Shown in pieces: positions 1 to 37,850 of a DNA stretch of 37,850 nt. A program made the position numbers and the translations under genes. The stretch is from Candidatus Peregrinibacteria bacterium (GTDB taxonomy: Bacteria > Patescibacteriota > Gracilibacteria > CAIRYL01 > GCA-016699755), in contig JANTGK010000011.1 in NCBI GenBank assembly GCA_024762935.1, positions 1-37,850 of the forward strand, in the 5' to 3' direction. Each line of letters begins with the position of its first letter. The first letter of the stretch is position 1. The notes beneath the pieces are model-generated. The model saw only the letters and a list, made by a program, of their open reading frames with translations, was not told where the DNA came from and made no database searches.

Positions 1-846
1 TGGGGGCCAGTCGACCTCTACGTCGGAGGGGCGGAACACGCCGTGCTTCACCTTCTCTATTCTCGGTTTTGGCACAAGGTGTTTTACGACATGGGGCTCG
101 TTTCTACAAAAGAACCCTTCAAAAAACTCATGAATCAGGGGCTTATCTTGGCAGAAGATGGGCAAAAGATGAGTAAGTCTTTGGGGAATGTCGTCAACCC
201 CGATGAAATTGTCGAAGCATACGGGGCAGATACGCTCCGCATGTACGAGATGTTCATGGGGCCATTTGAGCAGAGTAAGGTGTGGAATACGGGAGCAGTT
301 GAAGGAATGTACAAATTTCTTCAGCGAATTTGGAGGCTTTATTCCACAAAAAAGATTGGGAGTGAACACTCTCCTCCAGAGGCATTCCAAAAACTCACGC
401 ATAAAACGGTCAAAAAAGTAACGGGAGATATCGAAGGGTTTAAGTTTAATACAGCCATTTCACAGATGATGATCTTTGTAAATGAAGCACAAAAGCTCGA
501 TGCTCTTCCCGAAAAAGCGATGAGAAAATTTATTCGAATTCTCGCTCCTTTTGCTCCTCATCTCGCAGAAGAAATTTGGAGTGAGATCTTTCAGGAAAAG
601 GAGACAATTTCATTTGCTCCGTGGCCTTCGTTTGACGATTCCCTTACACAAGATGACGAGATACAACTCGTATTGCAGGTAAATGGAAAACTCCGCGCAA
701 CAATCTCTGTTCCGGCAGACATCCAAAAGGATGAGGCTATCATGCAGGCAAAAGAGAACGAAAAGGTACAAAAATTTACCGAGGGAAAAACACTCATAAA
801 AGAGATCTTTGTTCCGGGAAAAATTGTAAACCTTGTCGTGAAATAA
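1..846 (+). CDS. leuS: Leucyl-tRNA synthetase, C-terminal part (5' truncated by window edge)
   Basis: Class Ia aminoacyl-tRNA synthetase that charges tRNA-Leu in the cytoplasm. The reading frame is open from base 1 (WGPVDLYVGGAEHAV), so the ORF-track GTG at 43 is internal and the true start lies outside the window. The KMSKS ATP-binding loop is encoded at about 166-180, inside DGQKMSKSLGNVVNPD. The helical anticodon-binding domain follows, then the usual small C-terminal domain (QVNGKLRATISVP ... EGKTLIKEIFVPGKIVNLVVK). The gene ends in TAA. No terminator hairpin is visible; the next 40 bases are very AT-rich and look like the promoter of the Fic gene. Identification is secure. Confidence 0.97.
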   Translation, partial: WGPVDLYVGGAEHAVLHLLYSRFWHKVFYDMGLVSTKEPFKKLMNQGLILAEDGQKMSKSLGNVVNPDEIVEAYGADTLRMYEMFMGPFEQSKVWNTGAVEGMYKFLQRIWRLYSTKKIGSEHSPPEAFQKLTHKTVKKVTGDIEGFKFNTAISQMMIFVNEAQKLDALPEKAMRKFIRILAPFAPHLAEEIWSEIFQEKETISFAPWPSFDDSLTQDDEIQLVLQVNGKLRATISVPADIQKDEAIMQAKENEKVQKFTEGKTLIKEIFVPGKIVNLVVK

Positions 847-860
847 TATATAAACTTTTC

Positions 861-890
861 TTGTAATTATATATAAACTTTATATATACT
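861..890 (+). promoter_or_regulatory. Putative promoter of the Fic gene with two AT-rich direct repeats
   Basis: TTGTAA (861-866) and TATACT (885-890) are separated by 18 bases. The 12-mer ATATATAAACTT occurs twice (846-857 and 869-880), 23 bp apart, so one copy lies between leuS and the -35 box and the other in the promoter spacer. Direct repeats at about two helical turns could be an operator, possibly for the winged-helix tail of the Fic protein itself. That link is inference. The -10 box ends only 4 bases before the first candidate start codon. Confidence 0.4.
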
Positions 891-894
891 ATAT

Positions 895-2262
895 GTGTTT
901 TTTATACATATAGTGCAAATAAAAATATCCTCACCAAATCCAAAAAAAATAAATAACAAAGTAATATCTACTTTTTTGAATAAAAATTATTTTTCTTCTG
1001 ATGAGTGGACAAAATTTGTAAAAAAGCAAAACAATCCAAAGTATAAATCGTGGAAAGAAATTCAGCGATCACTCACTATTCCTTTAAAACTAAGGCCAGA
1101 AGAGGCATTTAAACTTCTTAATATCGATAGACGAGCTTCAGCAAAACAAACACCTATCTGTGATAAACAAGGTGTACCATTTGTGTGGGAAGAGCTCAGT
1201 CGATTTCGTTTTTTCTGTGATGATTTTGCAAAGAATTTTGGCGCATATAAAACTAAAAATACCCTTTCTGATGAAAAAAAAGACCTCCAGAGAAAAAAAA
1301 TATTTGAAGGTACTGTTGAAGAAGCCATTGCCTCTTCGCAAATGGAAGGGGCGATTATTACGAGAAAGCAAGGGAGGGAACTCTTGAGGTCAAAGAGAAA
1401 GCCAAAGACAAATGCTGAAATTATGGTTTTTAATAACTACAGAACAATTATCCGTATAGAAAATGAATGGAAACACGAAAAAATGAGTGAAAGTCTTTTA
1501 ATCCGAATACAAGAGAGTCTTACAAAAAATACGCTTGAGAAGCCACAGCACGAAGGGCAGCTTCGAAAAGATGCCGATAATATTGTCGTTGGTGATAAAC
1601 TGCAAGACAGAACGGCTTTTGTACCACCAACAGAAAAACAGATGAAAAAACAACTCATCCGCCTTATCGATTTTGCAAACGATGAACTTGCTCATGATGA
1701 ATACTTTGGAGATCTTCCAAAGGCTATTCTTCTTCACTTCTGGATTGCCTATCTCCATCCATTTTGTGATGGGAACGGAAGAACAGCACGGGCCATATTT
1801 TACTGGTATCTTTTACGGAATAATTATCCGTATATTGGGTTTTTACCGATATCTACACGAATTAAAAAATCAAAAAATTCCTATGAACAAGCCTTTCTTC
1901 TCGTAGAACAAGATAATAACAATCTGACATATTTTTTTGATTACATCATCAGGCAGATGAAAATTTCTATAAAGGATTTTCAGGAGTATGAAGAGAGACT
2001 CGAACAAGAAGAACAAAAAAATATTGAGATCAGTAAAAAATGCTCAAACCTCAATGATCGACAAATAGAACTGCTTCAATATTTTCTCCAACACCCAAAT
2101 GAGTACACTACCTTTGGTCGACATCAATCGTATCAGGAGGTGTCACATGTTACCGCACGAAAAGACCTCCTTGCCTTAGAAGAAAAAAACTACCTTTCTT
2201 CACGAAAAAAAGGCAAACACATATTTTTCTCCCCTACCAAAAAAGTACAAACACTCTTGTAA
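895..2262 (+). CDS. Fic-domain protein (putative AMP transferase) with C-terminal winged helix
   Basis: Fic enzymes usually transfer AMP from ATP to hydroxyl side chains of target proteins. The core motif HPFCDGNGR starts at about residue 288, with the catalytic His, the phosphate-binding loop and the following Arg all present. An N-terminal SSQMEG (about residues 147-152) matches the [S/T]xxxE[G/N] inhibitory helix motif, so this is a class II-like, self-inhibited Fic. The last ~70 residues (LNDRQIELLQYF ... VTARKDLLALEEKNYL) look like a winged helix DNA-binding domain, as in many stand-alone Fic regulators. The start is uncertain: GTG 895 or GTG 913, neither with a Shine-Dalgarno. The ORF is AT-rich and has no partner antitoxin gene beside it. 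Whether it AMPylates a protein or mainly acts as a regulator cannot be read from the sequence. Confidence 0.88.
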   Translation: MFFIHIVQIKISSPNPKKINNKVISTFLNKNYFSSDEWTKFVKKQNNPKYKSWKEIQRSLTIPLKLRPEEAFKLLNIDRRASAKQTPICDKQGVPFVWEELSRFRFFCDDFAKNFGAYKTKNTLSDEKKDLQRKKIFEGTVEEAIASSQMEGAIITRKQGRELLRSKRKPKTNAEIMVFNNYRTIIRIENEWKHEKMSESLLIRIQESLTKNTLEKPQHEGQLRKDADNIVVGDKLQDRTAFVPPTEKQMKKQLIRLIDFANDELAHDEYFGDLPKAILLHFWIAYLHPFCDGNGRTARAIFYWYLLRNNYPYIGFLPISTRIKKSKNSYEQAFLLVEQDNNNLTYFFDYIIRQMKISIKDFQEYEERLEQEEQKNIEISKKCSNLNDRQIELLQYFLQHPNEYTTFGRHQSYQEVSHVTARKDLLALEEKNYLSSRKKGKHIFFSPTKKVQTLL

Positions 2263-2453
2263 AGTGAGAAGAGAGGCCTCAAGGGGTCGCATATATATAA
2301 AGGGTGCACAACGTTTTTCACTCGCTATGCGTCTTCGCGAAATAAAAATGAGCAGAGAAAGAAAAGATATTCCTCTTTTTTATTGAAACAATAAATCGTG
2401 AAGCGATCCATGATGTTTGTTTTTTTGAGAATTTTCTCGTGCGGAATCTCCCC
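2263..2453. other. Intergenic stretch upstream of small-peptide unit 1
   Basis: No gene is supported here. The interval starts after the Fic stop and holds the first copy of the ~120-bp R repeat (listed separately), then AT-rich DNA leading to the unit 1 promoter. No strong intrinsic terminator for the Fic gene is visible. Confidence 0.6.
2305..2423 (+). repeat. R repeat, copy 1 (~120 bp, imperfect)
   Basis: Starts with TGCACAACGTTTTTCACTCG and matches 3027-3145 over most of its length. The blocks CGCTATGCGTCTTCGCGAAA, TAAAAATGAGCAGAGAAAGA and AATCGTGAAGCGATCCATGA are shared. The ends and a short AT-rich middle differ. It contains small dyads (TTCGCGAA; ATCG-TGAAG-CGAT). It lies upstream of the first small-peptide promoter. 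Confidence 0.8.
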
Positions 2454-2481
2454 TTGCTTTTTTATAATAAAAGTATAAAAA
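2454..2481 (+). promoter_or_regulatory. Promoter of small-peptide unit 1
   Basis: TTGCTT (2454-2459), a 16-base spacer ending in AGTA, then TAAAAA (2476-2481). The layout is the same as in unit 2 (TTGACA, 16 bases ending AGTA, TAAGAT). In both units the predicted transcript starts at or within a base or two of the ACTTTG that opens the leader stem. The parallel spacing supports both assignments; the -35 box is weak on its own. Confidence 0.5.
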
Positions 2482-2488
2482 TCTCATT

Positions 2489-2541
2489 ACTTTGTTTTTT
2501 GCCAAGGAGCACGGGAGTCCGTTGCTTCGCAAAAGCAGAGT
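2489..2541 (+). ncRNA. Structured 5' leader, copy 1 (nested stems P1 and P2)
   Basis: P1 pairs ACTTTGTTTTTTGC (2489-2502) with GCAAAAGCAGAGT (2529-2541), 13 pairs with one bulged T. P2, nested directly inside, pairs GGAGCACGG (2506-2514) with CCGTTGCTTC (2519-2528), 9 pairs with one bulged T and the loop GAGT. The same two stems with the same bulges form at 3327-3381, where sequence changes keep the pairing (P1: two T·G become T-A, one C-G becomes T-A; P2: G·T becomes A-T, C-G becomes T-A). This supports a cis-regulatory RNA. I do not recognise the class. Confidence 0.6.
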
Positions 2542-2572
2542 ATCAGGTTAAAAACATAGGAGAAATACTAAG

Positions 2573-2812
2573 ATGTCTAGCAAAGATGGGTATGTTCAAT
2601 TAGCTGAAATCAAAGATCTTTCTGAGATGGATCTTGCGATATTGGTTGAAGAAATGTTGAACGATGAAAGAAGGTTTTCAATGATGGCTTGGAGGGTTGT
2701 TTCCAAGCTTCAGTCCCTCGCTTTGACAGATGAGGAAAAAAATCTACTTGCTCCAGAAGCAAACCTGAATGATCTCGTAAGGTCTCGACACTGTATAGTA
2801 TCTGCTACCTGA
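2573..2812 (+). CDS. Small protein, paralog family member 1 (79 aa), function unknown
   Basis: Not recognised. ATG start preceded by AGGAGA with good spacing. The peptide is mostly helical and acidic, with no signal peptide or membrane segment. It is homologous to the next two small ORFs. LSEMDLAILVEEMLNDERRFS aligns without gaps to LSEDDFKVLLNKILAEALSFS of the third. F-S-x-x-A-W-R-V-V ... APEANLNDL aligns to F-T-x-x-A-W-H-L-L ... SPDANLEKL of the second. Upstream are a promoter and the structured leader; the 28-nt hairpin starts 6 bases after the stop. It could be a regulator, a modified-peptide precursor or a small structural protein. The paralogy makes it a real gene; its role is open. Confidence 0.65.
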   Translation: MSSKDGYVQLAEIKDLSEMDLAILVEEMLNDERRFSMMAWRVVSKLQSLALTDEEKNLLAPEANLNDLVRSRHCIVSAT

Positions 2813-2818
2813 TTGTCC

Positions 2819-2846
2819 GGCGAGCGTAGAGAAATCTGCGCTCGCC
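2819..2846 (+). other. Covarying 28-nt hairpin, copy 1
   Basis: GGCGAGCGTAGA, loop GAAA, TCTGCGCTCGCC: a 12-bp stem with one T·G pair and a GNRA-type loop. It begins 6 bases after the stop of small gene 1. The nearest T-run starts about 10 bases beyond the stem, too far for a textbook terminator. Confidence 0.75.
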
Positions 2847-2936
2847 AACACACCTTTTTTGCAGAAAGAGAAAAACTTCACGTTTTTGCGAATCACGAGT
2901 AAAAAATGAGTTACCTGTTAGGACTAGAGAACATAA

Positions 2937-2990
2937 TGTGCAGAATTCACTTTATTCGCTATGCGTCTTCACGAATCAAAAGAGTAAAAG
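2937..2990 (+). repeat. R repeat, partial copy 2
   Basis: The block ATTCGCTATGCGTCTTCACG and its flank (GTGCAGAATTCACTT before, AATCAAAAGAG after) match the first half of the R repeats at 2305 and 3027. The second half is missing or diverged. Confidence 0.6.
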
Positions 2991-3026
2991 AGAAGCACAT
3001 TCTTTTGTCGGAGATGGAAAATATAA

Positions 3027-3145
3027 TGCACAATGTTTTTCATTCGCTATGCGTCTTCGCGAAATAAAAATGAGCAGAGAAAGAAAAGATATTTCTCCAC
3101 TAAAATCAAATAACAAATCGTGAAGCGATCCATGAATTTTGTTTC
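3027..3145 (+). repeat. R repeat, copy 3 (~120 bp, imperfect)
   Basis: Starts TGCACAATGTTTTTCATTCG and matches copy 1 (2305-2423), including GCGTCTTCGCGAAATAAAAA and AATCGTGAAGCGATCCATGA. As in unit 1, it precedes the promoter, leader and small gene, so the duplicated unit is larger than the gene. Here the palindromic 48-bp element sits between the R repeat and the promoter. Confidence 0.8.
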
Positions 3146-3179
3146 TGTGGGTCTTCTGCACCTCTTTCTCAGGAATTTT

Positions 3180-3227
3180 GCGCGGAGCCTCCCTCCCTTT
3201 ATCAAAGGGAGGGTTGGGGAGGGATTT
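3180..3227. repeat. Palindromic 48-bp repeat, copy 1
   Basis: GCGCGGAGCCTCCCTCCCTT ... GGTTGGGGAGGGATTT. The core CTCCCTTTATCAAAGGGAG forms a snap-back hairpin. It matches 6136-6183 at 45 of 48 positions by eye. It resembles a dispersed extragenic palindrome and contains no gene. Confidence 0.85.
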
Positions 3228-3292
3228 CCCCCTCTCTTTCCTCCCATTAAATACTCATAAATAAGAGTTAAAAAAATAATATAAATAAATTA

Positions 3293-3320
3293 TTGACAAA
3301 TTATTTGAGGAGTATAAGAT
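3293..3320 (+). promoter_or_regulatory. Promoter of small-peptide unit 2
   Basis: Consensus -35 TTGACA (3293-3298), 16-base spacer, -10 TAAGAT (3315-3320). The start of transcription is predicted at about 3327, the first base of leader stem P1. The same spacing appears at unit 1. Confidence 0.65.
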
Positions 3321-3326
3321 TCCTCC

Positions 3327-3381
3327 ACTTTGTTTTTTGTCAAGAAGTACGGGAAACCGTCACTTCCGACACAAACAAAGT
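3327..3381 (+). ncRNA. Structured 5' leader, copy 2 (nested stems P1 and P2)
   Basis: P1 pairs ACTTTGTTTTTTGTC (3327-3341) with GACACAAACAAAGT (3368-3381), with one mismatch and one bulged T. P2 pairs GAAGTACGG (3344-3352) with CCGTCACTTC (3357-3366), with one bulged C and a GAAA loop. Geometry and bulge positions equal copy 1, with compensatory base changes. About 40 bases separate P1 from the ATG, including AAAGGAA as ribosome-binding site. Confidence 0.6.
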
Positions 3382-3420
3382 TCCAGGCACTTAACATTCA
3401 CGCAAATGAAAGGAAATCCA

Positions 3421-3681
3421 ATGGAAAAGAAAATGCAAGAAGTAGGAGTTCGCACAGCGAAGCTCCTTACTAGTCCAGAAAAAATGAACCAAAAGGTTCA
3501 GCAGATGATTGCTGAAGGTATATGTTTCACAGAAGCTGCATGGCATCTTCTCGAAGATTATGCTCGGGTGCAATGGATTGCACCTGCCGACCAACTCAAG
3601 GTTTCTCCGGATGCAAACCTGGAAAAACTTGAGGCACCAAAGGCTTCTGAAAACACCTTATTACTAGTAAAATCCGCCTGA
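3421..3681 (+). CDS. Small protein, paralog family member 2 (86 aa), function unknown
   Basis: Not recognised. The ORF track starts at TTG 3337, but that lies inside the structured leader. ATG 3421, six bases after AAAGGAA, is the better start; the in-frame ATG 3406 has no such site. The peptide shares with member 1 the pattern V-x-x-M ... F-T-x-x-A-W-x-L-L and a C-terminal S-P-D-A-N-L-E-K-L, with one residue of length difference between them. It is soluble and predicted mainly helical, with one Cys. The 28-nt hairpin follows 6 bases after the TGA stop, and member 3 starts 57 bases after that stop, so members 2 and 3 are probably cotranscribed. Confidence 0.65.
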   Translation: MEKKMQEVGVRTAKLLTSPEKMNQKVQQMIAEGICFTEAAWHLLEDYARVQWIAPADQLKVSPDANLEKLEAPKASENTLLLVKSA

Positions 3682-3687
3682 AAAACC

Positions 3688-3715
3688 GGTGAGCGTAGAT
3701 TTATCTGCGCTCGCC
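3688..3715 (+). other. Covarying 28-nt hairpin, copy 2
   Basis: GGTGAGCGTAGA, loop TTTA, TCTGCGCTCGCC: the same 12-bp stem as copy 1 with one C-G pair changed to T·G and a different loop. It lies between members 2 and 3 in the presumed transcript and has no T-run, so termination is not its obvious role. Confidence 0.75.
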
Positions 3716-3737
3716 ACAACCTTATTTGGAGAAAACC

Positions 3738-3938
3738 ATGGGAAGAGAAATACAACCGGGAGAGGTAATACACCTCTCTGAAGATGATTTTAAAGTTTTG
3801 CTCAACAAAATACTGGCAGAGGCATTGTCCTTTTCTCCTCTCGAAAAAGGAGACCCTCTACCCCAAACAAAATACAAAGGAGGTAAGTGCCTAAAAACAA
3901 CAAGTGCAGAGAAATCTGCGCTTGTTCACCCTGCCTAA
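3738..3938 (+). CDS. Small protein, paralog family member 3 (66 aa), C-terminus altered
   Basis: Not recognised. ATG 3738 is six bases after GGAG (3728-3731); the ORF-track TTG at 3726 overlaps that site. The N-terminal half aligns without gaps to member 1 (HLSEDDFKVLLNKILAEALSFS). After that the similarity stops. The DNA encoding SPLEKGDPLPQTKYKGG has a short dyad (CTCCT ... AGGAG), and the frame then runs through the 28-nt hairpin, which in members 1 and 2 lies outside the gene. A TAA at 3892, in another frame, sits where the stop of member 2 would be (GCCTAAAAAC versus GCCTGAAAAAC). This suggests a frameshift or insertion, so the gene may be decaying or have gained a new tail. Confidence 0.5.
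   Translation: MGREIQPGEVIHLSEDDFKVLLNKILAEALSFSPLEKGDPLPQTKYKGGKCLKTTSAEKSALVHPA
3899..3926 (+). other. Covarying 28-nt hairpin, copy 3 (overlaps end of member 3)
   Basis: AACAAGTGCAGA, loop GAAA, TCTGCGCTTGTT. Relative to copy 1, pairs 1, 2 and 4 change from G-C to A-T on both strands, pair 7 from C-G to T·G and pair 9 from T·G to C-G. All 12 pairs are kept. Compensatory changes of this kind indicate selection on the folded RNA (or on single-stranded DNA). Confidence 0.75.
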
Positions 3939-3949
3939 AATGTTTTGTA

Positions 3950-4265
3950 CTATCCACAAACATTTAGGACAGTGTAGTTTAGTTTTTGCTTCTTCAAGCG
4001 GAATTTCAGGATACCAAACTGAAGAGGTGAGAGAAAATGTTTGGATTTTTGAGGACGTTTATCGTTGAAGTATTTTAGTGATAACATATTTTGTTTTTGT
4101 ATTTTCTGAAGGGAAGGAAAGGCTCTTCCTCTATAAACCTCTTCTTCATCGATTCGATGTGTTCGTTCAACGTGTGAATTTAATCGAGGGTAGGCAGGAG
4201 GGATGAGCCGATGTTTATAGTCAAAAAGTTGGCACCCACGATGCTTCAAAGTTGTACTTTGAAGC
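3950..4265 (-). pseudogene. Transposase C-terminal remnant (integrase catalytic core type)
   Basis: The minus-strand frame encodes HRLIPPAYPRLNSHVERTHR, then DEEEVYR, FNDKRPQKSKHFLSPLQF. This matches the C-terminal part of rve-type DDE transposases (IS481/IS3-like): P-x-x-P-x-x-N-x-x-V-E-R with the last catalytic Glu, then the RPH-like tail motif. Only about 100 residues remain. The frame has no N-terminal part: a TAG lies just upstream in a 10+3+10 base perfect palindrome (4243-4265) that marks the break. No terminal inverted repeats could be assigned. It is a dead insertion sequence fragment. Confidence 0.7.
4243..4265. repeat. Perfect palindrome at the transposase break point
   Basis: GCTTCAAAGT, TGT, ACTTTGAAGC: 10-bp arms with a 3-base loop. 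The right arm coincides with the point where the transposase frame meets a stop, so it probably arose with the rearrangement that truncated the element. Confidence 0.8.
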
Positions 4266-4505
4266 TATAGATACAAAAATAAAACTCATCTACTCATGGC
4301 TGCAGTCAGGAGAAATGAGGAGGAGGTGTATCGTTTTTACTCCAGTTTATTTATATAAACTGTTTGTGTGCTCTGTGTTACACTTGTTTTACGGTCGTAT
4401 TAAAACACTATGCGGGTAGGCCCACTAATCTCATTGAGTATATTTCTCTTTCATTATTCATGAATCCTTCTTCGTTAATCCTTCTTTTTTTGGTATAATG
4501 CATAT
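4266..4505. other. Intergenic DNA upstream of cca
   Basis: No gene or repeat is supported between the transposase remnant and cca, apart from the cca promoter at its end. Some of it may be unrecognisable remains of the insertion sequence. Confidence 0.4.
4471..4499 (+). promoter_or_regulatory. cca promoter, extended -10, almost no leader
   Basis: TATAAT (4494-4499) is preceded by TGG, an extended -10, with a weak TTCGTT 17 bases upstream. The -10 ends 6 bases before the ATG at 4506, so the transcript would start at or within a base or two of the start codon, a leaderless mRNA. There is no Shine-Dalgarno. Confidence 0.6.
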
Positions 4506-5813
4506 ATGCAAAAAACAGCAATACAAATATGTAAAAAACTTCAAAATGCTGGGTTTGAGGCTCTTTTTGCCGGAGGAGCTGTTCGTGATCTCTTAATGGC
4601 TCGCAATCCAGATGATATTGATATCGCTACCAATGCAAAGCCAGAGGAAATTGAGGCCATTTTTGAAAAGAGCTTTGCCATTGGAAAACATTTTGGAGTG
4701 ATTCTTATTGAAGAAAATGGGCACCATTTTGAGATTGCTACGTTTCGGAGCGATGGCGGATATACCGATGGTCGTCGGCCAGATGCGGTATATTTCACTG
4801 ATAAAAAAGAAGATGCCCTTCGGCGTGATTTTACCTGTAATGCTCTTTTTTGGGATCCCATAGCAGACAAACTGTATGACTATGTTGGAGGAGAGCAAGA
4901 TATTAAAGAGAAAGTCCTTCGATTTGTCGGTGAGCCAGAGAGTCGCATTCGTGAGGATTACCTCCGTATATTACGAGCAGTGCGATTTAAAAATCGTCTA
5001 GAATTTACCTATGGTCCAAATCTAGAAGATGCCCTTCGGCAGCATGCCACCCTTGTTTCTGCCGTGTCAGCTGAGCGTATTAATACAGAGCTCACAAAAA
5101 TGTTACTCTCTTTAAAACGCACTTATGCTTTTTCTGATTTGGAATCTTTAGGGATTCTTCGGGTCATTCTCCCAGAAGTAGCAAATCTCACAAAAATTAC
5201 CGATGGAACAGGGGACAAAAATGTTTTTGAGCATACTATAGATTGTTTGTATCATGTTCCAAAAAACCCAGACCTCACCTTGGTTTGGGGACTCCTTCTT
5301 CATGATATTGGAAAAGCGACAACACTCGTTCATAAGGCCGATCGAAATCATTTTCCAGGACACGAGAGAGCATCGGAAAAAATGGCAAAAAAAATATGTA
5401 ATCGTTTAAAGTTTTCTCGTTTCCAAAAAGATAAGATTTGTTGGCTTTGCAGAGAGCATATTCCCTTCTATAATGTTCTGAAGATGAGCTACGTGCACCG
5501 AATGCATTTTTATGATCATCCTTTTTTCCGAGATCTCATTGACCTTTGTCGGTATGATGCTCTCGGGAGTGATGGTGATGATTCATTAGTAGATGTTATT
5601 GAAGCGGATTACAAGAAGGCACATGAGCAAAAATTGCTTCCACAGTTTCACCCTCGTCTCTTGGGGGGTGGGGAGATTATGGAGATTGCTCATATTGAGG
5701 AAGGAGCAAAAATCGGAGAAATAAAAAAAATTCTTCGAGACAAGCAGATTGCCGGTGAGATTTCGACCAAAGAAGAAGCAAAACAAGTCGTATTGCAGAT
5801 TTTATCTGAATAA
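4506..5813 (+). CDS. cca: CCA tRNA nucleotidyltransferase (polyA polymerase family)
   Basis: Adds or repairs the 3' CCA of tRNAs. The nucleotidyltransferase head has GGAVRD (residues 23-28) and the metal-binding DIDIA (D37 and D39), then the LRRDFTCNAL motif and RIREDYLRILRAVRF typical of the family. An HD domain follows, with FEHTIDCLYHVPKN and LLLHDIGK, as in the bacterial Cca subgroup carrying a phosphohydrolase domain. 435 aa is normal for the family. Both tRNA genes in this window already encode CCA, so repair may be its main task for those. The start is set by the promoter just upstream. The gene is single, with an unidentified minus-strand ORF running 12 bases into its end. Confidence 0.93.
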   Translation: MQKTAIQICKKLQNAGFEALFAGGAVRDLLMARNPDDIDIATNAKPEEIEAIFEKSFAIGKHFGVILIEENGHHFEIATFRSDGGYTDGRRPDAVYFTDKKEDALRRDFTCNALFWDPIADKLYDYVGGEQDIKEKVLRFVGEPESRIREDYLRILRAVRFKNRLEFTYGPNLEDALRQHATLVSAVSAERINTELTKMLLSLKRTYAFSDLESLGILRVILPEVANLTKITDGTGDKNVFEHTIDCLYHVPKNPDLTLVWGLLLHDIGKATTLVHKADRNHFPGHERASEKMAKKICNRLKFSRFQKDKICWLCREHIPFYNVLKMSYVHRMHFYDHPFFRDLIDLCRYDALGSDGDDSLVDVIEADYKKAHEQKLLPQFHPRLLGGGEIMEIAHIEEGAKIGEIKKILRDKQIAGEISTKEEAKQVVLQILSE

Positions 5814-6135
5814 TTTTGCAAGAGCCTTTCTTCCGGTGTCTATTTCGTCAAATACTTTATTTCCAAAAGTGAGTACTGGAGATTCTTGTAGAAATTTTGG
5901 GCGAAAACTCTCTCCCTGCTCATCTGGCTGAGTTTCACATCTTCCTGAGTCAGGCGTTTTTGGAAACTTAATTATCTGTCCTTTTCCATTTTTTACAAAA
6001 GAAGAGGGTATTATTCTTGCTCTTTTGGGATAAGTCAATATCTTGAGTTTTTGTATGAATAATTCCTGTCTTGAGAGTTTTCGGGTATGAGCGTAAATCT
6101 TCTTGGTACTAGTAATTCTTTGGAGGGTTTTTATG
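5802..6135 (-). pseudogene. Unidentified coding remnant, convergent with cca
   Basis: The minus frame is open from the palindromic repeat (6136) down to a TAA at 5802. The ORF track begins it at TTG 6038, but the frame continues upstream without a stop (TSTKKIYAHTRKLSRQELFI then QKLKILTYPKRARIIPSSF). Its residue mix looks like real protein, including GQIIKFPKTP and TFGNKVFDEIDTG. No Met start is seen, and the upstream end runs straight into the dispersed repeat. I read it as the 3' end of a gene whose 5' part was lost or displaced by the repeat. I do not recognise the family; a short intact gene with a TTG start is the alternative. Confidence 0.35.
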
Positions 6136-6183
6136 GCGCGGAGCCTCCCTCCCTTTACAAAAGGGAGGGCTGGGGAGGGATTT
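6136..6183. repeat. Palindromic 48-bp repeat, copy 2
   Basis: GCGCGGAGCCTCCCTCCCTT ... GGCTGGGGAGGGATTT, same orientation as the copy at 3180-3227, with three differences seen. The inverted arms CCCTCCCTTT / AAAGGGAGGG can form a stable hairpin. Confidence 0.85.
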
Positions 6184-6238
6184 TTAGAAATCTTATTTGG
6201 AGTCCGCTTGGAGTGGGCTGCTTAGCATTTATGATTCT

Positions 6239-7177
6239 TTACAGCCCTTCTAATGGCACCATATCTACAGGTACCACCTCCGTTGGTTTTGAAACCTTGA
6301 GAGTAAAACAGTATACCCCTTCTGTGTGAGTCCAGTTTTTATCATATGGGCTGTATTGAGGGATATCGTCATCATGCGTGTTATCTCGCTCAAAATTGGC
6401 GCAGAGTTCATATTTTCGCTCATCTATTTTTTTGTATGTTATGCCCTTTTCCTTTATTTTTTCAATGCTCGGCATATAATACTGAGGGCTTGTGAGTTCA
6501 GAAAGCTCGTTTGGAATTTTTTGTTCAATACGATGATATGATTCTATCTGATCATTGATAGTACTGAGCATTTGCTCCGTGTCTCTATCTATTTTTCTGA
6601 GTTTTGTCTCTGCGGGATTCTCCATAATAGTAAGTGACCATATAAAGGGAATCAGTACAACAATCCAATATGCTATGCCCCAGAGTTTATTTTTCTTTTT
6701 TCGTGACTTCTCACTCGCATTTTTCATGTCCATGAGATAGTAGGTGAATATTCCACCTGCAACCACAAGAATAGTGAGTGCTTTGAGAAAAAATCGAATG
6801 GTGAGTTCTCCGTCTAAAAAGCTAAAAATAGTGGTAATAAGATCACCCATGACCGTGGCAATAGTGACGAACATAATAAGGTAGGTCAGCCATCGACGGA
6901 CACCAGAATCTTGATCGAGGTTTTTTTTCGCAATGGAGCGATTAATAATTCGGCTTAAAAAATAAAATACCGGAGCCGCGACAATGAGTGCAGCAATAGA
7001 GAATTTTACAGATCCTTGGCTAAAATCATTCCCATTGATCACTTCTGGGAAATAGTAGTTTATGACCTGAAAAAATAATCCACCAACTGCAAATGCTACA
7101 AAAGCGAGTGCAAAAAAACTAGTGAGATAAAAAAATGCATGTTGAGCTGAGTTTGCCTTGTGTTTTAAGAGGTCCAT
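6239..7177 (-). CDS. DUF5671-type multi-spanning membrane protein
   Basis: Integral membrane protein of unknown function. The N-terminal half has about five hydrophobic segments (FFYLTSFFALAFVAFAVGGLFF; FSIAALIVAAPVFYFL; WLTYLIMFVTIATVMGDLI; FFLKALTILVVAGGIFTYYLM; LWGIAYWIVVLIPFIWSLTI), matching the DUF5671 arrangement often seen in CPR genomes. The C-terminal ~110 residues are soluble. They begin with a pilin-like pattern (KIDRDTEQMLSTINDQIESYHRIEQKIPNELSEL) and so probably fold outside the cell. The ORF track starts at TTG 7195; ATG 7177 (MDLLKHKANSAQHAFFYL) is more likely, though neither has a Shine-Dalgarno. Divergent from the metallopeptidase gene. The DUF5671 assignment is from memory of the family. 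Confidence 0.7.
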   Translation of the reverse strand: MDLLKHKANSAQHAFFYLTSFFALAFVAFAVGGLFFQVINYYFPEVINGNDFSQGSVKFSIAALIVAAPVFYFLSRIINRSIAKKNLDQDSGVRRWLTYLIMFVTIATVMGDLITTIFSFLDGELTIRFFLKALTILVVAGGIFTYYLMDMKNASEKSRKKKNKLWGIAYWIVVLIPFIWSLTIMENPAETKLRKIDRDTEQMLSTINDQIESYHRIEQKIPNELSELTSPQYYMPSIEKIKEKGITYKKIDERKYELCANFERDNTHDDDIPQYSPYDKNWTHTEGVYCFTLKVSKPTEVVPVDMVPLEGL

Positions 7178-7407
7178 TTTTTTTAAAAAGAGCAATATTT
7201 AGGATTTCACAATCATTAAAAAATGTCTATAAGATTTGAGAGTGGTCTTTAAAACACATTATTCGATATTTTTGTCGAGTTTAATAATTTCTTGGGATTT
7301 TATGCTTCCCGAAACATTCTCATTATTTTTTGAGAAATGGAAAAGGAAAAGTTATTTACAAATGGAAAAGTAAAAATTTAGAATTACCCCCAGTAAATGA
7401 TATCTTT

Positions 7408-7435
7408 TTGCAACGTTATCTTTCATTTTTATAGC
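7408..7435 (+). promoter_or_regulatory. Promoter of the YgjP-type gene, almost no leader
   Basis: TTGCAA (7408-7413), 16-base spacer, TATAGC (7430-7435). The ATG at 7444 is 8 bases past the -10, so the message would be leaderless or nearly so. The rest of the divergent 248-bp gap is AT-rich, with AAATGGAAAAG repeated twice and no other recognised feature. Confidence 0.5.
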
Positions 7436-7443
7436 ATGTATTT

Positions 7444-8118
7444 ATGATGTACCCCGAGATACATGACATTGTTCGCTCAAAACGAAGATCTGTCTCTCTT
7501 GAGATTACTAGTGACGCACGACTTCTTGTTCGTGCACCGAATCGAATGCGAATGGATCAAATATTATCCATTCTTCATGAAAAACGAAATTGGGTGTGGA
7601 AAAAACAAACAGAAATGCGAAAAAAGAAACTCTCTCGACCACAAAAAAAATACAGAGCGGGTGAGAGATTCCTTTTTATTGGAAAGGAGTATCCTTTGGA
7701 AATTATCCAGGAATCTTCTTCACCGCTTTTGTTAAAAAAATCATTCTTATTAGGAGATAAATACATATTAAATGCACAACAAGCATTTGAAAAATGGTAT
7801 CGTGAGCAAGCAAAAAAAATACTATCTGAAAAAGTCTTCTTATGTGCAGAACGGGCTGGTGTATCATTTGGAGCAGTAAAAATTACGGGAGCAAAAAAAC
7901 GATGGGGATCCTGTACATCAGAAGGGAATATCAATTTTTCTTGGCGTCTAATATTGGCCCCAGAGCATATTATTGACTATGTTGTCGCACATGAGGTCTC
8001 ACACTTAAAAGAAATGAACCACTCTCCCCGTTTTTGGAGGGTAGTATCGCATCTTTATCCAGAATATAAAAAAAGCAAACAATGGCTTTGCAAGAATGGG
8101 CACAAATTAGACCTGTAG
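7444..8118 (+). CDS. YgjP/DUF45-family zinc metallopeptidase-like protein
   Basis: Member of the M48-like YgjP (SprT-related) group. The zinc site HEVSHLKEMNHSPRFW is present: HExxH with the third His in NHSPxFW, the family signature. The middle KKRWGSCTSEGNINFSWRLI is also typical. 224 aa is standard length. Family members have been proposed as proteases or as nucleotide-hydrolysing enzymes; the sequence does not decide. Met-Met start at 7444, chosen because a promoter ends 8 bases upstream. A strong hairpin terminator follows, shared with the convergent clpC. Confidence 0.87.
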   Translation: MMYPEIHDIVRSKRRSVSLEITSDARLLVRAPNRMRMDQILSILHEKRNWVWKKQTEMRKKKLSRPQKKYRAGERFLFIGKEYPLEIIQESSSPLLLKKSFLLGDKYILNAQQAFEKWYREQAKKILSEKVFLCAERAGVSFGAVKITGAKKRWGSCTSEGNINFSWRLILAPEHIIDYVVAHEVSHLKEMNHSPRFWRVVSHLYPEYKKSKQWLCKNGHKLDL

Positions 8119-8122
8119 GAAG

Positions 8123-8155
8123 AGACACACCACTCTGTATCATAGTGGTGTGTCT
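8123..8155 (+). terminator. Intrinsic terminator between ygjP-like gene and clpC
   Basis: AGACACACCACT (8123-8134), 9-base loop, AGTGGTGTGTCT (8144-8155): a perfect 12-bp stem followed on the plus strand by TCATTTTCTATTTT. It ends the metallopeptidase transcript. On the minus strand no T-run follows, so termination of clpC here is less clear. Confidence 0.75.
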
Positions 8156-8162
8156 TCATTTT

Positions 8163-10805
8163 CTATTTTCTTGGAGTCACTGATGCTGCTTTTCTTTTTG
8201 TAACAATTTTAGCTTTCTCAGGAGTCTTTTTTTTCGATACTGTTGCTGTAATTTTTTTATCAGATTTCTTTTTTTCCAGATTCACATTCACTCCTTCGGG
8301 AGAGTCGATGAGGAGGAGTTCACTAGCAATCACATCTTCTGCGTAATCAGATATCATGCGACGAACTTTTCTTGCTCCCGATTTTTGCTCAAAGCTTTTT
8401 TCTGCGAGAAAAGTAATGACCTCTGGAGAATACGTAAGATGGATACTTTTTTCAGCCATGCGCTGTTTGAGTTCTTCCATTTGAATGTGAACAATTTTTT
8501 TAATGGATTGAGAAGTAAGAGCATGAAAGACAACAACAGAATCAACTCGCCCGAGAAACTCTGGTCGAAAGTGCCTTTTGAGTTCATCGAGAACAAACAT
8601 CCTTTTTTCTTCAAATTCTTGTTCTGCTTTTTTGAGATTTTTTCCTGCAGTAGTAAAACCAATTTTGACAGCTTCGTCAGTGAGAGCTTCTGCACCAAGG
8701 TTTGATGTCATAATAATAATAGTGTTGCGGAAATCGACTTTTCTCCCCTTTCCATCAGTGAGTTCACCATCTTCCAAAATTTGTAGGAGAACATTCTGGA
8801 AATCAGCATGTGCTTTTTCTATTTCATCAAAGAGAATGATAGAGAAGGGTTTTCTCCGTACTGCTTCAGTGAGTTGTCCGCCTTCTTCATGCCCGACATA
8901 TCCAGCTGTTGCCCCTAAGAGTCGAGAAACATTGTGTCGTTCCATAAACTCACTCATATCTATTTTTACGAGATGATCTCGACTACCAAAAACTTCTTCA
9001 GCAAGCACTCGCACAAGTTCAGTTTTTCCGACACCAGTGGGTCCAAGAAAGAGAAAGCTTCCAATTGGTCTTCTGCTATCAGAGATTCCTGCACGACTTC
9101 TTCGAATCGATCGGGCAATTTCATGGATGGCACTTTCCTGTCCGATAACTTTTTTCTCGAGGTTTTTTTCTAGGGCCAAAAGTTTTTCACGCTCTGATTT
9201 TACCAGTCGAGTTACTGGCACACCGCTGATTCTGGAAATAGTTGCTGCAATATCAAATTCTGTAATAGGGATAGAAGGTGTATTTGGTCTTTTTGCAGTT
9301 CGGATTTCTGATATTTTATCTCTGAGCTTCTCTTCTTCCTTTTTCCATTCGAGTGCCTTTTCATAGTTCTGGTTCTTTACGGCCTCCTCTTTCTTTTTTG
9401 TTATTTTTGATATTTGTTCATCTATTTTTTGAATTTCCTCAGAATGCCCCTTGCTTCGGCCTCCTTTTTTAGCACATGTCTCATCAATAAGGTCAATAGC
9501 TTTGTCTGGAAGAAAACGATCAGCAACATATCTCTTCGAGAGATTTACAGCCTCTGCAACAGCCTCATCTGATATTTTTACATGGTGAAACTCCTCAAAT
9601 ACTCCTCGTATTCCTTTTAAAATGGTAATGGAATCTTCTATACTTGGTTCTTCAACGGTGATGGGCTGAAAACGCCGCTCAAGTGCCTTATCTTTTTCAA
9701 CGTATTTGCGGTATTCGTCATGAGTGGTGGCACCGATGACTTGGATTCTCCCGCGCGAGAGAGCTGGCTTGAGTATATTTGCTGCATCAAGTGATCCTTC
9801 GGCTGATCCAGCTCCCACAACAGTATGGAGCTCATCGATAAAAAGAACGACATCTCCTTCTGCTTCAACGAGTTCTTCGATTACCTCTTTGAGTCGTTCC
9901 TCAAATTCACCACGATATTTTGTTCCAGCAACGAGTGACCCCATGTCAAGTGACAGAAGACGTTTTCCAAGAAGTGAATCTGGTACACTTCCGCGTTCAA
10001 TGCGTTGCACAAGTCCTTCAACGATTGCTGTCTTTCCTACTCCAGGTTCCCCGACAAGAACAGGGTTATTTTTTGTTTTTCGATTTAAAATGGTAATCAT
10101 TCGCTCTATTTCTTGATCTCTTCCAATGACAGGGTCAAGCTTTCCAGTACGACATTCTTCCGACAGGTCGGTAGAAAAAAAGTCGAGTGCAGGAGTATCT
10201 GATTCTTCATTACCCTCTCTTTTACTACTTCCTTTGTGTTGATAAGAATCACTAAAATCTTCATTTGGACGCATTCCGGCAATAGCTCCTTGGAGTCCAC
10301 TCAGGAGATTTTCCAATGTATTAATCATATTTTCTGGTGCCTTTCCGTTTCGGTTTCCTTCGGCAATTTGTGTAAATATTTCTTCAAGCTGTTTTTTGAT
10401 TTCAGTAGTATTTATTTGAATTTTTTTCATAATTCTTGTGCCTGCAGCATTGTCGTACTCCAACATAGAAAAGAGGAGATGTTCAACTCCTACAAATTGA
10501 TGGCGGAATTGAAAAGACATCTTAATAGCTCCTTCTAATACTTTTTTCAGTTCAATGGAAAGCCCACCGGCTTTATCTGCTTCAGGTTTTTCACTCTCTT
10601 GAGCAAGGAGCGGCATTATTACTGCCGTTGTGACGCCTGCACGAGAAAGGAGTGAGAAGGCAAGTGTTTTATCAGTATTGAGTATACCTGCCAATAAATG
10701 ATGTGTACCTATAGCATTTGATTTGAGTCGACGTGCTTCAGATTCCGCCATTTTCAGAGCATGTTGTGCTTCCGGAGTGAATTTATCAAAGGGTGTATTT
10801 GACAT
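8163..10805 (-). CDS. clpC: ATP-dependent Clp protease ATP-binding subunit, ClpC type
   Basis: Hexameric AAA+ unfoldase that feeds substrates to ClpP. In order: a double Clp N-terminal repeat (about 1-145, FTPEAQHALKMAESEARRL), an ~60-residue variable linker, AAA domain 1 with Walker A GEPGVGKT (about 252-259) and Walker B VVLFIDELH, a UVR-like coiled coil (KKKEEAVKNQNYEKALEWKK), AAA domain 2 with GPTGVGKT and IILFDEIEKAH, and the ClpB D2-small domain. A Lys-rich tail of about 45 residues (SKKKTPEKAKIVTKRKAAS) extends past the usual end. The UVR motif and short middle domain make it ClpC rather than ClpB. The -10-like TATACA lies 5 bases before the ATG. clpP is not in the window. Confidence 0.95.
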   Translation of the reverse strand: MSNTPFDKFTPEAQHALKMAESEARRLKSNAIGTHHLLAGILNTDKTLAFSLLSRAGVTTAVIMPLLAQESEKPEADKAGGLSIELKKVLEGAIKMSFQFRHQFVGVEHLLFSMLEYDNAAGTRIMKKIQINTTEIKKQLEEIFTQIAEGNRNGKAPENMINTLENLLSGLQGAIAGMRPNEDFSDSYQHKGSSKREGNEESDTPALDFFSTDLSEECRTGKLDPVIGRDQEIERMITILNRKTKNNPVLVGEPGVGKTAIVEGLVQRIERGSVPDSLLGKRLLSLDMGSLVAGTKYRGEFEERLKEVIEELVEAEGDVVLFIDELHTVVGAGSAEGSLDAANILKPALSRGRIQVIGATTHDEYRKYVEKDKALERRFQPITVEEPSIEDSITILKGIRGVFEEFHHVKISDEAVAEAVNLSKRYVADRFLPDKAIDLIDETCAKKGGRSKGHSEEIQKIDEQISKITKKKEEAVKNQNYEKALEWKKEEEKLRDKISEIRTAKRPNTPSIPITEFDIAATISRISGVPVTRLVKSEREKLLALEKNLEKKVIGQESAIHEIARSIRRSRAGISDSRRPIGSFLFLGPTGVGKTELVRVLAEEVFGSRDHLVKIDMSEFMERHNVSRLLGATAGYVGHEEGGQLTEAVRRKPFSIILFDEIEKAHADFQNVLLQILEDGELTDGKGRKVDFRNTIIIMTSNLGAEALTDEAVKIGFTTAGKNLKKAEQEFEEKRMFVLDELKRHFRPEFLGRVDSVVVFHALTSQSIKKIVHIQMEELKQRMAEKSIHLTYSPEVITFLAEKSFEQKSGARKVRRMISDYAEDVIASELLLIDSPEGVNVNLEKKKSDKKITATVSKKKTPEKAKIVTKRKAASVTPRK

Positions 10806-10810
10806 AAAAG

Positions 10811-10858
10811 TGTATAAGACAAAATGAGTTCAGCATATTCTCGCAGAAAATTCGAGAA
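10811..10858 (-). promoter_or_regulatory. clpC upstream region: -10 box and dyad
   Basis: On the minus strand TATACA (10816 to 10811) ends 5 bases before the clpC ATG, predicting a near-leaderless mRNA; no clear -35 is seen. Upstream, TTCTCG-N9-CGAGAA (10838-10858) is an inverted repeat with the 9-base spacing of the HrcA/CIRCE operator, though the arms are not the CIRCE sequence. A stress-repressor site is only a possibility. Confidence 0.35.
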
Positions 10859-10895
10859 ATGGAAAGGAAAGTTGCGTGCAAAAAGTAAAAAACTT

Positions 10896-10913
10896 TGTGA
10901 AAATATATTCACA
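10896..10913. promoter_or_regulatory. Dyad upstream of the (p)ppGpp synthetase gene
   Basis: TGTGAAAATATATTCACA, an inverted repeat with one central mismatch, 14 bases before the GTG start. The half site TGTGA is CRP/FNR-like, but the spacing of 8 differs from CRP (6). It could be a repressor site at the relA-like gene. No CRP-family gene is in the window. Confidence 0.3.
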
Positions 10914-10927
10914 GCATCTGCAAAAGA

Positions 10928-13093
10928 GTGATTACCATAAAACAACTCATTCGGGAAATTGCAAAAAAGCATCCTCATATAGATACAAAAGTACTTATGA
11001 GAGCATATGAATATGCCTCTACGAAATGCGGAGGCATGAAGCGTTATAGCGGCGACCCTTGTGTTACTCATCCTCTTTCTACGGTAAAGATACTTATTGA
11101 TTTTACTGAGCAGCAAGAGGTATTTTTGGCAGCACTGCTTCATTATGTTCCTCGAATTTACCCCGATTCCATCGCGGAAATCCGTGAACTTTTTGGAGAA
11201 GAAACATCTTCACTTATTGAAGGGGTAGTACGCCTTGCTCATGTAAAAATAGAAAAAAATAATCGACAGCTTGATTCTCTCAGAAATATGTTTCTGGCGA
11301 TGGCAAGCGATATCCGAGTGGTGATTATTAAGCTCGCATGTCGATTACATAATATGCGGACGCTTCAGTTTCTTCCTCCTGATGCCCAAAAGGACATCGC
11401 ACAAGAAACACTCTATGTATATGCGCCCATAGCGAATCGCCTCGGTATCTATGCCCTGAAAGGACCGCTAGAAGATCTCTCTTTCTTCTATCTTTTTCCA
11501 AAAGAACATCATGATTTGAGTGTACAGATGTCAAAACATGAACCCTATCGTGACCGAGTCATCAAGCAGATTAATGCCACTATTAAAGGTATGATGAAAG
11601 AGCATGGTATTAATGGAGTAGTAAGTGGTCGTATTAAGCACCTCTACAGTATTTATCAAAAGATTAAGCAAAAACGGAAGGAGTCAGTTGATGATGTATA
11701 CGATATTTTTGCTATTCGAATTACTGTTGACACCGTTGCTGACTGCTATGGAATGCTCGGTATCATTCATGAGCATTATGTTCCTATTGGGAATCGTTTT
11801 AAGGACTACATAGCAGTTCCAAAACCAAACGGATACAGAAGTCTCCATACAACAGTTATCGGACTCTCTCGGAGTGCAAAGAAGACATTTCCTGTAGAGA
11901 TTCAAATTCGTACAAAAGAAATGAATCAGGAGGCTGAGTTTGGAATTGCTGCCCACTGGCACTACAAAGAAAAAGCAGGGAGTATTCCAAAAAAATCAGA
12001 CTATCCTCGTGATTGGGTTGATGGTTTAGCCGATATGGAGGATCAGCTAAAGGAGAGTCCTGAGTTTATGGAGGAGGTCAGTGAAGACTCCTTTAATGAC
12101 AGAATATATGCTATCACTCCAAATGGTGAGATTAAGGACTTACCACTTGGAGCTTGCCCTATTGATTTTGCTTTTGCTGTTCATTCAGATATTGGTCGAC
12201 ATATGCGGCTAGCAAAGGTAAATAAACAACTTGTCCCACTTGATTACAAAATTAAAAGTGGAGATATTATTGAAATCATCACCAGTAAAGATGCAAAACC
12301 AAACCAAAATTGGTTGGCTATGTGTACTACCTCAAAGGCAAAACATCATATTCGATCATTTTTAAATAAAAAAGACTCAAACACCCTCATTCGAGAAGGT
12401 CGCGAAATACTCAATAGACTCGCTCTTCAACAACACCTGCCTGAACTGGATCAAACTCTTTCTGTATTAAAACAGTATAAAAATAAAACTCGGAATAAAC
12501 GCCAGAGAGAGGAGCTCCTCTTGCGAGTCGGAAATGGATCTCTTTCGGCGAACAAGGTAATACATGATATTGCTAATAGGTTTCCTGTGAAAAAGAATGA
12601 ATCTCCGCTCGTAAAAAAGAAATCTAAAACAATTTCCAAGAAGGAGAATGAAGAAGTAAAAGTTATTATTGGAGAAAGTCATGATATCCCATTGCGAATG
12701 GGGTCCTGTTGTAAGCCAAAACCAGGAGATAAAATCGTTGGTTTTGTTACTCGCGGTGCACATGTCACTATTCATCGGACTGACTGCAAAACGCTTACCA
12801 AGCTTGACCCTCGCCGGCTTATTAGTGCTCGATTTGAAACAGAAAAAGCACCTAAAAAAACCGTTCTCAGTGTGCACCGAGGCGCCGACCGGGTTGGATT
12901 TGTCCACGATATTCTTACTGTTTTTGCGAATCATAACGCAAATCTTACCGGGTTTTCTTTTGAAGATCGCAGTTCTGTTTCAGCACATATTCTCTTCACC
13001 ATAGAGTTTGATGAATCTGATCAATTGCAGAGAATCATCGAAGACATAAAAAAAGTAGATGGGACGATGAAGGTGAGAGAGAAAAAACAATAA
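10928..13093 (+). CDS. RelA/SpoT homolog, synthetase-active with dead hydrolase site
   Basis: Long RSH enzyme of (p)ppGpp metabolism, 721 aa. The N-terminal HD fold keeps THP but has LLHYVPRIY instead of LLHDVVEDT (Asp to Tyr at residue 73, the Glu-Asp pair to Arg-Ile) and LACRLHN instead of LADRLHN. These are the Mn-binding and catalytic hydrolase residues, so hydrolysis should be lost. The synthetase domain looks intact: RFKDYIAVPKPNGYRSLHT, VEIQIRT and AEFGIAAHWHYKE. TGS (about 385-450), a CCKPKPGDKIVGF Cys-containing domain and a C-terminal ACT domain follow, so ribosome-linked control is likely. GTG start at 10928 is the first in frame; a weak AAGAG precedes it. Divergent from clpC. By activity it is RelA-like, although the lineage may be Rel. 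Confidence 0.9.
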   Translation: MITIKQLIREIAKKHPHIDTKVLMRAYEYASTKCGGMKRYSGDPCVTHPLSTVKILIDFTEQQEVFLAALLHYVPRIYPDSIAEIRELFGEETSSLIEGVVRLAHVKIEKNNRQLDSLRNMFLAMASDIRVVIIKLACRLHNMRTLQFLPPDAQKDIAQETLYVYAPIANRLGIYALKGPLEDLSFFYLFPKEHHDLSVQMSKHEPYRDRVIKQINATIKGMMKEHGINGVVSGRIKHLYSIYQKIKQKRKESVDDVYDIFAIRITVDTVADCYGMLGIIHEHYVPIGNRFKDYIAVPKPNGYRSLHTTVIGLSRSAKKTFPVEIQIRTKEMNQEAEFGIAAHWHYKEKAGSIPKKSDYPRDWVDGLADMEDQLKESPEFMEEVSEDSFNDRIYAITPNGEIKDLPLGACPIDFAFAVHSDIGRHMRLAKVNKQLVPLDYKIKSGDIIEIITSKDAKPNQNWLAMCTTSKAKHHIRSFLNKKDSNTLIREGREILNRLALQQHLPELDQTLSVLKQYKNKTRNKRQREELLLRVGNGSLSANKVIHDIANRFPVKKNESPLVKKKSKTISKKENEEVKVIIGESHDIPLRMGSCCKPKPGDKIVGFVTRGAHVTIHRTDCKTLTKLDPRRLISARFETEKAPKKTVLSVHRGADRVGFVHDILTVFANHNANLTGFSFEDRSSVSAHILFTIEFDESDQLQRIIEDIKKVDGTMKVREKKQ

Positions 13094-13125
13094 TAATTTT
13101 TTTGATATGGGGAGGGAGGAACTTT

Positions 13126-14247
13126 TTAGCTATCCTCTCTTGTAATTTCCACAGCAACGACATCATGTCCATGTGCTGGTTCATATTTCGATCCTTCTGG
13201 TTCATCAAGCCAGAACCAAGAGTTGAGATTCTGTGTTCTATATCCTTGTCTACTGAGTTTTTTTCCAAAAGAGGGATTTATACAATTCAAGTTTCTATTA
13301 CAATCGAGGAGAGGGTGTCCATTTGTATCGACCTCCCTGGTGGATATATCAGTAAAGAGAACAAGCTTTCCATCGGGATTTTTTGTGAACCAATTATCAA
13401 CAACAAGAGGCATAATCTGATCATTATACTCTTTGATGAGTGAAAAAATATCCGCTCTTCCATTCGCTATTTCTTCGTCATCCCATTCTTCTTTCTTTGC
13501 CTGCTGATAGAGTCTCTTCTCTATTTGTTTTTGAAGAGGAAGAAGTGTGGCGGTTTGCACCATAAGTGAAAATCCGAGACCAACCTCAGGAAGATTTTTT
13601 TCTGTGTTAGTAAGTCCACCTTGTATAGCATGTTTCATACGCACTGCTGACATCATTGTATCACGTATGCTGCCTATTATTGTTCCAACATCCTGCTGAT
13701 TACTGTGACTGATTTCATCAATAAGTCCACAAAGGCTGGCAGAAATACCTCGACTAACATCATATTGAATAAATGTCGTATTGAGAGGATCCCCCTGTTG
13801 AGAGAGAGAATAATGTTTCAGGTAATCGTCTACACCTTGCAGTGCTGTTGGAGATATATTTGTAAACAGAAGGTCTTCTGTGTCAGAGAAGAGTTCTAAA
13901 ATCGATGGATTATTCTCGGTATCAGAATTTTTGTTTTTTCCTCTATAATTTAGAGGGATGCATCCATCTTCTAGATCATCCCAAGTTCCTCCTACTATTT
14001 CGACGCCTTCCTTTCTTCGGTCCTCTTCGTTTATAAGAGTTTCTTGAATGACTTCTTTTATTTTTCTGTAGTGACCATGTTCCCATAGTGCCCATTGATC
14101 TTTTCTGTCTGGGGAGTACCGTTCTCCCATATATTCATCATATAGGCCTGCTGCCCTATCAATATTGGGGTCATCCTTAAAAATACGTATAATTCTTGTT
14201 TCATGAGACACATCTCCCGGTAGTGTTTTCTCTTTCTCTGTTATCAT
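13126..14247 (-). CDS. Hypothetical protein (373 aa), between the two RSH genes
   Basis: Not recognised. Soluble, acidic, with no signal peptide or membrane segment. Visible blocks: EYMGERYSPDRKDQWALWEHGHYRK near the N-terminus, a middle helical part (GTIIGSIRDTMMSAVRMKHAIQGGL; LPLQKQIEKRLYQQAKKEEW) and a C-terminal segment rich in Trp and Asn (NLNSWFWLDEPEGSKYEPAH). Codon use and length indicate a real gene. ATG 14247 is used; the bases TATAAT overlap this ATG, so if that hexamer is a true -10 the start would have to lie downstream. It lies on the same strand as, and downstream of, the hydrolase-type RSH gene (49-bp gap), so cotranscription is possible. Function unknown. Confidence 0.75.
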   Translation of the reverse strand: MITEKEKTLPGDVSHETRIIRIFKDDPNIDRAAGLYDEYMGERYSPDRKDQWALWEHGHYRKIKEVIQETLINEEDRRKEGVEIVGGTWDDLEDGCIPLNYRGKNKNSDTENNPSILELFSDTEDLLFTNISPTALQGVDDYLKHYSLSQQGDPLNTTFIQYDVSRGISASLCGLIDEISHSNQQDVGTIIGSIRDTMMSAVRMKHAIQGGLTNTEKNLPEVGLGFSLMVQTATLLPLQKQIEKRLYQQAKKEEWDDEEIANGRADIFSLIKEYNDQIMPLVVDNWFTKNPDGKLVLFTDISTREVDTNGHPLLDCNRNLNCINPSFGKKLSRQGYRTQNLNSWFWLDEPEGSKYEPAHGHDVVAVEITREDS

Positions 14248-14296
14248 TATAGAGCAGTAGATTCGAAGGAGTAAGGTGGTATACTTTATGAGTCTT

Positions 14297-16252
14297 CTAC
14301 TCTCTTGTCAATTCTTTTACCCCATCTATTTCGGAAAGCTCATCGATGATTTCGCTTGTTTGCTTATAATCTTCTGTTTCAATATCCATTTTATACAGAG
14401 CATCTTTTGAAGGGCGCAGTGAGAAGACCTTGAGTTTAGAGACGTTGAGCTTCTTTTCAGCGATTATCTGGAGAATATTTAAGAGCATTCCTGGTTTATC
14501 GATTGATCTGATGTTTAGACTGATAACCATTGTGTCTCTTCTCTGAACATTTGATGTAAAGAAAAAATAAAAGGTATGAAAAAATTCTTTTATAATGCCG
14601 TCCCAAAATGAAAGAAGGGGATTTTCTTTTCGAATATTCATGGTGATTTGGAGATATTTTTGTATAAATTCTTTCGGGCTTATAATTCCTTTTCCAATGT
14701 TGGAAATTATTTCTTCGTACGTATTATCGGGGAATTGAGCAATGATTTTATTTTTTATTTTATCATTTATTATAAAACTTCGTTTCTCTCCTGCTTTTAC
14801 AAATTCAGTAGTAACAGAATCTACCCCCCTCTTGTACAATTCCTTTTTTGAGAGGTGGGAGAGCCATTTAATGATATGATGCTTTGCAATGCTCGTCCGC
14901 GTGTGGTTGAGCCAATATGTTTTCAGATGGGTTTGTTTGCCATAGAGCAGCTCTACAATTTGGCCGTTTTTTAGTGTTAATGTTGGAGGACATAATTTTC
15001 CATCAATCTTCACTGCTTTTAAAAGGTGTGCTTTATCGCAGTCGTACATATAAGCAAAGTCAATGCCGGTTGCATTTTTTGGCAGAGGTACTGTTTTTCC
15101 TTCTTCAGAAAAGATGATGATTTTTTTCTGAAGAATATCTGTCTTCAGGTCACTGAGGTATTGCTGAGAAGTATAATAGTTCTTATCAAGTGCCGTTAAT
15201 GAGAGGTTTATCATCTCCTTTGGGAACTGCTCTGGTGAAAAATAATAGGCACCACACATATTTATCCTTTCCATTGCTTTTGTTTGAATATGGATCTCAC
15301 ATTTTTTTCCAGAATGAATAAATACAGAGGTATGAATCGATCGATATCCATTGTTTTTTGGAAGGGAGATAAAATCTATAAATTCCTTTTCTTTCCAAGA
15401 GTAATTTCCATGAATACCACCAAGGGTCACGTAGCAATCATTAATAGTTTCAGTAGAGATATCTATGAAAAAGGGTTCAATGTGATTAGTTTGAGTAGGT
15501 GCTGTTGAAATGGCCTCTTCTTCAAAAAGCTCACGGGGAGATTTAAAGATAATGGAAGTTTTTGCAATAATTTTCTTTTTAGAAAGCAGGTCTTCGATTT
15601 CTTTTTTGTATTTTTGAATATTTAAAAGATTCTCTTTTTTAAACTTCTCAATATATGTCAGAAAATATTTGTTTTTTTCTGCATGTCGAATGGGGAAACA
15701 ATGTTTCTCAAATATTTGTTTAAATTTCCAGACTCCAAAGAGTTTTGCGAGAGGGTAGTAAATATTCATGGTTTCCTCGGCGATGCGAAGTGCCTTAGCA
15801 TCCCTGAGCTTATCGAGTGTTTCTGTGTTATGGGCTCGATCTGCCAGTTTAATAAGAATCGCTCTTTCATCGGTGATGCCTCCAGAAAACATTTTTCGAA
15901 AAGTAGCTGTTTTATTTTCGTCTGGTGAGCTAAACAGATTTATATTTGAAACCTTGGTAATACTATCTGTTATGGTGGCAATTTTTTTTCCAAACTCCTT
16001 TTCCACATCCTCAAGGGTAACGTCGGTATCTTCAACGGTATCATGAAGAAGAGCAGCAATAAGACTCTCTTCGTCTGCTCCTATCTCTAAGAGTAACATC
16101 GCAACAGCAACCGGATGCGTGACATAATCTTCTCCTGTTTTTCGTTTTTGTCCTTTATGGGCTTTTTCAGCAAATTCATAGGCTCTTCTGATTTCCCCCG
16201 AATGAATATCGGATCTTTTTTTGAGTGCCTTTTCGAGATCTTTGAGGTGCAT
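14297..16252 (-). CDS. RelA/SpoT homolog, hydrolase-active with degenerate synthetase
   Basis: Second long RSH protein, about 651 aa from ATG 16252 (the ORF track extends to TTG 16285, less likely). The HD hydrolase domain is intact: THPVAVAMLL, LLHDTVEDTDV and LIKLADRAHN. The synthetase region is recognisable but damaged. EFIDFISLPKNNGYRSIHT replaces the usual RFKDYIA, and EIHIQTKAMERINMCGAYYF replaces the EIQIRT ... AExGIAAHW core, so GTP/ATP pyrophosphate transfer is unlikely. A TGS-like domain (KNATGIDFAYMYDCDKAHLLKAVKID) and a C-terminal ACT domain (VISLNIRSIDKPGMLLNILQII) follow; the Cys-rich domain of the partner RSH is not seen. It starts 54 bases after the RND pump gene and may be cotranscribed with it. 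Expected role: degrading (p)ppGpp. Confidence 0.88.
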   Translation of the reverse strand: MHLKDLEKALKKRSDIHSGEIRRAYEFAEKAHKGQKRKTGEDYVTHPVAVAMLLLEIGADEESLIAALLHDTVEDTDVTLEDVEKEFGKKIATITDSITKVSNINLFSSPDENKTATFRKMFSGGITDERAILIKLADRAHNTETLDKLRDAKALRIAEETMNIYYPLAKLFGVWKFKQIFEKHCFPIRHAEKNKYFLTYIEKFKKENLLNIQKYKKEIEDLLSKKKIIAKTSIIFKSPRELFEEEAISTAPTQTNHIEPFFIDISTETINDCYVTLGGIHGNYSWKEKEFIDFISLPKNNGYRSIHTSVFIHSGKKCEIHIQTKAMERINMCGAYYFSPEQFPKEMINLSLTALDKNYYTSQQYLSDLKTDILQKKIIIFSEEGKTVPLPKNATGIDFAYMYDCDKAHLLKAVKIDGKLCPPTLTLKNGQIVELLYGKQTHLKTYWLNHTRTSIAKHHIIKWLSHLSKKELYKRGVDSVTTEFVKAGEKRSFIINDKIKNKIIAQFPDNTYEEIISNIGKGIISPKEFIQKYLQITMNIRKENPLLSFWDGIIKEFFHTFYFFFTSNVQRRDTMVISLNIRSIDKPGMLLNILQIIAEKKLNVSKLKVFSLRPSKDALYKMDIETEDYKQTSEIIDELSEIDGVKELTRE

Positions 16253-16306
16253 TTGTCTGATTATCAATGGTACCAGAATTCTCAACTAATGAAAAAATCA
16301 ATTCAT

Positions 16307-19300
16307 TTATGGTGTTATTTTTTTTGTTTTTCGCGACAACCACTGAAAGATCCAGTACAAGATAAGGCTGACAATAATCATAATAAGACCAGGAATGATT
16401 TTTCCGTGCATAAGGGAAATCACGGCATTTGAGGCAACAGCAATCATAAGCATAAACAGAAGGGTTGTACCCTTTTCTTTTTCAAACTGATAAAACGTAA
16501 TAGGGGTAACAAAGAGTGTCAAAAAGGAAGCAACCATAAGCCCAAAAATAATAGTGTAGCTGAGTCCTGCCCAGAATTGATCTTGAAAAATGAGTGGAAT
16601 AATTCCTGCACTAGTGGTGAGGGTGGTGAGAACCACAGGAATAAATCGTGATGTTCCTGCATCTACAATACTCTCTGCGAGGGGGGAATCTTCTTGTGGC
16701 TGTGTTTCCTGAATGTTCTTTTTCGATGTATTATTTTTATTCATTTGATCAATCATAATAATGGCATCATTGACAACAATCCCCGCAAGAGCAATAGCTC
16801 CAAGAATATACGCAAGACTTCTTGGGGTGCCGGTGAGCCAGAGACCGACAGATACTCCTATTTGAGCAAAAAGAATGGTAAATAAAATAAGGAGCGGCTG
16901 AATATATGTATTAAACTGAACCACAAGAATAAGAAACATAAGCAAGAGAGCAATTATGAATCCTTTGCCAAGATCAGCCATAAGATCAGCATTTTCTTCG
17001 TTCTCTCCAGCATTTACAATATCGATACCATCGGGAATGGTGATATTTTCCTTTGTAATCATTTCTAAAAATGCATTGGTGACTTCTTCGGCATTTCCTG
17101 TTTCTGAGAGAAGGCTTGATACCGTAAAAGCAATATCTCCATCGCTTCTTCGGACAGCGGCGAGGGCGTCTCTCCGCTCTATTTTTACGATGTCGCGGAT
17201 GGGAATAGATCCTCCGTTTATTGAGTAGACCCGAATATCTTCGATTGCTTGAAGGGTATCGATATCTTTTTCATTTACTTGTACAACAACATCAATATCT
17301 CTTCCGTCGCGAGTAATGGTCGCAGCAGTTGTTCCCTGAAGAGAGGTTCGGATGATTCCTGGAACAGAATCTGGGTCTATGCCGAGTGAAATGGCCTTTT
17401 GTCTGTCTACTCGAAAACGGAATTCACCTGGAATTTCCTCAATATTATTTTTTACTCCACTTGTTCCAGGAATTTTTCTGAGTTTTTCTGTAAGCTGCAA
17501 AGTAAGTGCTTTGGCATCACTAATTTTTTCTCGGTCACGGGCGACGATTCGGAATCCAACAGGGAATTCACTTGGTGGTCCATTTTGTGCACTTCTAGCA
17601 CGAATTAATGCCATATTCTTTTCTGCAATACTATCAGTTTGCTTAAAAAATTCTTTTTCCAGCTGAACAGAGCTCATCATATTTTTTTCTTTCCTCTTTT
17701 TTTCTGTTAGGAGTTCAATCGAAATATCAGCAGATTTTCCATCTATATGTGTTTCTACAAAGAGCACTTCTGGGTATTGTCTGACAACGTCTTCTACCTC
17801 TTCAGCGACGATGAGTGTCTTTTTGCTTGTTGTTCCTTCGGGCATATCGACACTAATACTCAAAAAAGGTTGGTCGCTCTGAGGAAAGAGCTCAAATTTT
17901 AGAGGAATTTGAAACGATGCGAAGAAGAGGAAAACAACACCTCCTAAAATGGTGAGACGATATACTCTCCGAGAAAGAAATTTTTGGAGAGCTTTTCCAT
18001 ATTTTTTAATAACGGTATTTGTTTTGTCAGTAATGACTTTTCGGAAACATCGAGAGAATATTCGAATGCGAGAAAAGTATTTCATATTTGAGCATTGACT
18101 CTTCTCTGCTGTTTTCCCAACGGTGTGTTCGATTTCATCTATTTTTTTATAATTTGGGAGCAGTTTTGATGCATATACTGGAATAAGGAGAAGAGACACA
18201 GCAAGAGAGGTACCCAAAACGATGATGACAGTAATGGGGATAAAACTCAGGTATTGTCCTAAAATTCCAGAAAGACTGAGAAGAGGAATAAAAACGGCAA
18301 GGGTCGTGAGTGTTCCAGAGAGAAGGGGGCCTCTGTATTCATGAAGAGTTAAGAGTGCCGCCTCACGTCTGCTATACCCTTGTTTGATAAAATGATGTGC
18401 TCCTTCAACGATTACAATCGCAGTATCGACTAAAATTCCCAAAGAGAGAATCATAGAAAAATTGGTCATAAAATTCAGTGTCTTTCCAAAGAGCGCCAAA
18501 ACTCCAATTGCTACCAAAAAGGTTATGGGAATCACAATCGAGGCAACGAGTCCCTCCATCACTCCCACAAAAAAGAAGATGAAGAGCATTACGATGAGTA
18601 CAGACTGCAGCCCACTGGTAATAACTTGCTTGTAATCGTCCCTCATGGTGTCTGCCATTTTTCGGGTGAACTGAATATCCATATTTGAGGGGAGTTTTTC
18701 CGCAATATATTTTTCCACTCTTTTTCTCGTTCGTTCATCAACCTGCAAAATATCACTTTCTGATTTTCGAGAGACAGAAAGCTCTACAGCTGGCTGTGGG
18801 GGTGAATTTTTCTGTTGAAAAGATACTGGGGTAGGTGAATTGATGAACCAAAACAGAAGAACTATAAGTCCGGTACTGAGAGGTACCCAGCGCGGAAGGC
18901 TACAGAGTCCGGCCGTAATGGGAAAAAGCCAAAGAACAAAGAGAACAAGAGTAATAGCAAGGGGAATAAGAACACCCACTTTCAAGTGCGTTACTCCATC
19001 AGAAACATGAGATGCGAAATTCCAGATTTTTTCTCCAAAGGAATACTCCCTCTTTTGTTCTTTTTTCGCCTGTATAAAACGAGTAATAGTAGTATTGGTA
19101 TCTTCTTTACGTTCGTAGACATGTGCGATGTCACCAACAGTAATAAGAGAAGGAATGCCATCTTTTCCAACATCTTTGATAACAATATCTTGTATATCTT
19201 GAGCAGTTTTATGTTTCCCTTCAAATCGAAGAGAATAGTCAAGATTATCGATTTCGAAGTTTCCCAGGGGAGTATCTTTATGAGAGCTTCGAATGGCATT

Positions 19301-19951
19301 TACTACTGTACTTGGTGATAATCCGAGACTCTCAATTTTTTGACGGTCGAGATCAACAGCGATTTCCCTCTCTATCGCACCAACAACGTTTACCTGTGCA
19401 ACATCTGGTATATTTTCGAGTATGCCCTTGAGGTCTTCTGCTGTGTCAGTCAGCTCTAGTGGTGAAGCTGCTCCAGAAATAAGAATGGAAAGGAACGGTT
19501 CGAGAGAACTATCGATTTCTGTTATGTGTGGATCGTTATCGATTTCTGCCGGAAGAAATGGTTTTGCTTCATCGACTTTACTCCGAATATCTCCCATTGC
19601 CTTTGTCATATTTTGACCTGGCTCAAACTCAATAGTAATTGATGAAAGGCTATTTCGAGACACAGAGCTGTACTTATTGATACCACTAACATTCTTAATC
19701 TTCTCTTCAATTTCTTGGGTAATAAGAGTGTCAACGTCAATGGCCGATGCACCGGTAAAACTAGTGTTAATGTTTACCACCCCAAAGGCGATGTATGGAG
19801 CTGATTCTTTGGGAATAGTGATGGCTGAAAGAAGCCCCCATATTGCTGCAGTGAGACCAATCAGAAGAGCGATTTTTGGTCGGCGAATCAAAAAAGCTCC
19901 AGGGCCATGGTAGTTTTTTGCAATGGTTTTGAGGTGACGATCTTTATGCAT
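16307..19951 (-). CDS. RND-family efflux pump with an extra two-helix insertion
   Basis: Proton-driven exporter of the AcrB/ACR_tran type, 1214 aa. TM1 at about 25-46 (PKIALLIGLTAAIWGLLSAI), porter domain with a typical TxFxGASAxDVxxLIT start, TM2-6 from about 448, and a second repeat with TM12 near the C-terminus. In TM4 the usual DD pair reads VDTAIVIVEG: the first Asp (about 509) is kept, the second is Thr. Residues ~297-385 form an insertion before TM2, with two hydrophobic segments (VGVLIPLAITLVLFVLWLF and WVPLSTGLIVLLFWFI) not found in AcrB. The gene follows the adaptor by 14 bases in the tetR-adaptor-pump operon. Substrate unknown; drug, lipid or peptide export are all possible. Confidence 0.92.
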   Translation of the reverse strand: MHKDRHLKTIAKNYHGPGAFLIRRPKIALLIGLTAAIWGLLSAITIPKESAPYIAFGVVNINTSFTGASAIDVDTLITQEIEEKIKNVSGINKYSSVSRNSLSSITIEFEPGQNMTKAMGDIRSKVDEAKPFLPAEIDNDPHITEIDSSLEPFLSILISGAASPLELTDTAEDLKGILENIPDVAQVNVVGAIEREIAVDLDRQKIESLGLSPSTVVNAIRSSHKDTPLGNFEIDNLDYSLRFEGKHKTAQDIQDIVIKDVGKDGIPSLITVGDIAHVYERKEDTNTTITRFIQAKKEQKREYSFGEKIWNFASHVSDGVTHLKVGVLIPLAITLVLFVLWLFPITAGLCSLPRWVPLSTGLIVLLFWFINSPTPVSFQQKNSPPQPAVELSVSRKSESDILQVDERTRKRVEKYIAEKLPSNMDIQFTRKMADTMRDDYKQVITSGLQSVLIVMLFIFFFVGVMEGLVASIVIPITFLVAIGVLALFGKTLNFMTNFSMILSLGILVDTAIVIVEGAHHFIKQGYSRREAALLTLHEYRGPLLSGTLTTLAVFIPLLSLSGILGQYLSFIPITVIIVLGTSLAVSLLLIPVYASKLLPNYKKIDEIEHTVGKTAEKSQCSNMKYFSRIRIFSRCFRKVITDKTNTVIKKYGKALQKFLSRRVYRLTILGGVVFLFFASFQIPLKFELFPQSDQPFLSISVDMPEGTTSKKTLIVAEEVEDVVRQYPEVLFVETHIDGKSADISIELLTEKKRKEKNMMSSVQLEKEFFKQTDSIAEKNMALIRARSAQNGPPSEFPVGFRIVARDREKISDAKALTLQLTEKLRKIPGTSGVKNNIEEIPGEFRFRVDRQKAISLGIDPDSVPGIIRTSLQGTTAATITRDGRDIDVVVQVNEKDIDTLQAIEDIRVYSINGGSIPIRDIVKIERRDALAAVRRSDGDIAFTVSSLLSETGNAEEVTNAFLEMITKENITIPDGIDIVNAGENEENADLMADLGKGFIIALLLMFLILVVQFNTYIQPLLILFTILFAQIGVSVGLWLTGTPRSLAYILGAIALAGIVVNDAIIMIDQMNKNNTSKKNIQETQPQEDSPLAESIVDAGTSRFIPVVLTTLTTSAGIIPLIFQDQFWAGLSYTIIFGLMVASFLTLFVTPITFYQFEKEKGTTLLFMLMIAVASNAVISLMHGKIIPGLIMIIVSLILYWIFQWLSRKTKKITP

Positions 19952-19965
19952 AGAATCAGATATAT

Positions 19966-21885
19966 TTAGAGGTTCTCTTCTGACTCTATTTTTTCTGTTG
20001 TGGTTGGCAAGGCAATGACGTCTCCTTCTTTGAGAGAGAGGACAGGCTCAGGGACAATAAGTTCCCCTTCTGTAAGACCCTCAGTTATTTCAATATCATT
20101 ACCATATCTCTTTCCAAGGGTAACAGACCGTTTCTCAGTCATATATGTCGTTTCATTCCCTTGTTCTCCTTCTCCGACAATAAATACTGTTGGAGGATCT
20201 TGTGAGAGAAGGGCTTTCTGAGGAATAAGAAAAATCTCCTTTTCTGTTGGAAGAGAGAGAGTGGCTGTTGCAAAAATATTTGCAGGAATATTTCGATTGG
20301 TGTTCTGAAAAGATATTTCGATTGTAACTCGTCTCGTCACTTCATCGGCTGTGGGGAATATCTTTGAAACCACTCCCTCGATTTTACCAAAAGCCTCAGC
20401 TGTTACTGTTGCTTTCATTCCTAGCTGGACTCGAGGGAGGTCTTGAATATCAATATCACCTTTTAGAAGAAGTGAGTCTACTTGGGCAATGGTAAAAAGA
20501 GGAGATCCAATCGCAACAGTATCTCCTGTCTCTACTTGTTTTTTTATAACAACCCCATTCACTGGTGCAATGACATTCAGTTTTGATGACTGAATCAGCG
20601 CTTTATTATAGGCATTTCTTGCAGAATCACGGTTTGCAGTGGCCTGCTGGATTGAAATTTCATTCTGTTTTTGAGTAAGGGAGAGTTGTGTAGAAGCACT
20701 TTCGAGAGTGTTTTTAGCAATTGATATTTGATTTTCTGTTCCAACCTTTGACACATCTCCTCCACTTTTGATCTGTTCGAGATTTTTCTCTGATTGTGTA
20801 AGCTGTTCTTCTGCCTGTTGTAGGGCTAATTCAGCATTTCTTATTTGTTGCGGCTTATTGATATAAAAATCTTTTTCTTGCTGAATAATGGCGGTAACTG
20901 ATGAAATAGTGCCTTCTACTGTCGATCGAGAGGCCGCAATGCTTGTTCGGAATGATGAGAGCTCTGCATCAGTAAAATTTCCACCAGAAATCGTTTTTTT
21001 CAGCATGACATCAATACTCTGAAGAGTTGTTCGAATATCATCTGAAAGTCCAAGGATATCTTCAGGAGAGACAGACTTTGGGTCTGATATATGCTGCTTC
21101 TCAAGGGTCTCAAAAGTATTCCAGAGTGTCCGAAATAGATTTTCACTATCTATTTTTGTCTGCGGATCTTTGAAGCCAAGATATACTTCGAAGCGATCAT
21201 TTTCTTTTCGAGTCTCTATATTTACCCCCATTATTTCATCAGCACTCTGAAGGACGCTCCTATACGTGCTCATGGCATTACTAATGACATTTTCCTTATT
21301 TTCGAGGATGTCCTGCTCTCTCTTGTTGAGATTCTCTTTTGTCTCATCAATTGTTTTTTTTGCATTATCGAGGTTGATTTTTGCCAACTCGACACTACTT
21401 TCTGCAGCACCTACTTGTGCCTCAACAGAGGATCCTGTTGAATTATCTGTTCGTTTGGCATTGGAGAGATTCTCTTCAGCCTGTACAACAGCTATCCGGG
21501 CACTCTCCTGATTTTGTTCTGCTTGTTTTCGAGTTAATTCCAATGCTCGATTCGCATCTGATAATGCTATTTGGGCACCACGAAGATCAACGTGCAAGAG
21601 GTTTGTATCTTCAAAAAATTGGAGGAGTGGTTCACCAGCACGAACAATATCGCCTTCCGAAGCATAAATTTCTCGAATAACACCAGATACCTCTGCAGCA
21701 ACAAGAGATTGAAATTTTGGCTGTAATGTTCCAGATATTGTAAGAGTTGGAGTAACAGAGGTTCTCTCAATAGCAAGAAGAGGGATGTTTTTTGCTTTGA
21801 TTTCAGGTGTTTCTTCTGTTGCATCTTTTTGACACCCTGTTGTTACAGCAAGAAGAAAGAATGAGAGGATTAAGATTTTTTTCAT
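19966..21885 (-). CDS. RND adaptor (HlyD/AcrA family) lipoprotein, unusually long
   Basis: Periplasmic-type membrane fusion subunit of the neighbouring pump, 639 aa against about 370-420 normally. Signal peptide with a lipobox-like VTTGC (Cys 18). The lipoyl half-motifs are at VSGVIREIYASEGDIVRAGEPLL (about 65-90) and LNVIAPVNGVVIKKQVETGDTVAIGSPLF (about 450). The long stretch between them contains repeated Gln/Glu/Asn-rich heptads predicted to form a very long coiled-coil hairpin (QAEENLSNAKR; LALQQAEEQLTQSEKNLEQI). The beta-barrel and membrane-proximal domains follow. No TolC gene is present, as expected if the cell lacks an outer membrane; the long hairpin might instead reach across the wall or S-layer (inference). 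Start overlaps the tetR stop by 4 bases. Confidence 0.9.
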   Translation of the reverse strand: MKKILILSFFLLAVTTGCQKDATEETPEIKAKNIPLLAIERTSVTPTLTISGTLQPKFQSLVAAEVSGVIREIYASEGDIVRAGEPLLQFFEDTNLLHVDLRGAQIALSDANRALELTRKQAEQNQESARIAVVQAEENLSNAKRTDNSTGSSVEAQVGAAESSVELAKINLDNAKKTIDETKENLNKREQDILENKENVISNAMSTYRSVLQSADEIMGVNIETRKENDRFEVYLGFKDPQTKIDSENLFRTLWNTFETLEKQHISDPKSVSPEDILGLSDDIRTTLQSIDVMLKKTISGGNFTDAELSSFRTSIAASRSTVEGTISSVTAIIQQEKDFYINKPQQIRNAELALQQAEEQLTQSEKNLEQIKSGGDVSKVGTENQISIAKNTLESASTQLSLTQKQNEISIQQATANRDSARNAYNKALIQSSKLNVIAPVNGVVIKKQVETGDTVAIGSPLFTIAQVDSLLLKGDIDIQDLPRVQLGMKATVTAEAFGKIEGVVSKIFPTADEVTRRVTIEISFQNTNRNIPANIFATATLSLPTEKEIFLIPQKALLSQDPPTVFIVGEGEQGNETTYMTEKRSVTLGKRYGNDIEITEGLTEGELIVPEPVLSLKEGDVIALPTTTEKIESEENL

Positions 21886-22466
21886 TTTTTTAGAAGAGAG
21901 AGAAGGTGATCACAGAGTTCTTTTGGGTTCCAAGGGCACTCTTTTTTCCCTGTTGGGTCTGGTATTGTAAAACATAAACCAAGAAAATCAAGGAAACCAA
22001 GAATGATTTGTGCAGATTTTCCTGGATCTTTTTCTTGAAAGATTCCCTTTTGAGCCCCCTCAGAGACAATTTCTTGAAATGTCATAAGCACTTTATTGCG
22101 TTCTTCAACGAGCATGGCAAACAGGTCTGCATCATTTGCAAAGATTTGCCGAAAAATATATTGGGAAATACCATGTTCTTTTTGCATGTCTTGCAACATA
22201 TGCGTAATCATTTTTGTGAGTTTTTTATCTGCCGGTAAATCTTCTTCAGCTATTTTTTGGAGGACACGATTTCTCTCTGCCGGAAGTGATTGCATGACAG
22301 CGGTAATAAGGTCCTTCTTGTTTTGGAAAAAATAATAGAGAGCAGATTTTGTTACCCCACATTTTTTGGCAATTCCGCTCATAGAAATATTGCCCTTCCC
22401 CTCAGCAAGAAGTAGTTTTGTAGCCTCAAGAATACTCTGACGTGTATTTTTTTCTGAAGATGTCAT
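21882..22466 (-). CDS. TetR/AcrR-family repressor of the efflux operon
   Basis: 194-aa regulator. The N-terminal helix-turn-helix is typical (ISMSGIAKKCGVTKSALYYFFQNKKDLITAV, about residues 27-57); the C-terminal ligand domain is variable, with a Cys and several Phe near its end (LGFLDFLGLCF). First gene of the operon with adaptor and pump, translationally coupled to the adaptor (4-base overlap). A perfect 22-bp palindrome lies 31 bases upstream of its ATG, over the -10 region, so it most likely represses itself and the pump and releases on binding an exported compound. Confidence 0.93.
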   Translation of the reverse strand: MTSSEKNTRQSILEATKLLLAEGKGNISMSGIAKKCGVTKSALYYFFQNKKDLITAVMQSLPAERNRVLQKIAEEDLPADKKLTKMITHMLQDMQKEHGISQYIFRQIFANDADLFAMLVEERNKVLMTFQEIVSEGAQKGIFQEKDPGKSAQIILGFLDFLGLCFTIPDPTGKKECPWNPKELCDHLLSLLKK

Positions 22467-22497
22467 GCTGAAAAAAAATAAATGAAGTGTCCTTTTT

Positions 22498-22519
22498 ACT
22501 GACCGACCGGTCGGTCAGT
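22498..22519. promoter_or_regulatory. TetR operator, perfect 22-bp palindrome
   Basis: ACTGACCGACC followed directly by its reverse complement GGTCGGTCAGT. Sites of the form GACCGACCGGTCGGTC are well known for TetR-family repressors. Its upstream end overlaps the predicted -10 box, and it lies between that box and the tetR start. Confidence 0.85.
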
Positions 22520-22545
22520 TTCTTCCTTTTCAAAAAAGGAGTCAA
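22517..22545 (-). promoter_or_regulatory. Promoter of the tetR-adaptor-pump operon
   Basis: On the minus strand TTGACT (22545 to 22540) and GAAACT (22522 to 22517) are 17 bases apart. The weak -10 enters the first bases of the palindrome, so operator binding would block RNA polymerase. Confidence 0.5.
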
Positions 22546-22653
22546 GTTTTTTTTGACGTTTCATATCATTCTACACGTACTTTCTCTAATATGCAAGTTT
22601 TTATTATCTTTTAGATATCTATTGTATAAAGGCTCGTCCCCATTCTCTGTTCT

Positions 22654-23217
22654 TTATTTTTGAATTCGCTTTTGAAAATCTTTTGTATCTGTATTAATTT
22701 GAATAATATCTCCTTCATTGACAAAGAGGGGAACCTGAATAACGAGATTATTTTCTAGTGTGGCTGGCTTTGTTCCTCCTTGGGCAGTGTCACCTTTTAC
22801 TCCTGGCGGTGTTTCTTTTACTGTAAAGCAGAGCGATGTGGGGAACCGTACTCGGAGGGGTTGTCCCTCAAAGTGTTGAATATCAATATCTTCTCCCTCT
22901 TTTAGGAGAAGGGCGTCATCTCCAAGAATTTCTTCAGAAATGGTAAATTGCTCGTATGTTTCTGCATTCATAAATTCGTATTCTTTGCCGTTTTTATAGA
23001 GATATTGTGCCTTAAAATACCCTACCTCTGCTGGTTGAAGTTTCTCATTCCCTTGAAAAGTTTTTGGTACGACAGCACCAGTTTTTAAGTTTTTCATAGT
23101 GGTCTTCAGGACACCCGCTCCACGAGCTTGTTTGCTGTGCTGGCAGGTGGTAACAAGAAATGGATCACCATCGATAATTACAGTATGACCGACACGAAGT
23201 TCACCAAGGGAGTACAT
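22654..23217 (-). CDS. efp: Elongation factor P, Arg32 type
   Basis: Stimulates peptide-bond formation at polyproline stretches on stalled ribosomes. Three-domain EF-P of 187 aa with KOW-like N-domain, OB domain and the C-terminal signature (NLVIQVPLFVNEGDIIQINTDTKDFQKR). The tip loop reads HSKQARGAGVLK, placing Arg at residue 32 where E. coli EF-P has the modified Lys 34 and Pseudomonas EF-P has rhamnosylated Arg 32. No earP or other modification gene is seen nearby. The start ATG has AT-rich DNA and no Shine-Dalgarno. Next gene downstream on this strand is tetR, 187 bases away with its own promoter. Confidence 0.95.
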   Translation of the reverse strand: MYSLGELRVGHTVIIDGDPFLVTTCQHSKQARGAGVLKTTMKNLKTGAVVPKTFQGNEKLQPAEVGYFKAQYLYKNGKEYEFMNAETYEQFTISEEILGDDALLLKEGEDIDIQHFEGQPLRVRFPTSLCFTVKETPPGVKGDTAQGGTKPATLENNLVIQVPLFVNEGDIIQINTDTKDFQKRIQK

Positions 23218-23262
23218 AATATTGATAAAATAGCAGTAAGAAGTATAGAGAAAAATAAAAAA

Positions 23263-23670
23263 TTAAAAACCTGAAATACTTTTTTGTTTCAGTTTCCTTA
23301 TTTTTTTATTTCCAAATATCGAGCCATACCTCAGCATAGGGCACAGCAATGTATAACCAGAGAATATAGAGAACAATCCCGACAAAAAGGATGATAAATA
23401 CTGTATTAATAATTGTATTTCTTTCTCTTTTACAGCATCATATGTGCAAATTCCTTTTTTTTGAAAATAGAGAATAAGTAAAAGGGGCAAAAAAATAAGT
23501 CCTGCAATACGAAATGCCCACATTTCATTCACCATAAAAACTATCAACAAGACTGGCAGCAAAACTAACACTTGCCAGTCCAAATAAGACGAGAACAAGT
23601 GGCGACAAACAATAAAGAGATACTATCAGGATAGGAATCCAGTGATTTTTAGAATTTCACGAATGTTCAT
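23263..23670 (-). pseudogene. Small membrane protein, frameshifted or degraded
   Basis: The ORF track gives 111 aa (to 23598) starting inside a hydrophobic stretch. Reading upstream in the same frame reaches ATG 23670 (MNIREILKITGFLS), but TGA-TAG interrupts it. Another frame carries the missing hydrophobic run (ILIVSLYCLSPLVLVLFGL) until it stops near where the third part (MWAFRIAGLIFLPLLLILYF) takes over. So at least two shifts are needed for one continuous protein with three to four membrane segments. A broken gene or sequencing errors are both possible. Family not recognised. Confidence 0.35.
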
Positions 23671-23782
23671 GTCTCCATCTTCTCATATTTCATAAAAGAA
23701 ACAGAGGAAATGTTGTAATTCGTACAACAAGTAATCTTTTTTCATGGTGTACTGAATCCCTATGTTAATTTTTTTTTAAATA

Positions 23783-24238
23783 CTATGTATTGGTGTCTTC
23801 AAATAATCCTGAAATTTCTTGTTTAAATTCATCAACATCTTTAAATTTTCGGTACACACTTGCGAATCGAATATATGCAATCTGGTCGAGTTTTTTGAGA
23901 GCCTCCATCACCCTCAATCCAATTTCTTTACTGGTAATCTCTGGTTGGCCAGCCCAGTCTTCTGAAAGTTCTCGGACGACTTCTTTGATTTGATCTTTTG
24001 AAATAGGCCTCTTCCCACATGCAACGGATATGCTTTGTGCGAGTTTTTCAGAAGAGTACTTTTCAGTAATGCCACTGCTTTTTTTTACGAGAAGATTTCC
24101 TGTAGAAATTCGCTCTGTCGTAGAAAATCGAAAACCACATTTATCACATTCACGACGTCGGCGAATAGCTCGTCCTTCTCGTTCAGGGCGAGAATCAATA
24201 ACCTTTGTATCCGAATGATGGCATTTTGGACACAGCAT
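23783..24238 (-). CDS. nrdR: Transcriptional repressor NrdR
   Basis: Zinc-ribbon plus ATP-cone repressor that senses ATP/dATP and controls ribonucleotide reductase genes. Zinc Cys residues at 3, 6, 31 and 34 (MLCPKCHHSD ... CDKCGFRF), then the ATP-cone (VKKSSGITEKYSSEKLAQSI). 151 aa is the usual length. No nrd gene lies in this window. The start ATG is internal to a TATG with no Shine-Dalgarno. Downstream of the pseudouridine synthase gene on the same strand. Confidence 0.95.
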   Translation of the reverse strand: MLCPKCHHSDTKVIDSRPEREGRAIRRRRECDKCGFRFSTTERISTGNLLVKKSSGITEKYSSEKLAQSISVACGKRPISKDQIKEVVRELSEDWAGQPEITSKEIGLRVMEALKKLDQIAYIRFASVYRKFKDVDEFKQEISGLFEDTNT

Positions 24239-24275
24239 AGAGAGAAAAAATATTGGATGACAAAAGGAGTATATC

Positions 24276-25205
24276 CTATTTTTTCATTTTTTCTAAAACC
24301 CCTCGAAGATTTTCTGGAAGAGGGGCATGAATGGTTACTGTTTTTTTTGTTTCTGGGTGAGGAAAAGAAAGGGACTGAGCATGAAGAAACTGACGCTTGA
24401 GTCCGTGGGTTTTTTGAAATACTTTATTATGTGTAAAATCACCATGATGATTATCTCCAACGAGAGGGTTTCCAATAGCTGCAAAATGAGCACGAATTTG
24501 GTGTGTTCGACCTGTTTCTAAGAGAACATCAACAAGACTTGCCTCTGTAAATTCTTTTTGGAGGTGGTAGTGGGTGATGGACTTTTTGCCGGATCCGGAA
24601 ATCATTTTTTTTCCTGACTCCTGTCTCTTGAGAGCAATATTTATTGTTCCATTTTTCTGAGGAAGTTTTCCGAATACAAGGGCAATATACTGTTTCTCAA
24701 AGCATCCTTTCTTGAGACTTTCTAAGAGTTTTCGAACGGTTGAGCCATCTTTTCCCAGTAGAAGAACACCAGATGTGTCTTTGTCGAGGCGGTGGATGAG
24801 CCGGATGATGAGGTTGGGGTACATTGCTGAAGCGAGTTCGATAATACTTCTCCCCGTTGGTACCCCAGTTCCTGGGTGGACAGAAATCCCTGCTGGCTTA
24901 TTTATGGCAACAAGGTTGTCATCTTCAAAAAGAATTGGAAAATTTTTCTGAAGGACTTTTTTTGGAATGGTAATCGGTTTTTTCTCTCCTTCTTTTTTTC
25001 TTGGGCCAGGAATAAAAAATATTCGAACCTCATCTCCTTGGGCAAGAATTTCTTCCCCTTTCGCTCGTTTATTGTTGAGCTTCACTTTCTTTGTCCGTAA
25101 AAAGCGATGAAGAGCAGAAAGACCAATATCTGGAAAAGTTTTTCGCATCCATCTGTGGAGCCTCATTCCTTCATCATCTTTGGAAATTTGAAATATATTA
25201 TTCAT
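24276..25205 (-). CDS. RluA-family 23S rRNA/tRNA pseudouridine synthase
   Basis: Isomerises uridine to pseudouridine in structured RNA. An N-terminal S4 domain (MRLHRWMRKTFPDIGLSALHRFLRTKKVKLN) is followed by the catalytic domain with the motif IHRLDKDTSGVLLL carrying the catalytic Asp, and the family end motif TGRTHQIRAHFAAIGNPLVGD. 309 aa. The S4 domain plus this layout resembles RluC/RluD; the exact target cannot be assigned. Start ATG at 25205, with a possible TATGAT -10 box 11 bases upstream. Divergent from ybaB. Confidence 0.92.
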   Translation of the reverse strand: MNNIFQISKDDEGMRLHRWMRKTFPDIGLSALHRFLRTKKVKLNNKRAKGEEILAQGDEVRIFFIPGPRKKEGEKKPITIPKKVLQKNFPILFEDDNLVAINKPAGISVHPGTGVPTGRSIIELASAMYPNLIIRLIHRLDKDTSGVLLLGKDGSTVRKLLESLKKGCFEKQYIALVFGKLPQKNGTINIALKRQESGKKMISGSGKKSITHYHLQKEFTEASLVDVLLETGRTHQIRAHFAAIGNPLVGDNHHGDFTHNKVFQKTHGLKRQFLHAQSLSFPHPETKKTVTIHAPLPENLRGVLEKMKK

Positions 25206-25282
25206 ATGAGGATACTATCATAAATTTCTATTTCGTCTTTTTTAGAGATTTGGCACAATAGTGTTAGTTTTTTTAAAAAATT

Positions 25283-25579
25283 ATGTTCGGACAAATGAAA
25301 GATCTCTATAAAATGCAGAAACAAGCAAAAGAGATGAAAAAAATGCTGAAGACCATAGAAGTCGAAGCAGAGGAGGACGGAATCCTTGTTGTAGTAAACG
25401 CTTCTCAAGAAGTGATTTCTATCGAAATCGATGATGAAATTCTTAACCCTGGGAATAAAAAAAGGATTGAGAAGGGCATCATGGTTGCTCTCCAACGAGC
25501 CATGAAAAAAAGCCAGGAGATTGCTGCAGAAAAAATGAAGCCTCTTATGGGAGACATGGGTCTGCCTGGTGGTCAGTAA
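25283..25579 (+). CDS. ybaB: YbaB/EbfC-family nucleoid-associated protein
   Basis: Small dimeric DNA-binding protein, 98 aa, commonly next to dnaX/recR; here those neighbours are absent. Typical N-terminal helix (MFGQMKDLYKMQKQAKEMKKML), a central beta sheet (VEAEEDGILVVVNASQEVISIEID), and a C-terminal helix with the usual Gly-rich tail (GDMGLPGGQ). No Shine-Dalgarno. It ends 12 bases before the mltG start, so the two are probably one operon. Confidence 0.9.
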   Translation: MFGQMKDLYKMQKQAKEMKKMLKTIEVEAEEDGILVVVNASQEVISIEIDDEILNPGNKKRIEKGIMVALQRAMKKSQEIAAEKMKPLMGDMGLPGGQ

Positions 25580-25591
25580 TGTTCTTGTTTT

Positions 25592-26617
25592 ATGGATTTT
25601 TACTCTCGCAAGATTGGGCGGAAAAGGAAAATACTAAAGATAGGTTTGGCAGTGGCTATTATTTGTATCTCTGTGCTTCTTGTTCTTCAAGAGGGGTATT
25701 ACCGATATACATTGTATGCCCCCAATCTTTCTTCTGCAGAGCTTACTCCATTTATTATTCAAAAAGGGGAACTCCCCGATCATATTGCACAACGTCTTCA
25801 AAAGGAGGGTCTTATTCAGTCTTCTTGGGTTTTTCTTCGTTATGCAGAGCGGTCGGGAGATGCGCAAAACTTTCAGGCTGGTAAGTTTTACCTTCATGCC
25901 AATATGCCATATTCAGAACTTTCTCATACACTAACGAAGGCTGCTGTTGATGAGGTATCGATTACTCTTTTGGAAGGTTTTACTAATCAAGATATAGATG
26001 ACCTTCTGGTGCATCTTGATTTGGCTGAACCTGGCGAATTTTTAGAATGTGTGCAGACATGTGATTTTAAGAATTACCCTTTTTTACCGAAAGATGTACA
26101 TCTCCGAGAAGGATTTTTCTTTCCGGATACATATTATGTGATTCCAGCACGGTTTAATGTTGAGACTTTTGCAAAACGACTTCTTTCTACTTTTGATCAG
26201 AAAACAAAATCTATTTTTTCTGCCTCAAGTCGAAACGAGTGGGATATCTTAAAAATGGCATCAATTATCGAAAAAGAATCACGGGATGGCGATGAAAGAC
26301 CTATTGTTGCCGGAATCTTGTGGAAACGACTCGATAATGGGTGGATGCTTGGCGCTGATGCTACTACACGTTTTATTACAGGAAAAAAAACAGAAACCCT
26401 GACTGCAGAAGATCTCAGTGATAAAAATCCTTGGAACACAAGAGCAGTAAAGGGTCTTCCTCCAGGAGCGATTTGTAATCCTGGACTTTCGTCTATTTGG
26501 GCCGCAGCTAATCCTGAAGAAACCCAGTACTGGTATTATCTTCATGGGCCTAATGGGGAAATTCACTATGGAATAACCATTGATGATCATTCCGCCAATA
26601 AGGCTGACTACTTGTAG
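25592..26617 (+). CDS. mltG: Endolytic murein transglycosylase MltG (YceG)
   Basis: Membrane-anchored enzyme that cleaves nascent glycan strands and sets their length. Short cytosolic N-terminus, one membrane segment (about 16-35, IGLAVAIICISVLLVLQEGYY), a LysM-like subdomain, then the YceG core: REGFFFPDTYYV, MASIIEKESR with the catalytic Glu, and NPWNTRAVKGLPPGAICNPG. 341 aa is typical. It shows that this lineage builds peptidoglycan. ATG start immediately downstream of ybaB. Confidence 0.94.
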   Translation: MDFYSRKIGRKRKILKIGLAVAIICISVLLVLQEGYYRYTLYAPNLSSAELTPFIIQKGELPDHIAQRLQKEGLIQSSWVFLRYAERSGDAQNFQAGKFYLHANMPYSELSHTLTKAAVDEVSITLLEGFTNQDIDDLLVHLDLAEPGEFLECVQTCDFKNYPFLPKDVHLREGFFFPDTYYVIPARFNVETFAKRLLSTFDQKTKSIFSASSRNEWDILKMASIIEKESRDGDERPIVAGILWKRLDNGWMLGADATTRFITGKKTETLTAEDLSDKNPWNTRAVKGLPPGAICNPGLSSIWAAANPEETQYWYYLHGPNGEIHYGITIDDHSANKADYL

Positions 26618-26633
26618 GAGTATAACTTTACTG

Positions 26634-27290
26634 CTAAATATCTGCAAAAAATATATGCATATTATTGTGTTTGAGAAGTCTTTTTGCTGGATATTCTTCT
26701 GATGATTTTTTCCCAGTGAAGAGCTCGTCTAAAACCTCTCTTTTTGAAGAGCCTTGTAGTAAGATAATGAGTTTTTTCATACGGAGTATTTCAGGAAAGG
26801 TCATGGTGACTCGTTTTGTAACGGCAAATTGATCTGTTTCCGAAAAGGTGGCAAGGAGTTTTTTTTCTTTTGCAGCAGAAGAGTGAGGAAAAAGTGAGGC
26901 GGTGTGTCCGTCAGGTCCAATTCCTAAGATACCAACATCTATTGCTCCTGCCTTCTGAACAATGGCATTGTATTCCTGTGCTGATTCTTTCCAATGATTG
27001 CTTTTTTCAGTATTCCAAAAGTGAAAGTTGGCCGGAACAGGAAGGTGTTCTCGGATAAGTTTTTGATTTGAATCGGTGTGATCTCGTGGCACAAAACGTT
27101 CATCAACAACAAAAATATCTCCTTTTTTCCAATCAATATTTCTTTTAGAGAGCTCTTCATATACCGGTGCCGGCGTGCTTCCTCCAGAAAGGGCGAGAGA
27201 AAAATGCTCTGGGAGATGAGCAGTAATTTCATCTGCAGCAGCAGAAATCCATTCTTTTTGTGAGGAGTATGAATGAACAGTGGGTATCAT
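26634..27290 (-). CDS. pgl: 6-phosphogluconolactonase
   Basis: Hydrolyses 6-phosphogluconolactone in the oxidative pentose phosphate pathway. NagB/DevB-type fold with LALSGGSTPAPVYEELS, VDERFVPRDHTDSN and the signature GILGIGPDGHTASLFPHS. 218 aa, slightly shorter than usual. Convergent with mltG (16 bases between stops). Upstream is acd on the same strand, with an 82-base gap. zwf and gnd are not in the window. Confidence 0.93.
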   Translation of the reverse strand: MIPTVHSYSSQKEWISAAADEITAHLPEHFSLALSGGSTPAPVYEELSKRNIDWKKGDIFVVDERFVPRDHTDSNQKLIREHLPVPANFHFWNTEKSNHWKESAQEYNAIVQKAGAIDVGILGIGPDGHTASLFPHSSAAKEKKLLATFSETDQFAVTKRVTMTFPEILRMKKLIILLQGSSKREVLDELFTGKKSSEEYPAKRLLKHNNMHIFFADI

Positions 27291-27372
27291 AAATGGTGAA
27301 TATAACTACTGTGGAGTATACTCTTTTTTCGAGAGACAACACCGAGAAAGTGGAGTGAAAAAAAGCTATGAA

Positions 27373-29469
27373 TTACACTATACAATTTACATCGACCGCA
27401 AACGTTCCTCTTCTTGGGCAGACAATAAGGGGGTTAATTTCAAATTCTTGGATTTGTGGGTAGTCCATCATAATTTGCCCTACTCGCTCAATAACCTCAG
27501 CAATATTCTTGATGTCGACTGGCTTCTCTCCTCGAGCCCCTTTTAGGAGTTCAATGGTCTTTATTTCTTCCACCATATGCATTGCCTCATTTTTTGTAAT
27601 GGGGGCGATTCGGAATGTAACATCTTTCAAAATCTCCACATATATTCCTCCGAGTCCAAACATAAGCATATGACCAAATTGAGGGTCTTTTTTTGCACCA
27701 ATGATGACTTCTTTTCCAATGGGAACCATCGGTTCAATAGTGATGCCTTCGATTTTTGCTTTTGGATTATATGTTTTAACATTGTCGAGAATCTCTTGCC
27801 ATGCACTCTTGAGTTCTTTTTCATTCTCAATATCAATACGAATTCCTCCCGCATCTGTTTTGTGGTAAATCTCTGGTGAGGCAATTTTCATAACAACGGG
27901 GTATCCTATTTTTTTTGCAAATTGACATCCTTCTTTTTCAGTTTTTGCGAGTTGCATCTTTGGACACTTAATTCCATATGCATTCATAAGGGTTTCGATT
28001 TCATGGGGAGAAAATCTTTCTCCTGATTTTTTGGAAGCAAAAATGGCGTCAAGTTTTTTTCTTCCGAGGACTTTTTTTTGTACTTCTTTTTTTCGGAGGC
28101 GGTTTTTTTCATGTTTTTTCCATTCTGCATACTGATACATATGGTCCAGTGCGAGAATTGCTCGTGACGGAAAGACAAAGTTTGGAAAATGATTGCGACG
28201 GAAGACAGTATATCCTCGGCGTACGCTTTCTCCTCCCATAAAGACGCTCATAACTGTTTGTTCTGGATACTGATGTGCAAGTGATGTTGTAATTTCTGCT
28301 ACTTTTTTCACTTCTGTCATTATCTGTGGAGTGAGGACAACCAGGAGTGAGTCAATCTCATTACTCTCAAGAAGTGTTTGTGCAGCATGTTGATATCGTT
28401 TTGCGGGGGCGTCTCCGATAACATCTACAGGATTATGGAGTGAGGCTGTTTGTGGAAGACCTTTGCTGAGCTTTTCTTGTGTCTGTTTTGATATATCTGC
28501 AAGTTTTAGAGTTGTGGTGCTCAGGGCATCTGTTGCCATAATTCCTGGTCCACCTGCGTTTGTGATAATACCAACTCTTTTTCCCTTTGGTGGTTGCTGA
28601 GCACTAAAAGCTTTTGCAAAATCAAAGAGCTCCTGTGTTGATTCAGCACGAATGATTCCTGTTTGCTCAAAGGCGGTACTTACAGCAATGTCAGAACCAG
28701 CGAGGGAGCCCGTATGAGAAGATATTGCTTTTGTTCCGGCCTCAGATGTCCCTGATTTGACAATAATAATAGGTTTTTTAAGACTCACTTTTCGAGCTAT
28801 TTTCATAAAATTCTTTCCATCGGCAATGCTCTCTAAGTACATGAGAATGACTTTTGTTTTTGAGTCATTTCCGAGATATTCAAGGAGATCATTCTCTGTT
28901 ACACCTGCTTTATTCCCCATACTGATGATTTTTGAAAATCCGACTCCACTTTCATATGCCCAATCGATAATGGCAACAGCCATAGCACCAGACTGAGAAA
29001 TGAGACTCACATTTCCTTTATTCGGCATTCCCTCAGCAAAAGAGGCATTCATATCGATATCGGTATTTATAATTCCCAAACAGTTGGGACCAATCAGGCA
29101 GATGCCATATTTTTGAATGATATTTTGAAGATCTTTCTCTCGCTGTACTCCTTCTCCTCCAACTTCTTTAAAACCAGCAGAGATAATAGTGATATTCTTA
29201 ATCCCGTGTTTACCACACTCTTGGATTGTTTTATTCACAGTGCTTGCGGGTATTGCTACCAGAACAAGATCAGGGATTTCTGGGAGATTTCTAATACTCG
29301 TGTATGTTTTTAATCCAAGGATTGGTTGTCCTTTTGGATTAACTGGATAGATTTTTCCTTTATACCCGAGGTGTTTGATATTGCTGAGAATATCAAAACC
29401 GAGCTTTCCCGGTGTTGATGATGCTCCAATGAAAGCAATTGATTTCGGAGCGAGTGTAGTTTTGAGCAT
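27373..29469 (-). CDS. ADP-forming acetate-CoA ligase (fused alpha-beta)
   Basis: Converts acetyl-CoA (or other acyl-CoA), ADP and Pi to the acid, CoA and ATP, giving substrate-level ATP in fermenters. Order of domains: CoA-binding Rossmann fold (SIAFIGASSTPGKLGFDIL), CoA-ligase domain with the phospho-His in ISSHTGSLAGSD (about H252), then the ATP-grasp beta domain (GYPVVMKIASPEIYHKTDAGGI; MFGLGGIYVEILKDV). 698 aa, the single-chain form found in many archaea and CPR bacteria. A strong promoter precedes it. Substrate range is not readable from sequence. Confidence 0.93.
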   Translation of the reverse strand: MLKTTLAPKSIAFIGASSTPGKLGFDILSNIKHLGYKGKIYPVNPKGQPILGLKTYTSIRNLPEIPDLVLVAIPASTVNKTIQECGKHGIKNITIISAGFKEVGGEGVQREKDLQNIIQKYGICLIGPNCLGIINTDIDMNASFAEGMPNKGNVSLISQSGAMAVAIIDWAYESGVGFSKIISMGNKAGVTENDLLEYLGNDSKTKVILMYLESIADGKNFMKIARKVSLKKPIIIVKSGTSEAGTKAISSHTGSLAGSDIAVSTAFEQTGIIRAESTQELFDFAKAFSAQQPPKGKRVGIITNAGGPGIMATDALSTTTLKLADISKQTQEKLSKGLPQTASLHNPVDVIGDAPAKRYQHAAQTLLESNEIDSLLVVLTPQIMTEVKKVAEITTSLAHQYPEQTVMSVFMGGESVRRGYTVFRRNHFPNFVFPSRAILALDHMYQYAEWKKHEKNRLRKKEVQKKVLGRKKLDAIFASKKSGERFSPHEIETLMNAYGIKCPKMQLAKTEKEGCQFAKKIGYPVVMKIASPEIYHKTDAGGIRIDIENEKELKSAWQEILDNVKTYNPKAKIEGITIEPMVPIGKEVIIGAKKDPQFGHMLMFGLGGIYVEILKDVTFRIAPITKNEAMHMVEEIKTIELLKGARGEKPVDIKNIAEVIERVGQIMMDYPQIQEFEINPLIVCPRRGTFAVDVNCIV

Positions 29470-29491
29470 GGTATTTTTCTATTTTATGTAT

Positions 29492-29520
29492 ATTATACAC
29501 TTTTTTTAGCATATATACAA
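29492..29520 (-). promoter_or_regulatory. Promoter of the acetate-CoA ligase gene
   Basis: On the minus strand TTGTAT (29520 to 29515), 17-base spacer, perfect TATAAT (29497 to 29492), 22 bases before the ATG. One of the strongest sigma-70-like promoters in the window. Confidence 0.75.
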
Positions 29521-29592
29521 AAGAGAGGATATAGAGTGACAAAAAGAGAAAAATGTACTACTGTTTGATTCGTTTTGGAGTATTTGGAGTAT

Positions 29593-30333
29593 ATGTCAAA
29601 AAAACGTGATGAATTGCGGCTTCTTCTCCTTCAGAATAGGGAAAATGAATTTATCAGGAGAGATGAACAACGAGTCTTTGCATATCACTGTGGCATCAAA
29701 AGAAGTCAGATAGACATTCTGAATGTTTTTGATTCTCCCGATTATCCACTTGATATTCTTGATCAGTATGATGCACTGCTTGTTGGGGGAGCGAGTGAGG
29801 TATCGGTAAGTGAGCCAGAAAAATATCCTTTTCTCGTACGAGAAAAAGAGCTTCTCCTTTCAGCAGCAGAGAAAAATATTCCTGTTTTTGCATCTTGTTT
29901 TGGTTTTCAGCTGGCAGTATTAGCATTTGGAGGGGAAATTATAAAAGACACTCAAGAATATGAGATGGGCACTATTCCTGTTCGAAGGACAGAGGCTTCT
30001 AATAATGATCCTCTTTTTCAGGGTATTCCTTCTCAGTTTTTGGTTGTTTCAGTACATCAAGAAAAGGCACTTTCTGTACCTGATAATTGTGAACTTCTTG
30101 CCTTTACTGATGCCTGTTGCCATGCATTTCGTGTAAAGGAAAAACCTTTCTGGGCTTTTCAATTTCATCCAGAGATTAACCTCGAGACTCTTGTATCATG
30201 GCTAACAATTTATAGTGAAAAATACACAGAAGACAAGGAACATCTTCACAGAACAATCGAAAAATTTACTGATACACCTGATGCTCACCATCTTTTGAAA
30301 AATTTTACAGAGAACGTACTCCTAAAAGAGTAA
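29593..30333 (+). CDS. Class I glutamine amidotransferase-like protein
   Basis: GATase1 domain, 246 aa. Nucleophile elbow FASCFGFQLAVLAFGG with the catalytic Cys, and FQFHPEI carrying His and Glu of the triad, so the enzyme should be active. It is a stand-alone GMP synthase/GuaA-like type of glutaminase or gamma-glutamyl peptidase; no synthase partner is adjacent. The ORF track begins at TTG 29575; ATG 29593 (MSKKRDELRLLLLQNREN) is preferred because GGAG repeats (TTGGAGTAT twice) lie directly before it. Convergent with rnhB with a 4-base gap. Confidence 0.85.
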   Translation: MSKKRDELRLLLLQNRENEFIRRDEQRVFAYHCGIKRSQIDILNVFDSPDYPLDILDQYDALLVGGASEVSVSEPEKYPFLVREKELLLSAAEKNIPVFASCFGFQLAVLAFGGEIIKDTQEYEMGTIPVRRTEASNNDPLFQGIPSQFLVVSVHQEKALSVPDNCELLAFTDACCHAFRVKEKPFWAFQFHPEINLETLVSWLTIYSEKYTEDKEHLHRTIEKFTDTPDAHHLLKNFTENVLLKE

Positions 30334-30337
30334 AAAA

Positions 30338-30928
30338 CTATGAGAACAGTCTTTTTTGTTCCAGGAGAGTTCTGAGGGGGTCAAAACTTTTTCGATGATC
30401 TGGAGTTAATTTTTTTTCTCGGATGAGTGCCATGTGGTGAGCAACACCATATCCCTTGTTTTTTTCAAACTGAAATTCTGGATATTTCTCGGCAAGGAGT
30501 TTCATTTTTTGATCACGGGTCACCTTTGCAACGATGCTAGCAGCCGCAATTTCAGGAAACAGGGAATCTCCTCGAACAAATTCTTCAGATGAAGTCTGAA
30601 AAACAAAATGATCTCGCCCATCAACAAGGAGGTGATCTGGTTTTTTGCGGAGCAAGGAAAGGGCACGGTTCATAGCTAAATGTGTCGCCTTTTTAATGCC
30701 GAATTCATCAATTTCTCTTGCACTTGCTTCTCCATAAGCATATTCACAGGTCTTTATAATCCAGTGAAAGGCCTCTTGTCTCTTTTTTTCTGAAAGTATT
30801 TTTGAGTCTTGAATGAGTGCTTTTGGATACGGTCTTACGAGAATGACAGCTCCGGCAATAACTGGTCCAGCAAGACACCCACGGCCTGCTTCATCGATAC
30901 CAGCAATAATTCGTTGCGATTTTTTCAT
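30338..30928 (-). CDS. rnhB: Ribonuclease HII
   Basis: Removes ribonucleotides and RNA primers from DNA-RNA hybrids. GIDEAGRGCLAGPVIAGAV contains the first catalytic residues (DEAGRG), LVDGRD a middle Asp, and SIVAKVTRDQKM the later motif. 196 aa, the family norm. Divergent from the DUF1858 gene. Identification is clear. Confidence 0.95.
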   Translation of the reverse strand: MKKSQRIIAGIDEAGRGCLAGPVIAGAVILVRPYPKALIQDSKILSEKKRQEAFHWIIKTCEYAYGEASAREIDEFGIKKATHLAMNRALSLLRKKPDHLLVDGRDHFVFQTSSEEFVRGDSLFPEIAAASIVAKVTRDQKMKLLAEKYPEFQFEKNKGYGVAHHMALIREKKLTPDHRKSFDPLRTLLEQKRLFS

Positions 30929-30969
30929 AAAATTTTCATACTCTCTTTCGTCTATTATTTCAAAAAACT

Positions 30970-31224
30970 ATGGGAGAACAAATACTCGTTACTGGCGAGA
31001 TGACTATTCAAGAAATAATTGATTTGTATCCCCTGACAATGGAAGTGTTTGCAGAATGGGGACTCGGCTGTGCAACATGTCATATCGGTGCCATTGAGAC
31101 TCTTGAGGAAGGAGCCCTTGCTCATGGATTTGCCCCCGAAGAAGTAGAGGAAATTATTAGCGATCTCAATGATATTGCCCATGAGTGTAAGCGGCAAGAA
31201 GAGGATAATACGAAAACAAAGTGA
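30970..31224 (+). CDS. DUF1858 small redox-disulfide domain protein
   Basis: 84-aa stand-alone DUF1858 domain: TIQEIIDLYPLTMEVFAEWGLGCATCHIGAIETLEEGA, with the conserved CxxC (CATC) after GLG, then a helical acidic tail (PEEVEEIISDLNDIAHECK). The domain often occurs with hybrid-cluster or other redox proteins and is thought to act in disulfide or metal chemistry. Here there is no such partner. A clear TGA stop. Confidence 0.88.
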   Translation: MGEQILVTGEMTIQEIIDLYPLTMEVFAEWGLGCATCHIGAIETLEEGALAHGFAPEEVEEIISDLNDIAHECKRQEEDNTKTK

Positions 31225-31265
31225 GCACCTGAATTATTTTTCTTGCTCTTGGGTTATAGGAAATT

Positions 31266-31604
31266 TTACTCAATATCAATGACCTCTACCATTGCGCTTG
31301 GTGCATTCTTCTTGACAGATTGAATGCCATTTTCGCACGATGCTCTCGATTCATATGTTTGACTTGTTCCAATAATCTGACCATTTGTGGCACGAAGGTT
31401 GAAGCATGGCTTTCTTCCAGTATTAAGTTTTCGTTCATACAGTTCATCTTTAATAGCATTTTTCTTAACCGATTCAATCCCATTTTCGCATGCAGAGATT
31501 GTTGTATACATTTCACTTTTTATAATGATTTCTCCATTTGTAGCCTTGAGAATAAAGTAATACTGACCATCTTTGGATTTTTTGATTTCAAACTTTCCAA
31601 GCAT
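31266..31604 (-). CDS. Tandem DUF1508 (YegP-type) protein
   Basis: 112 aa with two copies of the ~50-residue DUF1508 fold: GKFEIKKSKDGQYYFILKATNGEIIIKSEMYTTISACENGIESVKKNA and RKPCFNLRATNGQIIGTSQTYESRASCENGIQSVKKNA. This is the usual YegP layout. The function is unknown; some members bind other proteins or respond to stress. Convergent with the DUF1858 gene. Confidence 0.9.
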   Translation of the reverse strand: MLGKFEIKKSKDGQYYFILKATNGEIIIKSEMYTTISACENGIESVKKNAIKDELYERKLNTGRKPCFNLRATNGQIIGTSQTYESRASCENGIQSVKKNAPSAMVEVIDIE

Positions 31605-31708
31605 TATTTTTGGTGAAAGAAAGTAGTTTTATCCTCACCTTTCTTTTTTCAATATGTCAAGAAGAAGCTATTGAAAATAGAGTGTTGATATTGAATAATC
31701 CTCGTCGT

Positions 31709-31784
31709 GTTCCCGTAGCTCAGTGGATAGAGCGTTCGGTTGCGGTCCGAAAGGCCACAGGTTCGACTCCTGTCGGGAACGCCA
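31709..31784 (+). tRNA. tRNA-Arg, anticodon GCG
   Basis: Complete cloverleaf. Acceptor GTTCCCG/CGGGAAC, D stem GCTC/GAGC, anticodon stem TTCGG/CCGAA with loop TTGCGGT, T stem ACAGG/CCTGT with loop TTCGACT, discriminator G, and encoded CCA. A20 in the D loop (AGTGGATA) and C35 are the arginine identity elements. Anticodon GCG reads CGC and, by wobble, CGU. Most bacteria use ACG with inosine here. Confidence 0.93.
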
Positions 31785-31866
31785 GTTTTTATAAAAAGAG
31801 TTTTTCCCTGTTGCTTTTGGTATTTATTTTTCTGTAGACTGGATACTCGAAGCCGTAGATTCGCCT

Positions 31867-31943
31867 GCCCGCGTAGCTCAATTGGATAGAGTACCTGGCT
31901 TCGAACCAGTAGGTTGGGGGTTCGAGTCCCTCCGCGGGCGCCA
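31867..31943 (+). tRNA. tRNA-Arg, anticodon UCG
   Basis: Acceptor GCCCGCG/CGCGGGC, D stem GCTC/GAGT, anticodon loop CTTCGAA giving anticodon TCG, T stem GGGGG/CCCTC, discriminator G and encoded CCA. The first pair of the anticodon stem (C27-T43) is a mismatch. A20 and C35 support arginine. It lies 82 bases after the GCG tRNA gene and reads CGA and CGG, codons used often in this window. Confidence 0.92.
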
Positions 31944-31985
31944 TTTCCTTGAAAATAAAAATCCCATATACATATTTATGAGAAA

Positions 31986-32606
31986 ATGAAAAAAGTGATT
32001 TTTTGGGATTTTGACGGTGTTATTGCTGATAGTTGGGATTTTGTTTTCGGGTATTGGAAAAGGGTTTTTGAAGAATTTGACAAGCCTCTTTCTTCAGAGC
32101 ATTTTCAGGAAGTTTTTGATGGACATGATTCTTGGGATATCTTTCAGCAATATGGTGCAGAAATGCCTATGAAAGAAAAATACTCTCTGTATGAACGAGA
32201 CCTCTATCCGAACGATGTTCAACTATTTGATGGAATGATGCATATATTTGCATTGATAGAAAATAATTTTGACTCTCATATTATTTCTGCAAATCAAAAA
32301 CAAGTATTAGAAGATTCATTAAAAAAACACGGTGCACGTCATTTTTTTCAGGAAGTTCACGGAAGAAATGATCCCCGGAATAAATCGGAGAAAGTAATAT
32401 CGATTCTGAGCAGCTATAGGAAGAAGCCCGACTCTTGCTTTTTTATTGGTGATACTGTTGGAGATATTATGGAAGCAAAAAAAGCGAATGTTCCATCAAT
32501 TGGTGTTTCTTGGGGCTACCATAGTTATGAGCGAATGAGAAAATCTTCTCCTGATTTCCTTTTTCGTCATCCATCAGAACTATCAGAATTATTGTTGAAG
32601 AAATAA
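31986..32606 (+). CDS. HAD-superfamily phosphatase (phosphoglycolate phosphatase-like)
   Basis: Haloacid dehalogenase fold, 206 aa. Motif I FWDFDGVIADS with both catalytic Asp residues, motif II in HIISANQ, motif III Lys, and motif IV FIGDTVGDIMEAKKA. A small helical cap lies between motifs I and II (about residues 18-80), as in Gph/PGMB-type enzymes. The substrate is not identifiable. ATG 31986 is just downstream of the tRNA-Arg(UCG) gene and upstream of enolase. Confidence 0.85.
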   Translation: MKKVIFWDFDGVIADSWDFVFGYWKRVFEEFDKPLSSEHFQEVFDGHDSWDIFQQYGAEMPMKEKYSLYERDLYPNDVQLFDGMMHIFALIENNFDSHIISANQKQVLEDSLKKHGARHFFQEVHGRNDPRNKSEKVISILSSYRKKPDSCFFIGDTVGDIMEAKKANVPSIGVSWGYHSYERMRKSSPDFLFRHPSELSELLLKK

Positions 32607-32685
32607 TTTCTATCAAAAGAACTTCACCATTGATGTTTTTTTATACACCTCACTTGAGAAACATCTTTATCGATGAAGATATTTT

Positions 32686-32694
32686 TGGTATACT
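32686..32694 (+). promoter_or_regulatory. Extended -10 promoter of enolase
   Basis: TGG followed by TATACT (32689-32694), giving a ~17-base leader before the ATG. The context TTTTTGGTATACT nearly repeats that of cca (TTTTTGGTATAAT). No good -35 box, as is common with extended -10 promoters. Confidence 0.55.
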
Positions 32695-32717
32695 GTGCGC
32701 AGTTTTTCTAACATTAA

Positions 32718-33986
32718 ATGCCAAATATATCTACCGTTCATGCTCGTGAAGTCCTTGATTCTCGTGGAAATCCTACTGTCGAAGTAGAAATGACACTTGA
32801 AAACGGAGTGTACGGAAGAGCGATTGTTCCTTCTGGTGCAAGTACTGGTATCCATGAGGCGCTTGAACTTCGTGATGGAGATAAAAATAGGTACTTAGGA
32901 AAAGGGGTTTTGAAGGCAGTAGAAAATGTAAACACTGAACTCGCAAAAAGAGTTATTGGTATGGACACTACTCATCAAGAGGCTCTTGATAAGGCCATGA
33001 TCGAGCTTGATGGGACACCAAATAAGTCTCGACTTGGGGCAAATGCGATTTTAGGAGTATCACTGGCGGCGGCACGTGCGGCTGCAGGTGTTAAAAATAT
33101 CCCTCTTTCTGATCATTTTGCTGATATCGCGGGTCTTAAAAGACCGACATTGTTGCCAACACCCATGATGAATGTCATTAATGGTGGCTCGCATGCAGAT
33201 AGTGGTCTAGAGATTCAAGAATTTATGGTTGTTCCGACAGGGGCACCAAATTTTAGAGAAGCACTCCGGTATGGGTCAGAAACATTTCATCATCTCAAAA
33301 AGATTCTTTCTTCTCGGGGAATGGTCACAGCTGTTGGAGATGAAGGAGGTTTTGCTCCGCATTTACAATCGAATGAAGAAGCGATAAAAGTTCTTTTGGA
33401 AGCAATAGAATCTGCCGGTCATACAGGAAAGATGAAAATAGCTATGGATGTTGCTGCATCTGAATTTTATGAAAATGGTACGTATATGATTGAAGGAACA
33501 AAAACTGCTGATGACATGGTCGAATACTTTCAGGGGCTTGTTGATCGGCATCCTGAAATTATTTCCATTGAAGACGCCTTTGCTGAAGACGATTGGGATG
33601 GATTTGTAAAAATGAATGCAGTGATGGGTGAGCGTATTCAACTGGTTGGAGATGATCTTCTGGTGACAAATCCAGAACGTATAAAAAAAGGAATTGACTT
33701 GAAAGCAGGAAATTCAGTTTTGATTAAGCTCAACCAAATTGGGTCAGTCACCGAAACGATTCAAGCGGTGAAAATGACACATGATGCCGGATGGACAGCC
33801 GTTATCTCTCATCGAAGTGGAGAGACAGAAGATACCACAATTGCACATTTAGCGGTTGGACTTGAAACAGGGCAAATCAAAACAGGGTCACTTTCTCGAA
33901 CTGATCGAATCGCAAAATATAATCAGCTTCTTCGAATAGAGGAGCGAATTGGTTCTGCTGCTCGATATTCTGGAGAAATTCGTTAA
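32718..33986 (+). CDS. eno: Enolase
   Basis: Converts 2-phosphoglycerate to phosphoenolpyruvate in glycolysis. 422 aa. Signature elements: N-terminal [33 protein letters not shown], the substrate/metal loop [40 protein letters not shown] and [18 protein letters not shown] with the catalytic Lys/His/Ser set. No Shine-Dalgarno. A single gene with its own promoter. Confidence 0.97.
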
Positions 33987-34105
33987 AAATTTTTAGTCAC
34001 TTTCTTTGTGAAGAGGAAATAATAGATTTTATTGTCTAGTATTTTCGTGAAACACTTTTCTCTTTTTTTCGTTTAATAAAGCGATGATTAACCAAAAAAG
34101 AAAGA

Positions 34106-35932
34106 GTGGAGAAAATACTGAAAAAATACCGGCAACTACTTGGCTTTCCCCATAAAGAATTTCGCAAGATGTTACGAAAAAAAGTGATTCATCGTTTTAT
34201 TTGTGATGATCAGTTTTTTGCTGAATCTCTCCCGTATCGTTTGCCAATTTCTCCGGCTGATGATTTTCGTGTTCGTTTGAAGAATGAGCTTCTGAGCAAG
34301 GAGAGTAAACCAAAAAAATCTTTCTTTCGATTTTGGGTTCCGTCAGATGTCCCACTGTCATTTTCTTTTTTTCGAGCTACTGCTTCTGTTGTTTTATCGT
34401 TTTTAGTTTTTTCGACGGCCATTTTATTGAGTATTTCTCCTAAAAGTCGTGCATCAGATAATACAATGATTACATCAGTAGTTGGTGATGTATTTTCATC
34501 ACATAATAGTGATAATCAACATCCTCTCTTTTCTGGTGAGTCCGTGGGTGAAGGTATGGTGATAAGTACAGGAAAGTATTCAGGAGCCACTCTCCGTTTC
34601 TTTGAAGATTCTGCCTTGCGACTTGATGAAAATTCAGAAGTATATATTCGTCTTCTAGATCCTCATCCGACACAAAATGACTTAGGAGAAGTTCAAGTAG
34701 ATCTTCTTTCTGGAAGAGTCTGGGTAAAAACATTCTCTTTAAGCGAAGAATACTCACGATTTATTCTTTCTCTTCCCCATAATCAAATTATTATCGATAG
34801 CGGCGGAGCAGTCGATGCGTCTATCAATAGTGATAGTGAGCTTATTCGATCGTGGGATCGTCTTGTTCGTGTAAAGGATGAAGACAATGGGGGGCTTCTT
34901 CTTGCTGAGGGAAGACAACTTCTTGATCATTTTAAATATACAACAGTTGAAAAGATTTCTCTTTCAGAAAAGGACACTGCGTGGGTTTTGGGGAATCAAG
35001 CATGGGACGATAAATTGAGTGAATATTTTATTGAAGAAAAAATGCAGCGAAAAAAGAAAGAGGCTGCTTCTAAACTGAAAAAACTGAGAGAGGCTTTTAT
35101 ATCCCCCTTTACGAGTTCTTCTGATGTGGAAATGATGGAATTAGAATCATTATTTTTTGATTCGTTGTCTCAGATTTCTTCTCGGTTTGATGAGCAGAAT
35201 CAAGATTTTTTTGCCACTTTCCGAGAAAAATGTCGTCAGTTTCACGTTGATCACCCAGAGGAACTTGAGGCATTTTTCGCATCTGCTGAAAAAACACTTT
35301 ATTCCGTCCTTCCGGATTCTCCTTTCTATGTGGCGAAAGAAACACTTGATGCATTAAAAAATGAATTTGTTGAAGAAGAGGAGCAGGCTCTTCTGATTGA
35401 AAAGGAACGCACAAAACGTCTTTGGGAAGCTCGACTCTTGGCTGATGCCGGTCAGGTAGCGATGGCTGAGGAGATTATTCGTGAAAAAGTAGATGAAATA
35501 GAGAACACCGATGCCGACCTTACACCCGAAATTCTCGCACAGAGACAACAACAAATGGTGGCTCTCGGACAGATGGAGTCAGTAGAATCATCTGAGAATG
35601 TTGCTGACCAAGCAAAACAGGAGCTTATTCAAAAGACTTCAGCACTTGTTCGTCCGGGCTTTCCAACAGGACATGTTCAGACTTCTACAGAACAGGCACA
35701 TGACATCATATTTCGTGTAAAGAAGTATGAAAGCCAGCGAGGGCAAGAAAATAGTCTTCGAATTCAATTAAAAAACATGGATAGTATTGCCGATAATATC
35801 CCTCTTCTTTTAGAGGTGAAAAATCGTCTTCCAGATAATTTGAAGAGTGAAGTTGATGAGAAAATTCTTGAAATTTTAGGAGAAGAACAAATAAAAGCAG
35901 TAGATGATTCTCTGTTTAGCATTGAGCAGTAA
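34106..35932 (+). CDS. FecR-domain membrane protein (608 aa)
   Basis: Single-pass protein. Cytoplasmic N-terminal ~85 residues, basic and helical; TM at about 88-110 (FRATASVVLSFLVFSTAILLSI); then a FecR-like beta domain (about 120-215: ITSVVGDVFSS, GMVISTGKYSGATLRFFEDSALRLDENSEVYI, GRVWVKTF). The rest is extracellular and mainly helical, with coiled-coil segments (EEKMQRKKKEAASKLKKLREAF; EEEEQALLIEKERTKRLWEARLL). Many FecR proteins regulate sigma factors, but no sigma gene adjoins. GTG 34106 is the start because the upstream ATG (34084) is in another frame; AAGAAAGA precedes it. Function unknown; an envelope sensor or structural protein is possible. Confidence 0.75.
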   Translation: MEKILKKYRQLLGFPHKEFRKMLRKKVIHRFICDDQFFAESLPYRLPISPADDFRVRLKNELLSKESKPKKSFFRFWVPSDVPLSFSFFRATASVVLSFLVFSTAILLSISPKSRASDNTMITSVVGDVFSSHNSDNQHPLFSGESVGEGMVISTGKYSGATLRFFEDSALRLDENSEVYIRLLDPHPTQNDLGEVQVDLLSGRVWVKTFSLSEEYSRFILSLPHNQIIIDSGGAVDASINSDSELIRSWDRLVRVKDEDNGGLLLAEGRQLLDHFKYTTVEKISLSEKDTAWVLGNQAWDDKLSEYFIEEKMQRKKKEAASKLKKLREAFISPFTSSSDVEMMELESLFFDSLSQISSRFDEQNQDFFATFREKCRQFHVDHPEELEAFFASAEKTLYSVLPDSPFYVAKETLDALKNEFVEEEEQALLIEKERTKRLWEARLLADAGQVAMAEEIIREKVDEIENTDADLTPEILAQRQQQMVALGQMESVESSENVADQAKQELIQKTSALVRPGFPTGHVQTSTEQAHDIIFRVKKYESQRGQENSLRIQLKNMDSIADNIPLLLEVKNRLPDNLKSEVDEKILEILGEEQIKAVDDSLFSIEQ

Positions 35933-36059
35933 ACGTAAATAAATGTGAAGAAGAGAATTGTAATGTTCTTTTATGCGTGATTGTTTGTTTTTTTTATAAA
36001 AAGAGAGGGTTTGTGATACATGTATGGAATGGAGAAGGAAAACACGGTAGAGTGTCATT

Positions 36060-37781
36060 ATGAAAAAAACAGTTCACTCGGCTGCTTCTGAGATTGTTCT
36101 TCGAGCTTTTCATTTAAAAATTGAGGATAAAGACTCCCTCACAAAAGTAAAGAATGAAGTCTGTAAGGAGTTCAAAATCAATACATTCTCCGACATGGAG
36201 CTTCTTTCTGCATATAGAACGCTCGAAAAAGAAAAGAGAATAAAACCTTCAGAATGTATTAAAAAACTTCTTCAAAAACGGAGCATACGTACTCTTTCAG
36301 GCATTGCTCCTGTTTCGGTTCTTATGCCTCCAGCACCATGTAAAAGTGCCTGCGTATACTGCCCTTCTGAACGAGCAAATAGTGACGGAAAAACACTTTT
36401 TCAGATTGATACTGAAAAGAAATATGGCAGACAGAATGTCCCAAAAAAGTTCCAACGCCCAGGAGCATTAGTGATGCCAAAGAGCTATATCAGTAGTGAA
36501 CCAGGGGCAATGAGAGCACTTTTAGCTGGATTTGACCCTTTTGTTCAAATATCTCGGAGATTGGCATCATTGGAGCGTACTGGTCACTCAGCTGAAAAAT
36601 GTGAACTTATCGTTCAGGGAGGGACATTTTCTGATCTTCCAAAAAGATCACGAACCCATTTTATTACTCGTTGCTATCAGGCGTTTAATGAGGGCGGCGA
36701 ACAGAAGAAGCCTTCCAGAAGTACTCTCTTGATGGCACAAAAGAGCAACGAGGTGGCTCGACACAGAATAATTGGACTGACACTTGAAACACGTCCTGGG
36801 AGTGTTACTCCAGAAGAAATACGAGAATTTCGAAGGCTTGGCTGTACTCGGGTTGAGCTTGGTGTTCAGACATTAGATGATGATATTACAAAAAAGACTC
36901 GACGACTTCAGTCTCGTGAAGAAGTTGTTCGTGCAACGAGATTATTGAGACAGGCAGGGTTTAAGATTTGTTATCATATAATGCCGGGACTTCCCTTTTC
37001 TACACCTGAGAAAGATTTAGAAACCTACCATGAAATATGTAATAATCCCGATTTTTGTCCAGATTTGATTAAAATATATCCGTGTGCTGTTGTTCCATTC
37101 TCTGAGTTAGAAAAATGGTATAAAACAGGAAAATTCCAACCATATTCAGATGAAGTGCTTTTTGAATTGCTCTGGAAGATGAAAAAAAGAACTCCTCCTT
37201 GGATTCGTATTTCTCGCCTTGTGCGAGATATTCCAGGAACTGCTATCCTTGGAGGAAGTAAAAAAACGAATCTCAGACAGCTCATTCAGGAAAAAATGCA
37301 CAAAAAAGGTGAAAAGTGCAGTTGTATTCGTTGTCGAGAGATACGTGATCAAATATTTGACAGAAAAGATGTCAGATTCGTAGAGCGAATATATGAATCT
37401 GCAGGAGGGGAAGAGCACTTTTTGAGTTATGAACTACCCGATGGAACACTCTTAGCCATGTTACGACTGAGGATACCTGGAAAGAATGAAAAACCACTCT
37501 TTTTGGCTCTCTCTCAAGCAGGAATAATTCGAGAATTGCATACGTTTGGACATGCCCTCCCTGTAAAAATGACAAAAGGGCAATCAGTTCAACATATTGG
37601 CTTCGGAAAGCAACTTCTTCAAGATGCGGAACGAATCACATCTGCCAAAGGCCTTTCTAAGCTTACTGTCATCTCTGGTGTAGGAGTAAAAGAATTTTAT
37701 CGGCAGATTGGCTTCTCTGATAGTGGGACATATCTTGTTAAGAAAATAAATGAACAACCCATCGAAAAAATCTATCAATAA
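36060..37781 (+). CDS. Elp3-family radical SAM tRNA-uridine acetyltransferase
   Basis: Predicted to modify C5 of wobble U34 in tRNA. N-terminal helical tRNA-binding part, radical SAM domain with a Cys cluster at C94, C98 and C101 (APCKSACVYCPSE), KSYISSEPGAMRALLAGFDP, GHSAEKCELIVQGGTFSDLP and LTLETRPGSVTPEEIREF, then a zinc-binding region (CSCIRCRE) and a C-terminal GNAT domain (IGFGKQLLQDAERI; ISGVGVKEFYRQIGFSDSGTYL). 573 aa, as in archaeal and eukaryotic Elp3. Elp3 is scattered in bacteria (known in Dehalococcoides and some CPR). The U34 tRNA-Arg(UCG) gene 4 kb upstream could be a substrate (inference). The other Elongator subunits are not expected in prokaryotes. Confidence 0.93.
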   Translation: MKKTVHSAASEIVLRAFHLKIEDKDSLTKVKNEVCKEFKINTFSDMELLSAYRTLEKEKRIKPSECIKKLLQKRSIRTLSGIAPVSVLMPPAPCKSACVYCPSERANSDGKTLFQIDTEKKYGRQNVPKKFQRPGALVMPKSYISSEPGAMRALLAGFDPFVQISRRLASLERTGHSAEKCELIVQGGTFSDLPKRSRTHFITRCYQAFNEGGEQKKPSRSTLLMAQKSNEVARHRIIGLTLETRPGSVTPEEIREFRRLGCTRVELGVQTLDDDITKKTRRLQSREEVVRATRLLRQAGFKICYHIMPGLPFSTPEKDLETYHEICNNPDFCPDLIKIYPCAVVPFSELEKWYKTGKFQPYSDEVLFELLWKMKKRTPPWIRISRLVRDIPGTAILGGSKKTNLRQLIQEKMHKKGEKCSCIRCREIRDQIFDRKDVRFVERIYESAGGEEHFLSYELPDGTLLAMLRLRIPGKNEKPLFLALSQAGIIRELHTFGHALPVKMTKGQSVQHIGFGKQLLQDAERITSAKGLSKLTVISGVGVKEFYRQIGFSDSGTYLVKKINEQPIEKIYQ

Positions 37782-37850
37782 TATATATAATTACTATTAA
37801 AAATAGTGTGTTTGAGGATGGTATTTTGAAATTTTTTAAGTAATTCTTTT

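Follow-up and report, generated by a model that had tools for sequence, protein, structure and literature searches.

In the literature compared here, a complete separation of the making and removal of (p)ppGpp between two long RSH proteins is described for the Moraxellaceae only, which pair RelA[hS] with SpoT[Hs], a hydrolase with a pseudo-SYNTH domain (PMC9974481, PMC3153485). The SpoT of Acinetobacter baumannii (PDB 7QPR) has a Ser in place of the TGS-His, and its Core is short and ordered (PMC9974481). Beta- and gammaproteobacteria such as Escherichia coli also have two long RSHs, RelA[hS] with a dead HD and SpoT[HS], and Bacillus subtilis has a single bifunctional Rel[HS]. The RshB of Bacteroidia is a second long RSH with a divergent HD that arose by lineage-specific duplication; it was classed as [HS], with no hydrolase-only partner reported in that study (PMC3153485). 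Titles and abstracts on ppGpp or the stringent response in CPR, Patescibacteria or Gracilibacteria, with subscription papers outside this survey, report no split of this kind.

The window analysed here, a stretch of 37,850 nucleotides from a Candidatus Peregrinibacteria bacterium (GCA_024762935.1, contig JANTGK010000011.1), contains two intact, full-length and stop-free ORFs, RSH1 and RSH2 (table 1). A sequence-only reading had proposed two long RSHs with complementary decay lying ∼1.2 kb apart, and the ORFs, the residue table, and a genome search all agree with it. The two genes are convergent, and the gap between them holds one orphan ORF that has no Pfam or NCBIfam family and no relative in the 10 nearest genomes and, as far as can be told, stands outside the RSH system. 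An upstream TTG at 16285 provides RSH2 with an alternative start (662 aa). With RSH1 as query, RSH1 and RSH2 were the long RSHs found in the window's own genome and no third was found; all three TIGR00691 stretches of this genome fall within the two proteins, and therefore no separate small hydrolase is seen. In other genomes the two RSH genes sit on separate contigs or are separated by hundreds of kb, so a conserved chromosomal pair was rejected.

Table 1. Features of the RSH1/RSH2 locus (coordinates are positions in the window)
Feature	Position	Strand	Description
RSH1	10928..13093	+	Clade-A long RSH, type [hS]; 721 aa; GTG 10928 to TAA 13093; domain order pseudo-HD, SYNTH, TGS, HEL, RIS/ZFD, ACT/RRM
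RSH1 degraded HDxxED motif	11135..11161	+	LLHYVPRIY: D78Y, E81R, D82I
RSH1 degraded ADRxHN motif	11333..11353	+	LACRLHN: D144C, metal ligand
RSH1 intact synthetase core	11627..11968	+	GRIKHLYSIYQK, VYDIFAIRI, RFKDYIAVPKPNGYRSLHTTV, VEIQIRT, EFGIAAHWHYK
RSH1 TGS, conserved tRNA-CCA-contacting His	12167..12187	+	FAFAVHS; role of the His from PMC9974481
RSH1 zinc-finger/RIS cysteines and histidine	12701..12787	+	CC...H...C
Orphan ORF	13126..14247	-	373 aa; between RSH1 and RSH2
RSH2	14297..16252	-	Clade-B long RSH, type [Hs]; 651 aa; ATG 16252 to TAG 14297; domain order HD, pseudo-SYNTH, TGS-like, HEL, ACT; no zinc finger
RSH2 TGS, tRNA-sensing His to Asp	15038..15058	-	FAYMYDC
RSH2 pseudo-synthetase	15281..15550	-	IFKSPRELFEEEAIS, FFIDIS, EFIDFIS, CEIHIQT; NTD fold retained
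RSH2 intact ADRxHN motif	15827..15847	-	LADRAHN
RSH2 intact HDxxED motif	16025..16051	-	LLHDTVEDT

Catalytic residues were read from an alignment to B. subtilis Rel (which supplies the numbering), E. coli RelA, and E. coli SpoT, at eight hydrolase positions (R44, H53, H77, D78, E81, D82, D144, N148) and ten synthetase positions (R241, K243, K251, D264, R269, K297, Y308, H312, E324, Q326). RSH1 matches profile positions 1–686 of 687 of TIGR00691 (633.8 bits) and is matched in full by both Pfam HD_4 and RelA_SpoT (the latter at 138.6 bits). Its hydrolase string is RHHYRICN, with R44, H53, H77, and N148 kept and D78, E81, D82, and D144 gone; two metal ligands (D78 and D144) plus the ED pair are thus missing. 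The synthetase string, RKKDRKYHEQ, is intact at all ten positions and is of the RXKD type (RFKD), not the EXDD type to which E. coli RelA (EFDD) belongs. The C-terminal half (CTD) retains the TGS-His, the zinc finger, and the ACT/RRM domain. By its residues RSH1 is a maker of (p)ppGpp only, in agreement with its original description as synthetase-only.

RSH2 is intact at all eight hydrolase positions (RHHDEDDN) and keeps 4 of the 10 synthetase residues (IKEEDIYHEH), with Pfam RelA_SpoT matching profile positions 31–101 of 113 only (53.6 bits). In the register of the structure models R241, K251, R269, R295, K297, R328, and H343 are replaced, N306, Y308, H312, and E324 are retained, and a Glu occupies the D264 register. 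The retained residues indicate that the synthetase is degraded, not wholly erased, and by sequence they make trace synthesis possible; the proposal that RSH2 is hydrolase-only is confirmed with this small correction. The alignment contains no ZFD residues in RSH2, and Pfam gave no RIS match. Judged on its catalytic residues, RSH2 is a remover of (p)ppGpp only. Assignment of either protein to the small alarmone hydrolases or synthetases is ruled out by the HD, SYNTH region, TGS, and ACT found by Pfam in both, and Rel[HS] identity by the fact that neither protein carries both residue sets.

In their AlphaFold models, RSH1 and RSH2 share element boundaries through HD and SYNTH, and the alignment register is therefore not shifted. 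Catalytic residues supplied at shifted positions, the finding named beforehand as refuting the split, were sought in the alignment and the models and were not found. Foldseek placed the RSH2 NTD on the catalytic domains of Staphylococcus aureus Rel with a TM of 0.89 by target (rmsd 2.5). By E-value the top matches were Acinetobacter SpoT for RSH2 and ribosome-bound E. coli RelA for RSH1, with a good fit for the catalytic halves only and poor full-length superpositions (TM ∼0.4). Among the PDB structures related to RSH2 by the HD fold are Mesh1-NADPH and a (p)ppApp hydrolase. The Core has 35 residues in RSH2 versus 43 in RSH1, with class medians of 32 for [Hs] versus 43 for [HS] proteins; in one AlphaFold model each, it forms ordered helices in RSH2 and has a pLDDT <50 in RSH1.

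In the trees RSH1 and RSH2 both fall among paralogs of their own class, which is probably Gracilibacteria/Peregrinibacteria and of which they represent two paralogous lineages, and the two E. coli proteins, RelA and SpoT, are placed apart from them, bearing out the suggestion that the pair is independent of gammaproteobacterial RelA/SpoT. RSH1 lies inside clade A (support 100/100), whose members are bifunctional or synthetase-only and keep the TGS-His and zinc finger. RSH2, which has a long HD branch, groups with hydrolase-only proteins of family f5 (99/90) in clade B, whose members are bifunctional or hydrolase-only; most of clade B, its bifunctional members among them, has lost the zinc finger. 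Single origins of all [hS] copies (AU p 2.8e-5) and of all [Hs] copies (AU p 9e-9) were rejected, and the hydrolase appears to have been lost several times in clade A and the synthetase several times in clade B. A grouping of RSH1 with [hS] proteins of families f2 and f5 was not rejected (AU p 0.47), so the hydrolase loss of RSH1 may be shared with theirs and is not established as demonstrably its own event. Subfunctionalization had been suspected to be independent; the trees support this, and the pattern is recurrent across the class and not private to this genome. In G001, a genome of the same family, the RSH1 ortholog retains the HD, ED, and ADR motifs intact, and there is no RSH2. Long-branched f2 proteins that grouped with Microscillaceae (L015–L017) or with E. 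coli RelA (L078) were left unused because these placements are probably long-branch error. The root among clade A, clade B, and other Patescibacteria is unsure, and clade B may derive from an early transfer or from a duplication basal to the class.

Among 60 fully searched genomes, 19, belonging to six families (f1, f2, f5, f6, f18, and f31), carry a complementary [hS] plus [Hs] set and no bifunctional long copy. A long hydrolase is missing from 3/60 genomes and a long synthetase from none, versus a mean of 18.2 (minimum 9) when labels were shuffled over proteins. Some labels are borderline: in a few proteins (L169, L108, and L172) the [hS] label depends only on the ED pair, and the [Hs] label of L157 on conservative changes. 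The TGS-His is kept in 28/33 [hS] and 46/51 [HS] proteins (74/84 together) and lost in 28/31 [Hs] proteins, and zinc-finger residues are kept in 32/33 [hS] versus 0/31 [Hs] proteins; the sequences counted are related to one another and do not amount to independent samples. Single-copy long RSHs of the class have nearly all the catalytic residues missing in RSH1 or RSH2. A scan of named genomes with RSH2 returned six loci only, mostly distant. Many of the relatives in clade B are predicted to be membrane proteins, some of them with EamA-transporter-like domains.

The earlier parallel with RelA/SpoT holds for the two-enzyme split, but the Moraxellaceae are closer than E. coli, where SpoT has remained bifunctional. 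Like Moraxellaceae SpoT[Hs], RSH2 has lost the TGS-His, and its Core, shorter than that of RSH1 and ordered in its one AlphaFold model, may be a further resemblance. Unlike RSH2, A. baumannii SpoT keeps its zinc finger, and Moraxellaceae RelA is EXDD where RSH1 is RXKD; the two pairs are not orthologous by the trees, in which SpoT is represented by that of E. coli, and the split recurs several times within one class here. E. coli RelA resembles RSH1 in keeping a ribosome-type CTD in the synthetase, whereas E. coli SpoT retains all synthetase residues and the TGS-His that RSH2 has lost. Bifunctional Rel[HS] proteins (B. subtilis, G001, and the single-copy families) share domain order and fold with the pair but not the loss of one residue set, and presumably represent the ancestral state.

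We consider it very probable that RSH1 and RSH2 are a reciprocally subfunctionalized pair of long RSHs, a RelA-like synthetase and an Acinetobacter-SpoT-like hydrolase. This explanation combines the observed residue states, domain states, tree positions, and co-occurrence with enzymatic activities, ribosome dependence, and an order of events that we infer. We predict that RSH1 is a ribosome-associated (p)ppGpp synthetase that would dock via its zinc finger/RRM and sense deacylated tRNA through the TGS His, its catalytically dead HD being retained as a regulatory domain. RSH2 would hydrolyze (p)ppGpp independently of the ribosome, its pseudo-synthetase being dead; having neither the tRNA-sensing His nor the zinc finger, it is not expected to be switched by starved ribosomes, and may clear the alarmone continuously or on another signal received through its ACT/TGS part. 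RSH1 and RSH2 would have descended from lineages A and B, respectively, which are paralogous and belong to one CPR class.

Four other explanations were weighed. The drift of RSH2 to another nucleotide such as (p)ppApp or NADPH, as in some small HD hydrolases, with ppGpp cleared otherwise, is suggested by its Mesh1-NADPH and (p)ppApp hydrolase relatives and its long HD branch, and is the least improbable of the four, though still unlikely: the catalytic residues are complete, the genome's TIGR00691 stretches include no separate small hydrolase, and the same [hS]/[Hs] pairing recurs in other families. Slightly less likely still is that both proteins remain bifunctional through shifted or functionally substituted residues and that the alignments mislead. 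The four hydrolase residues left in RSH1 and the E324, H312, Y308, and Glu for D264 of RSH2 would fit such an arrangement, but the register is unshifted through HD and SYNTH, RSH1 lacks the D78 and D144 ligands and the ED pair, and RSH2 lacks the seven residues listed as replaced, nearly all of which, on both sides, are carried by single long RSHs.

That one gene is decaying as a pseudogene or results from chimeric assembly appears very improbable. The sources are metagenome assemblies and the G001 ortholog is frameshifted, but both ORFs here are full length and stop-free, motif loss affects one domain only while the other keeps all residues checked, and both the [hS] and the [Hs] state are seen again in other genomes. 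Transfer of true proteobacterial RelA and SpoT orthologs, to which the identical functional split and the best Foldseek matches might point, is the most remote of all, given the place of RSH1 with its own class in clade A away from E. coli RelA/SpoT, the place of RSH2 among hydrolase-only copies of that class, and the RXKD motif of RSH1 versus the EXDD of RelA.

On a wider reading than that of a subfunctionalized pair, for which we see an even chance, clade B would be a ribosome-released stringent-factor lineage that repeatedly ceded synthesis to the ribosome-bound clade A and specialized as a hydrolase, which in several families is joined to membrane or EamA-transporter-like domains, with RSH1/RSH2 as the soluble end product. 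If this is true, the fusions could link removal of the alarmone with the envelope or with nutrient uptake.

Here the complete split occurs in reduced, mostly uncultured CPR bacteria, built from their own paralogs and evolved more than once within the class. The small genomes of this class keep and elaborate the stringent response; 19 of the 73 genomes sampled from other Patescibacteria have no match at all. The class thereby provides natural replicates with which to examine what favours the split, in which order the two halves decay, and whether loss of the TGS-His, and with it tRNA sensing, regularly accompanies loss of synthesis.

By residue state (Bacillus subtilis Rel numbering), the clade-A long RelA/SpoT homolog (RSH) RSH1 (721 aa) is synthetase-only and the clade-B RSH2 (651 aa) hydrolase-only. 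At hydrolase positions R44, H53, H77, D78, E81, D82, D144 and N148, RSH1 reads RHHYRICN and RSH2 RHHDEDDN. D78 and D144 are metal ligands in Rel HD domains, and RSH1 has lost both, two of the four. At synthetase positions R241, K243, K251, D264, R269, K297, Y308, H312, E324 and Q326, RSH1 is fully conserved and RSH2 reads IKEEDIYHEH; most nucleotide-binding basic residues of RSH2 are gone, R295 and R328 included, as is H343. RSH2 retains E324 and a Glu at the D264 register, so it may have some residual synthetase activity. The motifs from which the sequence-only reading had derived this division are exactly as it gave them. It had named catalytic residues at shifted positions as a refutation; no such shifted set is apparent, since the HD and SYNTH elements lie at the same residue numbers in both AlphaFold models (mean pLDDT 82 and 79).

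The window's contig belongs to a 1.38-Mb genome (96% complete) in which a protein search found no third long RSH. Aligned over 644 residues, RSH1 and RSH2 are 24% identical, and the orphan ORF between them has no Pfam or NCBIfam family and no relative among the 10 nearest genomes. The strand that encodes RSH2 also carries, immediately upstream of it, genes for an RND efflux pump (1214 aa, ACR_tran), a HlyD-like membrane fusion protein and a TetR regulator, with which RSH2 could share a transcript.

Features of the window and RSH loci of relatives (L, locus; G, genome; f, family)
Feature	Positions	Strand	Details
Fic/DOC-family protein	window 895-2262		455 aa
RSH1	window 10928-13093	+	long RSH, convergent with RSH2
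RSH2	window 14297-16252	-	long RSH, convergent with RSH1
RND pump, HlyD-like and TetR genes	window 16307-22466	-	
Adjoining tRNA-Arg pair	window 31709-31943		anticodons gcg and tcg
L179 frameshift	about 3560-3600		
Hydrolase-only clade B, 6-14 helix C-terminus			913-1146 aa; L138, L142, L143, L144, L145, L137, L134, L135, L136, L174
Bifunctional and hydrolase-only clade B, ~4 predicted transmembrane helices after ACT			L007, L096, L115, L126, L157, L054, L153, others
Long RSHs of f16			L073/L133/L045 in G178; L044/L131/L094 in G055

The C-terminal half of RSH1 comprises a TGS domain with the conserved His, zinc-finger residues C, C, H and C, and ACT; in RSH2 the TGS-like domain carries Asp in place of the His, ACT is present and the zinc finger is absent. 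The TGS His contacts deacylated tRNA at its CCA end; this residue is absent from the hydrolase-only Acinetobacter baumannii SpoT and present in bifunctional Escherichia coli SpoT (PMC9974481). Because of these states and the published role of the His, RSH1 looks adapted to the ribosome and RSH2 does not. The top Foldseek matches by E-value were ribosome-bound E. coli RelA for RSH1 and A. baumannii SpoT for RSH2, at a whole-chain TM of ~0.4 with good superposition limited to the catalytic halves. The Core linker spans 43 residues in RSH1, where it is modeled as disordered, and 35 in RSH2, where it is modeled as helical, a contrast in the same direction as that published for RelA versus SpoT (PMC9974481); class medians are 32 for hydrolase-only, 43 for bifunctional and 41 for synthetase-only proteins.

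The relatives fall within a single CPR class, probably Gracilibacteria in GTDB; the placement among them of L007, a Candidatus Peregrinibacteria record, and the use of TGA as a sense codon in RSH genes of several families fit that naming. Long RSHs from 60 genomes in 30 families of the class were typed by residues, the labels for G005 and G008 resting on fragments and those for L157, L169, L108 and L172 being borderline. A single bifunctional long RSH stands alone in 19 genomes, another 19 (families f1, f2, f5, f6, f18 and f31) have only synthetase-only and hydrolase-only copies, 10 combine synthetase-only with bifunctional copies, and the remainder are mixtures. No genome is without a synthetase, and three have a synthetase-only copy without a long hydrolase: G009 and G024, which carry stand-alone HD proteins, and G002, where a contig end truncates a second RSH. 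Shuffling activity labels over proteins 10,000 times, which ignores kinship, left a mean of 18.2 genomes short of one activity (minimum 9), against the three observed. Genomes of family f16 have up to three long RSHs each, all bifunctional by residues. Among 78 genomes of the phylum, those beyond the class mostly carry one long RSH or none.

Trees of the synthetase-TGS and hydrolase regions split the long RSHs of the class into two lineages. RSH1 belongs to clade A (support 100/100 in columns without the hydrolase domain), together with most synthetase-only copies and the bifunctional Rels that many families have as their single long RSH; clade B is made up of RSH2, the hydrolase-only copies and second copies that are bifunctional. 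The hydrolase label requires 8 changes in clade A (7-8 over bootstraps), and a single origin of the synthetase-only state there is rejected (AU test, p 2.8e-5). In clade B the hydrolase-only label requires five changes, four forced by well-supported branches, and a single origin is likewise rejected (p 9e-9). RSH2 is sister to a hydrolase-only clade of f5 (99/90). RSH1 groups (93/48) with its ortholog in same-family genome G001; the HD, ED and ADR motifs of this ortholog are intact, and RSH2 was not found in its genome. A tree that instead places RSH1 with the synthetase-only proteins of f2/f5 fits just as well (p 0.47). The G001 ortholog, L179, is frameshifted at the D264 motif (GATGATCTATGATATA) into ORFs of 257 and 462 aa, which may reflect assembly error, a pseudogene or recoding. 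The same RSH2-less genome encodes L178 (304 aa), whose synthetase looks intact; this protein has no CTD and at most a vestigial HD remnant.

The TGS His is retained in 28/33 synthetase-only, 46/51 bifunctional and 3/31 hydrolase-only proteins (hydrolase-only versus all others, Fisher p 3e-15, kinship uncorrected). Zinc-finger residues persist in 32 of the 33 synthetase-only and none of the 31 hydrolase-only copies, and are already absent from most bifunctional clade-B copies. This retention pattern suggests that clade B left the ribosome and then lost synthesis, after which clade A would have been free to lose hydrolysis.

Many clade-B relatives have about four hydrophobic helices beyond ACT, a set that includes a Peregrinibacteria record, and hydrolase-only copies of f2, f5, f6, f7 and f31 have a C-terminal membrane part of 6-14 helices. 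In L138 (58 bits), L142 (53 bits) and L174 the Pfam drug/metabolite transporter family EamA scores above its cut-off, making these alarmone hydrolases, by residues, fused to a transporter-like domain. Only one of 33 synthetase-only copies has such helices, the odd f15 protein L172, which lies outside clade A, and RSH2 of the window lacks the membrane-helix part. We found no mention of transmembrane RSHs in the 2011 RSH family survey, and these clade-B fusions merit separate study.

Residue and domain states, positions in the trees and co-occurrence are shown directly, and from here on the activities of the pair and their dependence on ribosomes are inferred. RSH1 would most likely act as the alarm, making (p)ppGpp on starved ribosomes, its pseudo-HD serving as a regulatory part in the manner described for RelA. 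RSH2 would most likely be the eraser, a (p)ppGpp hydrolase without ribosome input; Core, TGS and pseudo-SYNTH would keep its HD site active, in the way they do in A. baumannii SpoT. The pair would work like that of the Moraxellaceae, where a complete synthetase-only plus hydrolase-only split has already been described (PMC3153485, PMC9974481). RSH1 and RSH2 are nevertheless neither RelA nor SpoT, as shown by where they fall in the trees, by the RXKD motif in RSH1 and by the lack of a zinc finger in RSH2. A literature search judged by titles and abstracts found no paper on such a split in CPR bacteria; what is new here is a variant of it that evolved repeatedly in one CPR class.
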